NCBI GenBank assembly: GCA_947472885.1
Contig: CANJBX010000012.1
Coordinates: forward strand, 1-64,000
Source: Hyphomicrobiaceae bacterium
GTDB taxonomy: Bacteria; Pseudomonadota; Alphaproteobacteria; Rhizobiales; Xanthobacteraceae
DNA length: 64,000 bases
Direction of reading: 5' to 3'
Positions 1-64,000 of the stretch are shown here, one piece after another. Under the pieces are notes generated by a model. It was not told the origin of the DNA, searched no databases, and worked only from the letters and a program-made list of their open reading frames with translations. A program made the position numbers and the translations under genes. The number at the start of each line of letters is the position of its first letter. Positions within the stretch are counted from its first letter, which is position 1.

Positions 1-194
1 CGCAGAACGCAAACGCATCAAACATGCAACTATCGCAAACCGCCGCTTGCAGCACCGACTGCAGGCCGCCTAAACTCTAACCCTGATGAGCCAGAGCCTC
101 TCTTCTCGAAACGCCTGATCAGTCTCAAATTGCCTGACGACGGACAGTCATTTGCTCAAAGACGCGACCCGCCGAGGACCATATTGTAGAATGC

Positions 195-1254
195 GTGCAA
201 GCGCCCGAAAGCGGCGAGGACATTCAGGATGTTCTTTCCAACTTGCGAACGAACCGCGCCTCTCTCTCGTTCTGTGCATCAGAGCGAATTGCAGGACAAT
301 TTCGACAACTGGAACTTCATTACGTGGGACGCCGAACTTGCCAAGTTGTACGTGCGATACAAGCAGGCGTCAGAGAGCATGGCGGTCTATTCGGACCATC
401 GCTTGGCTCAAGATCGATTTAAGGCCCGATTTATCTTCGACGTGGGGTTCATTCTCGACCACAAAAAGGAAAGCAAAGAGCAAAAGAAAGAATCTTGGGG
501 CCTTGTCGACTTCAAGGACTTCGTCAATTTCACTGCTTTCCGCCCAACTAAATTCTACCCTAGCTCAGAGGAAGACATCGGCCTTCCGAAAAACTCCCAA
601 GGACACCAAGCTCTTCACCCAAAACATAAACTGTTGTGGGAAAAATCCCGGCGGATGAAATTCTATTACACAGACGAAAATGTAATTCCTTCAATGAGTC
701 ATTGTCAGATCATTTCTTCGGACAATAAGGAGGAAATATTTTTTCTGTTTGCCGTACTGAACTCTAGTATCACTCGCCGTATTTTTGAGGCGATGTTTTC
801 GTTGGGTAACGAAAAGGTTGGAATGTTTGTGGTGGTCAGCCGACTGAAAGAGTTCGTTCGGCCGCCCTTAATTGATACAAACGCGAAAAAGGCCTCCAAG
901 AAAAAAATAATCGATCTTGTTGGGAAAGCCTTGGCGATGGAGGAACACTCTTTGAGTGACTTCGTCGAAATCGATACGCTATTAAACCGGGTCGATGATG
1001 TTAGAATTAACGGCGAGCAGCTCGAACTGACCCATGGCAACGATAAAATATCGTTTTCTATCGCACACGGCTCTGCTGGTTTGATCGACGCATCGCTTCA
1101 AGGACATTTCGGTAAGGATGCCGGACTCCTACGGGGTGACCGTGCTATTTCTGTTAGAGAATTGAAGTCACTGCCCGCATTTGACGAGAGCGCACAGGCT
1201 GCAATTCTTCAAAAAGTCGATGAGGTGCTTCTCGACCTATACGGAATACAATAG
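195..1254 (+). pseudogene. C-terminal remnant of a restriction-modification-type DNA methyltransferase
   Basis: The clean reading frame from about 270 to 1254 encodes roughly 330 residues that resemble the target-recognition end of large type II/BREX-like methyltransferases. The clue is the stretch KLLWEKSRRMKFYYTDENV followed about 30 residues later by FAVLNSSITRRIFE, the usual 'LNSkl' pattern of these specificity regions. No N-terminal SAM-binding (NPPY) domain is present in the window. The protein-like stretch just upstream (AEDHIVECVQAPESGEDIQ, about 160-260) lies in a different frame, so at least one frameshift separates it from the rest. Base composition is clearly AT-richer than the neighbours, which suggests transfer. 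I see the motifs; the family is an inference, and a type I or phage-defence methylase is also possible. Confidence 0.5.
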
Positions 1255-1509
1255 GCGAGAGGTAACCTTCGTGGCCTCTACTGTGCCTAATTCGGGGCTG
1301 GGCGTGCTTGTAGCAAAATTTCCCGCTGGCAATGTCAGGCACCGACCTCGTTGGCCGCTGGGACTTTAGCCAACTGAGATGAGGGGATTCATTCACGGGC
1401 TGTTCGCCGAATTGGATGGATCGGCGTGGATATTGTCGACTGCGCAGAGAGCCTGCTTGTGTAATTTGTTGCGATGGCGTCGCGACAGAACCTAAATGTA
1501 GCTAGGAAT

Positions 1510-3075
1510 CTATCGTTTGCCGCTGATATTAATGAAGAATTTTGTTTGGTTGACAATGCGTATCCAGCCCTTGAACCAGCGTGAGCGCTGCTTCAGCCAT
1601 GGCTCAAGGCGGCCTGGCGCTTCTTCATACGTCGTCGATGCCATGACTGCCGTCTCGTAGCCGAGCCGCGCAAGCCGCATGCCGATATCGGCGTCTTCGG
1701 TGACATTATAAGGATCCCAGCCGCCGATTTCATGCAGCGCCGCCGTGCGAAAATGGTTCGACGAACCGCCAAGCGGCAGCGGTAGACGCCACGCCGCAAG
1801 CGCCGGCAGGAACACATCGAACAGACCGCAGTATTCCGCCGTGAACAATTTTGTCAGCCAGCTATCCGACGTATTATCGATAGTGAGACGCCCCTGCACG
1901 CAGGCGAGTTTCTCGCCGCCGCGCCAGAAAACCTCGAGCGCGCTCAGGAGTTGATCGGAATCGGGACGGTCCTCAGCATCATAGATCGCCGTGAACTCGC
2001 CACGCGCGAATGGAAGCGCAGCGTTGAGGGCCTTCGGCTTGGTGCGCGGCAGCGTCTTGGGCGCGACGACAATCTGATAATGCGAACCAAGCGTGAGCTG
2101 CGCAATCGCCGCCCGTGTTTCAATATCGTCCGGTTCAACCACCAGCTTAATGTCGAGTTTCTCGCGCGGATATTTGAAAGCATTGAGCGCCGTGACCAGT
2201 TGACCAACCATCGCCGCTTCACGATGCAGCGCGACGATGATCGTATACTCCGGCAAGTCATGCGGGTGCGGCGTCGTCAGGCGCGTTACCACATGGGTCT
2301 TCACCATGGCCATCAGCCGCAGCGCCGTCCAGGCAACAAACAGCAGTGAGAAAAATACAGAGATCGACAGATAGGTTTCCGATGGCGCGACCAGCACGCC
2401 GATGGCGACAGACACAACCGTAAAGCCACACAGAGAACGCATCTGCCAGTCGGGCCGTGCGGCGGAAAGCTGCGGATGATTATCGCGCAGCAGTTCCGAC
2501 GCGCGACGGCCGATGGCATCGACGCAATGGCGATCTACAAATCCTTGCAGTCCTGCGTTGGTCATCAGGCCAAGACGGGGCGGCAAGTCGCCATTGCGTG
2601 ATCGCGTGCACAGTTGCCGCGCTTGAAACTTGCGCGGCGCGACCAGCACGGTCGGATCTTCGGCGTTGTCGCCACCCCAAAGCGGCAGCACTCCGAAAGC
2701 AGGTGCGCCCAGCAGATGCTCATCGTCGAAGGCGCAGTTTTCCCGCGGCATCTCGTCGAGCGTTATGAGCGGAATGCCGAGATGCCGCGCCAGCGCCGCG
2801 ACATAGTCGTGTTCTGATATCGCACCGGCGGAAATCAGCGCGCGATCGGCGCCGACGCCAACCTCGCGTGCACGGCGCTCGGCTTCCGCAACGACACCCA
2901 CGGGGATGAGATGGCGGATGCAGTCGAGTTCGGGAAATGGCGTGAGCGGTTGCCGGACTCGCAGGCTGGGCGGATCGCCATCGCGGCGGCTGGAATCGGC
3001 AACGGCGGCATACGGTGCCGCCGACGGCCGCTGATTGATCTGTGAAACCACGCCGCCCCCACAACGCAACGCCAC
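1510..3075 (-). CDS. Family 2 glycosyltransferase with GspE/MshEN-like N-terminus, C-terminally truncated
   Basis: A 521-residue inner-membrane glycosyltransferase. Residues about 50-110 resemble the N-terminal domain of GspE/PilB (MshEN), a module that binds c-di-GMP in some proteins. Two membrane helices lie near 214-232 and 236-256. The GT-A domain follows, with the acidic motif DAED at 366-369, TEDAD at 459-463 and QRSRW at 496-500, the set used by processive or BcsA-like GT2 enzymes. Family members continue after QxxRW with several more membrane helices; here the protein stops about 20 residues later (…WIRIVNQTKFFINISGKR), exactly where the AT-rich foreign patch begins. It is therefore probably truncated and may not be functional. 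The start is uncertain because the first 40 residues are low in information. Confidence 0.75.
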   Translation of the reverse strand: MALRCGGGVVSQINQRPSAAPYAAVADSSRRDGDPPSLRVRQPLTPFPELDCIRHLIPVGVVAEAERRAREVGVGADRALISAGAISEHDYVAALARHLGIPLITLDEMPRENCAFDDEHLLGAPAFGVLPLWGGDNAEDPTVLVAPRKFQARQLCTRSRNGDLPPRLGLMTNAGLQGFVDRHCVDAIGRRASELLRDNHPQLSAARPDWQMRSLCGFTVVSVAIGVLVAPSETYLSISVFFSLLFVAWTALRLMAMVKTHVVTRLTTPHPHDLPEYTIIVALHREAAMVGQLVTALNAFKYPREKLDIKLVVEPDDIETRAAIAQLTLGSHYQIVVAPKTLPRTKPKALNAALPFARGEFTAIYDAEDRPDSDQLLSALEVFWRGGEKLACVQGRLTIDNTSDSWLTKLFTAEYCGLFDVFLPALAAWRLPLPLGGSSNHFRTAALHEIGGWDPYNVTEDADIGMRLARLGYETAVMASTTYEEAPGRLEPWLKQRSRWFKGWIRIVNQTKFFINISGKR

Positions 3076-3134
3076 ACAACCCGCATTTTTTTCGGTATAG
3101 TTTGCTGATTGAAGAGAATGGACACAACCTTTAG

Positions 3135-4094
3135 ATGCAAACTAACTGCCCTTCGACCTTTATATCACGAGAAATTGAGGGGGGCATATCCTCCAGGTTG
3201 AGGAAGCGTGCGCGGCGATGGGCGGTCCAGGCTGCCACCGGCTTTGCGCTGGCGGCTGCCATTCCCGCTTATGCACAGGCACCCAATACGCCGCCAAAGC
3301 CGCCGCAAAGCGCCGCCACGGGCGGCTCCAGCGCCGCCGTTCCGAGCTTCTGGGATCCTCGCCGCCGGCCGGAAAAACCCGACACAACGCGCGTGACGCT
3401 GATCCGCTTTGTCACCGAGGTCGACTATCCGCCGTTCGACTACGCCGGCGCGGACGGCAACCCGGCCGGCTTCAACGTCGATCTGGCGCGGCTGATCTGC
3501 GACGAGCTGAAAATCCCCTGCACCATGCAAATGCGCCGTTTCGACACCATGGTGGATTCCCTCAACGACAACCGCTCGGACGCTGTGATCGCCTCCATCG
3601 CCGTCACCGCAGAAACCCGGCAACGCGTTGATTTTTCAGACCCTTACTACCGCCCCGCCGGGCGCTTCGTCGGCCGCAAGCAGGCCGTCATCGCCAACAC
3701 TTATCCCGAGCAGCTTGAGGGCAGGAAAATTGGCGTGGTGCAGGGCACCTCGCACGACGAATACGCCCGCACGATCTTCACCGAAGCCGATGTCAGGCGA
3801 TATGCAACGACGGACCTGCTGCGCGCTGCGCTGAAATCTGGCGAGATCGACCTGATTTTCTCCGACGCGTTCGCATCGGCGTTCTGGCTGAACGGCACGG
3901 AATCCGGCGGCTGCTGCGTTTTCGTCGGCGGCCCGCTGCTGGAAAGCCGCCTGTTCGGTGAAGGCGTCGGCATCGCCGTCAAGCGCGGCAACGACACGCT
4001 GCGCAATGCCTTCAACTGGGCGCTGTTCAGGCTCTGGGAAAAGGGCAAATTCGCCGAACTCTGGCTACGGTATTTTCCCGTCAGCCCATATTGA
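3135..4094 (+). CDS. Periplasmic amino-acid-type solute-binding protein (SBP family 3)
   Basis: Predicted periplasmic ligand-binding protein of the bacterial extracellular solute-binding family 3 (amino-acid ABC receptors). A twin-basic region and hydrophobic core ending in AIPAYAQA form a signal peptide. A proline-rich linker follows, then the two-lobed domain: [13 protein letters not shown] near its start, [17 protein letters not shown], and [20 protein letters not shown], which are standard motifs. The ATG at 3135 gives 319 residues, but a TTG at 3198, preceded by a purine-rich GAGGGGGG stretch near 3177-3184, gives a more usual signal peptide and may be the true start. No permease or ATPase gene is next to it, so it is an orphan receptor here; the ligand is unknown. 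lysS follows after 35 bases. Confidence 0.85.
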
Positions 4095-4129
4095 AACGCG
4101 GCCCCGCCGCGCGCATAGAAAACACCGTC

Positions 4130-5764
4130 ATGAGTAAAGAAACCTTGTCCGCCGCGCCGCTGCGCGAGATCGCCGAAACGTCCAACGCCTGGCCTTTCGA
4201 GGAGGCGAAGAAAATATTCGCGCGCCTCAAGCGCAAGCCGAAGGACGAAGTGATTTTCGAAACCGGCTACGGCCCGTCGGGCCTGCCGCATATCGGCACG
4301 TTCGGCGAGGTCGCACGCACGACCATGGTCCGCCACGCCTTCCGCATCCTGACCGATGACAAGATCAAGACGCGGCTGATCGCGTTCTCCGACGACATGG
4401 ACGGGCTGCGCAAGGTGCCCGACAACGTGCCGAACAAGGATCTGCTGGCGCAGCATCTCGGCAAACCACTGACCAAGGTGCCGGACCCGTTCGGTACCCA
4501 TCCGTCTTTCGGCCAGCACAACAACGCACGGCTGCGCGCATTCCTCGACACGTTCGGGTTCGACTACGAATTCATGTCATCAACCGACTGCTACACCTCG
4601 GGCAAGTTCGACACGGCGCTGCTGAACCTCCTGACGCACTTCGACAAGGTGATGGCGATCATGCTGCCATCGCTGCGCGAGGAGCGCGCGGCGAGCTATT
4701 CGCCGTTCCTGCCGATCTCTCCGCGCACCGGCGTGGTGCTGCAGGTGCCGATTGTCGCGCACGACACCAAGGCCGGCACGATTTCCTACAACGATCCCGA
4801 CACCAACGAACTGGTGGTGACGCCCGTCACCGGCGGACATTGCAAGCTGCAGTGGAAGCCCGACTGGGCGATGCGCTGGGTCGCGCTCGACATCGACTAT
4901 GAAATGGCCGGCAAGGACCTGATCGACTCGGTCAAGCTTTCCGGCGAAATCTGCAAGGCGCTCGGCGGCATGCCGCCGGAAGGTTTCAACTACGAATTAT
5001 TTTTGGACGACAAGGGCCAGAAGATTTCCAAGTCGAAGGGCAATGGCCTGACCATCGACGAATGGCTGCGCTACGCCAGCCCGGAAAGCCTGTCGCTGTT
5101 CATGTATCAGAATCCGCGAGCCGCGAAGCGGCTGCACTTCGATGTGATCCCGCGCGCCGTCGATGAGTATTACCAGTTCCTTGGCGGCTATGACCGGCAG
5201 GACCCGAAGCAACGCCTGTCCAATCCGGTGTGGCACATCCACTCCGCCAACCCGCCGCCAAGCGACATGCCGGTGACGTTCCAGTTGCTACTGACGCTGG
5301 TGTCGTCGTCGAACGCGGAGAACGCCGAAACGCTGTGGGGCTTCATCGGCCGCTATCGTCCTGGCGTGACGGCGAAGACGCATCCCAAGCTCGATGCCAT
5401 GGTCGGCTACGCCATCAACTACTATCGCGACTTCGTGGCGCCAACGAAGCAGTTTCGCGAGCCGAGTGAAAGCGAACGCAAGGCGCTTGGCGATCTGCGC
5501 GATGCGCTGTCGCAGCTTTCAGGCGAAGCAACGCCTGAAAACATCCAGAACGTCGTCTATGAAATCGGGCGGCGCGAGCCGTTCCTCGATCTGGTGAAGA
5601 AGGGCAAGGATGGCCGCCCCGGTGTTTCGCTGGAGTGGTTCAACATGCTTTATCAGGTGCTGCTGGGTCAGGAAAAAGGCCCACGCTTCGGCTCCTTCGT
5701 CGCGGTCTATGGCGTCAAGAACACGGTCGATATGATCGACGGCGCGCTGGCAAGAAGCGCGTAG
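4130..5764 (+). CDS. lysS: Class I lysyl-tRNA synthetase
   Basis: Charges tRNA-Lys with lysine in the cytoplasm. This is the class I form (LysRS1, archaeal type), common in alphaproteobacteria in place of the class II enzyme. The 544-residue product has the HIGH-type motif PHIGT at 53-57 in [13 protein letters not shown], and the KMSKS-type motif KISKSKGNG near residue 298. Length is normal for the family. I chose the ATG at 4130 because conserved sequence begins soon after it; the frame stays open upstream to a TTG overlapping the stop of the preceding gene, and no strong ribosome binding site separates the choices. The terminal stop is TAG. The gene is intact. Confidence 0.96.
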
Positions 5765-5899
5765 CTCGCGTCAGCGACGAAACGGAGCTCTGTCGCGGCC
5801 TGCGACAGAATGGCTCGCATTGTTACCAAAGTTTCACGCAACAAATCCGGGCAGCTCCCCATTTGTACAGGGAGAGCAAACACAACCGGAGTTCCCGCG

Positions 5900-6253
5900 A
5901 TGCGTATGAAACTGATTGCCGGCGCGATGGCAGCAACGACCGCGCTGATGGCGATGGCGGTCCCCGCCGAAGCGCAGTGGCGCGGCCGGCGTGGTGGCGG
6001 CAATGGCGGCGCAATCATAGGCGGACTCGTGGCCGGCGCGCTGATCGGCGGCGTGATCGCTTCGTCGCAGCGTGGCGGCTACTACGGACCGGGCTATGCG
6101 CCTGGCTACGCTTATGGCCCGGGTTATGCGCCCGCCTATGCCGGCCCGCCGGGCGGCGATGCCGTCGGCTACTGCCTGTCGCGCTTCAAGTCCTACGATC
6201 CGGGTTCGGGCACCTATCTCGGTTACGACGGCTACCGCCACCCGTGCCCGTGA
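5900..6253 (+). CDS. BA14K family secreted protein
   Basis: A 117-residue exported protein. Residues 1-22 form a signal peptide ending AVPAEAQW. A glycine-rich hydrophobic segment follows (GGLVAGALIGGVIASS), then a Gly/Tyr/Pro repeat region (GPGYAPGYAYGPGYAPAYA). The C-terminus YCLSRFKSYDPGSGTYLGYD…RHPC is the BA14K signature, known from Brucella and rhizobial immunoreactive proteins with lectin-like activity. The ATG at 5900 is preferred over upstream alternatives because it begins the signal peptide directly. A strong terminator hairpin sits 36 bases downstream, so it is probably a single-gene transcript. Its cellular role is not established. Confidence 0.9.
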   Translation: MRMKLIAGAMAATTALMAMAVPAEAQWRGRRGGGNGGAIIGGLVAGALIGGVIASSQRGGYYGPGYAPGYAYGPGYAPAYAGPPGGDAVGYCLSRFKSYDPGSGTYLGYDGYRHPCP

Positions 6254-6288
6254 TCCTGTTGCGTCAAGTAGCGTAACGCGTAAAGCGA

Positions 6289-6317
6289 AACGGCCCGGAG
6301 CAATCCGGGCCGTTTTC
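6289..6317 (+). terminator. Rho-independent terminator after the BA14K gene
   Basis: Perfect 11-bp stem AACGGCCCGGA / TCCGGGCCGTT with a GCAA loop, then T-rich sequence. It lies between two convergent genes (BA14K and the diguanylate cyclase) and could serve both strands. Confidence 0.85.
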
Positions 6318-6339
6318 ATTTCCGCTTGTTCCAACAGCT

Positions 6340-8298
6340 TCAGTCGGTAAGCCGCGGATGCGTTTTCGGCATGCCGGGCTCTGGCATGTCGATATCCGCA
6401 TCGAAGAACCTCAACCGATTGCGGCCTTCGGCCTTGGCGCGATAGAGCGCAAGGTCGGCACGCCTGACCAGCTTCTCCATATCCGATCCATCCTTCGGCG
6501 CGAGCGCGATGCCGATACTGACGCTCGCCGGCAGTTCACAGCCGTCAATTGTGAACGGCTCCCGCATCGCGTCCAGCAGCCGGTTTGCCAGGGTGCGTGC
6601 CGATTCTTCAGGGTCGTCGACATGCGCCTGCAGGATGACGAACTCGTCGCCGCCGAGCCGCGCCGCCGTATCGAGTTCACATACGCAGGATTTCACGCGT
6701 TCACCAACGCCCTTGAACACGGCGTCACCCACCAGATGTCCCAGCGTGTCGTTCACGGTCTTGAACTTGTCGAGATCGAACATGATCAGCGAGAATTTTT
6801 CGCCATGCCGGTTTAGCCGGATTATCGCTTCGTTCAACCGCTCCTCAAATGCCATCCGGTTGCACAGGCCGGTCAGCGTGTCGTGGCTCGCCATGTGGGC
6901 GATCAGCACCTGCGCGTGATGGCGCTCGGTAATGTCTTCGTGCGTCGCAACCCAGCCGCCGTCCATCGTCGGATTGGCTGCGACGGCAATAACACGGCCG
7001 TCGGTCAGGGTCGCGGTGTGCGTGAATTTCTTGCCTTCCTGCACATGCTCGGCGCTATTGGCAATAAAGTGCGAAGGATCGTTGATGTAATTGCCGTGCG
7101 CCTTGCGGTACTCGAGAATTTCCTGAAACGTCGCGCCGGGCTTTATGACATCAGGCGAAAGCGCATAGATCTCCATATAGCGCGCATTGCAGACGATCAG
7201 CCGCTGCGCAGCATCGAACATGCTGATGCCCTGCGTGATGTTGTTCACCGCTGCATCGGTCTGGGCCTTGGCGATTTCCAGTTCGCGGGATTTCGCGGCA
7301 AGAGAGGCTTCCGAATTTCTCAGCAGGCGAACGCGGTTTGCAACCGCCGACAGCAGGATGAATGCGCAAATAACGGCCAGCAAGGTACCAGCCGCCATTG
7401 AAACGCTACGCTGGCGCCAGGTCGAGAGCGCGACTGCCTCGGAAACACCGACATTCACAACCAGTGGATAGCCTGGAACCGGACGAATGCTAACGAGCCT
7501 CAGGTCAGCTGTGAGGTCTGCTGGCGAGCGGAAATTACCGCCGCCATTTTCGACCGCGGCATACCATGGAGACGCTGGCGGAATTGCCGCGAGGGCGTGG
7601 ACCAAACCCTCCGGGTAACGAACCAGAACCATGCCGTCGGTGCGGGCCAGTATGAAACCTTGCTCGCCGAGCAGTCCGACAGTTTCGTAAACATGCCAGA
7701 ATTTCGAAATGGAAACGCCGACCACAATCAGGCCCAGCAATTCCTTGTTGTCGGCGCGCAGCGGTTTGGCAAAAAATACGGTCGGCGCTCCCGTTATGCG
7801 GTTTTTCGCCGGCCCGCTGACGTAGGTGTGGCTTTCGGTGTTGTTCTTGAAATGCTGGAAATAATCCCGGTCCGCAAGGCTCAGCGCCGGTAGCGGCCAA
7901 CCGCGTGAACTGGCGATCAGGTCGCCATTGGAATCCACGACCGAGACAAGGTCGGCCTGGGGAAAACGGTCGGCCCTGCTCTTGAGAAGCAAATAGCCGT
8001 ATTCAGTCGCCATGACGCGCCGGAAATCACCCGGCTTTCTGATGTCGAGCATCGTCGCGCGGTCTTCGACATCGCTGAGAACGAGGTCGATGGACCGGCC
8101 GGTTTGCGCAACCTGCTCGGCCAGCACCGTCGCGATGTTGCCGGTATCCTTGAACGCGTCCTCGATTGTATCGGCGCGCAGATTCAGGATCGTGTAACCA
8201 ATGGCAAACACCGCCAGCCCGATGAAAGCCACGGCGGCAAAAATCAATCCACGAAAATGATACAGGCCATTGTTGCGGAGGGACATTCCCATTCCCAA
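6340..8298 (-). CDS. Membrane diguanylate cyclase with dCACHE-like sensor and PAS domain
   Basis: Makes the second messenger c-di-GMP. The 652-residue product has a membrane helix at about 18-38, a periplasmic sensor of the dCACHE type (about 42-295), a second helix at about 300-322, a PAS domain (about 349-455, NNITQGISMFDAAQRLIVCN) and a C-terminal GGDEF domain with an intact GGDEF motif near residue 550. The inhibitory I-site, normally RxxD five residues before GGDEF, reads CELD, so classical product inhibition through that arginine is probably lost. Signals sensed outside the membrane would set cyclase activity. The start may instead be the ATG four codons downstream. The gene is monocistronic as far as visible. 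Confidence 0.9.
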   Translation of the reverse strand: MGMGMSLRNNGLYHFRGLIFAAVAFIGLAVFAIGYTILNLRADTIEDAFKDTGNIATVLAEQVAQTGRSIDLVLSDVEDRATMLDIRKPGDFRRVMATEYGYLLLKSRADRFPQADLVSVVDSNGDLIASSRGWPLPALSLADRDYFQHFKNNTESHTYVSGPAKNRITGAPTVFFAKPLRADNKELLGLIVVGVSISKFWHVYETVGLLGEQGFILARTDGMVLVRYPEGLVHALAAIPPASPWYAAVENGGGNFRSPADLTADLRLVSIRPVPGYPLVVNVGVSEAVALSTWRQRSVSMAAGTLLAVICAFILLSAVANRVRLLRNSEASLAAKSRELEIAKAQTDAAVNNITQGISMFDAAQRLIVCNARYMEIYALSPDVIKPGATFQEILEYRKAHGNYINDPSHFIANSAEHVQEGKKFTHTATLTDGRVIAVAANPTMDGGWVATHEDITERHHAQVLIAHMASHDTLTGLCNRMAFEERLNEAIIRLNRHGEKFSLIMFDLDKFKTVNDTLGHLVGDAVFKGVGERVKSCVCELDTAARLGGDEFVILQAHVDDPEESARTLANRLLDAMREPFTIDGCELPASVSIGIALAPKDGSDMEKLVRRADLALYRAKAEGRNRLRFFDADIDMPEPGMPKTHPRLTD

Positions 8299-8496
8299 AC
8301 ACCTCTGGCGTTATAAACGTGCGCCAGCTTATGTAGCGTACAGGCATTAAAAAATGCCGAGAAACACAGCCCATTCTGCAACTGCCCGAGATAAAAAATG
8401 TTCACTGGTTCGCGGCAACACGGCAGCGTGGTGAACGATGTCCTAACGGGAAACGCCGGCGTCGCCACGGCGGACCAAAAACGCCGCGGAAACAAA

Positions 8497-8522
8497 ACGG
8501 CCCGGCGCGATCCGGGCCGTTT
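8497..8522 (-). terminator. Rho-independent terminator downstream of the carbonic anhydrase pseudogene
   Basis: A 10-bp stem AACGGCCCGG / CCGGGCCGTT with a short loop, followed on the minus strand by a T-run. It is almost identical to the hairpin at 6289-6317. Confidence 0.8.
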
Positions 8523-8547
8523 CTCGTTTATTCCGTCGAATACCTGG

Positions 8548-9302
8548 TCAGCTCGACCGCAGCACAAACCGGCGATTGGGTTTCTGCGCCGGCCGCGCGT
8601 TCATCGCATAAAGTTTTCCAAACGCCGCGACGTCGGCCTCCGCCACATGAATCGGATCGGTCAGCAGCAGCCAGTTGACGACTTCGCTGCACGGCGGCGT
8701 CGTGAGCGAGCCTGAATAGCGATAGTAGGTGCGCTTGCCGGGCAGCATCCCGTGCGGATTGAACGCCACATCTGCCTTCACTGGCGGACCTGCCTTGGCG
8801 GGCATGGTGGCTACGAGACCTTGCTGAAAGCCGCATTCGGCTTGCCGGTCGCCATCAGCACGCCGACTACGGCTAAGCTGCCGGCGGCATTGCGGTGAAC
8901 GAAATGCGCCTCCATCGGAAAGTTCTTGCCGCCGATCAGGTGTTCGCTCGGCCGGTGGAAATGAACCTGCAGCAACTCATACTTTTCGCCGCCGACCGTG
9001 ATGTGGGAACCCGTGGCAAAATTGAGCTGGATGGTGTGACCGTTGTTGACGATGGTGTCGGCGGTCTTGCCCCACGCGATATTCAGCGGCGGCATCTGCG
9101 ACTTCATCGTCTCGCCGATATCGAGCGGCGACTGTTGCGCCCCGGCGGAACACACCTTGCTCGCGGCGTCGAGATCGCCCCACTTTTCGGGGCCGTGTTC
9201 GCCGCCATAGCTCCAGTGCGCACCTTGCGCGAATGTTTACGGCGCGCAGACCGGGCACAGGGCAAGCCCGGCAAGTGTTTTCATGAAATGACGGCGATGC
9301 AT
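8548..9302 (-). pseudogene. Alpha-class carbonic anhydrase, broken by a stop codon and a frameshift
   Basis: Remnant of a periplasmic zinc enzyme that interconverts CO2 and bicarbonate. Translation from the ATG at 9302 gives a signal peptide (MKTLAGLALCPVCAP) that hits TAA at 9237-9239, then continues in the same frame with FAQGAHWSYGGEHGPEKW. The zinc ligands are still encoded (QVHFHRPSEH, MEAHFVH). After GKPNAAFSKV the frame is lost near 8813-8817; the rest (VATMPAKAGPPVKADVAF, then YYRYSGSLTTPPCSE) is in another frame. The context GTCTCGTAG reads through if one TC is removed. Two independent lesions make a pseudogene more likely than one sequencing error, although everything between them is well preserved, so inactivation is recent. 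Confidence 0.9.
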
Positions 9303-9408
9303 CGTGTCCTCCTCGAATTCCGCAAGAGGATGATACGACAAATCGGCAGCGCTGACCATAGCACCGCTATGGCCTGCACTATTTTTTCACCATGAAGAAC
9401 AGAAAGAC

Positions 9409-10035
9409 TTACTGGCTGGCCCAGACGATGCGCGCGACCCACAACACATCCTCGACACCGAGCGTGCGGTCGTCGTGATCGGGATTGAGCGAGCGCAACT
9501 CGATGGTCTTGGCGGTCTTGCGCTTCAATTCCTTTGCCATCACTTCGCCGTCGCTGGTCTTGACCACCACGCGGTCGCCACGGCGCACCGGCGCTGCCGG
9601 CGATACGACGATCACGGTGCCGTCACGGAATGCCGGCTGCATGGAGTCGCCGGAAACTTCGAGCGCGTAGGCATGGGGATCGTCGACCTGGGGAAACGAG
9701 ATTTCGTCCCAGCCCTTGCCGACCGGAAAGCCGCCGTCGTCGAAATAGCCGCCGGAGCCCGCTTCCGCGAGACCGATCAGCGGCACGGCCTGCGCTGGGC
9801 CGTGCATCTCCGTGATGAGGGAAACGAATTGTTCAATCGTCGTGCCGGTCGCGGACAGCGCCTTGGCAATCGATTCGGTCGAAGGCCAGCGTGCGCGGCC
9901 TTCCGGCGTGATGCGCTTGGATTTATTGAAGGTCGTGGGATCGAGGCTCGCGCGCTTGGCGAGGCCGGAGGCCGAAAGACCGGCACGGGCCGCGAGCTTG
10001 TCGATAGCGGACCAGATCTGTGCGTGTGTCAGCAT
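9409..10035 (-). CDS. LexA/CI-like S24 peptidase-domain transcriptional regulator
   Basis: A 208-residue DNA-binding repressor of the HTH-plus-S24 type. The helix-turn-helix occupies about residues 6-45 (LSASGLAKRASLDPTTFNKS). The C-terminal S24 domain has the catalytic serine in GDSMQP (Ser131) and lysine in EVMAKEL (Lys168). An Ala-Gly pair in the hinge (GLAEAGSGG, about 88-96) fits the self-cleavage site of LexA/CI proteins. The frame is open up to 10221, but the helix-turn-helix starts directly at the ATG at 10035, so the longer start is unlikely. It is divergent from pyrD. No phage genes surround it, so it looks like a stand-alone chromosomal regulator; its targets are unknown. Confidence 0.85.
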   Translation of the reverse strand: MLTHAQIWSAIDKLAARAGLSASGLAKRASLDPTTFNKSKRITPEGRARWPSTESIAKALSATGTTIEQFVSLITEMHGPAQAVPLIGLAEAGSGGYFDDGGFPVGKGWDEISFPQVDDPHAYALEVSGDSMQPAFRDGTVIVVSPAAPVRRGDRVVVKTSDGEVMAKELKRKTAKTIELRSLNPDHDDRTLGVEDVLWVARIVWASQ

Positions 10036-10274
10036 GATCGTATCGCCATGTTTGACTGCGCCGCCGCGCAGCGTGTGATAATTATCAGCAAAGTAGGAAT
10101 TATAACCTGAAGCCCCCGGTGTCCAGCCCTCATTTCGCGGGACAGTAAACTGGAATGCTTCTGCGGGTTGTGCAGCAAGCGCCGTCAGGAACCCGTAAAA
10201 GGCCCTGAAGACACAAGACATTCATGGTCCGAGACCTTAGGTTCTGCCGGCATTTCCCTGTCAGGAGCTTTACC

Positions 10275-11357
10275 GTGATCGGCCTGTTCGACCGCCTAGC
10301 CAGGCCGCTGCTGCGGGCGCTCGACCCGGAAGAGGCCCATGGCCTGACCATCCGGGCACTCAAATATGCTCCGCTCCCCCGCGCCAGTGCCGACGACCCG
10401 CGCCTCAAGGTACAGGCTTTCGGGCTGACGTTTCCGAACCCGGTCGGCATCGCCGCCGGTTTCGACAAGCATGCCGAAGTGCCCGACGCGCTGTTCCGGC
10501 TGGGCTTCGGTTTTGCCGAGGTCGGCACCATCACGCCACGTCCGCAGCCGGGCAATCCGCGCCCGCGCGTGTTCCGGCTCGAAGCCGACAGCGCCGTCAT
10601 CAACCGCTACGGCTTCAACAGCGAAGGCGAACTCGCGCCACTCGCCCGCCTGCGTTCGCGCGCGCACAAGCCGGGCATTCTCGGCGTCAACGTCGGCGCC
10701 AACAAGGACACTGCGGATCGCGGCGCGGACTACGTGCGGCTGATCGAAGCCTTCGCCGGCGTGGCGAGCTATTTCACCGTCAACGTGTCATCGCCGAATA
10801 CGCCGGGCCTGCGCGACCTGCAGCAGACCGCATTCCTCGACGACCTGCTGGCCCGCGTGCTGGCGGCGCGGGATCGCGCGGCGCGCAAGAGCGCCATTCC
10901 CGTCCTGCTGAAGATCGCGCCGGACCTCACGCTCTCCGAACTCGACGATGTGGTCGGCGTCGCCCGCCGCCGCAAGATCGACGGCATGATCGTCGGCAAC
11001 ACCACGATCTCGCGGTCGATGACGCTACGCGCGGCGAATGCGAAGGAAACCGGCGGGCTTTCCGGCAAGCCGCTGTTTCCGCTGGCAACCCGCATGCTGG
11101 CAGAAACCTTCGTGCGCGCCGAAGGCATGTTTCCACTGATCGGCGTCGGCGGGATTGATTCAGGCGCGGCAGCGGTCGCCAAGCTGCGCGCCGGCGCAAC
11201 GCTGGTGCAGCTTTACACCGGGCTGGTGTTTGGCGGGTTGGGTCTGGTCAGCGACATCAAGAAGGAACTGCGCGACGCACTCGCAACGCGCAAGTCGCTC
11301 ACGGAGTTGATCGGCACCGACTCGGCGGCGATCACTGCCGAGCAATGGCCGGTCTGA
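10275..11357 (+). CDS. pyrD: Quinone-dependent dihydroorotate dehydrogenase (class 2)
   Basis: Fourth step of pyrimidine synthesis: oxidises dihydroorotate to orotate at the inner membrane, passing electrons to quinone. The 360-residue product has the class 2 N-terminal membrane-associating helix ([18 protein letters not shown]), the FMN-binding [12 protein letters not shown] and the active-site region [14 protein letters not shown], with serine as the expected base. The start is GTG at 10275, set by AGGAG at 10263-10267 seven bases upstream; an in-frame ATG at 10224 would add 17 residues unlike the family. It is followed end-to-end by a convergent small gene, with no gap. Confidence 0.95.
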
Positions 11358-11630
11358 TTAGGCGCGGCCGCCCTTGGCGAGCCGCACGACCAGCCAGATC
11401 GGAATGACCAGCACCGCACCGAGCAGGAAGTAACTCCACAGCCAGCGGAAGGCGTCGAAGCCCATATTCCACAGCGCCTGGACGAGCCTTTGCAGGCTGA
11501 GCCAGATGTTGAGCGGATCGAAGCCGAGCGTACTCAGGATGACGCCGACGACGACGGATAGCAAGATCAGCCGCAGCACGACCGACAGCGGCGATCCACC
11601 AAGAAAACGGCTTGCAGTTCCGTCCGGCAT
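11358..11630 (-). CDS. Small DUF6460-like membrane protein
   Basis: A 90-residue protein with two predicted membrane helices (about 17-36, VVLRLILLSVVVGVILSTLG, and about 62-82, WSYFLLGAVLVIPIWLVVRL). It resembles the uncharacterised DUF6460 family of rhizobial small membrane proteins. Start ATG at 11630, with GGGAG about 7 bases upstream, is preferred over the longer frame. It converges on pyrD, and the two stops are adjacent. No function can be assigned. Confidence 0.7.
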   Translation of the reverse strand: MPDGTASRFLGGSPLSVVLRLILLSVVVGVILSTLGFDPLNIWLSLQRLVQALWNMGFDAFRWLWSYFLLGAVLVIPIWLVVRLAKGGRA

Positions 11631-11785
11631 CGTAAGCTCCCGTATAGACTTCGTTTGAAGTCGTGGCCTTACCATAGCACAGCTATCATGGCTGATTCAC
11701 GGCGACAACTTCGCTGCCTTGTGAACCTGGATTTCGCCGCCGTCCCATGGACGGCCATGACGACGGAGAGAACGGCTAAACAATC

Positions 11786-12709
11786 ATGAGTTTCCTATCC
11801 CACAGCTCTGGCAACCTGATCGCCGACCGGCGCTACGCCTTCGGGCAAGATTACGCGCAGCGCGGCGACCACGCCGCCGCCGCCGACCTGTTCGCGCAGA
11901 CGGTTGAGGTGGCACCCGGCTTTGCGGCGGCGTGGTTCGCGCTGGGCGAAGCCCGCGACAGGATCGGCGAGACCGAAGCTGCGATTGAGGCTTTTCGCAA
12001 GGTGCAGGAACTCGATCCGCAGGATCGCCACGGTGCGGGCCTGCACCTGATGCGGCTGAAGGCGGATGCCGTGACCGACATGCCGCGCGATTACGTCCGC
12101 ACGCTGTTCGACCAGTATGCGCCACGCTTCGACGAAGCACTGACGCAAAAGCTCGCCTATCGCGGGCCGGAGCTATTGTTCGATGCTGTCTCGCGCGCCT
12201 GTGCGGGCACGAAACGGCCGATGAAGTTCGGCTCGGTGCTGGATCTCGGCTGCGGCACCGGGCTGGGCGGCGCGGCGTTTCGCAAACATATCGACTGGCT
12301 TGTGGGCATGGACCTGTCGCCGCTGATGGTCGAGCAGGCGCGCGGCAAGGACCTTTATGACCGGCTCGCGGTCGGCGACATTCCGGAATTTCTCAAAGCC
12401 GAAAAAGCCAGCGCGCATTACCATCTCGTGCTGGCCGCCGATGTGTTCACCTATCTGGCCGATCTCAACAGCGTCATCGCGGATTGCGCCGCTGTGCTGG
12501 AACCGAAAGGCATGCTCGCCTTCACGGTCGAGACGTATCACGGCGACGGTGTCATCCTCGGCGAGAAATTGCGTTATGCGCATGGTACGGCGCATGTGAG
12601 ACAGGCAATTGAGGCAGCGGGATTGCAGTTGCTGCTGATCGAGGAAAAATCCACCCGCAATGACGGCGGCGTCGCGGTGCCCGGACTGGTCATTGTCGCG
12701 ATGAAATGA
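11786..12709 (+). CDS. TPR-containing SAM-dependent methyltransferase
   Basis: A 307-residue cytoplasmic protein. Residues about 20-95 contain two TPR-like helical repeats (GDHAAAADLFAQTVEVAPGFAAAWF and a second). The C-terminal Rossmann methyltransferase domain has the SAM motif VLDLGCGTGLGG near 150 and VLAADVFTYLADL near 215. This TPR-methyltransferase architecture is widespread in rhizobia, where the substrate is unknown; similarity to trans-aconitate-type methyltransferases does not prove substrate. The MAPEG gene follows 26 bases later and may be co-transcribed. Confidence 0.85.
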   Translation: MSFLSHSSGNLIADRRYAFGQDYAQRGDHAAAADLFAQTVEVAPGFAAAWFALGEARDRIGETEAAIEAFRKVQELDPQDRHGAGLHLMRLKADAVTDMPRDYVRTLFDQYAPRFDEALTQKLAYRGPELLFDAVSRACAGTKRPMKFGSVLDLGCGTGLGGAAFRKHIDWLVGMDLSPLMVEQARGKDLYDRLAVGDIPEFLKAEKASAHYHLVLAADVFTYLADLNSVIADCAAVLEPKGMLAFTVETYHGDGVILGEKLRYAHGTAHVRQAIEAAGLQLLLIEEKSTRNDGGVAVPGLVIVAMK

Positions 12710-12735
12710 ATTCTGGATCGACACGGAGAAGATGA

Positions 12736-13125
12736 ATGACCATCGAATTGCAGATGCTGGCGCTCAGCATCATCCTCGGCTTCGTGCAGATCGGCCTCGC
12801 GACCCATTTCAAGAACATGCAGTATGGCTACAGCTGGAACGCCGGCCCACGCGATGACGTCATGCCGCCACTCAATCCGCTGCCGGGGCGGCTCGGCCGC
12901 GCGCTGGCGAATTTCCTTGAGACGTTTCCGTTCTTCGCCGCCGCCGTGCTGATGGCGCATCTCGCCAATCGCCACAGCGCGCTGACGTTCTGGGGCGTGC
13001 AGCTTTATTTTTGGGGCCGCGTCGCCTATGTGCCGGCCTATCTTTCAGCCATTCCCTTCCTGCGTTCGCTCATCTGGACGGTATCGCTGATCGGGATCGG
13101 GTGCGTGCTGGCAGCGCTGATTTAA
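12736..13125 (+). CDS. MAPEG family membrane protein
   Basis: A 129-residue integral membrane protein with four predicted helices and the MAPEG pattern (HFKNMQYGYSWNAGPRDD after helix 1; GRLGRALANFLETFPFFAAAVL for helix 2). MAPEG proteins include membrane glutathione transferases; bacterial members of this short type are mostly uncharacterised. Start ATG at 12736 has GGAGAAG about 8 bases upstream. Confidence 0.88.
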   Translation: MTIELQMLALSIILGFVQIGLATHFKNMQYGYSWNAGPRDDVMPPLNPLPGRLGRALANFLETFPFFAAAVLMAHLANRHSALTFWGVQLYFWGRVAYVPAYLSAIPFLRSLIWTVSLIGIGCVLAALI

Positions 13126-13130
13126 TTCGC

Positions 13131-13170
13131 ACCGTCATTGCGGGGAACGCAGCGACGAGGCAATGACCGG
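13131..13170. repeat. REP-like inverted repeat
   Basis: CGTCATTGC (13133-13141) and GCAATGAC (13161-13168) are inverted around an 18-20-base loop in the gap between two convergent genes. This is a dispersed palindrome type common in Bradyrhizobium-like genomes. Confidence 0.6.
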
Positions 13171-13178
13171 CACACAGG

Positions 13179-13952
13179 CTAGTCGCGCCGGAATACCACG
13201 GACGCAAACCATCCGGTCAGCAACGCCAGCATGACGGTCGCGAGGCCGTAGAAAAAACCGTTCGTCTGCGCCTGCGAGAACACGAACTGCTCGAAGCCAA
13301 CCTTGACGATCTCGAATGCCGATGTCGCCTGCGCGATGTTCTGGCCGTCGGCAAACAATTTCAGGTTGATGTCATAATTACCAACCGGCACCTCGGCGGG
13401 GATCGGGATGGTGGCGCGAAACAGCGTCGGTGTCAGGAATGTCACACCGGCGGTGTTCTCGACATACAGGTGCCGCACCGCCTTGAGCCGCAGGAAAGCC
13501 CCGCGGAACGGGTCCTCGCGCACCGTGTCGGCAAGATCGCTGCCGATTTGCTGCGGCAGCAGCGTGCGGTTCAGGCCGAGCTGCAGGCGGCGGATCGTAT
13601 CGGCATTGACGAAACCGTCGAATGGCCTGGATGACATCACCACGAGATAGGAAGGCACGTCGATGAAGGCGCGCGACTCGACATTGACCCAGATGCCGAA
13701 GGTGCGTTCCTTGCGGCGCGTCACGGTCGAAACCTTTGGCCCCGTCACCGTCATCACCAGATCGTAACCGCTCTTGCGCAGCACCGTAGCGGCATCGCGC
13801 TCGACGGTGCCAAACAGCACAAGGTCGAGGCCGGTGAAATTCGACGAGATCATCACCTGATGGGTCGAGACCGACGACACGATGCGCTCCGCGGCAGCGG
13901 GCGCGCTCGCGACACAGGCGGCGATCATGGCGAGACAGCGCGCGAACTTCAT
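13179..13952 (-). CDS. TIGR02186 family exported membrane-anchored protein
   Basis: A 257-residue protein with a signal peptide (MKFARCLAMIAACVASAPAAAE) and a C-terminal membrane helix (FFYGLATVMLALLTGWFASVVF), so most of it lies in the periplasm. Motifs such as STHQVMISSNFTGLDLVLFG match the uncharacterised TIGR02186 family, whose genes typically sit beside a TauE/SafE exporter, as here. Its start ATG overlaps the stop of the TauE gene by four bases (ATGA), implying translational coupling. It may be an accessory subunit of the exporter; that role is inferred only from the pairing. Confidence 0.85.
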   Translation of the reverse strand: MKFARCLAMIAACVASAPAAAERIVSSVSTHQVMISSNFTGLDLVLFGTVERDAATVLRKSGYDLVMTVTGPKVSTVTRRKERTFGIWVNVESRAFIDVPSYLVVMSSRPFDGFVNADTIRRLQLGLNRTLLPQQIGSDLADTVREDPFRGAFLRLKAVRHLYVENTAGVTFLTPTLFRATIPIPAEVPVGNYDINLKLFADGQNIAQATSAFEIVKVGFEQFVFSQAQTNGFFYGLATVMLALLTGWFASVVFRRD

Positions 13953-14875
13953 CTGGTGTTCTCCATCGCCCGGATGGAAAATGCTTCGGTCGGCGGCAGC
14001 ACGAGATCGAGCGCGAAACGCACGCCAACCGCGACGACCAGAACGCCCAGCAGCAGCCGCAATCGGTCGGCAGGCATCTTCTGTCCGGCCCGCGCGCCGA
14101 ACTGTGCCCCGATGACACCGCCGACCATCAGGATCAGCGCCAGCACTGCATCAACAAGATGATTGGTGGCGGCATGCATGATCGTCGCCATCGCCATCGT
14201 GACAAGCGTCAGCACCATCGACGTGCCGATGACGACGCTGGTTGGCACACGCAGCAGGTAGATCAGCATCGGCACCAGCAGGAAGCCGCCGCCGATGCCC
14301 ATGATCGCGCCGATAAAACCGATGATGAGGCCGATGCCCAGCACCGGAATGACTGAGATATAAAGCCGCGATGTCTTGAACCGCATCTTGAACGGCAGGC
14401 CGTGAATCCAGGTATGCGTGCCCGGCCGCCGCAGTTCGGCGCGCTTGCCGCTGCGCGCCCGCAGGATCGCGCCGACGCTTTCATAGACCATCAGCCCGCC
14501 GACCGAGGTCAGCAGGATCACGTATGAAAGGCCGATGGTGATATCGAGCTGGCCGATGCGCCGCAGCACGGTAAACAGCCACACGCCGAGTCCCGTGCCG
14601 ATGACGCCGCCGGTCAGCAGCAGCATCGCGAGCGAGATGTCGAGCGCCTTGCGCCGCCAGTACGACAGCACACCGGAAAATGAGGATGCCGCGATATGGC
14701 TGGCGACGGTTGCGACCGCGACAGCGGGCGCCACGCCGACGAAGATCAGCAGCGGCGTCATCAGAAAGCCGCCGCCGATGCCAAACATTCCCGAAACGAA
14801 ACCGACCGTCAGGCCCATTCCGAGAACGAGGAATACATTGACCGGCAAGTCCGCGATCGGAAGGTAAATTTCCAT
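13949..14875 (-). CDS. TauE/SafE family sulfite/sulfonate-type exporter
   Basis: A 308-residue inner-membrane permease with about eight helices in two homologous halves. The duplicated signature appears as FGIGGGFLMTPLLIF in the first half and MGIGGGFLLVPMLIY in the second. TauE/SafE proteins export or import small sulfur-containing anions. ATG at 14875 is preferred because the sequence upstream of it is arginine-rich and unlike the family. It is the first gene of a two-gene operon with the TIGR02186 protein. The substrate cannot be read from the sequence. Confidence 0.9.
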   Translation of the reverse strand: MEIYLPIADLPVNVFLVLGMGLTVGFVSGMFGIGGGFLMTPLLIFVGVAPAVAVATVASHIAASSFSGVLSYWRRKALDISLAMLLLTGGVIGTGLGVWLFTVLRRIGQLDITIGLSYVILLTSVGGLMVYESVGAILRARSGKRAELRRPGTHTWIHGLPFKMRFKTSRLYISVIPVLGIGLIIGFIGAIMGIGGGFLLVPMLIYLLRVPTSVVIGTSMVLTLVTMAMATIMHAATNHLVDAVLALILMVGGVIGAQFGARAGQKMPADRLRLLLGVLVVAVGVRFALDLVLPPTEAFSIRAMENTR

Positions 14876-15073
14876 GGGACGGCCCCGGTGCCGCCCTGCG
14901 GCACCGTGTTGGTTGATACGCAAACGCCGCAGCAAGGCGGTTCGCAAACCTTCCGGCTGCAACTGACATTGGGTTACAGCCTCACGTCATAAGCGCAACG
15001 AAATTCTGCGCGAGGCTGCGATTTATTGATGAATGGATTAAGAGGCCGCGCGCGGGGTTAACGCGCTCGCGCA

Positions 15074-18000
15074 CTACCGGGCGTCCGCACGCTTGCCCGC
15101 GGGTGCCGGGGTTTTGGCCTTGGGCTTGGCGGCCGGAGGTGGCGCCTGGTCCCAGCCGCCGGGCGGGGCCTGAACAGAAACCGACTCTTCAGGCTGCGGC
15201 ACCGCCGCCCATTTCTGGACGGTAGCGCGCACAGCCGCGAGGGTCTGCGCATCGAGACGTTTGGCAACGTCGTCGCGCTTCTGTGCTGCATCGCGGTCGC
15301 CGCCCTGGGCCGCCAAGGCAAACCACTTGTAGGATTCGGCGAGGTTGGCCTCCATGCCGATACCGCGTGCGTAGAGAACGCCGAGGTTGAACTGGCTGTC
15401 GGCGATGCCGCGATCCGCCGCCTTGCGGAACCAGATCAGCGCATTCGGATAGTCAGGCTTGCCATCGCCACCTTCGGCATACAGCACTGCGAGATTGTGC
15501 ATCGCCTTGGCGCTGCCGCGATCCGCAGCTGCGCTGTAAAGCGCCTGCGCACGCTTGAGGTCTTTCTTGACGCCAATGCCCTTCTCGTAGAGGCCGCCGA
15601 GACGGAAGATCGCCGGCGTCACGCCGCCGCGCGCCGCGCGGTCGAACCACATGGCGGATTCCTCGAGATTGGTCGGAACGCCACGGCCTTCCGAATAGCG
15701 AACGGCGATTTCGAATGCCGCAGCGGCATCTCCAGCTTCAGCAGCGGAGATCAATGCGCGGCCCCCGATGGCCGGAAGCAGCGCGGCCGTCTTCGGCATA
15801 CCCGCCACGAACAGACCAGCCGGCGGCGGCGTCAGCTTGCGCGGCACCGCGCCCGTAACTTCTGCCAAAGCCGTACCCGACGTTGGAGCAGCCGCCATGA
15901 TGCGTTCGGGCACCTGGATGGTTTTGGGCGCAGCAATTTGTGGCGTCGGCGACGGCGCCTGTGCAAGCACCGAGGGCGATACCGACAGCGTACTGCCCGT
16001 GGTCTCGCGGCCCACGATGCCGAAGGGATCGCTTGGCTGCGGCAATTCACCGGCCGAGCCAACAACGACCGAGCCCAGCGACGGCGTCAGCCGCGCGATA
16101 CTGTCCGGGGTCGCGAGCTTGGATACCGGCTTGGGCGCTTCCTGTTCCTGTTCGTTCAGGCCGAAGAAGTTGACCGCCATGTGGATGCCGGCCGCCAGCA
16201 GCACCAGCACGCTCACGCCGACCAGCACGGACTTGGCGTGCTTGCGCACGCTCGCCATCAATGACACCGGAGCAGGCTCGACATCCGGCGCGGGCTTGAA
16301 CGGTTCCGAGCCCGGCGCGACCTGGTTTTCGGCGGCGAACTGCGCGGCGCGGCGCGCGGCTTGGATGAAATTCGATTTCGGCTCGCCGCCTGTTGAAACA
16401 GGCGCAGCCATCGGCGCGGCAGCTTGCGGCTCAAGCGACGCCTTCGAGGCGGCGATGCGATCTGCCGGCGAACGGAATGCGGCAACAGAGGAAGCAACGC
16501 CGCCGCCCGTGACCGGCGTCACCATGCCGGCGCGCGGCTTGCCCGAACCAGGCTCCAGCGGGAAATCATACGGCAGGGTACCGTCGGCAGCCGGACGCAT
16601 CTGCTGTGCAACAGCCTGACGTGGCGGCTGCGGCGCGGGTATGGATACCGCCGCCATCTGGGCAGCGCGCGGCATTTCAGGCGGACGCGCCTGCATCGAA
16701 TAGGAAGCAACGGCAGCGGCCGGCTGCGCGTACGGCATTGGAGCCTGCTGCGGCGCGCGTTGCGGCGGCTGCATCGGAGGCGCGGCATGTTGCGGCGCTT
16801 GCTGATGCTGCGGCGCCGGGCGCGGCGCACCGGCGGGTGCTGCAGGCCTGTCGGGATTGTTGCTGCGCATGCCGGTTTCGATCATCGCCAGGCGATCGAC
16901 GACATTGCCGATGGTATCGTGGACAGCTTCGAGCGATTCCTCGGTGCGGCGGACTTCCTTGACGATGTCTTGCGGCGGCATGGCCGCGCGCACCGGCGCA
17001 GCCACGGGGCTGCCACCGCGCACTTCCAGCAGATAGCCGAGCAATTCCTGCATGCCACGCTCGATGGCATCGAGATTGCCGAGCCGCGATTCCGATGCTT
17101 CGAGTTTCTGGACAAGCTGGGTGATGCGACCGTCGAGCTGGCCGATATCGCCGCCGTCGTTGCGCGAAGTGCGCAGGCTCTCGATCTTGTCGCCGAGGGT
17201 ACGCACCATGACGTCGATGTCGGGTGACGAATTGCGGCCGCCGCTCGCACGCACAGACTCGATGGCATCGGCAATCGCGCCGATGCGGCCTTCGAGCGTC
17301 CGCAGGATGTCGTTACCCTGCGCCGCGCCGGGACCATGCTCGACCCGTTCGGCGAGTGCGCGGACCTCGTTAGTCAAGTCCGACAGCGCATCGTTCGAGG
17401 CAACATGCGAAACGATGCTGCGCAATCCCGCAATCGCGGTTTCAAGATGCTGGAGCGCAGCCGGGTCTTGCTGATGGCCGCTTGCCATCTGGTCGATCTT
17501 GCCCGACAGCGCATGAATGGCGTCGACCGCACCGGCGAGATTTTCCGCCGGCGTCAAGCCGCGCAGCGTGTCGCGGACTTCGGTGAGGCCCCGCTCCAGC
17601 GTCACCAACGCGGGATTGCTGGCGCTACCGCGGCTGCGGGTGTCGATGCGCGACGACAACACGCGGATCTCGCCCTCGAGCGCCTCGATGGCGCGGCGAG
17701 GAGAGGCTTCGGTCAAGGTGCGGGCGATGTCGGCGAGGTCGTTGCGCAGCGCACTGAGCGCGTCGTTGATGCGGCCGGGGCCGAGCGCGTCGATCTGGTC
17801 GGTGATGTAACGCAGCTTGTCTTCGACGCTGGCGAAGTCGTGGCGCGCAAGTTCCTCGCGCACGCGGGTTTCATGGGCTGCGGAATTACGCTGCCGCCCC
17901 GGCATCACTTCGCTGTCCAGCTCATGCTGGCGTATGGAAATTTCCGCAACCGCCTGATCGATGCCGGGCACCCAGCTATTGACCGAGGCAGCGGCACCAC

Positions 18001-18568
18001 GTGTCGTTCCGAGAATGGACAGCGCGCGATCGACGGAATCGACGCGGCGCTCGATGGCGCGCGTCGCGGTGCGGCCTTCGTGGATCAGGTGATCGACACG
18101 CTGGTCGAGCTTGGAAATCGCGTCCGCCAGCCGCCGCGAGGTGACGTCGTCTTCCTGCCGTCCGCCGCGCGCGTGCGACGTGTTGCGCATCAGGTTCTCG
18201 ACGCCGGCGGTCAGGCCTTCGAGACGGTCATGGATCGCAGAGACTTCGTCGGCAATCGGATCGCGCGCATAGTTCGGCTCAGGTGCGTAGCGCGCCTCGT
18301 AACCCCGGCGGTCATGGTCGCGTGGATCCGGCGCACCGTAGTCGCGTTCGCGCGGCGCGGGCCGGCGGCTGCGTGGCGGTGGCGCGTAGTGATCTTCTTC
18401 GTGCGGATAGTCCGGTTCATAATCCGGTTCGGCTTCTTCCGCGGAATCGAGAATGACGGTGTTGAGCCATTCGCCGACCGACATGCCGGACCGGCGCGCC
18501 GCCTCACGCGCGGAAACGCGCGCGTTGGGATGCACGCCTTTGACTTGCCACGGCACCCTTTGTCTCAT
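15074..18568 (-). CDS. PodJ-like polar-localisation protein with coiled coils and Sel1 repeats
   Basis: An 1164-residue single-pass membrane protein. The N-terminus (VPWQVKGVHPNARVSAREAARRSG…GEWLN) is the conserved motif of rhizobial PodJ/Sel1 proteins. It is followed by long charged coiled-coil stretches (about 100-600), a Pro/Gln/Ala-rich region (about 620-760), a membrane helix at about 776-801 (SVLVGVSVLVLLAAGIHMAV) and a periplasmic part with three or four Sel1-type TPR repeats (about 936-1083, e.g. AMWFDRAARGGVTPAIFRLG). It ends in a Pro/Lys tail. In Caulobacter and Agrobacterium, PodJ organises the new cell pole; the same role is inferred. The start at 18568 is chosen because the preceding 68 codons look non-coding. 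No C-terminal peptidoglycan-binding domain is evident. Confidence 0.82.
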   Translation of the reverse strand: MRQRVPWQVKGVHPNARVSAREAARRSGMSVGEWLNTVILDSAEEAEPDYEPDYPHEEDHYAPPPRSRRPAPRERDYGAPDPRDHDRRGYEARYAPEPNYARDPIADEVSAIHDRLEGLTAGVENLMRNTSHARGGRQEDDVTSRRLADAISKLDQRVDHLIHEGRTATRAIERRVDSVDRALSILGTTRGAAASVNSWVPGIDQAVAEISIRQHELDSEVMPGRQRNSAAHETRVREELARHDFASVEDKLRYITDQIDALGPGRINDALSALRNDLADIARTLTEASPRRAIEALEGEIRVLSSRIDTRSRGSASNPALVTLERGLTEVRDTLRGLTPAENLAGAVDAIHALSGKIDQMASGHQQDPAALQHLETAIAGLRSIVSHVASNDALSDLTNEVRALAERVEHGPGAAQGNDILRTLEGRIGAIADAIESVRASGGRNSSPDIDVMVRTLGDKIESLRTSRNDGGDIGQLDGRITQLVQKLEASESRLGNLDAIERGMQELLGYLLEVRGGSPVAAPVRAAMPPQDIVKEVRRTEESLEAVHDTIGNVVDRLAMIETGMRSNNPDRPAAPAGAPRPAPQHQQAPQHAAPPMQPPQRAPQQAPMPYAQPAAAVASYSMQARPPEMPRAAQMAAVSIPAPQPPRQAVAQQMRPAADGTLPYDFPLEPGSGKPRAGMVTPVTGGGVASSVAAFRSPADRIAASKASLEPQAAAPMAAPVSTGGEPKSNFIQAARRAAQFAAENQVAPGSEPFKPAPDVEPAPVSLMASVRKHAKSVLVGVSVLVLLAAGIHMAVNFFGLNEQEQEAPKPVSKLATPDSIARLTPSLGSVVVGSAGELPQPSDPFGIVGRETTGSTLSVSPSVLAQAPSPTPQIAAPKTIQVPERIMAAAPTSGTALAEVTGAVPRKLTPPPAGLFVAGMPKTAALLPAIGGRALISAAEAGDAAAAFEIAVRYSEGRGVPTNLEESAMWFDRAARGGVTPAIFRLGGLYEKGIGVKKDLKRAQALYSAAADRGSAKAMHNLAVLYAEGGDGKPDYPNALIWFRKAADRGIADSQFNLGVLYARGIGMEANLAESYKWFALAAQGGDRDAAQKRDDVAKRLDAQTLAAVRATVQKWAAVPQPEESVSVQAPPGGWDQAPPPAAKPKAKTPAPAGKRADAR

Positions 18569-18944
18569 AACCGAACTCGCATTCACGGCCTCGAACGCGA
18601 CGGCGTTAAACGCCGTCCTGCCAACAGGCTGGAAGCAAGTGCGCAGGAGAAAAGGGTGCTCACACGGACGGACTTCCAGACCGCCGCGAGTTTTAATTTT
18701 TAAGGTAAAGACCGAGTTAACCGCCGGCCGCCCCTGGGGCGAAATCCGTGCTGCGACTACGTTTTTTGCCAAAAATGTATCAAAATACCTCTTAACGCCG
18801 GCCTAGGCGGTAAACCCTGACGGCCATCACCTTCGAGCGGTATAGGGAGCCTCTAAACCTTTGACGGGGTAGCATTACGCACCCGGATGGGCTGCGATGC
18901 CCACTTGGGGGACATAGAAGCGGACCATCTGGGGGAAACGAGCC
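18569..18944. other. Intergenic region between divergent podJ-like and acyl-CoA dehydrogenase genes
   Basis: About 376 bases without a gene. It must hold the promoters of both divergent genes. Apart from the 19-bp palindrome at 18599-18617 I see no recognisable operator, small RNA or terminator. The stretch near 18690-18790 is locally AT-rich. Confidence 0.5.
18599..18617. promoter_or_regulatory. Perfect palindrome in the leader of the podJ-like gene
   Basis: GACGGCGTT and AACGCCGTC are perfect 9-bp arms around a single A, 31 bases upstream of the chosen podJ-like start. It could be a repressor site or an RNA hairpin; no known regulator motif is recognised. Confidence 0.4.
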
Positions 18945-20741
18945 ATGCCGGTCTACAAGGCGCCCGTCGATGACGTGCAGTTCCTGCTCAACGACGTCTT
19001 TCACATCGAGCGCTACGACAACCTGCCGGGCTTCGCGGACGCCTCCCCTGATGTCGTCTCGGCCATCGTGAACGAAGCCGCGAAATTCTCCGAACAGGTG
19101 CTGGCCCCGCTCAACCGCAGCGGCGACATCGAAGGCTGCACCCGCCACCCGGACGGCCGCGTCACCACGCCAAAGGGATTCAAGGAAGCCTTCAGGCAAT
19201 TGTCCGAAGGCGGCTGGATCGGCCTCGGCGCACCGGCCGAGTTCGGTGGCCAGGGGCTACCGCATGTGGTCAGCACGGCGGTCGGCGAATTCATGATCTC
19301 GGCCAACATGGCGTTTTCGATGTATTCCGGCCTGACGCAGGGCGCCGTCGCCGCCATGGTCGAACACGCCAGCGAAGACCTCAAGAAAACCTACCTGCCG
19401 AAAATGATTTCCGGCGAATGGGCCGGCACCATGAACCTGACCGAACCGCATTGCGGGACGGACCTCGGGCTATTGCGCACCAAGGCGGTGCCGCAGGCCG
19501 ACGGCAGCTACAAAATCAGCGGCACCAAGATTTTCATTTCCGGTGGCGAGCAGGACTTAACCTCCAACATCATCCATCTCGTACTGGCGCGCATCGAGGG
19601 CGCGCCCGCCGGCACCAAGGGCATTTCGCTGTTCGTCGTACCCAAGGTGATGGTGAAGCCGGATGGCTCGCTTGGCGACGGCAACGGCGTGTCGTGCGGC
19701 TCGATCGAACACAAGATGGGCATTCACGGCAACTCGACCTGCGTGATGAACTACGACGGCGCGACCGGCTGGCTGATCGGAGAGACCAATCGCGGCCTCA
19801 ATGCAATGTTCGTGATGATGAACGAGGCGCGGCTCGCCGTCGGCCTGCAGGGACTCGCGCAATCCGAAGTCGCGTATCAAAACGCCGCGCTCTACGCCAA
19901 AGAGCGCGTGCAGGGCCGCGCACTCACCGGCGCAAAAGCCGCGGACAAGGCAGCCGATCCGCTCATCGTGCACCCCGACGTGCGGCGCATGCTGATGGAA
20001 ATTCGCGCCTTCAACGAAGGTGCGCGTGCGCTGATGCTGTGGACCGCCCTCAATGGCGACGTATCGCACCGCTCCGATGATACAAAAGCGCGGCAGGCTT
20101 CCGACGACATGATGGGGCTACTTACGCCCGTCATTAAAGGCGTTTTGACCGACCGGGGATTTGCCAACGCGGTCCAGGCGCAGCAGGTTTTCGGCGGCCA
20201 TGGCTACATCGCCGAACAGGGCATGGAGCAGTTCGTGCGCGATGCGCGCATTGCCATGATCTACGAAGGCGCCAACGGCGTGCAGGCGCTCGATCTGGTA
20301 GGGCGCAAACTCGGCAAGGATGGCGGACGCGCCGTGATGGCGTTCTTCGCCGAGGTGCAGGGTTACATCAAGGAACACGTCGATGACGAAAAACTAAATG
20401 TCTATTTGAAGCCACTCGGCAAGGCGCTCGCGGATCTTCAGCAGGGCACCATGTGGTTCATGCAGAACGCGATGGCGCAACCCGATAACGCCGGCGCCGG
20501 CTCGACCGACTACATGCATCTCTTCGGGCTGGTCGCGCTTGGCTACATGTGGGCGCGCATCGCACAGGCGGTGAACGTGAAGCTCGCCAGCGGCGCGGCG
20601 GGCGATGCCGACCGCCTGAAGGCAAAGCTCGTTACCGGCAAGTTTTTCGCCGAGCGCATGCTGCCGGAAACCGCCGTGCATCTGGTGCGCATCCAGAACG
20701 GCGCAAGCAGCATGATGGAGCTTCCCGCCGAAGCGTTTTAA
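18945..20741 (+). CDS. Acyl-CoA dehydrogenase (long, DmdC-like type)
   Basis: FAD enzyme that introduces the 2,3-double bond into an acyl-CoA. At 598 residues it is the long type, with the N-terminal extension PVYKAPVDDVQFLLNDVF and an extra C-terminal helical domain, as in 3-methylmercaptopropionyl-CoA dehydrogenase (DmdC) and related enzymes. MNLTEPHCGTDLGLLRTKA and the C-terminal region YEGANGVQALDLVGRK are typical; the glutamate in YEGANG fits the catalytic base. The gene opens a beta-oxidation cluster. GGGGGAAACGAGCC just before the ATG provides the ribosome binding site. The actual acyl substrate is unknown; this family is often over-named. Confidence 0.93.
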   Translation: MPVYKAPVDDVQFLLNDVFHIERYDNLPGFADASPDVVSAIVNEAAKFSEQVLAPLNRSGDIEGCTRHPDGRVTTPKGFKEAFRQLSEGGWIGLGAPAEFGGQGLPHVVSTAVGEFMISANMAFSMYSGLTQGAVAAMVEHASEDLKKTYLPKMISGEWAGTMNLTEPHCGTDLGLLRTKAVPQADGSYKISGTKIFISGGEQDLTSNIIHLVLARIEGAPAGTKGISLFVVPKVMVKPDGSLGDGNGVSCGSIEHKMGIHGNSTCVMNYDGATGWLIGETNRGLNAMFVMMNEARLAVGLQGLAQSEVAYQNAALYAKERVQGRALTGAKAADKAADPLIVHPDVRRMLMEIRAFNEGARALMLWTALNGDVSHRSDDTKARQASDDMMGLLTPVIKGVLTDRGFANAVQAQQVFGGHGYIAEQGMEQFVRDARIAMIYEGANGVQALDLVGRKLGKDGGRAVMAFFAEVQGYIKEHVDDEKLNVYLKPLGKALADLQQGTMWFMQNAMAQPDNAGAGSTDYMHLFGLVALGYMWARIAQAVNVKLASGAAGDADRLKAKLVTGKFFAERMLPETAVHLVRIQNGASSMMELPAEAF

Positions 20742-20750
20742 TTCCATTTT

Positions 20751-20860
20751 TCGTCATGGCCGGGCTTGTCCCGGCTATCCAGGTCTTGCTTGACTAGGCT
20801 GAAGCGAGTCGCGAGGCCCGGAACAAATCCGGGTCTGACGCGGCTGGATCCGGGACGGAA
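20751..20860. repeat. REP-like palindromes between acyl-CoA dehydrogenase genes
   Basis: Two hairpins: GCCGGG-CTTGT-CCCGGC (20759-20775) and CCCGGA-ACAAA-TCCGGG (20817-20833). The first shares its core with the repeat at 22037-22067. Confidence 0.75.
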
Positions 20861-20865
20861 AGCCG

Positions 20866-22023
20866 ATGACCCCTCTCAACCTCCCCCGCCCTGCCTGGAT
20901 GACCGAAGACCTGGTGCTGCTCGAGGAGCAGGTCGGCCGTTTCTGTCAGGCCGAGTTCGCACCAAACGTCGAGCGCTGGAACCACGAGGGCATGTACGAG
21001 CGCGAGGTCTGGAAGAAGGCCGGCGAAGCGGGCCTGCTGTGCCCCTCGATGCCGGAAGAATACGGCGGCGGGGGTGGCAGCTTCGCGCATGACACCATCA
21101 TCAACACCCAGTTCAGCTACGCCGGCTTCGACTCGTTTGGCGCGCCGCTGCACTCCGGCATCGTCGCGCCTTACATTTTGCACTACGGCACCGAGGAACA
21201 GAAAAAGCGCTGGCTGCCAAAACTCGCGACCGGCGAGCTGATCGGCGCCATCGCCATGACCGAACCCGGCACCGGCTCGGACCTGCAGGGCGTGCGCACC
21301 ACCGCGGTGAAGAAGGGCAACGGCTATGTCCTCAACGGCTCCAAGACCTTCATCACCAACGGCCAGCACGCCAACCTCATTGTCGTCGTTGCCAAGACCA
21401 ATCCCAAGGAACGCGCCAAGGGCGTCTCGCTGATGGTCGTCGAAACCGACGATGCGCAGGGTTTCCGCCGCGGCCGCAAGCTGAAAAAACTCGGCATGGA
21501 TTCCGCCGACACCTCCGAACTGTTCTTCGAGGATGTCGTGCTGCCCGCCGAAAGCCTACTCGGCACCGAGGAAGGCCAGGGCTTCGTGCAACTGATGAAC
21601 GAACTGCCGCAGGAGCGTCTGCTGGTCGCGACCCATGCCATGGCGATGATGGAACGCGCGCTGCAACTGACCATCGATTACGTGAAAGAGCGTCAGGCCT
21701 TCGGCAAGAAGATCATCGACTTCCAGAACACCCAGTTCGTCCTTGCCGAATGCAAGAGCGAGATGACCGCGGCCAAGGTGTTCGTCGATCACTGCATGGG
21801 CCAGCACATCGAGGGCAAGCTCGACACCACGACCGCCTCGATGGCGAAATATCTCCTTACCGACCTGCAGGCGAAAGTGATCGACCGCTGCCTGCAATTG
21901 TTCGGCGGCTATGGTTTCATGGACGAGTATCCGATCTCGCGGATGTACCGCGATGCGCGTGTCATGCGCATTTACGCGGGCACCAACGAGATCATGAAGT
22001 TGCTGATTGCGAGGAGTTTGTAG
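20866..22023 (+). CDS. Acyl-CoA dehydrogenase (standard 385-residue type)
   Basis: Flavin-dependent acyl-CoA dehydrogenase of the usual tetrameric ACAD family. [17 protein letters not shown] is the substrate/FAD motif, [15 protein letters not shown] and [25 protein letters not shown] the C-terminal motifs, and YAGTNEIMK carries the base-position glutamate. It differs from the longer upstream enzyme and probably handles a different chain length. It lies in a cluster with thiolase and a FadB/J-type enzyme, giving a full beta-oxidation round. REP-like repeats on both sides may limit co-transcription. Confidence 0.94.
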
Positions 22024-22036
22024 CTGCACCCGCCGT

Positions 22037-22138
22037 CGTCATGGCCGGGCTTGTCCCGGCCATGACGATAAGGGACGCAGATTGCCACATGAATCGGGAT
22101 CACCGGGACACGCCGCTATGCGGCGGCCCGGTGATGAC
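22037..22138. repeat. REP-like palindrome pair
   Basis: A perfect 13-bp inverted repeat CGTCATGGCCGGG / CCCGGCCATGACG (22037-22049, 22055-22067, loop CTTGT), then a second composite hairpin with arms ATCACCGGG (22099-22107) and CCGGTGAT (22128-22135). Confidence 0.85.
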
Positions 22139-22155
22139 GAATAGGGAGAACCGCA

Positions 22156-23364
22156 ATGGCCGACGCATTCATCTATGACCACGTCCGCACGCCGCGCGGG
22201 CGCGGTAAGCAGGATGGCTCGCTGCACGAAGTCACCGCGCTCAACCTTGCGGCAACCGCGCTTGCCGCCATCAGGGAACGCAACGGCCTCGATCCGGTGC
22301 TGGTCGATGACGTGGTGCTGGGCTGCGTCGATCCGATCGGCGAAGCCGGCGGCGACATCGCGCGCGCCGCGGCGCTGCATGCGGGCTACGGCAACACGGT
22401 CGCCGGCGTGCAGATCAACCGCTTCTGCGCTTCCGGCCTCGACGCCGTGAACTTCGCGGCGGCGCAGGTCATGTCCGGCCAGCACGAAATGACCATCGGC
22501 GGCGGCGCGGAATCCATGAGCCGCATCGGCATGATGGCGTCCGGCGGCGCGTGGCCGATGGACCCGTCGCTCGCGGTGCCGACCTACTTCATGCCGCAAG
22601 GCATTTCAGCGGACCTGATCGCCACCAAGTACGGCTTCTCGCGCGACGACGTCGATGCCTACGCGGTCGAGAGCCAGAAGCGCGCGACGAATTCCTGGGC
22701 CAAGGGCTATTTCAAGAAGTCCATCGCGCCGGTGAAGGACATCAACGGCATCACGTTGCTCGCCAACGACGAACACATGCGGCCCGAAACCACCATGCAG
22801 TCGATTGGCGCGCTCAAGCCGTCGTTCGTGCAGATGGGTGAAATGGGCGGCTTCGACGCGGTGGCGTCACAGGCGTATCCTGAGATCGAAGCGGTGAAGC
22901 ACGTCCATCATGCCGGCAATTCGTCCGGCATCGTCGATGGCGCGGCTGCCGTGCTGATCGGCTCCAAGAATGCCGGCAAGGCCGCGGGCCTCAAGCCCCG
23001 CGCACGCATTCGCGCCTTCGCCAATATCGGCTCGGAGCCGGGCATCATGCTGACCGGCCCGGTGGACGTGACCGAGAAACTGCTGCGGAACGCCAGGATG
23101 AAGCTCAAGGACATCGACCTGTTCGAGCTGAACGAAGCCTTCGCGTCCGTGGTGCTGCGTTACATCCAGGCGTTCGACATCGACCCTGGCAAGATCAACG
23201 TCAACGGCGGAGCGATTGCCATGGGCCATCCGCTCGGTGCAACCGGCGCGATGATCCTCGGCACGGTGCTGGACGAACTCGAGCGCCGCAAGCTCAAGAC
23301 CGCGCTGGTGACGCTCTGCATCGGCGCCGGCATGGGAACGGCGACGATCATCGAACGTGTGTGA
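22156..23364 (+). CDS. fadA: Acetyl-CoA C-acyltransferase (thiolase)
   Basis: Last step of beta-oxidation: thiolytic cleavage of 3-ketoacyl-CoA. The 402-residue product has the acyl-accepting cysteine in [12 protein letters not shown] (Cys91), the NEAFA motif, the catalytic histidine in [15 protein letters not shown] and the second cysteine in [21 protein letters not shown] precedes the ATG. It sits between acyl-CoA dehydrogenases and the FadB/J-like gene, which supports a degradative rather than polyhydroxybutyrate role. The symbol is by function; paralogues are likely elsewhere. Confidence 0.94.
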
Positions 23365-23370
23365 TTTGAG

Positions 23371-23832
23371 ATGCCCAAGATCGACATTGATAAAATCCCG
23401 GTGCGGGCCACCAGCAACTATCCGCAGGAATTTCTGCAGGTGATTGCCGGCCGCGAGAAGCGCGCCCTCGGCAATGCGGCCGGACTGACGCAGTTCGGCG
23501 TCAACCTGACCACGCTCAAGCCCGGCGCAGCCTCGTCGCTGCGCCACTGGCATGTGCAGGAAGACGAGATCGTCTACATCCTCGACGGCGAAGTAACGCT
23601 GGTCGAGGAAGGCAGCGAGACCATGTTGAAAGCTGGTGATGCCGCAGGCTTCAAGGCCAACGTCGCCAACGGCCATCAATTGGTCAACAAATCTTCGCGC
23701 GACGTGATCTATCTCGAAATGGGAACGCGCTCGAAGAACGAAATTGCGCACTATCCTGATGTCGATCTTGCACTGAACTACGGCGCAGACGGCAAGCCGC
23801 GCTACACCCATAAATCCGGCGAGTCCTACTGA
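23371..23832 (+). CDS. Cupin-domain protein inside the beta-oxidation cluster
   Basis: A 153-residue single-domain cupin. The metal-binding motif is visible as [22 protein letters not shown] (His, His and Glu at the expected spacing) with a second half around [18 protein letters not shown]. Such small cupins bind a metal and often act as sugar or acyl isomerases or as sensors; no substrate can be assigned. The gene starts 6 bases after thiolase and ends 11 bases before the FadB/J-like gene, so it is almost certainly in the same operon. Confidence 0.85.
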
Positions 23833-23843
23833 GGGAGCAACCC

Positions 23844-26048
23844 ATGACCAACTTCAAGCTCGAGACCGACGCCGACGGCATCGCACTCGTCACCTGGGAC
23901 ATGCCGGGCCGCTCGATGAACGTGCTGGACGGCGCGGTGCTGGCCGAACTCTCCGGCATCATCGAGAAGACCACCGCCGATACCGCCGTCAAAGGCGTCG
24001 TCATCACCTCCGGCAAGGATTCGTTCTGCGCGGGCGCAGACCTCAACGTCCTGCAATCGCTCGGCGCGCTCTATATCAGATCGCTCAAGACCAGGGGCGA
24101 GGAAGGCGCAGCCAGGGAATTCTTCGAGGAAAGCCGCAAGGCATCGTTGCTCTATCGCCGGCTTGAGACCTGCGGCAAGCCATGGGCCTGCGCACTCAAC
24201 GGCACCGCCATGGGTGGCGGCTTCGAGTTGGCGCTTGCCTGCCACTATCGCGTCGCTGCCGCTAATCCTAAAACCCGCGTCGGCCTGCCGGAAATCAAGG
24301 TCGGACTGTTTCCCGGCGCAGGCGGCACCACGCGTATCTCGCGCATGATGGCGACGCAGGACGCGCTGCAATTCCTGCTCAAGGGCGATCAACTCAACGT
24401 CGAGCGCGCCAAGGGCATGAAGCTGATCGACGCCGTCGTGCCGCAAGCCGACATGATCCAGAACGCAAAAGACTGGATCAAGGCCGGCGGCAGCGCCAAG
24501 AAGCCATGGGACATGGAAAACTATCGTCTGCCGAGCGGGCCGGTCTACGCCAAGGGCGGCATGATGACATGGCCCGCGGTGAACGCGATCTACCGGCGCG
24601 AGACCTACGACAATTATCCGGCGGCGCGCGGCATGCTGCAGGCGGTGTACGAAGGTCTGCAATTGCCGATGGACCTCGCGCTGCGCGTCGAGTCGCGCCA
24701 TTTCGCCAAGGTCCTGCGCTCGCCGGAAGCGACCGCGATGATCCGCTCGCTGTTCACCTCGATGCAGGACCTGAACAAGGGGGCGCGACGGCCAGCGAAT
24801 ATTCCGCCGTCGAAATTCAAACGCGTCGGCATCATCGGCGCGGGCTTCATGGGCGCCAGCATCGGTTACGTCACGGCGCAGGCTGGCATCGAGGTCGTGC
24901 TGATCGACCGCGACCAGCCAAGCGCCGACAAGGGCAAGGGCCACGCCGAGAAGATGATCGCGGAGCAAGTGGCACGCGGCCGCGCGAGCGAAGCCGACAA
25001 GGCAACGCTGCTCGGGCGCATTACCGCCACCGCCGACTACAATACCTTGAAGGATTGCGACCTCGTGATCGAGGCCGTGTTCGAGGACCGCAAGATCAAG
25101 GCCGAGACGATCAGGAAGGTGCAGGACATCATTGGCCCCAACGTCGTGTTCGGCTCCAACACCTCCACCCTGCCGATCACATCACTGGCCGAAGAATTCA
25201 AGGACCAAAGCCGCTTCATCGGCATTCACTTCTTCTCGCCGGTCGAGAAGATGATGCTGGTCGAGATCATTCTGGGCAAGAACACCGGCGACAAGGCAAT
25301 CGCCGCCGCGCTCGACTATGTGCGCGCCATCCGCAAGACCCCGATTGTCGTCAACGACTCGCGCGGCTTCTACACATCGCGCGTGGTGTCGGCCTATCTG
25401 CGCGAAGGCCACCTCATGCTGATGGAAGGCGTGCCGGCGGCGATGATCGAGAACATCGGCAAGATGGCCGGCATGCCGGTCGGGCCGCTGTCGTTGAATG
25501 ACGAAGTCGGTGTCGATCTCGGTTTGAAAATTCTGAAAGCCACAGAAACCGATCTCGGCGCCAAGGCTATCGACCCGGTACAAAAAGCGCTGCTGATCGA
25601 AATGGTCGAGAAGCGCGGGCGGCTTGGCCGCAAGAACGGCAAGGGTTTCTACGATTACCCGGAGAAAGGCCCGAAGACCTTGTGGCCGGGCCTCGCCGAC
25701 CTGCAGAAGCAGCAGCTAGATCCGGATGTCGTCAGCATTGACGAGATCAAGCAGCGTCTCCTCGGCATCATGGCGCTAGAAACCGCGCGCTGCTTCGAGG
25801 AGAAGGTGCTGACCGATGTGCGCGAGGCCGATGTCGGCTCGATTCTCGGCTTCGGCTTTGCGCCCTATTCCGGCGGAACGCTCGGCTACATCGACATGAT
25901 GGGCACCAAGAAGTTCGCGGCCCTGTGCAAGCAGCTGGAGAAGAAATGCGGCGCGCGTTTCAAGCCGAACAAGCAACTTGCCGACATGGCCGCCAAGGGC
26001 GAAAGTTACTACGGCAAGTTCACACCCGCGAAGAAGACAGCGGCGTAA
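23844..26048 (+). CDS. fadJ: Bifunctional enoyl-CoA hydratase / 3-hydroxyacyl-CoA dehydrogenase
   Basis: Carries out the second and third steps of beta-oxidation in one chain. Of 734 residues, about 1-190 form the crotonase domain (SFCAGADLNVL oxyanion-hole motif; LPEIKVGLFPGAGGT with the catalytic glutamates). The NAD-binding dehydrogenase follows from about 330 (VGIIGAGFMGASIGY), with GSNTSTLPITSLA and the catalytic HFFSPVEKMMLVEII. The C-terminal domain repeat ends the protein. GAGGGAGCAACCC is the ribosome binding site. Whether FadB or FadJ is the better name cannot be decided from sequence alone. Confidence 0.92.
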   Translation: MTNFKLETDADGIALVTWDMPGRSMNVLDGAVLAELSGIIEKTTADTAVKGVVITSGKDSFCAGADLNVLQSLGALYIRSLKTRGEEGAAREFFEESRKASLLYRRLETCGKPWACALNGTAMGGGFELALACHYRVAAANPKTRVGLPEIKVGLFPGAGGTTRISRMMATQDALQFLLKGDQLNVERAKGMKLIDAVVPQADMIQNAKDWIKAGGSAKKPWDMENYRLPSGPVYAKGGMMTWPAVNAIYRRETYDNYPAARGMLQAVYEGLQLPMDLALRVESRHFAKVLRSPEATAMIRSLFTSMQDLNKGARRPANIPPSKFKRVGIIGAGFMGASIGYVTAQAGIEVVLIDRDQPSADKGKGHAEKMIAEQVARGRASEADKATLLGRITATADYNTLKDCDLVIEAVFEDRKIKAETIRKVQDIIGPNVVFGSNTSTLPITSLAEEFKDQSRFIGIHFFSPVEKMMLVEIILGKNTGDKAIAAALDYVRAIRKTPIVVNDSRGFYTSRVVSAYLREGHLMLMEGVPAAMIENIGKMAGMPVGPLSLNDEVGVDLGLKILKATETDLGAKAIDPVQKALLIEMVEKRGRLGRKNGKGFYDYPEKGPKTLWPGLADLQKQQLDPDVVSIDEIKQRLLGIMALETARCFEEKVLTDVREADVGSILGFGFAPYSGGTLGYIDMMGTKKFAALCKQLEKKCGARFKPNKQLADMAAKGESYYGKFTPAKKTAA

Positions 26049-26075
26049 CGCGCTCTCGCGCCGGATTTTCTCCGC

Positions 26076-27044
26076 CTACCGCACGAGGACCGCAGCGGCG
26101 ATCTTCTGTTCGATCATGCGCGCGATGGGTGCGCGGATGTGTCCGCCATCCATGAAATTCTCCGGATCACGCGTATCCGGCGTGTCGCGCAGAAAATCGA
26201 GAACGACACTGTTCGGCCGCATAGCCACGCGCTGCATGATTTCGTGTTTGCAGCCGGTCAACCGGACAAACTTTTCCGTGCCCGATGGTGGCAGCGCGCC
26301 GCGAAACTGCGGCGGCATCTGCACCACGAGTCTGGTTTCCGCCGGCAAGCCGCCAATTTCCCGCGACAGCAGATCGGCCGCCGGAAATGCAAGCCCGTAC
26401 CCGGCGCGAGGAGACATGTCGAGCAACACGTTGTCGGCAGGCGCCGGCCGGTAGTTCCACACCCGGCCGCTCTCATAGTCCCAGTATCCGGCAGGGTCCG
26501 TGCGCGGCGTGCGGCCAAGCGCCATGCCGATGCGCCGTGCGCCAAGCGTCAGGGTGCGAAGGCTGAGGTGATGGGCAACAAACTCCGGCGTGTCGCCATA
26601 GAGCCAGAATGGAAACGGGTTGAGCAGCGGCAATGCCGGATCGGTATCGCACCACGTCTCGTCAACGCCCAGCACCACGACGTCGATGCGACGATGACTC
26701 CGGCGAAACCAGTTGAGCAACGCCATCTGCTCACGCGGCCCGGTGCCGGGCACCGTCATCTGCACAAAGCGCAATCCGGTCGCGGCCGACAGCCGCGCCG
26801 GATCGAGAAGCTGCGAATATGAATTTCCGAAAATCGCGGAAGTGAACTGCGGGTCGCGGCCACGACTTGCGTTCGCGGTGCGCGGCGCTTCGTCAGCAAC
26901 GCCCGGCGGCAACAGCGCGAAAAACCGGCCCGAGTCGTAAGGATCGACCGTGACGATAAACGCGGCAAGAACCGACAGGCCCATCGTTCAGGCCAGCATG
27001 AAGATCAGCACAAAGCGGCGCCAGCGGCACTCGTCCGCGTTCAT
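26076..27044 (-). pseudogene. SGNH-like membrane-anchored protein with in-frame TGA in its anchor
   Basis: The ATG at 27044 starts a protein whose N-terminal membrane anchor (RRFVLIFMLA) is cut by TGA at 26988-26990 and resumes in the same frame as TMGLSVLAAFIVTVDPYDSG. From the ATG at 26984 a 302-residue product remains open. FGNSYSQLLDPARL looks like the nucleophile block of SGNH/AlgX-like periplasmic proteins and NFMDGGHIRAP like the Asp-His block, so the intact protein was probably a periplasmic acyl-modifying or esterase-like enzyme. Restart at 26984 would leave half of the anchor. The assignment to SGNH is moderate; the gene stands alone between the beta-oxidation cluster and pckA. Confidence 0.6.
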
Positions 27045-27131
27045 GGACAGCCCGCTCGAGCGCAGGAATGCAGGGATGAAATCCGCATGGGCTTCTATAA
27101 CAACACCACGCGCGAATTCATGCACCAACAA

Positions 27132-27160
27132 AAAAGGGCGGCCCTGAAGGCCGCCCTTTT
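27132..27160 (-). terminator. Rho-independent terminator of pckA
   Basis: Perfect 12-bp stem AAAAGGGCGGCC / GGCCGCCCTTTT with a 5-base loop, 22 bases past the pckA stop, with a T-run on the minus strand. Confidence 0.9.
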
Positions 27161-27181
27161 GTATTCTGATGAACCGAAGAA

Positions 27182-28801
<1,620 letters not shown>

Positions 28802-29065
28802 GGGAACTTCCTCCTGAGACAAGCCGCCTGCACGTTACGTGTGGTTGTTTTGTAAGGACCAACCAGCGGCCTTAACGCATCTATACAACCTCGCGAGCGC
28901 GCGACCTATAGTGGCCCGGCAAGCCGCTGCCAAGTCGTTTTGATAGCACAGGGTTGATGGCGGCAATTATCCCGCTTAATCAACAGGTTATAATTAATAC
29001 CGGCGGCCAGGCATTTACCAAGCTGTGCACTTCGCAATGCAGCGAAAACACCGGCCCGTTCAGGC

Positions 29066-30094
29066 CTAGTTGGTGAGGCCTTTTGCCACCAGCCACTTCT
29101 GGATGACCTCGGCAATCTCGGCGTTGTTCTTGTCCTGCATCATCATGTGGGAATTACCCTTGATGCCGATCTCCGGGAGATTGATCCAGTCGACGCTGCC
29201 GCCCGCCGCCTTGATGGCGTTGGTGTATTCGCTGTCGATCTTCTTGAACGCGGCCCAGCGCGGGTGCGCATCGACATGGTCGCCCCACACCATCAGCACC
29301 GGAATGTCCTTGAGCCTGGGCGCATTGGCGAGAATGCCGGCGGTTGCAGATTCAACGGCGACAATCGCCTTCACCTTGTCGGGACGCTGTTCGGCCACCT
29401 TGAAACCGAACGCGCCGCCCTGGCTGTGCGCAAGCATGACGCACGGGCAAATCTTGTCGACCAGCGCGACGTAGGCAGCAACGATAGCATCATCCGTCGT
29501 CAGCCAGCGCGGCACCGACTGCTTCATGTAGTTGTCGTAGGCTTCCACCGGAAACTGCGTGCCGGGAATCGGACGGCGCTTCGCCGGGTCTGCATTCCAC
29601 GAGCCTTCGCCCTCGCCGATGCGAAAGCGCTCATAGGGGTCCTGATAGTTCAGGAACGTCGGCTCGCCGCTCCACACATCCGGCGACGCAAAGCCCGAAC
29701 GTCCGCGCTCGACGGCGTCGGAGATGTAAACATCCCAGCCCTTGCGGATGAACATGTTGAGCCAGCCTTCGCGGCCATCGGGCGTGCTTTCATACGTCAC
29801 CGCCGTCAGTCCGCCGCCGTGCCACATCAGCAGCGGCAGCTTTCCTTTTGGATTCTGCGGCAGGAAATATTGCACGTACATCTGATCGACCATGAACTGG
29901 CCGTTGGGGTCGAGCTTTGACAGCGGGCCGCCGGGCTGGCGCTGGATCATGCGCGGCTCCTTGCCCTTCACCTCGGCGATGCGTCCACCGACATGGAACG
30001 AACCCATGCCGCGCAGATTGATCGGCTCGTCGGCAGCAATGGCGGCGGATGCCGTGAGCGCAACAGACATAACGGCGCTAAGCAGAAGGCGCAT
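29066..30094 (-). CDS. Secreted alpha/beta-hydrolase (esterase-like)
   Basis: A 342-residue periplasmic hydrolase with a signal peptide (MRLLLSAVMSVALTASAAIAAD). The fold is shown by LLMWHGGGLTAVTYES (oxyanion region), the nucleophile elbow AHSQGGAFG, VLMVWGDHVDAHPRW before the acid position, and the late histidine in GNSHMMMQD. The substrate is unknown. It lies between pckA and the HugZ-like gene, same strand, with 119 bases to the upstream gene; no operon logic is evident. Confidence 0.85.
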   Translation of the reverse strand: MRLLLSAVMSVALTASAAIAADEPINLRGMGSFHVGGRIAEVKGKEPRMIQRQPGGPLSKLDPNGQFMVDQMYVQYFLPQNPKGKLPLLMWHGGGLTAVTYESTPDGREGWLNMFIRKGWDVYISDAVERGRSGFASPDVWSGEPTFLNYQDPYERFRIGEGEGSWNADPAKRRPIPGTQFPVEAYDNYMKQSVPRWLTTDDAIVAAYVALVDKICPCVMLAHSQGGAFGFKVAEQRPDKVKAIVAVESATAGILANAPRLKDIPVLMVWGDHVDAHPRWAAFKKIDSEYTNAIKAAGGSVDWINLPEIGIKGNSHMMMQDKNNAEIAEVIQKWLVAKGLTN

Positions 30095-30213
30095 GGCGTG
30101 TCTCCCCTGGATAATTTAGGCGGTGCTTTTGTTGGATTGAAAAGAGTGTGCCGCAAGGCGCCGCGTGTCGTCCATCCGTGGGCTGACAATGGGCAAATGC
30201 AATTTGCAATCGC

Positions 30214-30951
30214 TTACGCCGCCCGCGCCTTTTCGGCCAGTTGCTTCAGCACCTGTCGCAACACGCCGGGTGAATTGACCTGCTGCGGAAACACCAGCCG
30301 CAATGCCTGACGGCCGTTCTGCAATTCCAGTCCTTCCGGATCGCAGCCAACGCAGCGCCATTCGCCATCCGGCGCGCCAAGCAGTTTGGTCGCGTAGAGG
30401 CGGCAGGCTGCCGCATGATCGGCATTCATGTGTTCGTTGACGCCTGCTTCCGCTTCGACCAGCGGCTGCGCGTCGGACAGATCGAGCAACAGATCATGCG
30501 GCGCGATATCGACGATGCGGCCGAAGCCGGCGACGAGGTGCGCGCCGGTGACAACCATTTTGTAGAAACCAAAGTCGGCGAAGCCCGCGAACATTTCAGC
30601 TTCCGGCTGGCGGTCGAGATAACGCCGCCGCGCCTCGGGGTCGGTCGTAAGTTCGGCCGTGCCCGTGAGCATCACCCGTGCGCCCTGCAGCGGGTCGCCT
30701 TCCTTGCGCTCGTCGAGCATCAGGGAGACGCGGGCGTCGGCCAGGATGTTTTTGGTGTGCACCGCGAGCCTGGAAATCAGCAGCAGCGGCGAGCCGTCGG
30801 CCAGGGTCGCAACATTGACCAGCGAGCAATAGGGCCCACCGGAACCCGCCATCAGGGTTCCCAGCGCACCGGAACGGCCCTCGCGCAGAAGCTTGCGGGC
30901 GGCGGCTTTGGGGTCGAAATCGGGGGCCGGCTGCATGGTCGTGTTCGGCAT
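30214..30951 (-). CDS. HugZ-like PNPOx-fold heme/iron-utilisation family protein
   Basis: A 245-residue protein with an N-terminal split-barrel (pyridoxamine-phosphate-oxidase-like) domain (about 15-150: LMAGSGGPYCSLVNVAT, VSLMLDERKEGDPL) and a C-terminal DUF2470 domain (NEHMNADHAAACRLYATKLLG, about 170-240). This combination is that of HugZ and relatives, some of which degrade or bind heme; others bind flavin. Heme activity is not shown here. It is divergent from chvI, leaving 166 bases for both promoters. Confidence 0.85.
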   Translation of the reverse strand: MPNTTMQPAPDFDPKAAARKLLREGRSGALGTLMAGSGGPYCSLVNVATLADGSPLLLISRLAVHTKNILADARVSLMLDERKEGDPLQGARVMLTGTAELTTDPEARRRYLDRQPEAEMFAGFADFGFYKMVVTGAHLVAGFGRIVDIAPHDLLLDLSDAQPLVEAEAGVNEHMNADHAAACRLYATKLLGAPDGEWRCVGCDPEGLELQNGRQALRLVFPQQVNSPGVLRQVLKQLAEKARAA

Positions 30952-31052
30952 CTCTGGGTTTCGCGGAATTATCGCCTAGCTCGCGGTAAGTTTGGGGTCT
31001 AGGGTTGTAATCGTAGCAGAATCACATAGTTGATGCAGAGAAGTCACATTTC

Positions 31053-31070
31053 AGCCCGTGTTTTCGGGCT
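31053..31070 (+). promoter_or_regulatory. Hairpin in the chvI leader
   Basis: Stem AGCCCG / CGGGCT with loop TGTTTT, ending 47 bases before the chvI ATG. There is no T-run after it, so it is a leader hairpin or part of a promoter rather than a terminator. Confidence 0.35.
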
Positions 31071-31117
31071 CAAAAGCGAGCGGGTTTAGGGGTATTTAGC
31101 GCCGCGAAAGAGGTTTC

Positions 31118-31819
31118 ATGCCGACGATCGCCCTGGTGGACGATGACCGCAACATCCTGACCTCGGTCTCGATTGCCCTCGAAGCCGAGGGCTACAAGAT
31201 CATGACCTATACCGACGGCGCTTCCGCCCTCGACGGGTTCAAGACGTCGCCGCCCGACCTCGCCATCCTCGATATCAAGATGCCGCGCATGGACGGTATG
31301 GAAACACTGCGCCGACTGCGCCAGAAGACCGATATTCCGGTGATCTTCCTCACCTCCAAGGACGAGGAAATCGACGAGCTGTTCGGCCTCAAGATGGGTG
31401 CCGACGATTTCATCCGCAAGCCATTCTCGCAGCGCCTGCTGGTCGAGCGCGTCAAGGCCGTGCTGCGCCGCGCCGCTCCCAAGGACGCAACTGCGCCGAA
31501 GGAAATCGACACCACCCGTGTTCTCGAACGCGGCCTGCTGCGCATGGACCCGGAACGTCACACCTGCACCTGGAAAGGCGAGCCCGTCACGCTGACGGTC
31601 ACCGAGTTCCTGATCCTGCAGGCGCTCGCGACCCGCCCCGGCGTGGTGAAAAGCCGCAACGCATTGATGGACTCCGCCTACGACGACCAGGTCTACGTCG
31701 ATGACCGCACCATCGACAGCCACATCAAGCGGCTGCGCAAGAAGTTCAAGAAATCCGACGACGACTTCGACATGATCGAAACCCTCTACGGCGTCGGCTA
31801 TCGCTTCAAGGAAATGTAA
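31118..31819 (+). CDS. chvI: Response regulator ChvI
   Basis: OmpR-type DNA-binding response regulator of the ChvG-ChvI (ExoS-ChvI) envelope/acid-stress system of rhizobia and relatives. The 233-residue protein has the acidic pocket VDDD at 8-10, phospho-acceptor Asp52 in [12 protein letters not shown], the conserved [22 protein letters not shown] and a winged-helix domain ([31 protein letters not shown]). It is 59 bases upstream of its kinase gene. Near-identity of motifs to the ChvI family makes the assignment strong. Confidence 0.95.
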
Positions 31820-31878
31820 GAGGCGACATCGCCTGCGTGATATGATGCGCTGCGCACAACCGCACGAGCGAGACGACC

Positions 31879-33822
31879 GTGCTGGATCGAACGTCTGAAA
31901 TCGACAACAACTCCGCCGACGGCGAAACGGGCGCTGCTGCGTCCGCGCCGCAAGGCACGCCGCCTGTGAAGCGCGCGTGGTGGCAGGCGCTGTTCGCGTT
32001 CATGCTGGCGCGCACAGTTGCGTGCGGCGCTTCGTTTCGCACCTCCGTGCAGAATACCGGCGAGAATTTCGGCTCCGCGTGGCGCGCGCTGCGCAACGAA
32101 GGCATCCTCGGCGCGTCGAAACAGGCGTGGCAGTCGATCATCACCTTCAGCTTCTCGAGCCTTTCGCGCCGCATTGTCTTCATCAATGTCGCGGGCCTTG
32201 CGGCCTTCGTCATCGGCGTCCTGTTTCTCTCGCAGTTTCGCGCCGGTCTGATCGACGCGCGCGTGCAGAGCCTGGTCGTGCAGGGCGAGATCATCGCCAG
32301 CGCGATTGCGGCGTCCGCCACGGCGGAATCCGATGCCATCACCATCGACCCGGACCGATTGCTGGAATTGCGCGCCGGTGAAAGCTACGGCCCGTCCGAC
32401 GACGCCATCTTCGGCCTTGAATTTCCGATCAATCCCGAACGCGTCGCACCGCTGCTGCGCCGCCTGATCTCGCCGACCAATACCCGCGCGCGCATCTACG
32501 ACCGCGACGGATTGCTGTTGCTCGACAGCCGCAACCTCTACGCACGCGGCGAAGTGCTGCGCTTCGACCTGCCCCCGCCGAATGCCGAGAAACCGGGGCT
32601 TATCGAACACGGCTATATCGGCATTAGGCGCTGGCTTGGCCGTGGCGACCTGCCGGCCTATCGCGAACTGGGTGCGGAAAACGGCAAAGGCTATCCCGCC
32701 GTCGCCGAGGCGCTCACCGGCCACAAAGCGAGCGTCGTCGCCATGAACGACCGCGCCGAAGTGATCGTGTCGGTCGCAATCCCCGTGCAGCGATTCCGCA
32801 CCGTGCGCGGCGCGCTGCTGCTATCGACGCAAGGCGGCGACATCGACCAGATCGTCGAAGCCGAGCGGCTGGCGATCCTGAAAGTCGCGCTGATCGCAAC
32901 CGGCGTGCTGATGGTTCTTTCGGTCCTGCTCGCCGGGACCATCGCTGGCCCGGTGCGCCGCCTTGCCGATGCCGCCGAGGCTGTGCGGCGGCGCGTGCGC
33001 TCGCGCGTTGAAATTCCCGACTTCACCAAACGGCGCGACGAGATCGGCGACCTCTCCGGCACCTTGCGCGCGATGACCGACGCACTCTACAGCCGCATCG
33101 AAGGCATCGAGAGTTTCGCCGCCGATGTCGCGCACGAATTGAAGAACCCGCTGACGTCGCTGCGCTCCGCCGTTGAAACCTTGCCGTTGGCAAAATCCGA
33201 GGACAGCCGCAAGCGTCTGCTCGCCGTGATCGAACACGACGTGCGCCGCCTCGATCGTCTAATCTCGGATATTTCCGACGCCAGCCGTCTCGATGCCGAA
33301 CTGCAGCGGCAGGACACCGCGCCGGTCGATCTGCGCAAGCTGCTCATCACTGTCGTCAGCGTCGCCAACGAAGTGCAGCGCGAGGATGGCGTCATCGTAT
33401 CGCTGACATTCGACGGACCGGCATTCATCGTGCCGGGCAACGACTCGCGCATCGGACAGGTCACCAACAACCTGATCGACAACGCGCGCTCGTTCTCGCC
33501 GCAAGGCGGCCGCGTGCAGGTGCTGTGCAAGCGCCTGAAGAACGATGTCGAGATCACCGTCGATGACGACGGCCCCGGCATCCGCCCCGACGCGATGGAA
33601 AAGATTTTCGAGCGCTTCTACACCGACCGTCCGCATCAGGGCTTCGGACAGAACTCCGGACTTGGCTTGTCGATTTCCAAGCAAATCGTTGAAGCGCACG
33701 GCGGCAAGCTCTGGGCGGAAAACCGCGTTCGGCCGGCACAGGAAAGCCCGGCCCAGGAAAGTCTGGCAGGTGAGCCTGAAATCGCCGGTGCGCGCTTTAT
33801 CGTGCAGCTACCGGCGATGTAA
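31879..33822 (+). CDS. chvG: Sensor histidine kinase ChvG
   Basis: Membrane partner of ChvI; senses envelope or acid stress and phosphorylates the regulator. Of 647 residues, a helix lies near 103-120 (VAGLAAFVIGVLFLSQF), then a periplasmic sensor, a second helix near 335-355 and a HAMP domain. The phosphorylated histidine is His419 in ADVAHELKNPLTSL. The ATPase boxes are NNLIDNA, DDDGPGI and SGLGLSISKQIVEAHGG. The start is GTG at 31879. The first 60 residues are a variable cytoplasmic extension. hprK usually follows chvG in related genomes; here it does not. Confidence 0.95.
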   Translation: MLDRTSEIDNNSADGETGAAASAPQGTPPVKRAWWQALFAFMLARTVACGASFRTSVQNTGENFGSAWRALRNEGILGASKQAWQSIITFSFSSLSRRIVFINVAGLAAFVIGVLFLSQFRAGLIDARVQSLVVQGEIIASAIAASATAESDAITIDPDRLLELRAGESYGPSDDAIFGLEFPINPERVAPLLRRLISPTNTRARIYDRDGLLLLDSRNLYARGEVLRFDLPPPNAEKPGLIEHGYIGIRRWLGRGDLPAYRELGAENGKGYPAVAEALTGHKASVVAMNDRAEVIVSVAIPVQRFRTVRGALLLSTQGGDIDQIVEAERLAILKVALIATGVLMVLSVLLAGTIAGPVRRLADAAEAVRRRVRSRVEIPDFTKRRDEIGDLSGTLRAMTDALYSRIEGIESFAADVAHELKNPLTSLRSAVETLPLAKSEDSRKRLLAVIEHDVRRLDRLISDISDASRLDAELQRQDTAPVDLRKLLITVVSVANEVQREDGVIVSLTFDGPAFIVPGNDSRIGQVTNNLIDNARSFSPQGGRVQVLCKRLKNDVEITVDDDGPGIRPDAMEKIFERFYTDRPHQGFGQNSGLGLSISKQIVEAHGGKLWAENRVRPAQESPAQESLAGEPEIAGARFIVQLPAM

Positions 33823-34117
33823 TTGCGGCTTAACAAGCCTGCGCGGCATAGGGCCGCGTGGATGGGTGCAAAGGCGCGGCCCATACCCACCTTGTGGTGT
33901 CGGAAAAGTAACTGGTTGGTGCCAGATTGCGGGCCTGCCGCCGGTCAAGCCCACAAATAGGGCCATCAAGACGGCTTATCGCCTATTGCCGCAACGCAAC
34001 AACAGCCTTAAATAGCCGCCTCGACAATCTACCGGCCCTTGCACGCGGGCTTTTGATGTTCAAGATGTGTGGCCTTTCGTGCTGCGTTATTTGAGTAAGC
34101 GCCCGCGGGGAGTTTCG
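33823..34117. other. Gap between chvG and the EIIA gene, lacking hprK
   Basis: About 295 bases without a convincing gene. It contains a hairpin with arms GGGCCGCG (33851-33858) and CGCGGCCC (33875-33882) but no T-run, and the EIIA ribosome binding site (GGGGAG, 34107-34112). I found no stretch encoding the GxSGxGKS P-loop of HPr kinase in any frame. Confidence 0.7.
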
Positions 34118-34519
34118 ATGATCGGCATCGTTCTTGTTACCCACGGACGCCTCGCTGTGGAATTCCGGCAAGCCCTGGAACACGTCGTCGGCGCACAGTC
34201 GCAGATTGAATCGGTCACGATCGGCCCCGACGATGACGTCGAGCAGCGCCGCTTCGAGATCATCGAGGCTGTGAAGCGCGTCGATACCGGCGAGGGCGTT
34301 GCCATTCTCACCGACATGTTCGGCGGCACCCCTTCCAACCTTGCGATCTCGGTCATGAGCCGCCCCAAGGTCGAAGTGCTGGCCGGCATCAGCCTGCCGA
34401 TGCTGGTCAAGCTCGCCAAGGTGCGGGAAACCTCGCCATTGCCGGAGGCCGTGGCCGCTGCCCAGGAAGCCGGCCGCAAATATTGCACCATCGCTTCCAG
34501 GGTCCTGGCGGGTAAATGA
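34118..34519 (+). CDS. PTS EIIA component, mannose-family type
   Basis: A 133-residue EIIA domain of the mannose/fructose superfamily. IGIVLVTHGRLAVEF contains the phosphorylatable His9; FGGTPSNLAISVM and VLAGISLPMLVKL are the family's other conserved blocks. No EIIB or EIIC is present, so this is a regulatory PTS branch as in other alphaproteobacteria, not a sugar importer. ATG at 34118 follows GGGGAG at a 5-base spacing. Its stop overlaps the HPr start by four bases (ATGA), so the two are coupled. Confidence 0.9.
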   Translation: MIGIVLVTHGRLAVEFRQALEHVVGAQSQIESVTIGPDDDVEQRRFEIIEAVKRVDTGEGVAILTDMFGGTPSNLAISVMSRPKVEVLAGISLPMLVKLAKVRETSPLPEAVAAAQEAGRKYCTIASRVLAGK

Positions 34520-34833
34520 GCGAGACGGGGGCCACCAGCGATATGTCTGCCCCTGCTTCCGGCACCGTCACCCGCGTTCTGCCGATCATCAACCAGAAGG
34601 GCCTGCACGCCCGCGCCTCCGCCAAATTCGTCCATACGGTCGAGATGTTTCAGGCCGAGGTCCGCGTCAGCAATGGCGGCGAACGGGTCGATGGCGCATC
34701 CATCCTCGACCTGTTGATGCTGGGCGGTGCGCCCGGCACCACCATCACGGTTGAAGCGACAGGCCCGCAGGCGAAGGAAGTCGTTGCTGCGCTGGAAAAC
34801 CTGCTGGCGACGCGATTCGGCGAGGACGAGTAG
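34516..34833 (+). CDS. Phosphocarrier protein HPr
   Basis: Small phosphotransfer protein receiving phosphate from enzyme I and giving it to EIIA. The 105 residues start with a 17-residue extension, then the HPr fold: active-site His31 in QKGLHARASAKFV, and the regulatory serine position Ser62 in DGASILDLLML, where HPr kinase would act. The serine is kept although hprK is missing from this locus. Overlaps the EIIA gene by four bases. Confidence 0.93.
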   Translation: MSETGATSDMSAPASGTVTRVLPIINQKGLHARASAKFVHTVEMFQAEVRVSNGGERVDGASILDLLMLGGAPGTTITVEATGPQAKEVVAALENLLATRFGEDE

Positions 34834-34894
34834 GCGGAAAGTTTCCTGCCCACTCACATGCTGCCCACTCTAAAGTCCCAAATTTTTTATTTTC

Positions 34895-34916
34895 GATATA
34901 AAGAAATCTTTATATC
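34895..34916. promoter_or_regulatory. 22-bp palindromic operator upstream of ahcY
   Basis: Perfect 10-bp arms GATATAAAGA and TCTTTATATC around AA, 102 bases before the ahcY ATG, in an AT-rich stretch. Position and symmetry fit a repressor site; an ArsR-type SAH-responsive SahR regulator is the obvious candidate given the downstream gene, but that identification is an inference. Confidence 0.65.
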
Positions 34917-35017
34917 CTCTTGCGATACATCTGGCGCGCTGCTATAGGCTCGCCGGACCCCCGATTGAGGGCTCCCCAAAAAATCATTTTTCAACACCGG
35001 GCCAAAAAAGGAACGCC

Positions 35018-36427
35018 ATGACCGCAACTAAAGACTGCGCCATCAAGGATCTCAGCCTCGCCGAATGGGGCCGCAAGGAACTCGAGATCGCCCAGGTTGA
35101 AATGCCGGGCCTCATGGCGACCCGCGCCGAATTCGGCGCCTCGAAGCCGCTCAAGGGCGCGCGCATCGCCGGCTCGCTGCACATGACCATCCAGACCGCC
35201 GTGCTGATCGAAACCCTGCAGGCGCTCGGCGCTGACATCCGCTGGGCCTCGTGCAACATCTATTCGACCCAGGACCACGCTGCTGCGGCCTGCGTCGCCG
35301 TCGGCACGCCGATCTTCGCCGTGAAGGGCTCGACCCTGAAGGATTACTGGGACTACCAGATCAAGATCTTCGAATGGGGTGACGGCGGCGTTCCGAACAT
35401 GATCCTCGACGACGGCGGCGACGCCACTTCGCTGATCCATCTCGGCCTGCGCGCCGAAAAGGGCGACGCCGCGTTCCTCGACAAGCCGGGCAACGAAGAA
35501 GAAGAATTCCTGTTCGCCGCGATCAAGGGCCAGCTCAAGGCCAAGCCGGGCTGGTTCAAGAAGTGCGCCGACTCGATCAAGGGCGTTTCGGAAGAAACCA
35601 CCACGGGCGTCCATCGTCTGTACGAAATGATGAAGAAGGGCGAGCTGCTGTGGCCCGCCATCAACGTCAACGACTCGGTGACGAAGTCGAAGTTCGACAA
35701 CCTCTACGGCTGTAAGGAATCGCTGGTGGACGGCATTCGCCGCGGCACCGACGTGATGATGGCCGGCAAGGTCGCGATGGTCGCCGGCTTCGGCGACGTC
35801 GGCAAGGGCTCGGCGGCTTCGCTGCGCAACGCCGGCTGCCGCGTGCTGGTGTCGGAAATCGATCCGATCTGCGCCCTGCAGGCCGCGATGGAAGGCTACG
35901 AAGTTGTCACGATGGAAGAGGCCGCGACGCGCGCCGACATCTTCGTGACCGCGACGGGCAACCTCGACGTCATCACCGTCGATCACATGCGCGCCATGAA
36001 GGACCGTGCGATCGTTTGCAACATCGGTCACTTCGACTCGGAAATTCAGGTCGCTGGCCTGAAGAACTTCAAGTGGCACAACGTCAAGCCGCAGGTCGAT
36101 GAAGTCGAGTTCCCGGACGGCAAGCGCATGATCCTTCTTTCGGAAGGCCGCCTCGTGAACCTCGGCAACGCGACGGGTCATCCCTCGTTCGTGATGTCGG
36201 CCTCGTTCACCAACCAGACGCTGGCGCAGATCGAACTCTGGGCCAACAACAAGGACGGCAAGTACAAGAAGGAAGTCTACGTGCTTCCGAAGCACCTCGA
36301 CGAAAAGGTCGCTCGTCTCCATCTCGAAAAGATCGGCGTCAAGCTCACCAAGCTGTCGAAGAAGCAGGCCGAATACATCAACATCCCGGAAAACGGCCCG
36401 TTCAAGCCGACCGCCTACCGCTACTAA
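35018..36427 (+). CDS. ahcY: Adenosylhomocysteinase
   Basis: Hydrolyses S-adenosylhomocysteine to adenosine and homocysteine, relieving inhibition of methyltransferases. The 469-residue product includes [28 protein letters not shown], the NAD-binding [15 protein letters not shown] and the C-terminal FKPTAYRY tail that caps the neighbouring subunit's NAD site. AAAAAAGGAACGCC is the ribosome binding site. It has its own promoter region with a 22-bp palindrome and a strong terminator, so it is a single-gene unit. Confidence 0.97.
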
Positions 36428-36454
36428 GCGTTACGCTTTCCGCGAACAAAAGAG

Positions 36455-36486
36455 CCCGCTCCTGCGCAAGCAGGGGCGGGTTTTTT
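36455..36486 (+). terminator. Rho-independent terminator of ahcY
   Basis: Stem CCCGCTCCTGC / GCAGGGGCGGG (one mismatch) with GCAA loop, then six T residues; 27 bases after the ahcY stop. Confidence 0.92.
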
Positions 36487-36498
36487 CACGGACGGAAA

Positions 36499-38058
36499 CT
36501 AGGCCGGTGGCAGCGCGACGATGACAAAGCGTTCGGCCTTGCCGCGCATACCGAGCCACTGGCGCGCCAGCTCGACTTCCGTGCGCTTCGCATTCGCAGC
36601 CTTCGACGCCCGCGCATTGAGCGCGTTCATGCACACCGCGTCGCTGGCCGGGCAAACCATGGCGATGCCGTCACGGGTGACATCCGCTTCGGTTGTCCAC
36701 GGCGTTGCACGAAGGGGCGAGACGATCTCGAACGTGCGCGGCGGCGGGTTCATATAGAACGACGACCCGTAGAGCAGGTTGTCGTAGCTGCCGAGAATCT
36801 TCAGCGGGCGATCCGTCGCGCTGCGCCATGCCGCGCCGACCGCCTGCGCCACCATGCGATAGTGGCCCGCATGGTTGTCGAGCCCGCGCTGGTGCGTCAT
36901 CAGCGCCACCACCGGCGACGACAGCAACGCCACCGCCGGCACCGCAATCGCAATCGCAACAATGCGGCGCGTCATCAGGTGCGGCAGCGCCAGCTGCGGC
37001 GACGACAGCAGCACCGCACCCAGCAACACCGCGCCGCCGATGCTCCAGAGCGGCACGATCAGCGATTTCGTGATGACCGCCGCGAACACCGGCAGCACAA
37101 TCGGCAAGGTGAACGCAATCAGGGCGAGGCGGCGATCCGGGTCTTGCGGCCATGCCGTATCGGAAAGCGCCGTCCGCGAAGGCATCGTTGCGAGGAAAGC
37201 GACAATCGCAGGCAATACGAAATAGCCAAGCGTGCCGGCGATGTAGCTGCCGCCTGAACGCAGCGAGGTCCAGTAGGTGCCGGGATGGCTTTCCAGCGCA
37301 TAGGCAAACGTCGCGCTGTTGTTGAACAGCCAGACGACATGCGGTGCGAGTGCAAGCGCGCCAACGGCAATGGTGATCCACGGCGCCGCCGAACGAAAGT
37401 AGGCCTTGCGGGACGGATGCATGAGCGCAGCGACGCCAAGCCCCAGCAGCAGGAAGATCGACCAGTATTTTCCGAGCATCGCGGCGGCGGCGGCCACGCC
37501 TGCCAGCGCGGCGGGCAAGGTCTTCCGGCTTTCAAACGACACGACGAACGCCCACGTCGCCAGCGCCCACAGCGGGATCATCACCGCATTGGCGTTGTAT
37601 TTCAGCGCATGGAAATTGAAGAACGGCACCAGCATCAGCAATGCGAGACCCGCCACGCGCTTTTCGCCCGAAAGAAACCGCGCGGACACTTTCCACGCCG
37701 CAAACAACGCAACCGTCGCCAGCAGGATCGCGAACACATGGTAGGCCCAGTCCGCCTGCGGAAACACGCTGAACCAGCCGCGCACCAGCCACGCCGACAG
37801 CGGCGGGTGCTTGGGCGTGCCTGACATGGATTCGTGCGACCACACGACCGCCTCGCCCATGTCGAAGTGAATGTCCTGGCTCGACTTGGCGATGATCCCG
37901 TAGAGCGACCACACCGCCCAATAGGCCGCCAGCACCCAAAGCACAGCACGCTCGCTCCGCTCGCCGGTCAGCCGCGCAATCAGGCGGTCCAGAGCATCGC
38001 TGATACCCGCGCGCAGTGTCACCATTTGCCGGATTTCCCTGACCATTTCCGGAGCCAT
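36499..38058 (-). CDS. GT39/ArnT-type membrane glycosyltransferase
   Basis: A 519-residue protein with about ten to twelve membrane helices and the GT-C signature in the first periplasmic loop: DMGEAVVWSHESMSGTPKHPP, with the acidic residue expected for catalysis. Such enzymes move a sugar from a polyprenyl-phosphate donor to lipid A, protein or another acceptor in the periplasm. ATG at 38058 is chosen because the open frame upstream of it codes for nothing hydrophobic. It is divergent (64 bases) from a large GT-C-like gene and near a Dpm1-type enzyme that could make the lipid-linked donor. Confidence 0.85.
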   Translation of the reverse strand: MAPEMVREIRQMVTLRAGISDALDRLIARLTGERSERAVLWVLAAYWAVWSLYGIIAKSSQDIHFDMGEAVVWSHESMSGTPKHPPLSAWLVRGWFSVFPQADWAYHVFAILLATVALFAAWKVSARFLSGEKRVAGLALLMLVPFFNFHALKYNANAVMIPLWALATWAFVVSFESRKTLPAALAGVAAAAAMLGKYWSIFLLLGLGVAALMHPSRKAYFRSAAPWITIAVGALALAPHVVWLFNNSATFAYALESHPGTYWTSLRSGGSYIAGTLGYFVLPAIVAFLATMPSRTALSDTAWPQDPDRRLALIAFTLPIVLPVFAAVITKSLIVPLWSIGGAVLLGAVLLSSPQLALPHLMTRRIVAIAIAVPAVALLSSPVVALMTHQRGLDNHAGHYRMVAQAVGAAWRSATDRPLKILGSYDNLLYGSSFYMNPPPRTFEIVSPLRATPWTTEADVTRDGIAMVCPASDAVCMNALNARASKAANAKRTEVELARQWLGMRGKAERFVIVALPPA

Positions 38059-38122
38059 ACTGGACCCCCAAACCGGAGTGGTTATACAACAAACTCTGGC
38101 AATTTCAGGATTCGCGAAGCAC

Positions 38123-40318
38123 ATGCAAACCGGGGACGCGGCAAGCGGATGGCAACGGTTCTGGTTGCGTGCCGGACTGATTGCGCTTGCCTGCGCTGTG
38201 ATCGGCCTGCCGGTCAACGACCTGTTCTTATACGGCCTGCTGCTGGTTGTCACCGTGCTGGCGTTTGCCGGGTCCGTGTCGGCGGATGCGAGGCGCTGGG
38301 CTGGCGCCATCGTTCTCGCCGCCGTTGTCGTCGCCGGGCATGTGCTGTTTCCCGCGCCGCGCATCGAGGAAGGCTTCAACCTTTTCCTGCCCGTTGAGCG
38401 CGGCACACCGCCGTCAGCCTTGCCGGAAGACGTGCTGCGCGGGCTGACCCAGCAGTTCAACCGGCAGTATCCGCCCGAGAACCGCTGCGACGACCAGAGC
38501 CGTGGCTGCTGGCGGCCGGAGCGCGGCCCGATGATGGACGGCTTCGCATTTTCAGCGGATGCGATCTATGACCGCGCGGAATTCTCCCGCCGCGTGACAG
38601 GCATCGGCTTTTCCGATCCGGCGTGGCTGCGCATCGGCGCGATCAACGAACTGATCTACAACTGGCCGGACAACCAGAGCGACATCAAGCGCTTCGAGCG
38701 CGACCGAAAATCGCTCAACGTACTGGACCGTTTCCGCGTCACGTTCCCGCTGTTCATTGTGTATCGTTTTCCGGCGGACTTCACCGGCAGCGACCTGTGC
38801 TGGCGCGGCATCGTGTTCTGGGAAAAACCCGTCGGCGGATTTGAAACGCTGGCGCATGGCGACTTCGCGTGCCGCGCGTTGCGCAGCGAAGACGCCGGAA
38901 AAAGAATTTTCGCAGCATCAGTCTTGCGCGACGCACAACTCGCCATGACGCTGCGGGCAACATGGAACGTGCAGCTTCGCCGCGCATTCGAGCTGGGGTT
39001 GACCCTGGCAGGCGTCCTCGGCATTTCGCTTTTGCTCATTCGCGTGCAACGGCGGCGGTTGTCACTCCCGGTGGTGCTGATCGGACTGACGGCCGCCGTC
39101 ACGTTCTTCACCGACAACCATTTCATTGGCGGTTTCCGTCCGATGGATGGCGGCGACGACGGCTACACCTACGAAGTTTATGCCCGCGCCATCGTGCGCA
39201 ACCTGCTTTCCGGCAACTTCATTGCGGCGCTGCGTGGCGAAGAATCCGTCTATTACTTCACGCCGGGCTTCCGCTATTTCCGCGCACTTGAGCGTTTCAT
39301 TTTCGGCGATACGTTCCTTGGTTATTTCTCGGCGATCCTGCTGCTGCCGTTCCTTCTGCTGATGCTGGCGCGGCGCTTCATGCCGTCGCGCTGGGCGCTG
39401 GGATTGGTTTTGCTGTTCGTCGCGACGCCCGCCGGCATTCTGTTCGGCTCCAGCCTGACGGATTATCTCACCGCCGCCTCGCGCGGCTACGGCGACCCGT
39501 TTGCGTTCGTGCTGCTGCTCGCGGGCTTTGTCCTGATCGTTCCCGCAAAGCCGGATGCCAGGGCAAAATCCTGCAGCGCATTGTTCGGCGCGTTCCTGCT
39601 GGCAATGACGACGTTCTGCCGCCCGAACCTGTTGCTGGCATCGGCGATGATGATGCTGTGCGCATCCTTCTTCGCCATGAGGACAAAGGAATGGACGCGG
39701 CTGGCGGCGCTGTTCGCAGGATTCGCCACGCTCGCGGTGTCGCTGCTGCATAACTACGCATTCGGCAATTCGCTGATCCTGTTCAGCGACAACGTCAACC
39801 AGCCGCAGACCCTGCTGATGCCGCCGCTCGATTATCTGCGCGCCGCGCTCGACATGGCGACGCTGAATTTCCGCAGCGAATATGTTTCCCGCGCATTCGC
39901 GCAGCTCGGCCGCTGGCTCGGCGGCCCGCATTACCTGATGGCGGCAATCCCGTTCAATCTCGCGGGCTTCCTCGTCCTGCTGCGCGTCGGCGTGTTCGGA
40001 CGCATGTACGATCCCATGTTACGTGCGGTCGCGCTCGCCACCACGCTCCAGCACGGCATCGGCATCTGCTACGTCAACTACGACCGCTATAATCTGGTGA
40101 CGTGGCTGCTCACCGCACTCGTATCCGCCGTCTGGCTGCAGGCGGAAGGGCTGCCGCTGCTGGCGCGGCGCTGGCCGTCGTTTTATGCACGGCTGGCGAA
40201 TGCGCCGGGTACAGTTTGGTTTGGCAACTGGCTCACCCGCCTGCAGCAGACCTTTGATTTTAGCGATGCCCCGCAATGCGCCGCCGGCCCATCGACTTCC
40301 AACCCTCTGCCGCGCTAG
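38123..40318 (+). CDS. Large polytopic membrane protein, GT-C-like
   Basis: A 731-residue protein I do not recognise by name. Two or three helices come first (about 12-75), then a soluble periplasmic stretch (about 85-305) containing four cysteines, then about nine more helices. After the next helix comes GGDDGYTYEVYARAIVRNLL, an acidic pair in a short loop that resembles the catalytic loop of GT-C enzymes. It lies 10 bases before the Dpm1-GtrA gene, and opposite a GT39 gene. A role as the acceptor-side transferase for a lipid-linked sugar is likely but inferred. A GTG at 38078 is an alternative start. Confidence 0.65.
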   Translation: MQTGDAASGWQRFWLRAGLIALACAVIGLPVNDLFLYGLLLVVTVLAFAGSVSADARRWAGAIVLAAVVVAGHVLFPAPRIEEGFNLFLPVERGTPPSALPEDVLRGLTQQFNRQYPPENRCDDQSRGCWRPERGPMMDGFAFSADAIYDRAEFSRRVTGIGFSDPAWLRIGAINELIYNWPDNQSDIKRFERDRKSLNVLDRFRVTFPLFIVYRFPADFTGSDLCWRGIVFWEKPVGGFETLAHGDFACRALRSEDAGKRIFAASVLRDAQLAMTLRATWNVQLRRAFELGLTLAGVLGISLLLIRVQRRRLSLPVVLIGLTAAVTFFTDNHFIGGFRPMDGGDDGYTYEVYARAIVRNLLSGNFIAALRGEESVYYFTPGFRYFRALERFIFGDTFLGYFSAILLLPFLLLMLARRFMPSRWALGLVLLFVATPAGILFGSSLTDYLTAASRGYGDPFAFVLLLAGFVLIVPAKPDARAKSCSALFGAFLLAMTTFCRPNLLLASAMMMLCASFFAMRTKEWTRLAALFAGFATLAVSLLHNYAFGNSLILFSDNVNQPQTLLMPPLDYLRAALDMATLNFRSEYVSRAFAQLGRWLGGPHYLMAAIPFNLAGFLVLLRVGVFGRMYDPMLRAVALATTLQHGIGICYVNYDRYNLVTWLLTALVSAVWLQAEGLPLLARRWPSFYARLANAPGTVWFGNWLTRLQQTFDFSDAPQCAAGPSTSNPLPR

Positions 40319-40327
40319 ACGTGACCG

Positions 40328-41455
40328 ATGGATTCATCCGTAACAACCACGTCGATTGCCCGCGGGGCGCGTCCCGCGCCCGAACTCACCGTGGTGATTC
40401 CGACCTATAACGAACGCGCCAATATCCCGCTGCTGGTCGAGCGGCTGCGCAAGACACTCGACGGCTTCGAATGGGAAGCGCTGTTCGTCGATGACAATTC
40501 CCGCGACGGCACCTCCGACGCCGCGCGCGCCATCGGCGAGACCGACGCCCGCGTGCGCTGCATCCGCCGCATCGGCCGGCGCGGCCTTTCCGGCGCCTGC
40601 ATCGAAGGCATGCTGGCGACGCAGGCGCGCTACGTCGCAGTAATGGATGCCGACCTGCAGCACGACGAAACCGCGCTCGTCGCCATGCTGGAGAAACTGC
40701 GCAGCGGCGACATTGACCTCGTCGTCGCCAGCCGGCACTTGAGCGGCGGCTCTGACGAAGTGTTCTCTGCATTGCGGCAGAAGATCAGCCGCGGCTCAAG
40801 CGCCATCGCGCGCCGGGTACTTGGCGTGTCATTGAGCGATCCGATGAGCGGCTTCTTCATGATCCGCCGCACCGAGTTCAACGCGCTGGCGCCGCAGCTT
40901 TCATCGCAGGGCTTCAAGATCCTGGTCGATATCGTCGCCAGCGCACGCGGCAAGCTGCGCATCGCCGAGGTACCGTTCGTGTTCCGCGAACGCCAGCACG
41001 GCGAAAGCAAGCTCGACGCGCGCGTGGCGATTGATTTCGCCGCACTCATCGTCGCCAAGCTCACCAACGATATGGTGTCGTTCCGCTTCCTGATGTTCTG
41101 CGCGGTCGGCCTCACCGGCTTCGGCATTCATCTGGCGTTCCTGCAGGTCTGCGCGATGCAGGGCCTGAGTTTCGCCAAGGCGCAGATCGTCGCGACCCTC
41201 GGCGCCATTGCGTGGAATTTCGTGCTGAACAACGCGCTGACCTATCACGACCAGCGCCTCACCGGCTGGCCGTTCATCACCGGCCTGATCCGGTTCACGC
41301 TGATCTGCTCGGTCGGCGCGCTGTCCAACGTCGGCATCGCGAGCTGGATCTACGACTACGATTCCGACTGGTGGCACGCCGGCATCGCCGGCGCTGTCAT
41401 GGGTGCGGTGTGGAACTACCTGGTGTCCTCGGCGATTGTCTGGAAGCAACGCTGA
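40328..41455 (+). CDS. Dolichol-phosphate-mannose-synthase-like GT2 fused to GtrA
   Basis: Transfers a sugar from a nucleotide donor to polyprenyl phosphate. In 375 residues, about 18-245 form the GT2 domain (TVVIPTYNERANIPLLVERL; MDADLQHDE with the DxD motif; QHGESKL near its end) and about 255-375 the four-helix GtrA domain (FLMFCAVGLTGFGIHLAF; GAIAWNFVLNNALTY), thought to flip or hold the lipid-linked sugar. This domain fusion is common in bacteria. With the two GT-C genes it makes a compact system for decorating an envelope polymer. Confidence 0.92.
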   Translation: MDSSVTTTSIARGARPAPELTVVIPTYNERANIPLLVERLRKTLDGFEWEALFVDDNSRDGTSDAARAIGETDARVRCIRRIGRRGLSGACIEGMLATQARYVAVMDADLQHDETALVAMLEKLRSGDIDLVVASRHLSGGSDEVFSALRQKISRGSSAIARRVLGVSLSDPMSGFFMIRRTEFNALAPQLSSQGFKILVDIVASARGKLRIAEVPFVFRERQHGESKLDARVAIDFAALIVAKLTNDMVSFRFLMFCAVGLTGFGIHLAFLQVCAMQGLSFAKAQIVATLGAIAWNFVLNNALTYHDQRLTGWPFITGLIRFTLICSVGALSNVGIASWIYDYDSDWWHAGIAGAVMGAVWNYLVSSAIVWKQR

Positions 41456-41609
41456 CAAATTTGCCCGTAATTTCGGCAAGCGCCTGAAATTGAACAATAT
41501 TGTGTGCTGTAAAGACGGTGTTCCACCTTCGACGGCGCCGGCAGCAATCTTGCTTTGTTTACGAATTGCCCCGCACAATACCGTCGCAGACCTATAACGG
41601 TTGAATTTC

Positions 41610-42401
41610 ATGTGCCGCTGGATTGCCTATCGCGGTCAGCAGACCGCACTCGAGCATTACGTGACTGCCCCATCGCATTCGCTGGTTGAGCAGAGCATTC
41701 GCGCGCTCGAAGGAACCACCTCCACCAACTGCGACGGCTTTGGCCTCGGCTGGTATGGCGAACATCCGGAGCCGGGCCTCTATCGCGAAGTGCGTCCGGC
41801 GTGGTCCGACGAAAACCTGCGCTACCTGTGCCGCCACATCCGCTCACACCTGTTCTTCGCACATGTCCGCGCCACGACCGGCACCGCGGTGACGCGGCCG
41901 AACTGCCACCCGTTCGCGGTCGGGCAGATGATGTTCATGCACAACGGCCTGATTGGCGACTGGGCGCGCATCCGCCGCAAGGTCGAGAACATGATCCCCG
42001 ACGCGCTCTACGGCTCGCGCGCCGGCACCACCGACTCCGAAGCGGTGTTCCTCGCCATTCTGGGCGCCGGTGGACGCGAAGATCCCATCGGTGCGACCGA
42101 ACGTGTGCTGGCGGCGCTCACCGACATGGTCAGCACCGGCGGCCACCACGAGCCGCTGCGGTTCACCTCGGCCATGTCCGACGGCAAGAACCTCTATGCC
42201 TTCCGCTATTCCGCCAACGACAAGGCCAACACGCTGTATTACCGCGCCGTCGATGACGATGTCGTGGTGGTGTCCGAACCGCTCGACACCGACCGCGCGG
42301 TCTGGACCCCGGTGCCGACCAATCACATCCTGATTGCGCGGCCGGGCCAGAAGGTCGAGATGCGGCCGTTTTACGCCGAGCAGCGCCAGGCGGCGGAATA
42401 G
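41610..42401 (+). CDS. Class II glutamine amidotransferase (EgtC/YafJ-like)
   Basis: A 263-residue Ntn-type amidotransferase domain alone. The start at ATG 41610 puts Cys at position 2 (MCRWIAYRG), the nucleophile once Met is removed; a TTG three codons upstream would bury it and is excluded on that ground. LFFAHVRATTGTAVTRPNCHPF and FMHNGLIGDW are conserved. It lacks a synthase domain, as in YafJ/EgtC, so the acceptor of the amide nitrogen or the gamma-glutamyl substrate is unknown. No egtB or egtD gene is adjacent. Confidence 0.88.
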   Translation: MCRWIAYRGQQTALEHYVTAPSHSLVEQSIRALEGTTSTNCDGFGLGWYGEHPEPGLYREVRPAWSDENLRYLCRHIRSHLFFAHVRATTGTAVTRPNCHPFAVGQMMFMHNGLIGDWARIRRKVENMIPDALYGSRAGTTDSEAVFLAILGAGGREDPIGATERVLAALTDMVSTGGHHEPLRFTSAMSDGKNLYAFRYSANDKANTLYYRAVDDDVVVVSEPLDTDRAVWTPVPTNHILIARPGQKVEMRPFYAEQRQAAE

Positions 42402-42403
42402 CC

Positions 42404-42445
42404 GTCATTCCGGGGCACAGGCACCGCCCGCGAGCCCGGAATGAC
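42404..42445. repeat. REP-like inverted repeat
   Basis: GTCATTCCGGG (42404-42414) and CCCGGAATGAC (42435-42445), a perfect 11-bp inverted repeat between the amidotransferase gene and lepA. Confidence 0.8.
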
Positions 42446-42519
42446 AAAGAATTCGGGCATTTGACGGCCTTTGCGCCCCCGTCCTTGCCCCCCTTGCCCC
42501 CCGCTGCTATCTCCCGGCC

Positions 42520-44325
42520 ATGACCACCGTCCCCATCGACAATATCCGCAACTTTTCCATCGTCGCCCACATCGACCATGGCAAGTCCACGCTGGCCGAC
42601 CGCCTGATCCAGATCACCGGCGGATTGCAGGACCGCGAAATGGTCGAGCAGGTGCTCGATTCGATGGATATCGAGCGCGAGCGCGGCATCACCATCAAGG
42701 CGCAGACGGTGCGCCTGAATTACCACGCCAATGACGGCAAGGATTACATCCTCAACCTGATGGACACGCCCGGCCACGTCGACTTCGCCTACGAAGTCTC
42801 GCGGTCGCTCGCCGCCTGCGAAGGTTCGCTGCTCGTCGTCGATGCCTCACAGGGCGTCGAGGCGCAGACGCTCGCCAACGTCTATGCGGCGCTCGACAGC
42901 AATCACGAGGTCGTGCCGATCCTCAACAAGGTCGATTTGCCGGCCGCCGAAGTCGCCAAGGTCAAGCAGCAGATCGAGGACGTCATCGGTCTCGATGCTT
43001 CCAACGCGGTCGAGATTTCCGCCAAGACCGGCCTCAACGTCCCCGCCGTGCTGGAGGCCATCGTCACGCGCCTGCCGCCGCCGAAGGGCGACCGCGATGC
43101 GCCGCTTAAGGCGCTGCTGGTCGATAGCTGGTACGACGTCTATCTCGGCGTCGTCGTGCTTGTGCGCATCATCGACGGCGTGATGAAAAAGAACATGCGC
43201 ATCCGCATGATGCGCACCAACGCAACCTATGACGTGGATCGCGTCGGCTTCTTCACGCCCAAGCTGACACAGGCGGAAGAACTCGGCCCCGGCGAAATCG
43301 GCTTTCTCACCGGCTCGATCAAGGAAGTCGCAGACACCCGCGTCGGCGACACGCTGACCGACGACCGCAAGCCGACTGCCGAAGCGCTGCCGGGTTTCCG
43401 GCCCGCCATCCCGGTCGTGTTCTGCGGACTGTTCCCGGTCGATGCCAACGACTTCGAGACGCTGCGCGCCGCCATGGGCAAGCTGCGCCTCAACGACGCC
43501 AGCTTCTCGTTCGAAATGGAAACGTCAGCCGCGCTCGGCTTCGGTTTCCGCGCCGGCTTTCTCGGCCTCCTGCATCTCGAAATCATCCAGGAACGGCTTG
43601 AGCGCGAGTTCAACCTCAACCTGATCGCGACCGCGCCGTCGGTCATCTACAAAATGAAACTGACCAACGGCAAGGAAATCGAGATTCACAATCCGGTCGA
43701 TATGCCTGATCCGGTGCAGATCGAGGAGATCCAGGAGCCATGGATCGAAGCCACGATCATGACGCCGGACGAATATCTCGGCAGCGTACTCAAGCTTTGT
43801 CAGGACCGCCGCGGTGTGCAGAAAGAGCTGACCTACGTCGGCGCACGCGCCATGGTGAAATACGAACTACCGCTCAACGAAGTGGTGTTCGACTTCTACG
43901 ACCGGCTGAAGTCGGTGTCGAAGGGCTATGCCTCGTTCGATTATCACCTGACGGATTTCCGCGTCGCCGATCTCGTGAAGATGCAGATTCTCGTCAACGC
44001 CGATCCGGTCGATGCGCTCTCGATGCTGGTCCATCGCACGCGCGCGGAAGCCCGCGGCCGCGCCATGGTCGAGAAGCTCAAGGAACTGATCCCGCCGCAC
44101 ATGTTCCAGGTGCCGATCCAGGCCGCCATCGGCGGCAAAGTGATCGCGCGTGAGACGGTGCGCGCATTGCGCAAGGACGTTACCGCCAAGTGCTACGGCG
44201 GCGACATTTCCCGTAAGCGCAAGCTGCTCGACAAGCAGAAGGAAGGCAAAAAGAAGATGCGCCAGTACGGCAAGGTTGAGATTCCGCAGGAAGCCTTCAT
44301 CGCCGCGCTGAAGGTGGATGTGTGA
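42520..44325 (+). CDS. lepA: Translation elongation factor 4 (LepA)
   Basis: Ribosome-associated GTPase that back-translocates or remodels stalled and assembling ribosomes. The 601-residue product has G1 [13 protein letters not shown]2/effector [13 protein letters not shown]3 DTPGHVDF, G4 NKVD, and the EF4-specific C-terminal region ending [20 protein letters not shown]. Length is normal, the gene is intact and ends in TGA. It marks the left edge of the AT-rich accessory block. Confidence 0.97.
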
Positions 44326-44404
44326 CGCACTAAGCGCACGTTGCCACCTATCAGAATCTCGCTTAAAGGTTGCGACATTCAACCTCTATTGCGAGGAAAC
44401 TATA

Positions 44405-45832
44405 ATGTCCAACAAAGACAAAATCCTTTCAGAATTTGATCTCTTTCGTGGAAACGGCGGCGGTATTGAATCTTGGTTTTCTGACGAAATGCCAGAAGTA
44501 GTTGCTGACGTACTCAACGAATGCGACTCGAAACCAATTTCTCTAGAAGTCCTAAATCAACTTCTCATCCTATCGCACGAAGGAGGGATGACGCCTGACT
44601 TTTTCAATTTTTACTTTTTGTCAGATCCACACCCGGGCGGGCTCTCTTGGTACGACCCAAAGAAAATCAAAGGATTTGAAGACCGATTTCTGCGCTCAAA
44701 AGAGATAGTTTCACTTGAACATTTGAGGTGGGGCTTAACGAGAATCTACACCGACGCCCTTCTACATTTTGGAAACATTCGGCAGTCATACCGAACGCTT
44801 CGATCCATGAACACGGACAGACTAAAGCTCTTTTTTAGTGAGAAGAACTTTCAGGTCAGCGACCTTACTAGTCGTGCCAACTATCTCCCCTTGGAAGAAA
44901 TAGCGAAGGATGATCGCTATCTCATCGCTGAGGTCGCTTGCAAAACTTATGCTCCTGCCGATGGCACATTGCCGGATCTTGTAAGCCACATATCTGATCG
45001 CTACGCCGAATTTGTCAAAGAAGGTCGACAAAGGCCAAAGATTAAAGACTTAATCACTGATGGTCCCACCGCCGGTCAGTACGACAAAGACCAGCTCTCG
45101 TTTTCACTTGATGAGGCGATGGAGCAGGAAATTACATAGCGTAGCGACGTCGAAAACGCCATCCGTCCACTCATTCTAAAATTCCAAGGCGCTCGAGAAC
45201 GCGCACTAAAAAATACTAAACTTTATCTCTCGATGGTGTCCGATCTAGATATATACGTCGCAACAAGCATGCGATCACGCACCGACTTTAGATCGATGGC
45301 CGATTTTTGCGAAACCGTATTTAGTGACAATAGATTGAAAAGTTTGAAGCTTAGATATTTTGATCCAACATTGAGCGCCGCTGAAAATCACGAAGACAAA
45401 GGCTTGATCGAATGCTTGATGGTCAAGTGCGCAAAAATCCTGATTTACAATGCGGGCGTAAGAGATAGCTATGGAAAAGACGCCGAAGCCGCGATGACGC
45501 TTAGCTTAGGTAAGCCAGTCATTTTTTATTGCGACTCAGAAACTAAGCGAAAAATATTTGTAGAAGTGCATCCTTTGACACGACTAATAAATTTTCACAG
45601 TGGAGTTGCTGTGGGCTCTATCGTTATTGATAAATTGCCCGACGTGGTTGAGATGGTCAGACGGATATTCCAGAACGACATGGAATTCGAGCTAAAGAAA
45701 AAGGCTGATAATTACTTTTTGTTGAGTGAGAAATTGACAGGCTCAACTCTGCGAGTTCAATCGAGCAATATGTTGCTTCGAGAAACTTTTTGGAACTACT
45801 ACCATCAGGTTCCTCCCTACAGCCGAGGCTAG
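44405..45832 (+). pseudogene. Foreign AT-rich gene with TIR/deoxyribosyltransferase-like C-terminus, split by in-frame TAG
   Basis: One frame runs from ATG 44405 (AGGAAAC upstream) to 45832, interrupted only by TAG at 45137-45139; the codons on both sides read as protein (SFSLDEAMEQEIT, stop, RSDVENAIRPLILKF). The intact product would be about 475 residues. Residues 1-244 match nothing I know. From about 280, DLDIYVATSMRSRTDF and, near 345-375, AKILIYNAGV…SYGKDAEAAMTLSLGKP look like a Rossmann-type nucleotide hydrolase fold of the nucleoside 2-deoxyribosyltransferase/TIR/SLOG kind, with a glutamate (about 361) at the usual catalytic place. AT-rich composition suggests transfer. The second half could still start at ATG 45233 (199 residues). 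A phage-defence effector is a plausible but unproven reading. Confidence 0.6.
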
Positions 45833-45840
45833 GCCTGCCG

Positions 45841-45880
45841 TCAGCTACACCGCCCGCACCGTCTTCTTCGCCAGCAATGT
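45841..45880 (-). repeat. Copy of the 3' end of an EAL-domain gene
   Basis: On the minus strand 45845-45880 reads LTLLAKKTVRAV-stop. Bases 45851-45876 match 24 of 26 with 47146-47171, the tail (LAKKTVRAA-stop) of the GGDEF-EAL gene 1.3 kb away. It looks like the leftover end of a second such gene or a duplication made when the foreign gene entered. Confidence 0.6.
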
Positions 45881-45895
45881 CAGTAGACCCTAGTT

Positions 45896-45914
45896 GCAAA
45901 TGATTATCAATTGC
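45896..45914. promoter_or_regulatory. Fur box
   Basis: GCAAATGATTATCAATTGC is a 19-bp near-palindrome (8 of 9 arm positions) with the TGATTATCA core of Fur boxes. It ends 25 bases before the ATG of the cupredoxin gene, so the gene was probably iron-repressed. A related iron regulator of this group could use the same site. Confidence 0.75.
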
Positions 45915-45939
45915 CATACAAATACACCCCCTGTTGACG

Positions 45940-46433
45940 ATGGAGGGTGAAATCCGCGGAGACGGGTTTACTGGATTTGCGATGGCCGTCGCGATGGCTG
46001 CCGGCCTGAATTTCACCGCCCATGCTGCGGGCGACCTGTCGAAGCAGCACCCGGTGAAGGTCACTGTCGAACTCGGCAAGCCGGGCAAGCACGAGTTCGT
46101 TCCGAACAAGCTGCGGTTTGAAACCGGCAAGCTCTACAAACTGGTGCTCAAGAATGCGAGCGCCGACCCGCACTACTTCACCTCGCACGGCTTCACCCAG
46201 ATGATCTAACGCGCAAGGTCCAGGTCACGCAGGAGCGTGACGGCAAGACCGTGACGCTGGCGGAATTCAAGGGCGCGATCCGCGAAATCGAGGTCTATCC
46301 GGGGCAGTCGGCCGAATGGTGGTTCGTGCCTGTCGCGTCAGGCCGCGTCAACGACCTGCGCTGCGGCATCACCGGAACGGACGGCAAATCGCACGCCGAT
46401 CACGGCATGGTCGGCGAGATCGTGATCGAGTGA
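45940..46433 (+). pseudogene. Frameshifted periplasmic cupredoxin-like protein
   Basis: The ATG at 45940 starts an exported protein (hydrophobic stretch ending FTAHAAGD) with cupredoxin features: HEFVPNKLRFETGKLYKLVLKN and HYFTSHGF. The frame ends after FTQMI at 46209; the rest continues in another frame (RKVQVTQERDGKTVTLAEFKG…HADHGMVGEIVIE) to 46433. One missing base near 46206-46209 explains this, since ATGATCT-ACGCGC would read QMI-x-TRKVQ. The intact protein of about 165 residues was likely a copper-binding or iron-uptake accessory protein, given the Fur box. It is alone: no permease gene follows. Confidence 0.75.
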
Positions 46434-46498
46434 GCCGCGCAAACAGCAAGCCGTAGCCCGGACGGGTTGGCGTAGCGGCTGCCGATTGTCTTTTTCAG

Positions 46499-46512
46499 CG
46501 TAACATGTTACG
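46499..46512. promoter_or_regulatory. Palindromic operator of the mazEF-like operon
   Basis: CGTAACATGTTACG is a perfect 14-bp palindrome 19 bases before the antitoxin start. Toxin-antitoxin operons are commonly autoregulated at such a site, so this is the likely binding site for the antitoxin or complex. Confidence 0.6.
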
Positions 46513-46530
46513 TTGGTCCAGGTGATCGAG

Positions 46531-46767
46531 ATGGCGACAACCCCGCGAAAGACTAAGCCTCGGAGTCCTCAGCAGCGCATGCAAGCGCAACGGGACCGCC
46601 TGCGCGCGCAAGGGCTGCGGCCGGTTCAGCATTGGGTGCCGGATTTGCGGGATCCCAACGTGTTAGCCCAGATTCGACTAGAAGGCGCATTGCTCGCGAA
46701 GCACCCTGCTAATGATGCGATAGACGATTGGCTGGAGGCTGTGATCGACCCGAGCGACTGGTCTTGA
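46531..46767 (+). CDS. MazE-like antitoxin (DUF3018 family)
   Basis: A 78-residue antitoxin. RDRLRAQGLRPVQHWVPDLRDPNV is the pattern of the DUF3018 antitoxins that pair with MazF-type toxins; the C-terminal DDWLEAVIDPSDW would wrap the toxin. ATG 46531 is preferred; in-frame GTG and TTG codons lie up to 18 bases upstream. The last four bases overlap the toxin start (TTGA). Confidence 0.85.
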   Translation: MATTPRKTKPRSPQQRMQAQRDRLRAQGLRPVQHWVPDLRDPNVLAQIRLEGALLAKHPANDAIDDWLEAVIDPSDWS

Positions 46768-47093
46768 AGCGCGGGGACGTCGTGATCATCGTCGCGTCGG
46801 GCGAGTTGGGGAAGCCACGGCCCGCCATCGTTGTTCAGGCCGACGAATTGGGAGAGACCACGACATCTGTTCTGATCTGCCCCATCACTTCCGAAACGAA
46901 CGAATTTCGGAATATTCGGCCCGTCGTCGAACCTGATGCCCACAACGGTTTGCGTTCGCGCTCGCAGATCATGACAGACAAAGTCAGTGCGCTACGTCGC
47001 GACCGGATAAAGCAGGTTATCGGCAAGCTGGACGATGATACGTCGAGTAAACTCGACCGAGCATTATTGGTCGTTTTTGGGCTGGCGCGATAA
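46764..47093 (+). CDS. MazF/PemK-family toxin
   Basis: A 109-residue endoribonuclease-type toxin that would cleave mRNA. LKRGDVVIIVASGELGKPRPAIVVQ is the N-terminal signature (RGDVV, then KPRPA), and VLICPITSE and the late MTDKVSALRRDRI are also family motifs. The start is a TTG overlapping the antitoxin stop, which gives exactly the family N-terminus; low-efficiency TTG initiation would keep toxin below antitoxin. The upstream ATG at 46728 adds 12 unrelated residues and is rejected. Confidence 0.88.
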   Translation: MKRGDVVIIVASGELGKPRPAIVVQADELGETTTSVLICPITSETNEFRNIRPVVEPDAHNGLRSRSQIMTDKVSALRRDRIKQVIGKLDDDTSSKLDRALLVVFGLAR

Positions 47094-47139
47094 CCTTGGG
47101 CGGCGCTTCCAATAAGGCAGCCCAGATATTCTCGTGTCG

Positions 47140-49329
47140 CTAAGCCGCCCTTACCGTCTTCTTCGCCAGCATCTCCAGCACGCCTTTCTGCGGCTGCGCC
47201 TTGCTGAACAGGTAGCCCTGCCCTTCGTTACAGCCTTCCGCCTTGAGGCAATCCAGCTCCGCTTCCGTCTCGACGCCTTCAGCCGTGATCGTGATGCCGA
47301 GGCTTGAGCCGAGGCTGAGGATCGCCCGCACGATGGCCTGCGAGTCCGCGTTGTTGGCAAGGTCGCGCACGAACGACTGGTCGATCTTGATCTTGTCGAA
47401 CGGGAACTTGCGCAGATAGCTGAGCGAGGAATATCCCGTGCCGAAATCGTCCATGGAAATGTGGACCCCGAGCGCGCGCAGCGCATGCAGCGTCGCCATC
47501 ACCTGATCGACCTTTTCAAGCAGCAGCGTCTCGGTGATTTCAAGCTCCAGCCGCTTGGGCGACAGGCCGGTTTCTTCTAGCGTCGATTTCACCATGGCGA
47601 ACAGGTTGCCGGTGCGGAACTGCAGCGCCGACAGGTTGACCGCGAGCTTGACGTGGGGCGGCCACTGCACGGCGTCGGCACAGGCTTGTCTCAGCACATA
47701 CGCGCCGAGCGCCGTGATCAATCCGGTTTATTCGGCGACCGGCACGAACTCCGACGGCGGCACAAAGCCGCGCTCGGGATGCGGCCAGCGCACAAGAGCC
47801 TCGAATCCCGCGATCTGTCCGCTTTCGAGATTTACCAGCGGCTGATAGTGGACTTCCAGCCCATGCGCGAGCATCGCCGCGCGCAATTCCATTTCGAGGT
47901 GACGCCGCGCCTGCACGCGCGCATCCATCTCCGATTCAAAGAAACGGAATGCGCCCTTGCCGTCGGCCTTGGCGCGATAGAGCGCAAGGTCGGCATTCTT
48001 CAGCAGCTTGTCGGCGTCGATGCCGTCGCCAGGTGCGAGCGAAATGCCGATGCTGGCACCGATCAGCACCTGATGGCCCATGATGTCATAGGGTTCGCTG
48101 ATGTCTTCGAGGATACGCCGCGCGAGGGCCGAAACCTCCGCCAGGTCTTCGACATCGGTCTGCACCACGGCGAATTCGTCGCCGCCAAGCCGGGCCGCGG
48201 TGTCTTCCGCACGCAGCGCCGAACGCAGCCGCTGCGCGACGCATTGCAACAGGTGATCGCCGCAGGGATGCCCTAGCGTGTCGTTGACCGACTTGAAGTT
48301 GTCGAGGTCGATGCACAGCGTCGCCACGCTCTTGCCGGTGCGGCGCAGGCGCGTCAGCGCCTCTTCCATGCGGATGCGCAGCATGACGCGGTTCGGCAGG
48401 CCGGTCAGCGCATCGTGATGCGCCATGTGCGCAACGCGCGCCTCGGCCTGCTTGCGCTCGGTAATGTCGATGGCGGCGATCAGGACAGCGGGCGCGTTGC
48501 CGTGCTGGATCGCGCGTGCGTAGATCGCGACATCGATCCGCTTGCCGTCGGCCTTGATGTGTTTCCAGGTCCGTCCGGCGTAGCCCTCGGTTGAGCCGTG
48601 GTCGATCTGCTTGAGTTCCTCGTAGGTGTCGCAATCGTGGATGTGGCGCAGGTTCATGCAGAGGAACTGCTGGCGCGTATAGCCGTAGTGGCTCACGGCC
48701 GCTTCGTTGACCGACAGGATCGTATGGCGTTCGCGGTCATAGACGATCATCGGCACCGGATTGCCTTCGAACAGCAACCGGAAGGATTCATCGCGCTGTT
48801 TCATCTCCGTAATATCGACGCGCAGGCCGATGACGCCGCCGTCGGTGGTGCGGCGTTCCTCGATCAGGATGCAGCGGCCGTCGGAAAGATACTGCTCATG
48901 CGCCTTGCTCGGGTTGAACAGCATGGCGACACGCTGCTTGATCCATTCCTCTTCGTGGCCGATGGCTTCCGGATAGTCGCCGCGTTCGACGCCGACGCGC
49001 AGCGTGTCGGCGAGCTTCGCGCCCGGCTTGAACAGATCGGCGCTGCGCTTGTAGATGTCGGCGTATTTCTGGTTCCAGAGAATGTAGCGGCCCTCGGCAT
49101 CGAGAAAGACGAGGCCGTGCGGCAGGATGTCGATGGCTTCGCGCAATCGCGCATGGGCCTGCTGGGCCTGCGCGGTCGCGGCCTGCGCTTCGGCGCGCAT
49201 CCGCGTGAGCGCGGCATCGGCAGCAGGTTTTTTGAGGTGCTTGCCGGCGGACTTCGCCCCCGGCTTTGCGGCGCGTGCGCCTGCTGCGCCGGCCTTTTGC
49301 TTCGTTGTACGCTTGCCGCGAACCGCCAT
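47140..49329 (-). pseudogene. PAS-PAS-GGDEF-EAL c-di-GMP protein with in-frame TAA in the EAL domain
   Basis: Intact, this would be a roughly 730-residue cytoplasmic protein: a basic N-terminus, two PAS domains (PHGLVFLDAEGRYILWNQKY; VPMIVYDRERHTILSVNEAA), GGDEF (ARLGGDEFAVVQ, with a classical I-site RAED) and EAL (GFEALVRWPHPERGFVPP). The frame stops at TAA 47728-47730 directly after EFVPVAE and resumes in the same frame as TGLITALGAYVLRQAC, matching the family consensus with one codon changed to a stop. The cyclase half may still be made; the phosphodiesterase half is cut off after its first strand. A GTG/ATG restart at 47721 would give an EAL fragment lacking its glutamate loop. The start at 49329 or 49359 is uncertain. 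Confidence 0.9.
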
Positions 49330-49724
49330 TAGTCCAATCCCCATTCCGCACAAGGGCATGGACCATCTGGCTGAATAAAATGTTTAGTGCGCGCCCGTCC
49401 TGCCGCACCGCATCTGCGCGCGCTGCCTGTTTCGTGTGCTGCGGAATGTTATGAGCCGGCAGAATCAATAAATGCCGCACGAAATCCGTATCGCGATAGG
49501 GGATTTGAACCCGCGTGCGCCGGAATTTTTACGGCTTGTAAATGCTGACGCGCCCGAACGCCGGAATTTCAGCCGTGCTGCTTGAATAAGCGACAGTCGG
49601 AATGTGGGTAAACAGATCCTTCATTTTCCGGGACCGCGCGGCCTGGAAATTCCCTGGAAATTCCCCGGTAAACCGCAGCAAACCCGGTTCCCTCTGCACG
49701 TTCCGGTCGTATAGGATCGCCGCC
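49330..49724. other. Intergenic region between the GGDEF-EAL gene and mepA
   Basis: About 395 bases without a supported gene; it holds divergent promoters. CTGGAAATTCC occurs twice in perfect tandem at 49643-49653 and 49654-49664, about 60 bases before mepA, and could be a regulator site. A T-arm-like GGTTCAAATCC on the minus strand near 49501-49511 has no cloverleaf around it. Confidence 0.5.
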
Positions 49725-50669
49725 ATGTCGAGGTTCGCTGTTGCAGCCCTGCTCCTTGCGGTTATCGCCAGTCCTGTTGTGGACGCGCCCGCATTTGCCC
49801 AGGACATCGGCACGCTGGAGCCAAAGCCGCTGCCGCCGCTGGCAAATCCCCGCGATCCCAAGACCCCCGCCAAGCAGCTGTTCGGCCGCAAGGCGACCCC
49901 GACCAAAGGCCACGCCGAAGCCATCGGCTTCTATTCCAAGGGCTGCATGGCCGGCGGCAAGGCACTGCCGATCAACGGGCCGACGTGGCAGGTCATGCGG
50001 CTGTCCCGCAACCGCAACTGGGGCACGCCGCCGGTCATTCATTTCCTTGAGAAATTTTCCGCCAAGGTGCCGAAAGTATCCGACTGGAAGGGCATTCTGG
50101 TCGGCGACATGGCGCAGCCGCGCGGCGGCCCGATGATGACCGGCCACACCAGCCATCAGATCGGGCTCGACGCCGACATCTGGCTGACGCCGATGCCGGA
50201 CTACGAACAGTCCCGGCAGGAGCGCGAGGAGAAGTCCGCGACCATGATCGTGCGCGACGATCGCCTCGACGTCGATCCGAAGGTGTGGACGCCGAGCCTG
50301 CTCAACGTCATCAAGGCGGCGGCGCAGGAACCGGAAGTCGAGCGCATTCTCGTCAATGCGGCGATCAAGAAGGCGCTGTGCCGCGAAGCCACCGGCAACC
50401 GCACCTGGCTTAACAAGGTGCGACCGTTCTGGGGCCACGACTATCACATGCACGTCCGCCTCAAGTGCCCGGCGAACCATCCCGAATGCAAGCCGCAGGA
50501 CCCGCCGAAGGAAGAGGACGGCTGCGGCGCCGATCTTGCCAAGTGGTTCAAGCCGAAGTTTCCGAATGCGGCACCGCAGGAGGAGCCACATCCGCCGAAG
50601 AAGCCAAAGCCGCCGCTCCGGATGGCCGACCTGCCGCCCGCCTGCAGGGCCGTGCTGAACGCGCCGTAG
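49725..50669 (+). CDS. mepA: Penicillin-insensitive murein endopeptidase
   Basis: Periplasmic zinc peptidase that cuts D-Ala-mDAP and mDAP-mDAP cross-links in peptidoglycan. The 314-residue product starts with a signal peptide (MSRFAVAALLLAVIASPVVDAPAFAQD) and holds the LAS-type zinc ligands in GHTSHQIGLDADIWL (His and Asp) and WGHDYHMHVRL (His), plus the cysteines of the family (GCMAG, CPANHPEC). ATG 49725 begins the signal peptide; longer frames upstream look non-coding. The C-terminus ends in a Pro/Lys-rich tail. Confidence 0.94.
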   Translation: MSRFAVAALLLAVIASPVVDAPAFAQDIGTLEPKPLPPLANPRDPKTPAKQLFGRKATPTKGHAEAIGFYSKGCMAGGKALPINGPTWQVMRLSRNRNWGTPPVIHFLEKFSAKVPKVSDWKGILVGDMAQPRGGPMMTGHTSHQIGLDADIWLTPMPDYEQSRQEREEKSATMIVRDDRLDVDPKVWTPSLLNVIKAAAQEPEVERILVNAAIKKALCREATGNRTWLNKVRPFWGHDYHMHVRLKCPANHPECKPQDPPKEEDGCGADLAKWFKPKFPNAAPQEEPHPPKKPKPPLRMADLPPACRAVLNAP

Positions 50670-50711
50670 CGCAAATCTTCCCATTCACTTCATCCGCACG
50701 ACAGGTGCGCT

Positions 50712-50820
50712 CCTTCTCCCCGCTTGCGGGGAGAAGGTTGGGATGAGGGGCTTCTTATTCGCTGCGGCTCCCCCTCACCCGGCGCTACGCGCCGACCTCT
50801 CCCCGTGAACGGGGAGAGGT
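50712..50820. repeat. REP-like palindrome pair
   Basis: CTTCTCCCCGC / GCGGGGAGAAG (50713-50736) and ACCTCTCCCC / GGGGAGAGGT (50795-50820) face each other between convergent genes. They are of the same kind as 54947-55082 and may also end transcription. Confidence 0.8.
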
Positions 50821-50829
50821 AAGAAGTGC

Positions 50830-52482
50830 TCACCTCACCTTCGCGTCCTCGCGGATCATCGCCGCGCCCTTCTCGGCAATCATGATCGTCGGTGAATTGG
50901 TATTGCCGGACGTAATCGTCGGCATCACCGAGGCGTCGATCACGCGCAGGCCCTCAAGCCCGATGACGCGCAGCCGCTCGTCCACCACCGCGGTTGGGTC
51001 GCTCGGCAGGCCCATCTTCGCGGTGCCCACGGGGTGAAAAATCGTCGTGCCGATATCGCCCGCAGCTTTCGCCAGTTTGACATCGTCATTGTCCGGCGCG
51101 GCTTCCTGACCCGGCAGATATTCTTCCGGGTAAAACGGCGCCAGCGCGGGCTTCGACACGATGTTGCGCGCCACGCGCAACGAATCCGCCGCGACCTTCC
51201 TGTCCTCATCCGCCGCCAGATAATTCGGCTTGATGATTGGTGCCGACGCCTGATCGGTCGAGCGCAGCCGCACATGGCCGCGGCTTGCGGGCTGCAGGTT
51301 GCACACGCTGGTCGTGAAGGCCGGGAACCTGTGCAGCGGATCGCCGAATTTATCGAGCGACAGCGGCTGCACATGAAACTGGATGTTGGCGCGGTCGCGC
51401 CAAGGGTCGGAGCGCGTGAACAGGCCAAGCTGCGACGGCGCCATGGTGAGCGGGCCACGGCGGCGCAACGCATAATCGAGCCCCATCATCGCGCGGCCGA
51501 CCAGCGAATGGTAGGTCTCGTTCAGCGTCTTCACGCCTGACACTTTATGAATCATGCGGATCTGCAGATGGTCCTGCAGGTTCTCGCCGACGCCCGGCTT
51601 GTCCAGCACCACGGGAATATCGAATTGCCTGAGCTGCGCGGCGGGACCGACACCGGAGAGCAGCAGCAGTTGCGTCGAGCCGAGCGACCCTGCGGACAGG
51701 ATAATCTCGCCGCGCGCTTTCGCCGTCTTCACTTCGCCGTTCTGCTTCCAGCGCACGCCAACCGCGCGCTTGCCGTCGAACACCACGCGCTCGACCATGC
51801 AGTTGGTTTCAAGCCGCAGGTTCGGGCGATTCAGCGCGGGTTTCAAAAATCCGCGCGCCGCCGACCAGCGCCGCCCCTTGCGCTGATTGACGTGGAAGTA
51901 ACACGAGCCTTCGTTGTCGCCGGTGTTGAAGTCGGGAATTTTCCTGACGCCGGCCTGCTCAGCGGCGTCGCGGAATGCTTCCAGCAAATCCCAGTTCACG
52001 CGCGGCGCCTCGACGCGCCACTCGCCGCCGGTGTTGTGATGCTCGCTGTTGCCCAGAAAGTTGTCTTCATGCTGCTTGAAGAACGGCAGCACATCGCGCC
52101 AACCCCAGCCGGTCAGGCCAAGCTGCCGCCAGTGGTCGTAGTCCGCCGCCTGGCCTCTCATGTAGATCATGGCGTTGATCGCCGACGATCCGCCGATCAC
52201 CTTGCCGCGCGGATAGGCGAGGCTGCGGCCGTTGAGGCCTTCTTCCTGCTCGGTCCTGAACATCCAGTCCGAGCGCGGATTTCCGATGGCGAACAGGTAG
52301 CCGACCGGAATGTGGAACCAGATCCAGTTGTCGCGGCCGCCGGCTTCCAGGATCAGCACGCGCTTGGTCGGATCGGCAGACAGCCGGTTGGCCAGCACGC
52401 AGCCGGCGGAACCCGCGCCCACGATGATATAGTCGTAATCGCCCATAAGGGCCGCGCCGTCAGCCATTGCCGTCTCCGCCAT
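50830..52482 (-). CDS. GMC-family oxidoreductase (choline/alcohol dehydrogenase type)
   Basis: A 550-residue FAD-dependent dehydrogenase. The dinucleotide motif is [19 protein letters not shown] followed by [12 protein letters not shown] signature 1 is [18 protein letters not shown] and signature 2 [18 protein letters not shown]. The C-terminal active-site histidine lies in [13 protein letters not shown]. These enzymes oxidise alcohols such as choline or polyols; annotation as choline dehydrogenase is common but the substrate is not decided here. No betaine-aldehyde dehydrogenase gene is adjacent. Confidence 0.92.
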
Positions 52483-52701
52483 TCGCGCGGCACTCTAGTT
52501 AAACGACCGGGCCGCGCAACATCGCTTTGACGCCAAGCGCCAACCTGATAAGATGGTTTTCGCGATCCGAAACGTGCCGTAAGCGCGTTTTGCGAGCCGG
52601 AACGGCGCTTCCGACTGGTCGCTTTTTGAACATCACTTATCCCGCCGGGCGTGGCCAATAGATCGTCTATTGCGCGCTGGGGTGTATTCGTGGAGCGCCA
52701 G

Positions 52702-53496
52702 ATGAAATTTCCCGCACAGTATTCCGTGTTGAGCATGGCCCTGCTGCTGGCCGTCGTAAGCCTTTCGCCGGTTTCGGCACAAGAAAAAAGCGTCACCGTC
52801 TTTGCCGCCGCTTCGATGAAGAACGCGCTCGACGACGTGGCGAAGGCTTACACCGACAGCACAAAGATCAAAGTCACGTCGAGCTACGCCGCCTCCTCCG
52901 CACTGGCGAAGCAGATCGAGTCCGGTGCACCGGCCGACATATTCATCTCCGCCGATACCGACTGGATGGACTACGTCGCCAAAAAGGACCTTATCAAGGC
53001 CAACACCCGCGTCGATCTCCTCGGCAACCGCCTTGTGCTGATCGCGCCGAAGGATTCCAGAACCGACAAGGTCGATATCAGGCAGGGCTTCGATCTTGCG
53101 GGCCTCATCGGCGACGGCAAGATCGCCACCGGCGATGTCGCCGCCGTGCCGGTCGGCAAATACGCCAAGGCCGCGCTGGAAAAGCTCGGCGCATGGGACA
53201 AGGCCGCACCGAAATTTGCGATGGCGGAAAACGTCCGCGCCGCGTTGACCCTGGTGTCGCGCGGCGAAGCCGCCTATGGCATCGTCTACCAGACCGACGC
53301 CGCCGTCGAACCCGGCGTCAAGATCGTCGGCGTGTTCCCCGCCGACTCGCACCCCGCCATCACCTATCCGGTCGCACTGTTGAAGGACGCCAGGGCCGAC
53401 GCGCAAAGCCTGCATGACTTCCTGCCCAGCCCTATCGCCAAGGCGGTGTTAGAGAAATACGGCTTCGCCTATCTCGTCCCGCCGAAATCGATGTGA
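52702..53496 (+). CDS. modA: Molybdate-binding periplasmic protein
   Basis: Receptor of the ModABC molybdate/tungstate importer. The 264 residues start with a signal peptide (MKFPAQYSVLSMALLLAVVSLSPVSAQ). The oxyanion-binding motif VFAAASMKNALDDV and SYAASSALAKQIESGAPADIF are typical, and GEAAYGIVYQTDA near the end matches the family. GGAG at 52692-52695 supports ATG 52702. modB starts 40 bases downstream. A divergent GMC gene shares the upstream region, where I see no clear ModE site. Confidence 0.95.
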   Translation: MKFPAQYSVLSMALLLAVVSLSPVSAQEKSVTVFAAASMKNALDDVAKAYTDSTKIKVTSSYAASSALAKQIESGAPADIFISADTDWMDYVAKKDLIKANTRVDLLGNRLVLIAPKDSRTDKVDIRQGFDLAGLIGDGKIATGDVAAVPVGKYAKAALEKLGAWDKAAPKFAMAENVRAALTLVSRGEAAYGIVYQTDAAVEPGVKIVGVFPADSHPAITYPVALLKDARADAQSLHDFLPSPIAKAVLEKYGFAYLVPPKSM

Positions 53497-53536
53497 ACTT
53501 CACCCTCAGCTTCATCCGGACTGGTTTGTGTAACGC

Positions 53537-54229
53537 GTGATCGATCTCACACCTGACGAATGGGTCGCGATCTTCTTCTCGCTGAAGATCGCCAGCGTGG
53601 CGACACTCGCCGCGCTGCCATTCGGCGTGCTGATCGGCTGGCTGCTGGCGCGCAAGGACTTCTGGGGCAAGGCGATACTGGACGCCATCGTCCTGCTGCC
53701 CCTTGTCATGCCGCCGGTGGTGACGGGCTATCTCCTGCTGCTGGCGTTCGGGCGGCGCGGCTTGTTCGGCGCGTTCCTCGCCGACTTCGGCATTGTATTT
53801 TCATTCCGCTGGACCGGCGCGGCGCTCGCCTGCGGCATCATGGGGTTCCCCTTGATGGTGCGCGCCATCCGGCTGTCCATCGAAGCCGTTGACCGCGGGC
53901 TTGAAGGCGCAGCGTCAACGCTTGGCGCTAATCCCTTTCTGGTTTTCTTCACGGTCACGCTGCCGCTGGCGCTGCCGGGAATTCTCAGCGGCGCAATGCT
54001 GTGTTTTGCCAAGGCGCTCGGCGAATTCGGCGCGACCATCACCTTCGTCTCCAACATTCCTGGCGAGACCCAAACCATATCGGCGGCGATCTACACCTTG
54101 ACGCAGGTGCCGGCGGGCGATGCCGCCGCGCTGCGGCTGGTCATCATCGCCGTTATCATTTCGTTTGCCGCGCTGATTGTCTCCGAATGGCTGGCGCGCT
54201 CTGCCGCCCGGCGCGTGAGGGGCGAATAG
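53537..54229 (+). CDS. modB: Molybdate ABC transporter permease
   Basis: Inner-membrane channel subunit of ModABC: 230 residues with five or six helices. EGAASTLGANPFLVFFTVTLP is the cytoplasmic EAA loop that docks on the ATPase, and ALGEFGATITFVSNIPGETQTI is characteristic of ModB. Start is GTG at 53537. The stop (TAG) is immediately followed by the modC ATG. Confidence 0.95.
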   Translation: MIDLTPDEWVAIFFSLKIASVATLAALPFGVLIGWLLARKDFWGKAILDAIVLLPLVMPPVVTGYLLLLAFGRRGLFGAFLADFGIVFSFRWTGAALACGIMGFPLMVRAIRLSIEAVDRGLEGAASTLGANPFLVFFTVTLPLALPGILSGAMLCFAKALGEFGATITFVSNIPGETQTISAAIYTLTQVPAGDAAALRLVIIAVIISFAALIVSEWLARSAARRVRGE

Positions 54230-54913
54230 ATGCTCTTGGTCGATGTGGAAAAGACCCTTGGGAAATTCTCGCTCGTCGCAAAATTCGAGACCGCATCCGG
54301 CGTCACCGCGCTGTTCGGATCGTCCGGCGCGGGTAAGACTTCCATTGCCAACATGGTCGTGGGTCTCGTGACGCCCGACCGCGGGCGCATCGTGCTCGAC
54401 AACACCGTATTGTTCGACTCCACCGGCACCAACCTCCCGCCGCACAAGCGCCGCATCGGTTATGTGTTCCAGGAGGGCCGATTGCTTCCGCACCTTACCG
54501 TGCGGGCGAACCTCGCCTACGGCCGTTTCATGAACGGCGTCGCGCGCAATGCGACGGAAGAACAGCGCATCGTCGATCTACTCGACATCGGACATCTGCT
54601 TGAACGGCGCCCCGGCAAATTGTCCGGCGGCGAGCGCCAGCGTGTCGCGGTCGGCCGCGCGTTGCTGATGCAGCCGCGCCTGCTGGTGCTGGACGAACCG
54701 CTTGCTTCGCTCGACCGCGCGCGCAAGCTGGAGATCCTTCCCTATCTCGTGCGCCTGCGCGAAGAAGCCAGGGTGCCGATGATTTATGTGAGCCATCAGG
54801 CTGGCGAGATCGTCAAGCTCGCCTCGCAGGTCGTGCGCATCGAGGACGGCCGCGTTCAGGCTGTCGGCGGTGTCGAGCTGCTCGATGCCAGCCCCGCCGA
54901 TATGGCGCATTAG
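54230..54913 (+). CDS. modC: Molybdate ABC transporter ATPase, short form without TOBE domain
   Basis: ATP-hydrolysing subunit of ModABC. Walker A is FGSSGAGKTS, the Q-loop YVFQEGRLLPHLTV (typical of ModC), the signature KLSGGERQRVAVGRALL and Walker B LLVLDEPLASLD, and the switch His lies in YVSHQ. The protein ends at 227 residues right after the nucleotide-binding domain. Many ModC proteins extend by about 120 residues with a molybdate-binding TOBE/Mop domain that senses the intracellular level; that part is absent. No frame with such a domain follows, so it is a short variant or an old truncation, with REP-like repeats directly after it. Confidence 0.93.
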   Translation: MLLVDVEKTLGKFSLVAKFETASGVTALFGSSGAGKTSIANMVVGLVTPDRGRIVLDNTVLFDSTGTNLPPHKRRIGYVFQEGRLLPHLTVRANLAYGRFMNGVARNATEEQRIVDLLDIGHLLERRPGKLSGGERQRVAVGRALLMQPRLLVLDEPLASLDRARKLEILPYLVRLREEARVPMIYVSHQAGEIVKLASQVVRIEDGRVQAVGGVELLDASPADMAH

Positions 54914-54946
54914 TTAGTCAATCACGCTCGCACGGCTTGCTCTGTC

Positions 54947-55082
54947 ACCCTCTCCCCTTGAGGGAGAGGGTCGCGAGCGCAGCGAGCGGGGTGAGGGGTC
55001 AGACCAGAGTTGCGAAGAAACCCCTCACCCGGTCATTCTCGCTTCGCTCGAATGCCCACCCTCTCCCTCAAGGGGAGAGGGT
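54947..55082. repeat. REP-like palindromes downstream of modC
   Basis: ACCCTCTCCC / GGGAGAGGGT around CTTGA near 54947-54971 and an inverted copy CCCTCTCCCTC…GGGGAGAGGG near 55059-55081, with GGGGTGAGGGGT (54988-54999) mirrored by CCCCTCACCC (55021-55030). A large composite palindrome between convergent genes. Confidence 0.8.
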
Positions 55083-55111
55083 TCCGGGCGCTTCGCGAGC
55101 CAGAACGGTAA

Positions 55112-56362
55112 TTAAGCTGACGCCACGACAGGCTGCGGCACCCGCGACGGCAAACACGCCGTCACAACAAAGATGATCGCCGCCGCCACCGCCATCAGGC
55201 GGAACAGCGTGTCGAAGCCGTAAGCGCCATAGACGTAACTGATCAGCGGCAGCGCCGCCGCGAGCGCGGTGAAGCTCACGACATAACGCACGCCATAGAC
55301 CCGCGCGCGTGCGGGGCCGCTTGCCATCTTTCCGATCATGAAATCGTTGATCGGAATTTGCCCGAATGCGCCGAGCATGAAGCCCAACGCCACAGCGATT
55401 GCCCAGCCTTCGCGCAGGCCCGGCATCACGGCGAAAAACACGATCTGCACCGTCGCCGCCATCAGGAACACAATACGCGGCCCGAATCTGTCGAGCATGC
55501 TGCCGACCACAAGCTGCGCCAGCGAGGCAACCGCGAACACGGCGAAGGCGAATATGCCGATCATGGTTGCAACATCGCCTTGCGCCGGCACGCCACTCGC
55601 CGACAGCCACGCCGTCATGTCCTGCGCGAAGCCCCGCGCACGTTCATCGAAAATCTTTGGCAGTGCGAAAGTCGTGGACTGAAAGATGACACTCGATACC
55701 GCCGTGGTGACGAATACGATGATGGAAATACGCATCAGCAACGCCTTGTAATCCGCAGGATGCGGAACATCGGAAGCCGCCACCCTGGCGCGCGCCGCCT
55801 GCGCATGTGTAACTTCGTGCCACTGATGCATCGCATAGAGAATGCCGACGATGATCGAGAGCATGCCCGGCACGACGAAGGCGATGCGCCAGCCGCCGTG
55901 GTCGATGAAATATCCGGTAACAAGCGCCGCACTGGCAACACCGAGATTGCCCCACACGCCGTTCACCGCGAGCCGCATGCCCGTGTTCTTCCAGCGCTGG
56001 GTGACAATGGCGAGGCCGACCGGATGATAGATCGCGGCGAAAACGCCGATGACGAACAGGCCGATACCGGCTTGCAACGGCGTCTGCGAGAACGATGTGG
56101 CGATGGATGCGACACCGATACCGACGAAGAAAACCGCCATCATACCTTCGCGGCTCCACTTGTCCGCCAGCCAGCCGGCCGGCAGCGAGAACAGACCGAA
56201 GGCAAAGAAGCCCGGGGCCGCATACTTCAGGAGTTCGCCGTAGCTCAGGCCCCATTCACGCGACAGCGTCAGCGCGGCAACCGTCGCGAAGATCAGCGTG
56301 AAGAAATGATCGAAGAAGTGGCCGAGGTTCAGGAACAGGAAGTTGGTGCGGTCGCGATTCAT
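55112..56362 (-). CDS. MFS transporter
   Basis: About 416 residues with twelve helices of the major facilitator fold. FGLFSLPAGWLADKWSREGMM carries the loop 2-3 motif (motif A), and FGQIPINDFMIGKMASGPARARVYG lies in the second half. It resembles fosmidomycin-resistance-like or oligosaccharide-type exporters, but the substrate is not assignable. The start at 56362 is chosen because helix 1 begins 8 residues later (FLFLNLGHFFDHFFTLIFA). It is divergent from an AraC regulator 112 bases away, which probably controls it. Confidence 0.88.
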   Translation of the reverse strand: MNRDRTNFLFLNLGHFFDHFFTLIFATVAALTLSREWGLSYGELLKYAAPGFFAFGLFSLPAGWLADKWSREGMMAVFFVGIGVASIATSFSQTPLQAGIGLFVIGVFAAIYHPVGLAIVTQRWKNTGMRLAVNGVWGNLGVASAALVTGYFIDHGGWRIAFVVPGMLSIIVGILYAMHQWHEVTHAQAARARVAASDVPHPADYKALLMRISIIVFVTTAVSSVIFQSTTFALPKIFDERARGFAQDMTAWLSASGVPAQGDVATMIGIFAFAVFAVASLAQLVVGSMLDRFGPRIVFLMAATVQIVFFAVMPGLREGWAIAVALGFMLGAFGQIPINDFMIGKMASGPARARVYGVRYVVSFTALAAALPLISYVYGAYGFDTLFRLMAVAAAIIFVVTACLPSRVPQPVVASA

Positions 56363-56474
56363 CGAAAACCCCGGCATGCTGCGAACAGGCGCAAGATTAG
56401 CCTTGGCGGAATTGCGCCGTCCTGCCAATATTCATCGAGATTTTGCCAAGCGCGAAACCAGCCTCAGGACTCCC

Positions 56475-57287
56475 ATGGCCAAGCAAAAACCGCTGCAGCG
56501 CAGCCAGAACCGCAGCATGGACGCGAAGGATTATCAGTCCGTACCGCGTCCGCTCGCGGCCATGCCCAAGACCTTCAACGACGGACAGGAGATCGAACCG
56601 CACCATCATCCGCGCGACCAGTTCATCTATGCGGTTTCGGGCGTGATGCGCGTGCGGACCGAGGGCGAAGCGTGGATCGTGCCGCCCGACCGCGCCGTCT
56701 ATCTGCCGGCGCGCATGGATCACGCCATCACCATGCGCGGGCGCGTCGAGATGCGCACGCTCTATATCGAGCGCCACGCGCACAAGGAATTGCCCCCTGT
56801 GCCGAGCGTGATCGAAGTCTCGCCGCTGTTGCGCGAACTGGTCCTCGCGCTGATCGACGAGCCGGTAGTCTACGACGAGAAGGGACGCGGCGGCGCGGCG
56901 GCGTTTCTCATCCTTTCCGAGATCGCGCGGGCGCGCAGGCTGTCGCTGATGATCCCCATGCCGCACGACGCCCGGCTGCTGCGCGTTTGCAATGCGCTGC
57001 TGTCCGGTCCCGCCAACCGCCTGACACTCGACGGTTGGGCAGAGACAGCGGGCGCATCCATGCGAACGCTCGCGCGCTTGTTCGAGAGTGAACTCGGCAT
57101 GAGCTTCGCCGCCTGGCGGCAGCGCGTGCGGTTTCACAATGCGCTGGAGGCGATCATCGCAGGCGAGCCGATCTCGGAAGTCGCGCTACGCAACGGCTAT
57201 CAAAGCGCAAGCGCGTTCACGGCGGCGTTTCACAGGACCATGGGCGAACCGCCATCGGCGTTGCGTATCGAACGCAACGCGGCGTGA
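56475..57287 (+). CDS. AraC-family transcriptional regulator with cupin sensor
   Basis: A 270-residue regulator. The N-terminal AraC-type cupin (about 30-110: PHHHPRDQFIYAVSGVMRVRTEG, YLPARMDHAITMRGRV) binds an effector; the C-terminal double helix-turn-helix (about 165-265) includes MRTLARLFESELGMSFAAWRQRVR and GYQSASAFTAAFHRTMGEPPS. The start at 56475 is supported by the match of the N-terminus to the family. It is divergent from the MFS gene, the classic layout for a regulator and its exporter. Confidence 0.9.
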   Translation: MAKQKPLQRSQNRSMDAKDYQSVPRPLAAMPKTFNDGQEIEPHHHPRDQFIYAVSGVMRVRTEGEAWIVPPDRAVYLPARMDHAITMRGRVEMRTLYIERHAHKELPPVPSVIEVSPLLRELVLALIDEPVVYDEKGRGGAAAFLILSEIARARRLSLMIPMPHDARLLRVCNALLSGPANRLTLDGWAETAGASMRTLARLFESELGMSFAAWRQRVRFHNALEAIIAGEPISEVALRNGYQSASAFTAAFHRTMGEPPSALRIERNAA

Positions 57288-57353
57288 AGAGACTGCAGCC
57301 GCCTTGACTCACGGACTTGCGGCAATCGTGAACAGGGTCGCCGAATGGCGAGA

Positions 57354-58190
57354 CTATCGCACGCGCGCCTGAAGTTCATTGCCGAGATAATCCAGCGCCA
57401 TCACCAATGCCGGCCCGCCGCACAAGGCGAAACGCGCCGGCAAGTTGATCTGCCGCTCCGGCGGATAGGCCGCACGCAATGCCGGATGGGTGAGATAGAG
57501 CGCACCCTGATCGGTCGGCGCGCGCGGCGGGTCTTTCAGCACGACAAAGTCGGGTTTGAGCACCAGCAGTTTTTCGAGCGGCAGGAATCCGCCAAAGCCG
57601 GGCGGCGCATGGGCCGGCGGCACGAAACCCGCTTGTCCGACCAGGGCCGACGCCAGCGTCGCTGTGCCCGACGCAAATCCGCCGCGCTCAAGCACCAGCG
57701 CGGTCTTATTCCGACCGGCCAGCCCCGCCAGATCGGTCAGCTTTTTTGCTGCGGCGTCGATGGCGCGCACCATCGCCGCGCCACGCTCCGGGTGGCCGAG
57801 CAATTCCGCCATCGCCGTGACCTGCGCGCGCGCGGACGCGATATCCGTCACCAGTTCCACCTCGGCGATGCGATAGCCGAGCGCGCCAAGAAGGCGCCGC
57901 GTGACCGGACGATCCCATGTTCCGGTCAGAACAAGGTCCGGCTGCAGCGGAATAACGGATTCCCCCTGCCAGTCGAGGCGCGGAAAGGCCTGGGCTTTTT
58001 CCGCCATCACCGACAGTGCCGGATCGGCGGCATAAGGCGAAAGACCCGCGATCTGGTCCTGATCCGCCAGCGCAAGCACGAGCTGGTCCGCGCAAAGGTT
58101 GAACGACACGATCCGGCGCGGAATATCGGCGGCGTGCGCCACATTCGCGCCGAGCATCAAGACCGCAATTATCGTCAGCCAGCGCCGCAT
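57354..58190 (-). CDS. BtuF/FhuD-type periplasmic binding protein
   Basis: A 278-residue receptor for a cobalamin, siderophore or other metal-chelate ABC importer. Signal peptide MRRWLTIIAVLMLGANVAHAAD. PRRIVSFNLCADQLVLALADQDQIAGLS is the family N-terminal motif and QPDLVLTGTWDRP the second. ATG 58190 starts the signal peptide. It is divergent, by 95 bases, from the matching permease and ATPase genes, which strongly suggests one transporter. No cobalamin riboswitch is evident in the shared gap, so the ligand is open. Confidence 0.88.
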   Translation of the reverse strand: MRRWLTIIAVLMLGANVAHAADIPRRIVSFNLCADQLVLALADQDQIAGLSPYAADPALSVMAEKAQAFPRLDWQGESVIPLQPDLVLTGTWDRPVTRRLLGALGYRIAEVELVTDIASARAQVTAMAELLGHPERGAAMVRAIDAAAKKLTDLAGLAGRNKTALVLERGGFASGTATLASALVGQAGFVPPAHAPPGFGGFLPLEKLLVLKPDFVVLKDPPRAPTDQGALYLTHPALRAAYPPERQINLPARFALCGGPALVMALDYLGNELQARVR

Positions 58191-58285
58191 CAGCTGCCAT
58201 TCCGCCGAAATAAGCCGGAACCTTGCCGCGCATTTCCATTGGAGCGCAAGCCGCAAGCCTGTAGGAAAGCCGCGGAGGAGTTTTC

Positions 58286-59299
58286 ATGCCGCCCATGAAC
58301 CGGCGCGATATTCTGCTTTGCGCAGCGCTTGCCGTGCTGCTGGCCGCGCTCGCGCTGGTCTCGCTTGTGACCGGCCAGGCCGGATTAACGCCAGCAGCCG
58401 CATTGTCCGCACTGTTCGACGGCCAGGGCCCGGCTGGCATCATTGTCCGCGAAATCCGCCTGCCCCGTACCGTGCTGGCCATCGGAATAGGCGCGACGCT
58501 GGGCTTGTCCGGCGCGGCATTGCAAGGCTTGCTGCGCAATCCGCTGGCCGAGCCTGCCTTGTTCGGCGCGCCGCAGGCCGCCGCGGCTGCAACATCGCTG
58601 GTGATCGCGTTCGGCCTCGCGCCGGTGACTTCCTTCATCGCGCCGTTAGCCGGCATCGCCGGTGCGCTGCTCTCGGTTGGCGGCCTTATTCTGATCGCTG
58701 GCCGCCGCGCCAGCCTGACGATCACGCTGCTGGCGGGCCTGGCGCTTGCAAGTTTCGCCGGCGCCATGACGGCGCTGATCCTGAATCTCGCGCCAAATCC
58801 GTTCATCGCGCTGGAAGTCGCGTTCTGGCTGCTGGGTTCGCTGGAAGACCGCAGCACGGATCATCTCATCATCGCGCTGCCGTTCTTCCTCGTGAGCTGG
58901 CTTATGCTGATGCTGGGCGCAAAAGCCTATCGCGCGCTGTCGCTCGGCGAGGAAGCGGCGATCTCTCTTGGCGTCAACATCCCGCTGACGCGCCTGCTGG
59001 TGGTGGCCGGTGTCGCCATCGGGGTCGGCGCGGCGGTTGCCGTATCCGGCGCCATCGGGTTTGTCGGTCTAGTTGCGCCGCATCTGGTCCGGCGCGCGGT
59101 CGGCTCCGACCCCGCACGCGTGCTGTTACCGGCAGCCCTGACCGGCGCGGTGCTGCTGATCGCCGCCGACATCGCCGTGCGGCTGGTGCCGGCCGCCATC
59201 GAACTCAAGATCGGCGTCGTTACCGCATTGATTGGCGTGCCGTTTTTCCTGCGCATGATCTTTTCCGAGCGCCGCATCCTCGAAGGATCGGCCAGATGA
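58286..59299 (+). CDS. FecCD/BtuC-type ABC transporter permease
   Basis: A 337-residue permease with about ten helices. RLPRTVLAIGIGATLGLSGAALQGLLRNPLAEPALFGAPQAA and, later, GFVGLVAPHLVRRAVGSDPARVLLPAA are hallmark motifs of the iron-siderophore/cobalamin permease family. GGAGGAG six bases before ATG 58286 is a strong ribosome binding site. Its stop overlaps the ATPase start (ATGA). Confidence 0.94.
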   Translation: MPPMNRRDILLCAALAVLLAALALVSLVTGQAGLTPAAALSALFDGQGPAGIIVREIRLPRTVLAIGIGATLGLSGAALQGLLRNPLAEPALFGAPQAAAAATSLVIAFGLAPVTSFIAPLAGIAGALLSVGGLILIAGRRASLTITLLAGLALASFAGAMTALILNLAPNPFIALEVAFWLLGSLEDRSTDHLIIALPFFLVSWLMLMLGAKAYRALSLGEEAAISLGVNIPLTRLLVVAGVAIGVGAAVAVSGAIGFVGLVAPHLVRRAVGSDPARVLLPAALTGAVLLIAADIAVRLVPAAIELKIGVVTALIGVPFFLRMIFSERRILEGSAR

Positions 59300-60072
59300 G
59301 CGATCCGGTTTTTACCGCCGAAAACATGACCGTGCGCTTCGGCGGCAGGCCCATCGTCGATCATGTGTCGTTTGAATTGCGCAAGGGCGAGATGGTCGCG
59401 CTGGTCGGCCCGAACGGCGCGGGAAAATCGACCTTATTGCGCGCGATTGCCGGCGTTGAGGCATCGCGCGGCAAGGTCAAACTCGGCGATACCCGCCTCG
59501 CCGATACGCCGCCGCGCGAGCGTGCCCGCAAAATAGCCTTCATGCCGCAAGGTCATGTGTTCCACTGGCCGATGCCCGCCGCCGACGTGGTTGCACTCGG
59601 CCGCTTGCCGCACGCCGATCATTTTTCACAACTCAGCAAGGCCGACGAAGCTGCCATCGCCAAGGCCATCGCCATCACCGGCATCGCAGACTTCGCGCAG
59701 CGCACGGTGACGACGCTTTCCGGCGGCGAGCAGGCGCGCGTCGCGCTGGCTCGCCTGCTGGCAACGCAGGCCGCGATCATCCTTGCCGACGAGCCAACCG
59801 TATCGCTTGATCCGAAACACCAGCTGGTCGTCATGGGCCTGTTACGGCAAGCCGCACGCGACGGCGGCGCGGTGCTGGCCGTCGTTCATGACCTCACGCT
59901 GGCGGCAAGATTCTGCGACCGCGTGCTGGTGATGGACAAGGGTAAACTGGTCGGCGACGCCACGCCGGAAAAGGCGCTGTCGCCGGAGCGGCTTTCCGCC
60001 ATCTTCGGTGTCGATGCCGTGATGGTCGATACCGGCGAAGGCATGGTACCGATGGTGCGGCACCCGCTTTAG
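59296..60072 (+). CDS. FepC/BtuD-type ABC transporter ATPase
   Basis: A 258-residue ATPase energising the metal-chelate importer. Walker [16 protein letters not shown]-loop AFMPQGH, signature TLSGGEQARVALARLL, Walker B AIILADEPTVSLD and the switch histidine in AVVHDLTLAARF are intact. ATG 59296 overlaps the permease stop by four bases, so the two are translated together. The binding-protein gene is divergent upstream. Confidence 0.94.
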   Translation: MSDPVFTAENMTVRFGGRPIVDHVSFELRKGEMVALVGPNGAGKSTLLRAIAGVEASRGKVKLGDTRLADTPPRERARKIAFMPQGHVFHWPMPAADVVALGRLPHADHFSQLSKADEAAIAKAIAITGIADFAQRTVTTLSGGEQARVALARLLATQAAIILADEPTVSLDPKHQLVVMGLLRQAARDGGAVLAVVHDLTLAARFCDRVLVMDKGKLVGDATPEKALSPERLSAIFGVDAVMVDTGEGMVPMVRHPL

Positions 60073-60095
60073 GTTTGCGCTTTAGATTGTGCGCT

Positions 60096-61907
60096 TCAGG
60101 TCTTGCTTTTGCGCTTGCGCAGCTTCGGAACAGCCATGACACGCCGCCAGAAACGCTTGGCCGGTGTCGCCTTCGGCAGCAACGGCACCGGCGCATCGGG
60201 TTCGGCAAGGCGCAGGCCCGCGCTCATGACGCGGCCATCGACAACATGCAGCGCCACCAAGGACACCGCACCCAGCGAGATGACATCGGACTTGCGCGCC
60301 GAATTGCCGATGCGGCGAGCGAAATAATCCGAGACCGTCACGGACCTGTCCGCAGCAGCGACGACCAGATCGTAGGCTTCCGCAAGCTCACCGATGGTGG
60401 TGATACCCGGCAGGATGAAGTCGCCCAACGCGCCGGGGTCCGGCTCCGCCCATGTCGGCGTATCGACAAAGAAACGGTCGAGCGCCGGCGCGCGTTCAGG
60501 CGGCGCCAGCAGATAGACATGATCGCCTTCGCGCACGATGCCGGCTTCTTCCGCCGTCAGCACTTTCTGCTTGCGTACCACCATCATCAGCTTGGCCCAT
60601 GAGGGGATGATGCGGCGATGCAGATAGGGATTATGCGCGCCAAGCGCGTAGCCCACCAATTCCTGCGTCAACTGGCCGGGAAGATCGAGTTCGACGCGGC
60701 GTGGACTTGCGCCGCTGCGCGGCAACGCGACATGCAGCACGCGGGCGGCCACCGCAATACTCCAGCCCTGAATGAGCAGCGACACCAGCACGACGACAAA
60801 ACCGACATCGAAATAAATCTGCGCGTTGGGCAATTTTACCAGCAAGGGAATCGACGCGAGGAAAATGCCTACCGCGCCGCGCAATCCGACCCATGACACA
60901 AAAACTTTTTCACGCCACGAGAACCGGAACGGTGCGAGACAAAGGAACACGGCCACAGGCCGCGCCACCAGCATCAGGCCAAACGCGATACCCAATGCAG
61001 GGAGCATGATGCTCGGCAAATTGCCGGGCCACGCCAACAGGCCGAGCAGCATGAACATGATGATCTGCGCCAGCCAGGTCGCGGCATCGAGAAACGTGAC
61101 GATGGTGGAATGGGCACGCGCCGGATTGTTGCCGACGATCAGACCGGCGAGATAGACCGCAAGAAAGCCCGAGGCATGGATGGCTTCACCCAGGCCAAAA
61201 ACAATCACAGCACCGATGGCGACGAATACAGCATGGAGCCCCTGCGCCAGACCAAATCGGTTCAACCCAAATACGATGGCCTTGCCGCCAGCATAGCCGA
61301 CCAGCGCACCGCCAGCCGCCTTGATTAAAAGACTCGTCGCGATGGCCGGGATCGACTGATGGCCCGTGAGCAGCATCTCGACAATGGCGATGGTGAGAAA
61401 AATCGCGAAAGGATCGTTGGTGCCGGATTCGGCTTCGAGCGTCGCGCCGACGCGGGGACGCAGGCGCAGGCCACGCGAATGGATCAGCAGGAAAACCGCT
61501 GCGGCGTCGGTCGAGGCGACGACCGCACCGACCAGCATGGATTCGGTCCAGTCGAGCTTCAGCAGGTAATGCGCCATCGGAGCCATGACGGCGGCCGTGA
61601 TGACCACGCCGACCGTCGCCAGGATGACCGTCGGGGCAAGCACGCTGCGGATGGTGGCATAGCGCGTGTGCAGCCCGCCATCGAACAGGATCAAGGCAAG
61701 CGCAATCGAGCCGACGAGGTAGGTCATGCGCACGTCGTCGAACTTGATTCCGCCAGGACCGGACTCGCCTGCCAGCATGCCGACCGCGAGGAACCCGAGC
61801 AGCAAGGGAGCGCCAAACCGCAGGGCGACAAGGCTCGATAGCACGCCTGCCAGGATCAGGGCAGATCCCAGCAAAATTGTCAGGCTGACGGTGTCGAGCG
61901 CGGCCAT
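60096..61907 (-). CDS. CvrA/NhaP2-type K+/H+ antiporter
   Basis: A 603-residue cation/proton antiporter of the CPA1-like group. About twelve helices (1-400) carry the family motifs, including VGAVVASTDAAAVFLLI with the ion-binding acidic residues. The C-terminal cytoplasmic part has a TrkA-C domain (about 405-490, VGYALGAHNPYLHRRIIP) and a CorC/HlyC-like domain, ending in a very basic tail. It probably exports K+ or other cations under osmotic or pH stress. ATG 61907 begins helix 1 (DTVSLTILLGSALILAGVL); the longer frame is rejected. Confidence 0.92.
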   Translation of the reverse strand: MAALDTVSLTILLGSALILAGVLSSLVALRFGAPLLLGFLAVGMLAGESGPGGIKFDDVRMTYLVGSIALALILFDGGLHTRYATIRSVLAPTVILATVGVVITAAVMAPMAHYLLKLDWTESMLVGAVVASTDAAAVFLLIHSRGLRLRPRVGATLEAESGTNDPFAIFLTIAIVEMLLTGHQSIPAIATSLLIKAAGGALVGYAGGKAIVFGLNRFGLAQGLHAVFVAIGAVIVFGLGEAIHASGFLAVYLAGLIVGNNPARAHSTIVTFLDAATWLAQIIMFMLLGLLAWPGNLPSIMLPALGIAFGLMLVARPVAVFLCLAPFRFSWREKVFVSWVGLRGAVGIFLASIPLLVKLPNAQIYFDVGFVVVLVSLLIQGWSIAVAARVLHVALPRSGASPRRVELDLPGQLTQELVGYALGAHNPYLHRRIIPSWAKLMMVVRKQKVLTAEEAGIVREGDHVYLLAPPERAPALDRFFVDTPTWAEPDPGALGDFILPGITTIGELAEAYDLVVAAADRSVTVSDYFARRIGNSARKSDVISLGAVSLVALHVVDGRVMSAGLRLAEPDAPVPLLPKATPAKRFWRRVMAVPKLRKRKSKT

Positions 61908-61989
61908 TGGCTTGTGAATCCTTCCAGGTTCATTTGAAGGATTCGCGTGCGCTGCGGCAACTACAAATATCGGCGGCGCGTTTTTGCCG

Positions 61990-62925
61990 CTAGAACCCCA
62001 CCTTGTCGCCGCCCTTGAGCGCCAGCATTTCGCGCGCCTCATCGGGTGACGCGATCTGGAGGCCAAGCCCCTCGATGATCTGGCGCACGTTCTTCACCTG
62101 CGCAGCATTCGATTCCGCGAGCTTGCCGGCACCGAGCCAGAGCGAGTCCTCCAGCCCGACGCGGACATTGCCGCCCATCGACGCTGCCATGGCCGCAATT
62201 GGCATCTGGTTCCGTCCCGCGCCCAGCACCGACCAGCGGTAATTGTCGCGGCCCAACAGACGATCTGCCGTGCGGCGCATGTGCATCACGTCCTCGGGAT
62301 GCGTGCCGATGCCGCCGAGAATGCCAAACACGGTCTGGACGAACAGCGGCGGCTTCACGAGGCCACGGTCCAGGAAATGCGCGAGGTTGTAGAGGTGGCC
62401 GGTGTCGTAGCACTCGAACTCGAAGCGCGTGCCGTTGCCTGAGCATGTATCGAGGATGAACTCGATATCCCGGAACGTGTTGCGAAAAATCAAATCCTTG
62501 GTGCCCTCGAGATAGGGCCGCTCCCAGTCGTGCTTGAATTCCTTGAAGCGGTTGAGCATGGGGAACAGGCCGAAGTTCATCGAACCCATGTTGAGGCTCG
62601 CCACTTCCGGTTTGAGCATGTGCGCGGGACTGACACGCTCGGCAACCGCCATGGTCGGCGCACCGCCGCTGGTGAGGTTGATGACGACATTGCTGCTTTG
62701 CTTGATGCGCGGCAAGAATTTCGAAAATGCCTCGGGCGACTGGTCGGGCTTGCCCGTTTTGGGATCGCGCGCGTGCAGATGCACGATGGCTGCGCCCGCC
62801 TCCGCCGCGCCGATGGCGGCATCCGCGATCTGGTCCGGCGTCACCGGCAGATGCGGCGACATCGAGGGTGTGTGGATCGCGCCCGTAATGGCGCAGGTGA
62901 TGATGACCTTGTTGGGTCCCGCCAT
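61990..62925 (-). CDS. BKACE-family beta-keto acid cleavage enzyme
   Basis: A 311-residue zinc-dependent enzyme of the family that includes 3-keto-5-aminohexanoate cleavage enzyme (Kce); it condenses a beta-keto acid with acetyl-CoA to release acetoacetate and an acyl-CoA. ITCAITGAIHTPSMSPHLPVTPDQIADAA is the N-terminal signature, IVHLHARDPKTGKPD provides the HxH zinc ligands, and VLGAGRNQMP and VRVGLEDSLWL are also typical. GGGAGGA precedes the ATG at 62925. The substrate differs widely within the family; lysine fermentation is unlikely here. It is divergent from an IlvD/Edd dehydratase gene. Confidence 0.92.
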   Translation of the reverse strand: MAGPNKVIITCAITGAIHTPSMSPHLPVTPDQIADAAIGAAEAGAAIVHLHARDPKTGKPDQSPEAFSKFLPRIKQSSNVVINLTSGGAPTMAVAERVSPAHMLKPEVASLNMGSMNFGLFPMLNRFKEFKHDWERPYLEGTKDLIFRNTFRDIEFILDTCSGNGTRFEFECYDTGHLYNLAHFLDRGLVKPPLFVQTVFGILGGIGTHPEDVMHMRRTADRLLGRDNYRWSVLGAGRNQMPIAAMAASMGGNVRVGLEDSLWLGAGKLAESNAAQVKNVRQIIEGLGLQIASPDEAREMLALKGGDKVGF

Positions 62926-63031
62926 GGTCGTGTCCTCCCGATGCCCGGATTGCTTCCGGCGTGATTGCAACCGCAATGTTGCCTGCCGCTGCCAGATCGC
63001 GCAATGTCCCGGATGACGGGGAGAGAGAACA

Positions 63032-64000
63032 ATGAAGAACCGGAAGGGCCTGCGGTCGCGGCTGGCGCAATACGGCGACGAGGAATTCGCGCTGTTCCTG
63101 CGGCGCGGGTTTCTCAAAGGCGCAGGCTTCACCGAAGAGCAATTCGACCTGCCCATCGTCGGCATTCTTTCGACCGCCTCCGATTTCAATCCCTGCCACG
63201 GTACGGCGGCAAAGCTCGCGGAAGCCGTTGCGAAGGGTGTCCGGCTCGCCGGCGCGCTGCCGTTTATTTTTCCGACGATCTCGCTGCACGAAGCCTTCAC
63301 GTTTCCGACCTCGATGCTGTTGCGCAACCTGATGTCGATGGACGTCGAGGAAATGCTCAAGGCATTGCCGCTCGATTCCGTGGTGATGATCGGCGGCTGC
63401 GACAAGACGATTCCCGCCGAACTGATGGGCGCGATTTCCGCAGACGTTCCTTCCATCGTATTGCCGGTCGGTTCCATGCTGGCGGGACGGCATGAAGGCG
63501 TGCGGCTTGGCGCCTGTACCGATTGCCGCCGCCTGTGGGCGCAGCATCGCGCCGGCACAATCGAAGAAGCGGACCTCAACCGCGCACACGATCAGCTGAT
63601 GCCGACCTCCGGCACCTGCATGGTGATGGGCACCGCGGCGACCATGGCCTGCATCGCGGAGACATTGGGCTTCACGCTACCGGGCGCGGCAACCGCGCCG
63701 GCGGTGTCGTCGGAGCGCATGCGCATCGCGGAAGCCTCCGGCAAGCGCGCGGCGGAAATGGCGGTCAGCGGCGCGCCGACCCCGCGGCAGCTCTTGACCA
63801 GGCAGGCGCTGCGCAACGCCGCGATCATTCTGCAGACCACCAGCGGTTCGACCAATGCGCTGGTGCATCTCGCCGCGATTGCCGGACGCGCAGGCCTCGA
63901 TTTCGACATGACGGAGTTCGACGCTGTCGGGCGCGACACGCCGGTGCTGGTCAATCTCAAGCCGGCAGGCAGTTTCTTTGTCGAGGATTTCCACGCCGCG
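63032..64000 (+). CDS. IlvD/Edd-family dehydratase, 5' part (runs off the window)
   Basis: Open from ATG 63032 (GGGGAGAGAG upstream) to the end of the window: 323 codons of a protein that is usually about 570-600 residues. The three iron-sulfur cysteines of the family are present: DFNPCHG, IGGCDKT and TSGTCMVMGTA. The members include dihydroxy-acid dehydratase (IlvD), 6-phosphogluconate dehydratase and sugar-acid dehydratases. The short N-terminus and the FFPTISLHEAFTFPT-type stretch (PFIFPTISLHEAFTFPTS) fit the sugar-acid branch better than biosynthetic IlvD; this is an inference. It shares its promoter region with the BKACE gene. Confidence 0.88.
   Translation, partial: MKNRKGLRSRLAQYGDEEFALFLRRGFLKGAGFTEEQFDLPIVGILSTASDFNPCHGTAAKLAEAVAKGVRLAGALPFIFPTISLHEAFTFPTSMLLRNLMSMDVEEMLKALPLDSVVMIGGCDKTIPAELMGAISADVPSIVLPVGSMLAGRHEGVRLGACTDCRRLWAQHRAGTIEEADLNRAHDQLMPTSGTCMVMGTAATMACIAETLGFTLPGAATAPAVSSERMRIAEASGKRAAEMAVSGAPTPRQLLTRQALRNAAIILQTTSGSTNALVHLAAIAGRAGLDFDMTEFDAVGRDTPVLVNLKPAGSFFVEDFHAA

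Follow-up and report, generated by a model that had tools for sequence, protein, structure and literature searches.

A predicted SahR operator upstream of ahcY and its regulator gene in a Hyphomicrobiaceae bacterium

SAH, a toxic side product of methylation, is sensed by the regulator SahR and broken down by the product of ahcY. SahR of the Alphaproteobacteria is an ArsR-type regulator with a 20-bp palindromic motif and the core targets sahR, ahcY, metH, metF and metK, joined by metE in some regulons; regulons of this type occur in 11 of the 15 Rhizobiales genomes studied (Leyn et al. 2014, excerpts of PMC4239095). In Desulfovibrio, SahR is described as an SAH-responsive repressor (Novichkov et al. 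2014, as cited in the excerpts of PMC8877191). For Ensifer aridi, which belongs to the same order as the organism studied here, excerpts of the latter paper report predicted SahR sites before sahR, ahcY, metH, bhmT and metK, as well as raised sahR expression in a sahR mutant, taken as autoregulation (PMC8877191). Two further systems invite comparison in the excerpts of PMC4239095. SamR of the Xanthomonadales is a SahR homologue with a palindromic operator, but it is only about 30% identical to SahR, has a 24-bp motif and does not have ahcY among its targets. The SAH riboswitch found at ahcY in beta- and some gammaproteobacteria serves the same gene and the same signal, but is an RNA element.

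The locus described here lies in a stretch of 64,000 nucleotides (the window). It resembles the alphaproteobacterial SahR regulon of PMC4239095, as excerpted, in its ArsR-type regulator, its palindrome of about 20 bp and its targets ahcY and sahR. It differs in having no detectable operator at metF-metE or metK, no metH and a solitary sahR, and the regulon predicted for Ensifer aridi in the excerpts of PMC8877191 is larger. Unlike the riboswitch-controlled genes, the window has no Rfam match.

The inverted repeat upstream of ahcY

The features of the locus are as follows.

34516..34833, forward strand: HPr-family phosphocarrier gene, the upstream neighbour, outside the switch (profile searches)
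34895..34916, no strand: predicted SahR operator, inverted repeat GATATAAAGA-AA-TCTTTATATC (own-genome pattern search and family conservation)
34920..34925, forward strand: putative -35 box of ahcY, TTGCGA, separated from the upstream operator by 3 bp (conservation)
34943..34948, forward strand: putative -10 box of ahcY, TATAGG, after a 17-nt spacer (conservation)
35018..36427, forward strand: ahcY, S-adenosylhomocysteine hydrolase, 469 aa (TIGR00936 above cut-off)
Contig C15, L003:6678-6699 and 6671: predicted operator at sahR of the same genome, 6 bp before the ATG

The initial annotation described a perfect 22-bp palindrome in a short AT-rich island upstream of ahcY and considered its symmetry too good for chance. 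The sequence GATATAAAGA-AA-TCTTTATATC is found at exactly 34895-34916. It is a perfect inverted repeat of two 10-bp arms separated by AA, and its end lies 101 bp upstream of the ahcY ATG (35018). Both 10-bp arms are thus perfect as claimed, but the AA centre is not self-complementary, so that the site is not a strict 22-bp palindrome. The AT-rich island is borne out by a GC content of 26% across 34870-34930, against 62% for the whole window.

The window contains three perfect repeats with 10-bp arms and a 2-bp spacer, this one included, where its order-1 Markov copies would lead one to expect 0.15. The remaining two (50714 and 50797) are GC-rich stems, and none of 40 such copies yielded an equally AT-rich repeat. 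When spacers of 0-10 bp are allowed, 20 matches appear (some being the same stem counted repeatedly), so symmetry by itself is no more than suggestive; the case for 34895-34916 is carried by sequence, context and conservation.

The open reading frame at 35018-36427 is identified as AhcY by profile search (TIGR00936 at 595 bits, cut-off 498). Ahead of it, positions 31118-34833 encode a response regulator, a sensor kinase, EIIA-man and HPr. In such a gene order, hprK usually lies between the kinase and EIIA; here the two are about 295 bp apart with no hprK seen between them, and a P-loop pattern went unmatched in all frames of the window. The HPr-family gene is a possible source of read-through into ahcY, and a terminator scan of 34700-35100 returned no terminator-like site.

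Separately, GC-rich palindromes with CTCTCCC/GGGAGAG-like arms lie at 50714-50735, 50797-50818, 54947-54971 and 55058-55082 of the window. Upstream of ahcY, such a pattern is seen in 16 of 51 operator-less relatives and in 0 of 91 with the operator. This element is a dispersed palindromic repeat that may have replaced the operator region.

The regulator gene and its co-occurrence with the predicted operator

The whole genome of the organism (3.88 Mb, 128 contigs, 99.4% complete) was searched for the motif with up to three mismatches. Only two sites were returned, one at ahcY and one at sahR, and none with the reversed control; a search with the 16-bp core at up to two mismatches likewise recovered these two sites only. 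The second copy, GATATAAAGATATCTTTATGTC, lies 6 bp ahead of the ATG of sahR on contig C15. Its 332-aa product combines an N-terminal ArsR-type winged helix (PF01022, HTH_5, 1.4e-16, residues 21-64) with a C-terminal methyltransferase-type domain (PF08241, Methyltransf_11, 1.5e-25, residues 160-255). A C-terminal SAM/SAH-binding domain of the methyltransferase type is typical of SahR. The GTGTGR motif is unchanged in 10 of 10 aligned proteins, and the motif ELTVSDL places T and S at the positions of the cysteines that metal-sensing ArsR proteins carry (ELCVCDL). The protein is 56% identical to a Mesorhizobium protein encoded before metF. These features fit SahR as described in the excerpts of PMC4239095. 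The sahR homologue that the initial annotation called for is therefore present: a single protein of the genome matches SahR at an E value of 1e-20 or better, and the sole other motif copy precedes its gene.

The sahR gene is solitary, flanked by a convergent amidase-like gene and by divergent trmO (L003:6867-7367), which encodes a SAM-using tRNA methyltransferase. Of the best 80 titled loci among at least 589 relatives, 38 have a trmO-like motif upstream, on the other strand, and an operator common to sahR and trmO may affect trmO too.

For phylogenetic footprinting, 149 genomes from 47 genera of the same family were sampled. The operator pattern occurs in 95/149 genomes (reversed pattern, 4/149), and SahR, at an E value of 1e-20 or better, in 95/149. 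Site and regulator are both present in 92 genomes and both missing from 51, leaving three with the site only and three with SahR only (Fisher p of 2e-32, which overstates independence since related genomes are pooled).

The six of 149 genomes that are discordant at the thresholds used can be considered individually. Among the SahR-only genomes, G062 and G110 carry ahcY sites of 16/20 (four mismatches, beyond the pattern cut-off) and G090 has no readable ahcY. Among the site-only genomes, G080 and G100 have an ahcY site of 19/20 without SahR; because both also lack metH, the contig with the sahR-metF-metH operon is likely missing from their assemblies. In the third, G094, the match lies away from ahcY and looks like chance.

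The region upstream of ahcY could be read in 142 genomes, 89 SahR-positive and 53 SahR-negative. Left out were the SahR-positive G019, G047, G067, G090 and G136 (no ahcY match) and G001 (no 5' end), together with the SahR-negative G034 (upstream region too short). All 89 readable SahR-positive genomes, spanning 31 genera, have a site of at least 16/20 upstream of ahcY, whereas 51 of the 53 SahR-negative genomes score 13/20 or less, confirming the predicted conservation of the palindrome at this gene. Genus g32 holds both states, and its site tracks SahR status. Chance symmetry without function, which has the window's three repeats against about 0.15 expected to consider, is refuted by this conservation (91 of 142 readable genomes, concordant with SahR) and has a practically negligible probability.

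The site also precedes sahR itself, in 30/30 family loci fetched (of 97 matches) and in 80/80 titled loci (those of the top 80 among at least 589 relatives), each of which scores at least 15/20. The titled loci come from Xanthobacter, Ancylobacter, Azorhizobium, Mesorhizobium, Microvirga, Pseudolabrys and others, and include metagenome-assembled genomes titled only at order or class level; six loci are common to the two sets.

A palindrome of about 20 bp thus stands before both sahR and ahcY, and the operator at ahcY links SahR to a gene of the SAM cycle. We conclude that 34895-34916 is very probably the operator of SahR, the ArsR-family regulator encoded on contig C15. The candidate SahR operator proposed at the outset is supported by the pairing with sahR in the same genome and by co-occurrence in the family. 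The match between this motif and that of SahR is inferred from lineage, length, symmetry and gene context. The genome encodes three further HTH_5 proteins in addition to SahR, which scores best of the four, and the motif is assigned to its protein by association, so a different ArsR-type or other regulator might control ahcY from this site. This is improbable, however, considering that the sole other genomic copy of the motif precedes sahR and that the motif is found or missing along with SahR, even within a genus.

Promoter geometry and proposed mode of action

The arms can fold as RNA (-8.1 kcal/mol, z of -2.9), which raises the alternatives of a riboswitch hairpin and of an intrinsic terminator for the upstream HPr gene. 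ATAA/TTAT is invariant in 91/91 ahcY upstream sites, whereas the outermost pair is non-Watson-Crick in 48/91 and the third pair in 35/91. Since one-sided changes in the outer arms are tolerated while ATAA/TTAT does not vary, protein recognition is indicated rather than an RNA hairpin. Double changes that preserve pairing occur at the outermost and third pairs in 6/91 and 13/91 sites, respectively, and a symmetric protein site would give them too. At gathering scores, Rfam returned no match in the window, including none to an SAH riboswitch in the ahcY leader, and none in the metF, metE, metK and sahR loci of the same genome. No T-tract follows the stem, whose position is upstream of the putative ahcY promoter. 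With the frequent pair-breaking changes and the empty terminator scan of 34700-35100, these results led us to reject a riboswitch or terminator, either of which is very improbable, in agreement with the initial preference for an operator over an SAH riboswitch.

Alignment of the 91 ahcY upstream regions on the operator revealed a TTG at operator start +26 in 78/91 and at +25 in 8/91, the window belonging to the latter; no other TTG offset exceeds 5/91. Beyond the TTG come a 17-nt spacer and then a -10 resembling TATAG (column +49, T 0.84; column +50, A 0.85). A generic sigma-70 scan requiring 9/12 matches to the E. coli consensus found no promoter in 34700-35100, so the -35 and -10 boxes of ahcY rest on conservation in relatives. 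By crude scoring, the 51 site-less genomes do not consistently show such a core promoter, although TTGCCA-N17-TATCTC can be read in one of them (G068), and they offer no clean case of a promoter retained after loss of the operator.

At sahR, the arrangement differs. A TTG is found at -19 in 71 of the best 80 titled loci among at least 589 relatives and in 19/30 family loci, which together with a 17-nt spacer places the -10 within the operator. The sahR of the genome under study is an exception; TTGCCC-N17-TATATC can be read there, with the -10 in the right operator arm. This reading would set the transcription start at about the ATG, and the mRNA may be leaderless. We infer that 3-4 bp separate the ahcY operator from a conserved -35 downstream of it, and that the sahR operator mostly covers the -10. 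The excerpts of PMC4239095 and PMC8877191 do not describe operator position relative to -35 and -10, and no novelty is claimed for it.

Following published SahR work, a SahR dimer would bind the repeat with one half-site per subunit and, at low SAH, repress both ahcY and its own gene. Rising SAH would bind the C-terminal domain and release SahR, so that AhcY would be produced and SAH hydrolysed. The geometry suggests, with less certainty, how repression might be exerted. At ahcY, the operator would cover positions from about -60 to -40 and stop just short of the -35, so that SahR would probably hinder sigma region 4 and the C-terminal domain of the alpha subunit; when free, the AT-rich operator could perhaps serve as an UP element. 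At sahR, the regulator would mostly cover the -10 directly.

The placement at ahcY, outside the putative core promoter, is unusual for simple repression. SahR could instead activate ahcY from upstream, at about -50 (for example, as SahR-SAH), and yet repress its own gene. The position upstream of the -35 with near-fixed spacing (TTG at +25/+26 in 86/91) is consistent with such activation, as is the different arrangement at sahR, where the TTG at -19 puts the -10 inside the operator (71 of the best 80 titled loci of at least 589, and 19/30 family loci). However, ArsR-family proteins are mostly repressors, and occlusion of an UP element would yield the same spacing. SahR is moreover described as an SAH-responsive repressor in Desulfovibrio (cited in the excerpts of PMC8877191), and activation is accordingly judged unlikely. 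As a tentative proposal, which we hold to be possible though somewhat less probable than its negation, repression by SahR would combine two promoter geometries and an AT-rich ahcY operator acting as an UP element with a regulon that shrank to AhcY after the loss of metH.

The predicted regulon in this genome and its relatives

In relatives, sahR is usually linked to methionine genes. A metF motif lies downstream of sahR in 79 of the best 80 titled loci (of at least 589) and in 28/30 family loci, and a metH motif follows sahR in 50 of these best 80 of at least 589, within the locus DNA available. In the genome of the window, the sahR-metF linkage is absent and sahR stands by itself, with metF and metE together on contig C88 and metK on contig C43. 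The metF and metK loci reach a best operator score of 12/20, which is the level of site-less sequences, and the whole-genome pattern search found no operator at metE. Only a 17-bit fragment matched metH, which is regarded as absent. The wider regulon of metH, metF and metK that had been anticipated therefore did not materialize in this organism. Among the 121 genomes with a completeness of 90% or more and a contamination of 5% or less, metH is missing from three, namely that of the window, G080 and G100. G016, whose AhcY is the nearest in the sample (93%), has no metF within 1.5 kb of sahR, but metH sequence is present. As judged from sequence, the usual sahR-metF linkage and metH have been lost from the window's genome, leaving ahcY and sahR as the sole detectable targets, and methionine synthesis in this organism seems dependent on the cobalamin-independent enzyme.

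Among the matches listed, six regions with extra sites were fetched from five genomes. In three relatives, SahR-type sites lie upstream of metE (L286:1474-1495, L287:1518-1539 and L289:1495-1516), 26-28 bp before a cobalamin riboswitch (RF00174, 124-132 bits), and metE in these genomes may be controlled by SahR as well as by B12. Two further sites of 17/20, L288:1519-1540 beside a TRAP transporter gene and L290:1472-1493 at an open reading frame of no family, are either chance matches or unrecognised targets. The sixth region, L291, is the chance-like match of G094.

The regulator, its operator of about 20 bp and the targets ahcY and sahR were known already (excerpts of PMC4239095), and the SahR-ahcY pairing described here is a well-supported new instance of this regulatory switch. 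Operator geometry and a shrunken regulon are modest additions to it. A palindrome spotted by eye is very probably a lineage-wide operator, linked to its regulator by almost perfect co-occurrence. The near-fixed spacing between operator and promoter leads to a simple, testable idea of how one regulator might act differently at two promoters, and the genome of the window appears to provide a natural example in which a regulon has been cut to one metabolic target. If the proposal outlined above is true, release of SahR by SAH would both lift a block and expose a strong ahcY promoter, and SahR would be a dedicated SAH-to-AhcY switch in this lineage.
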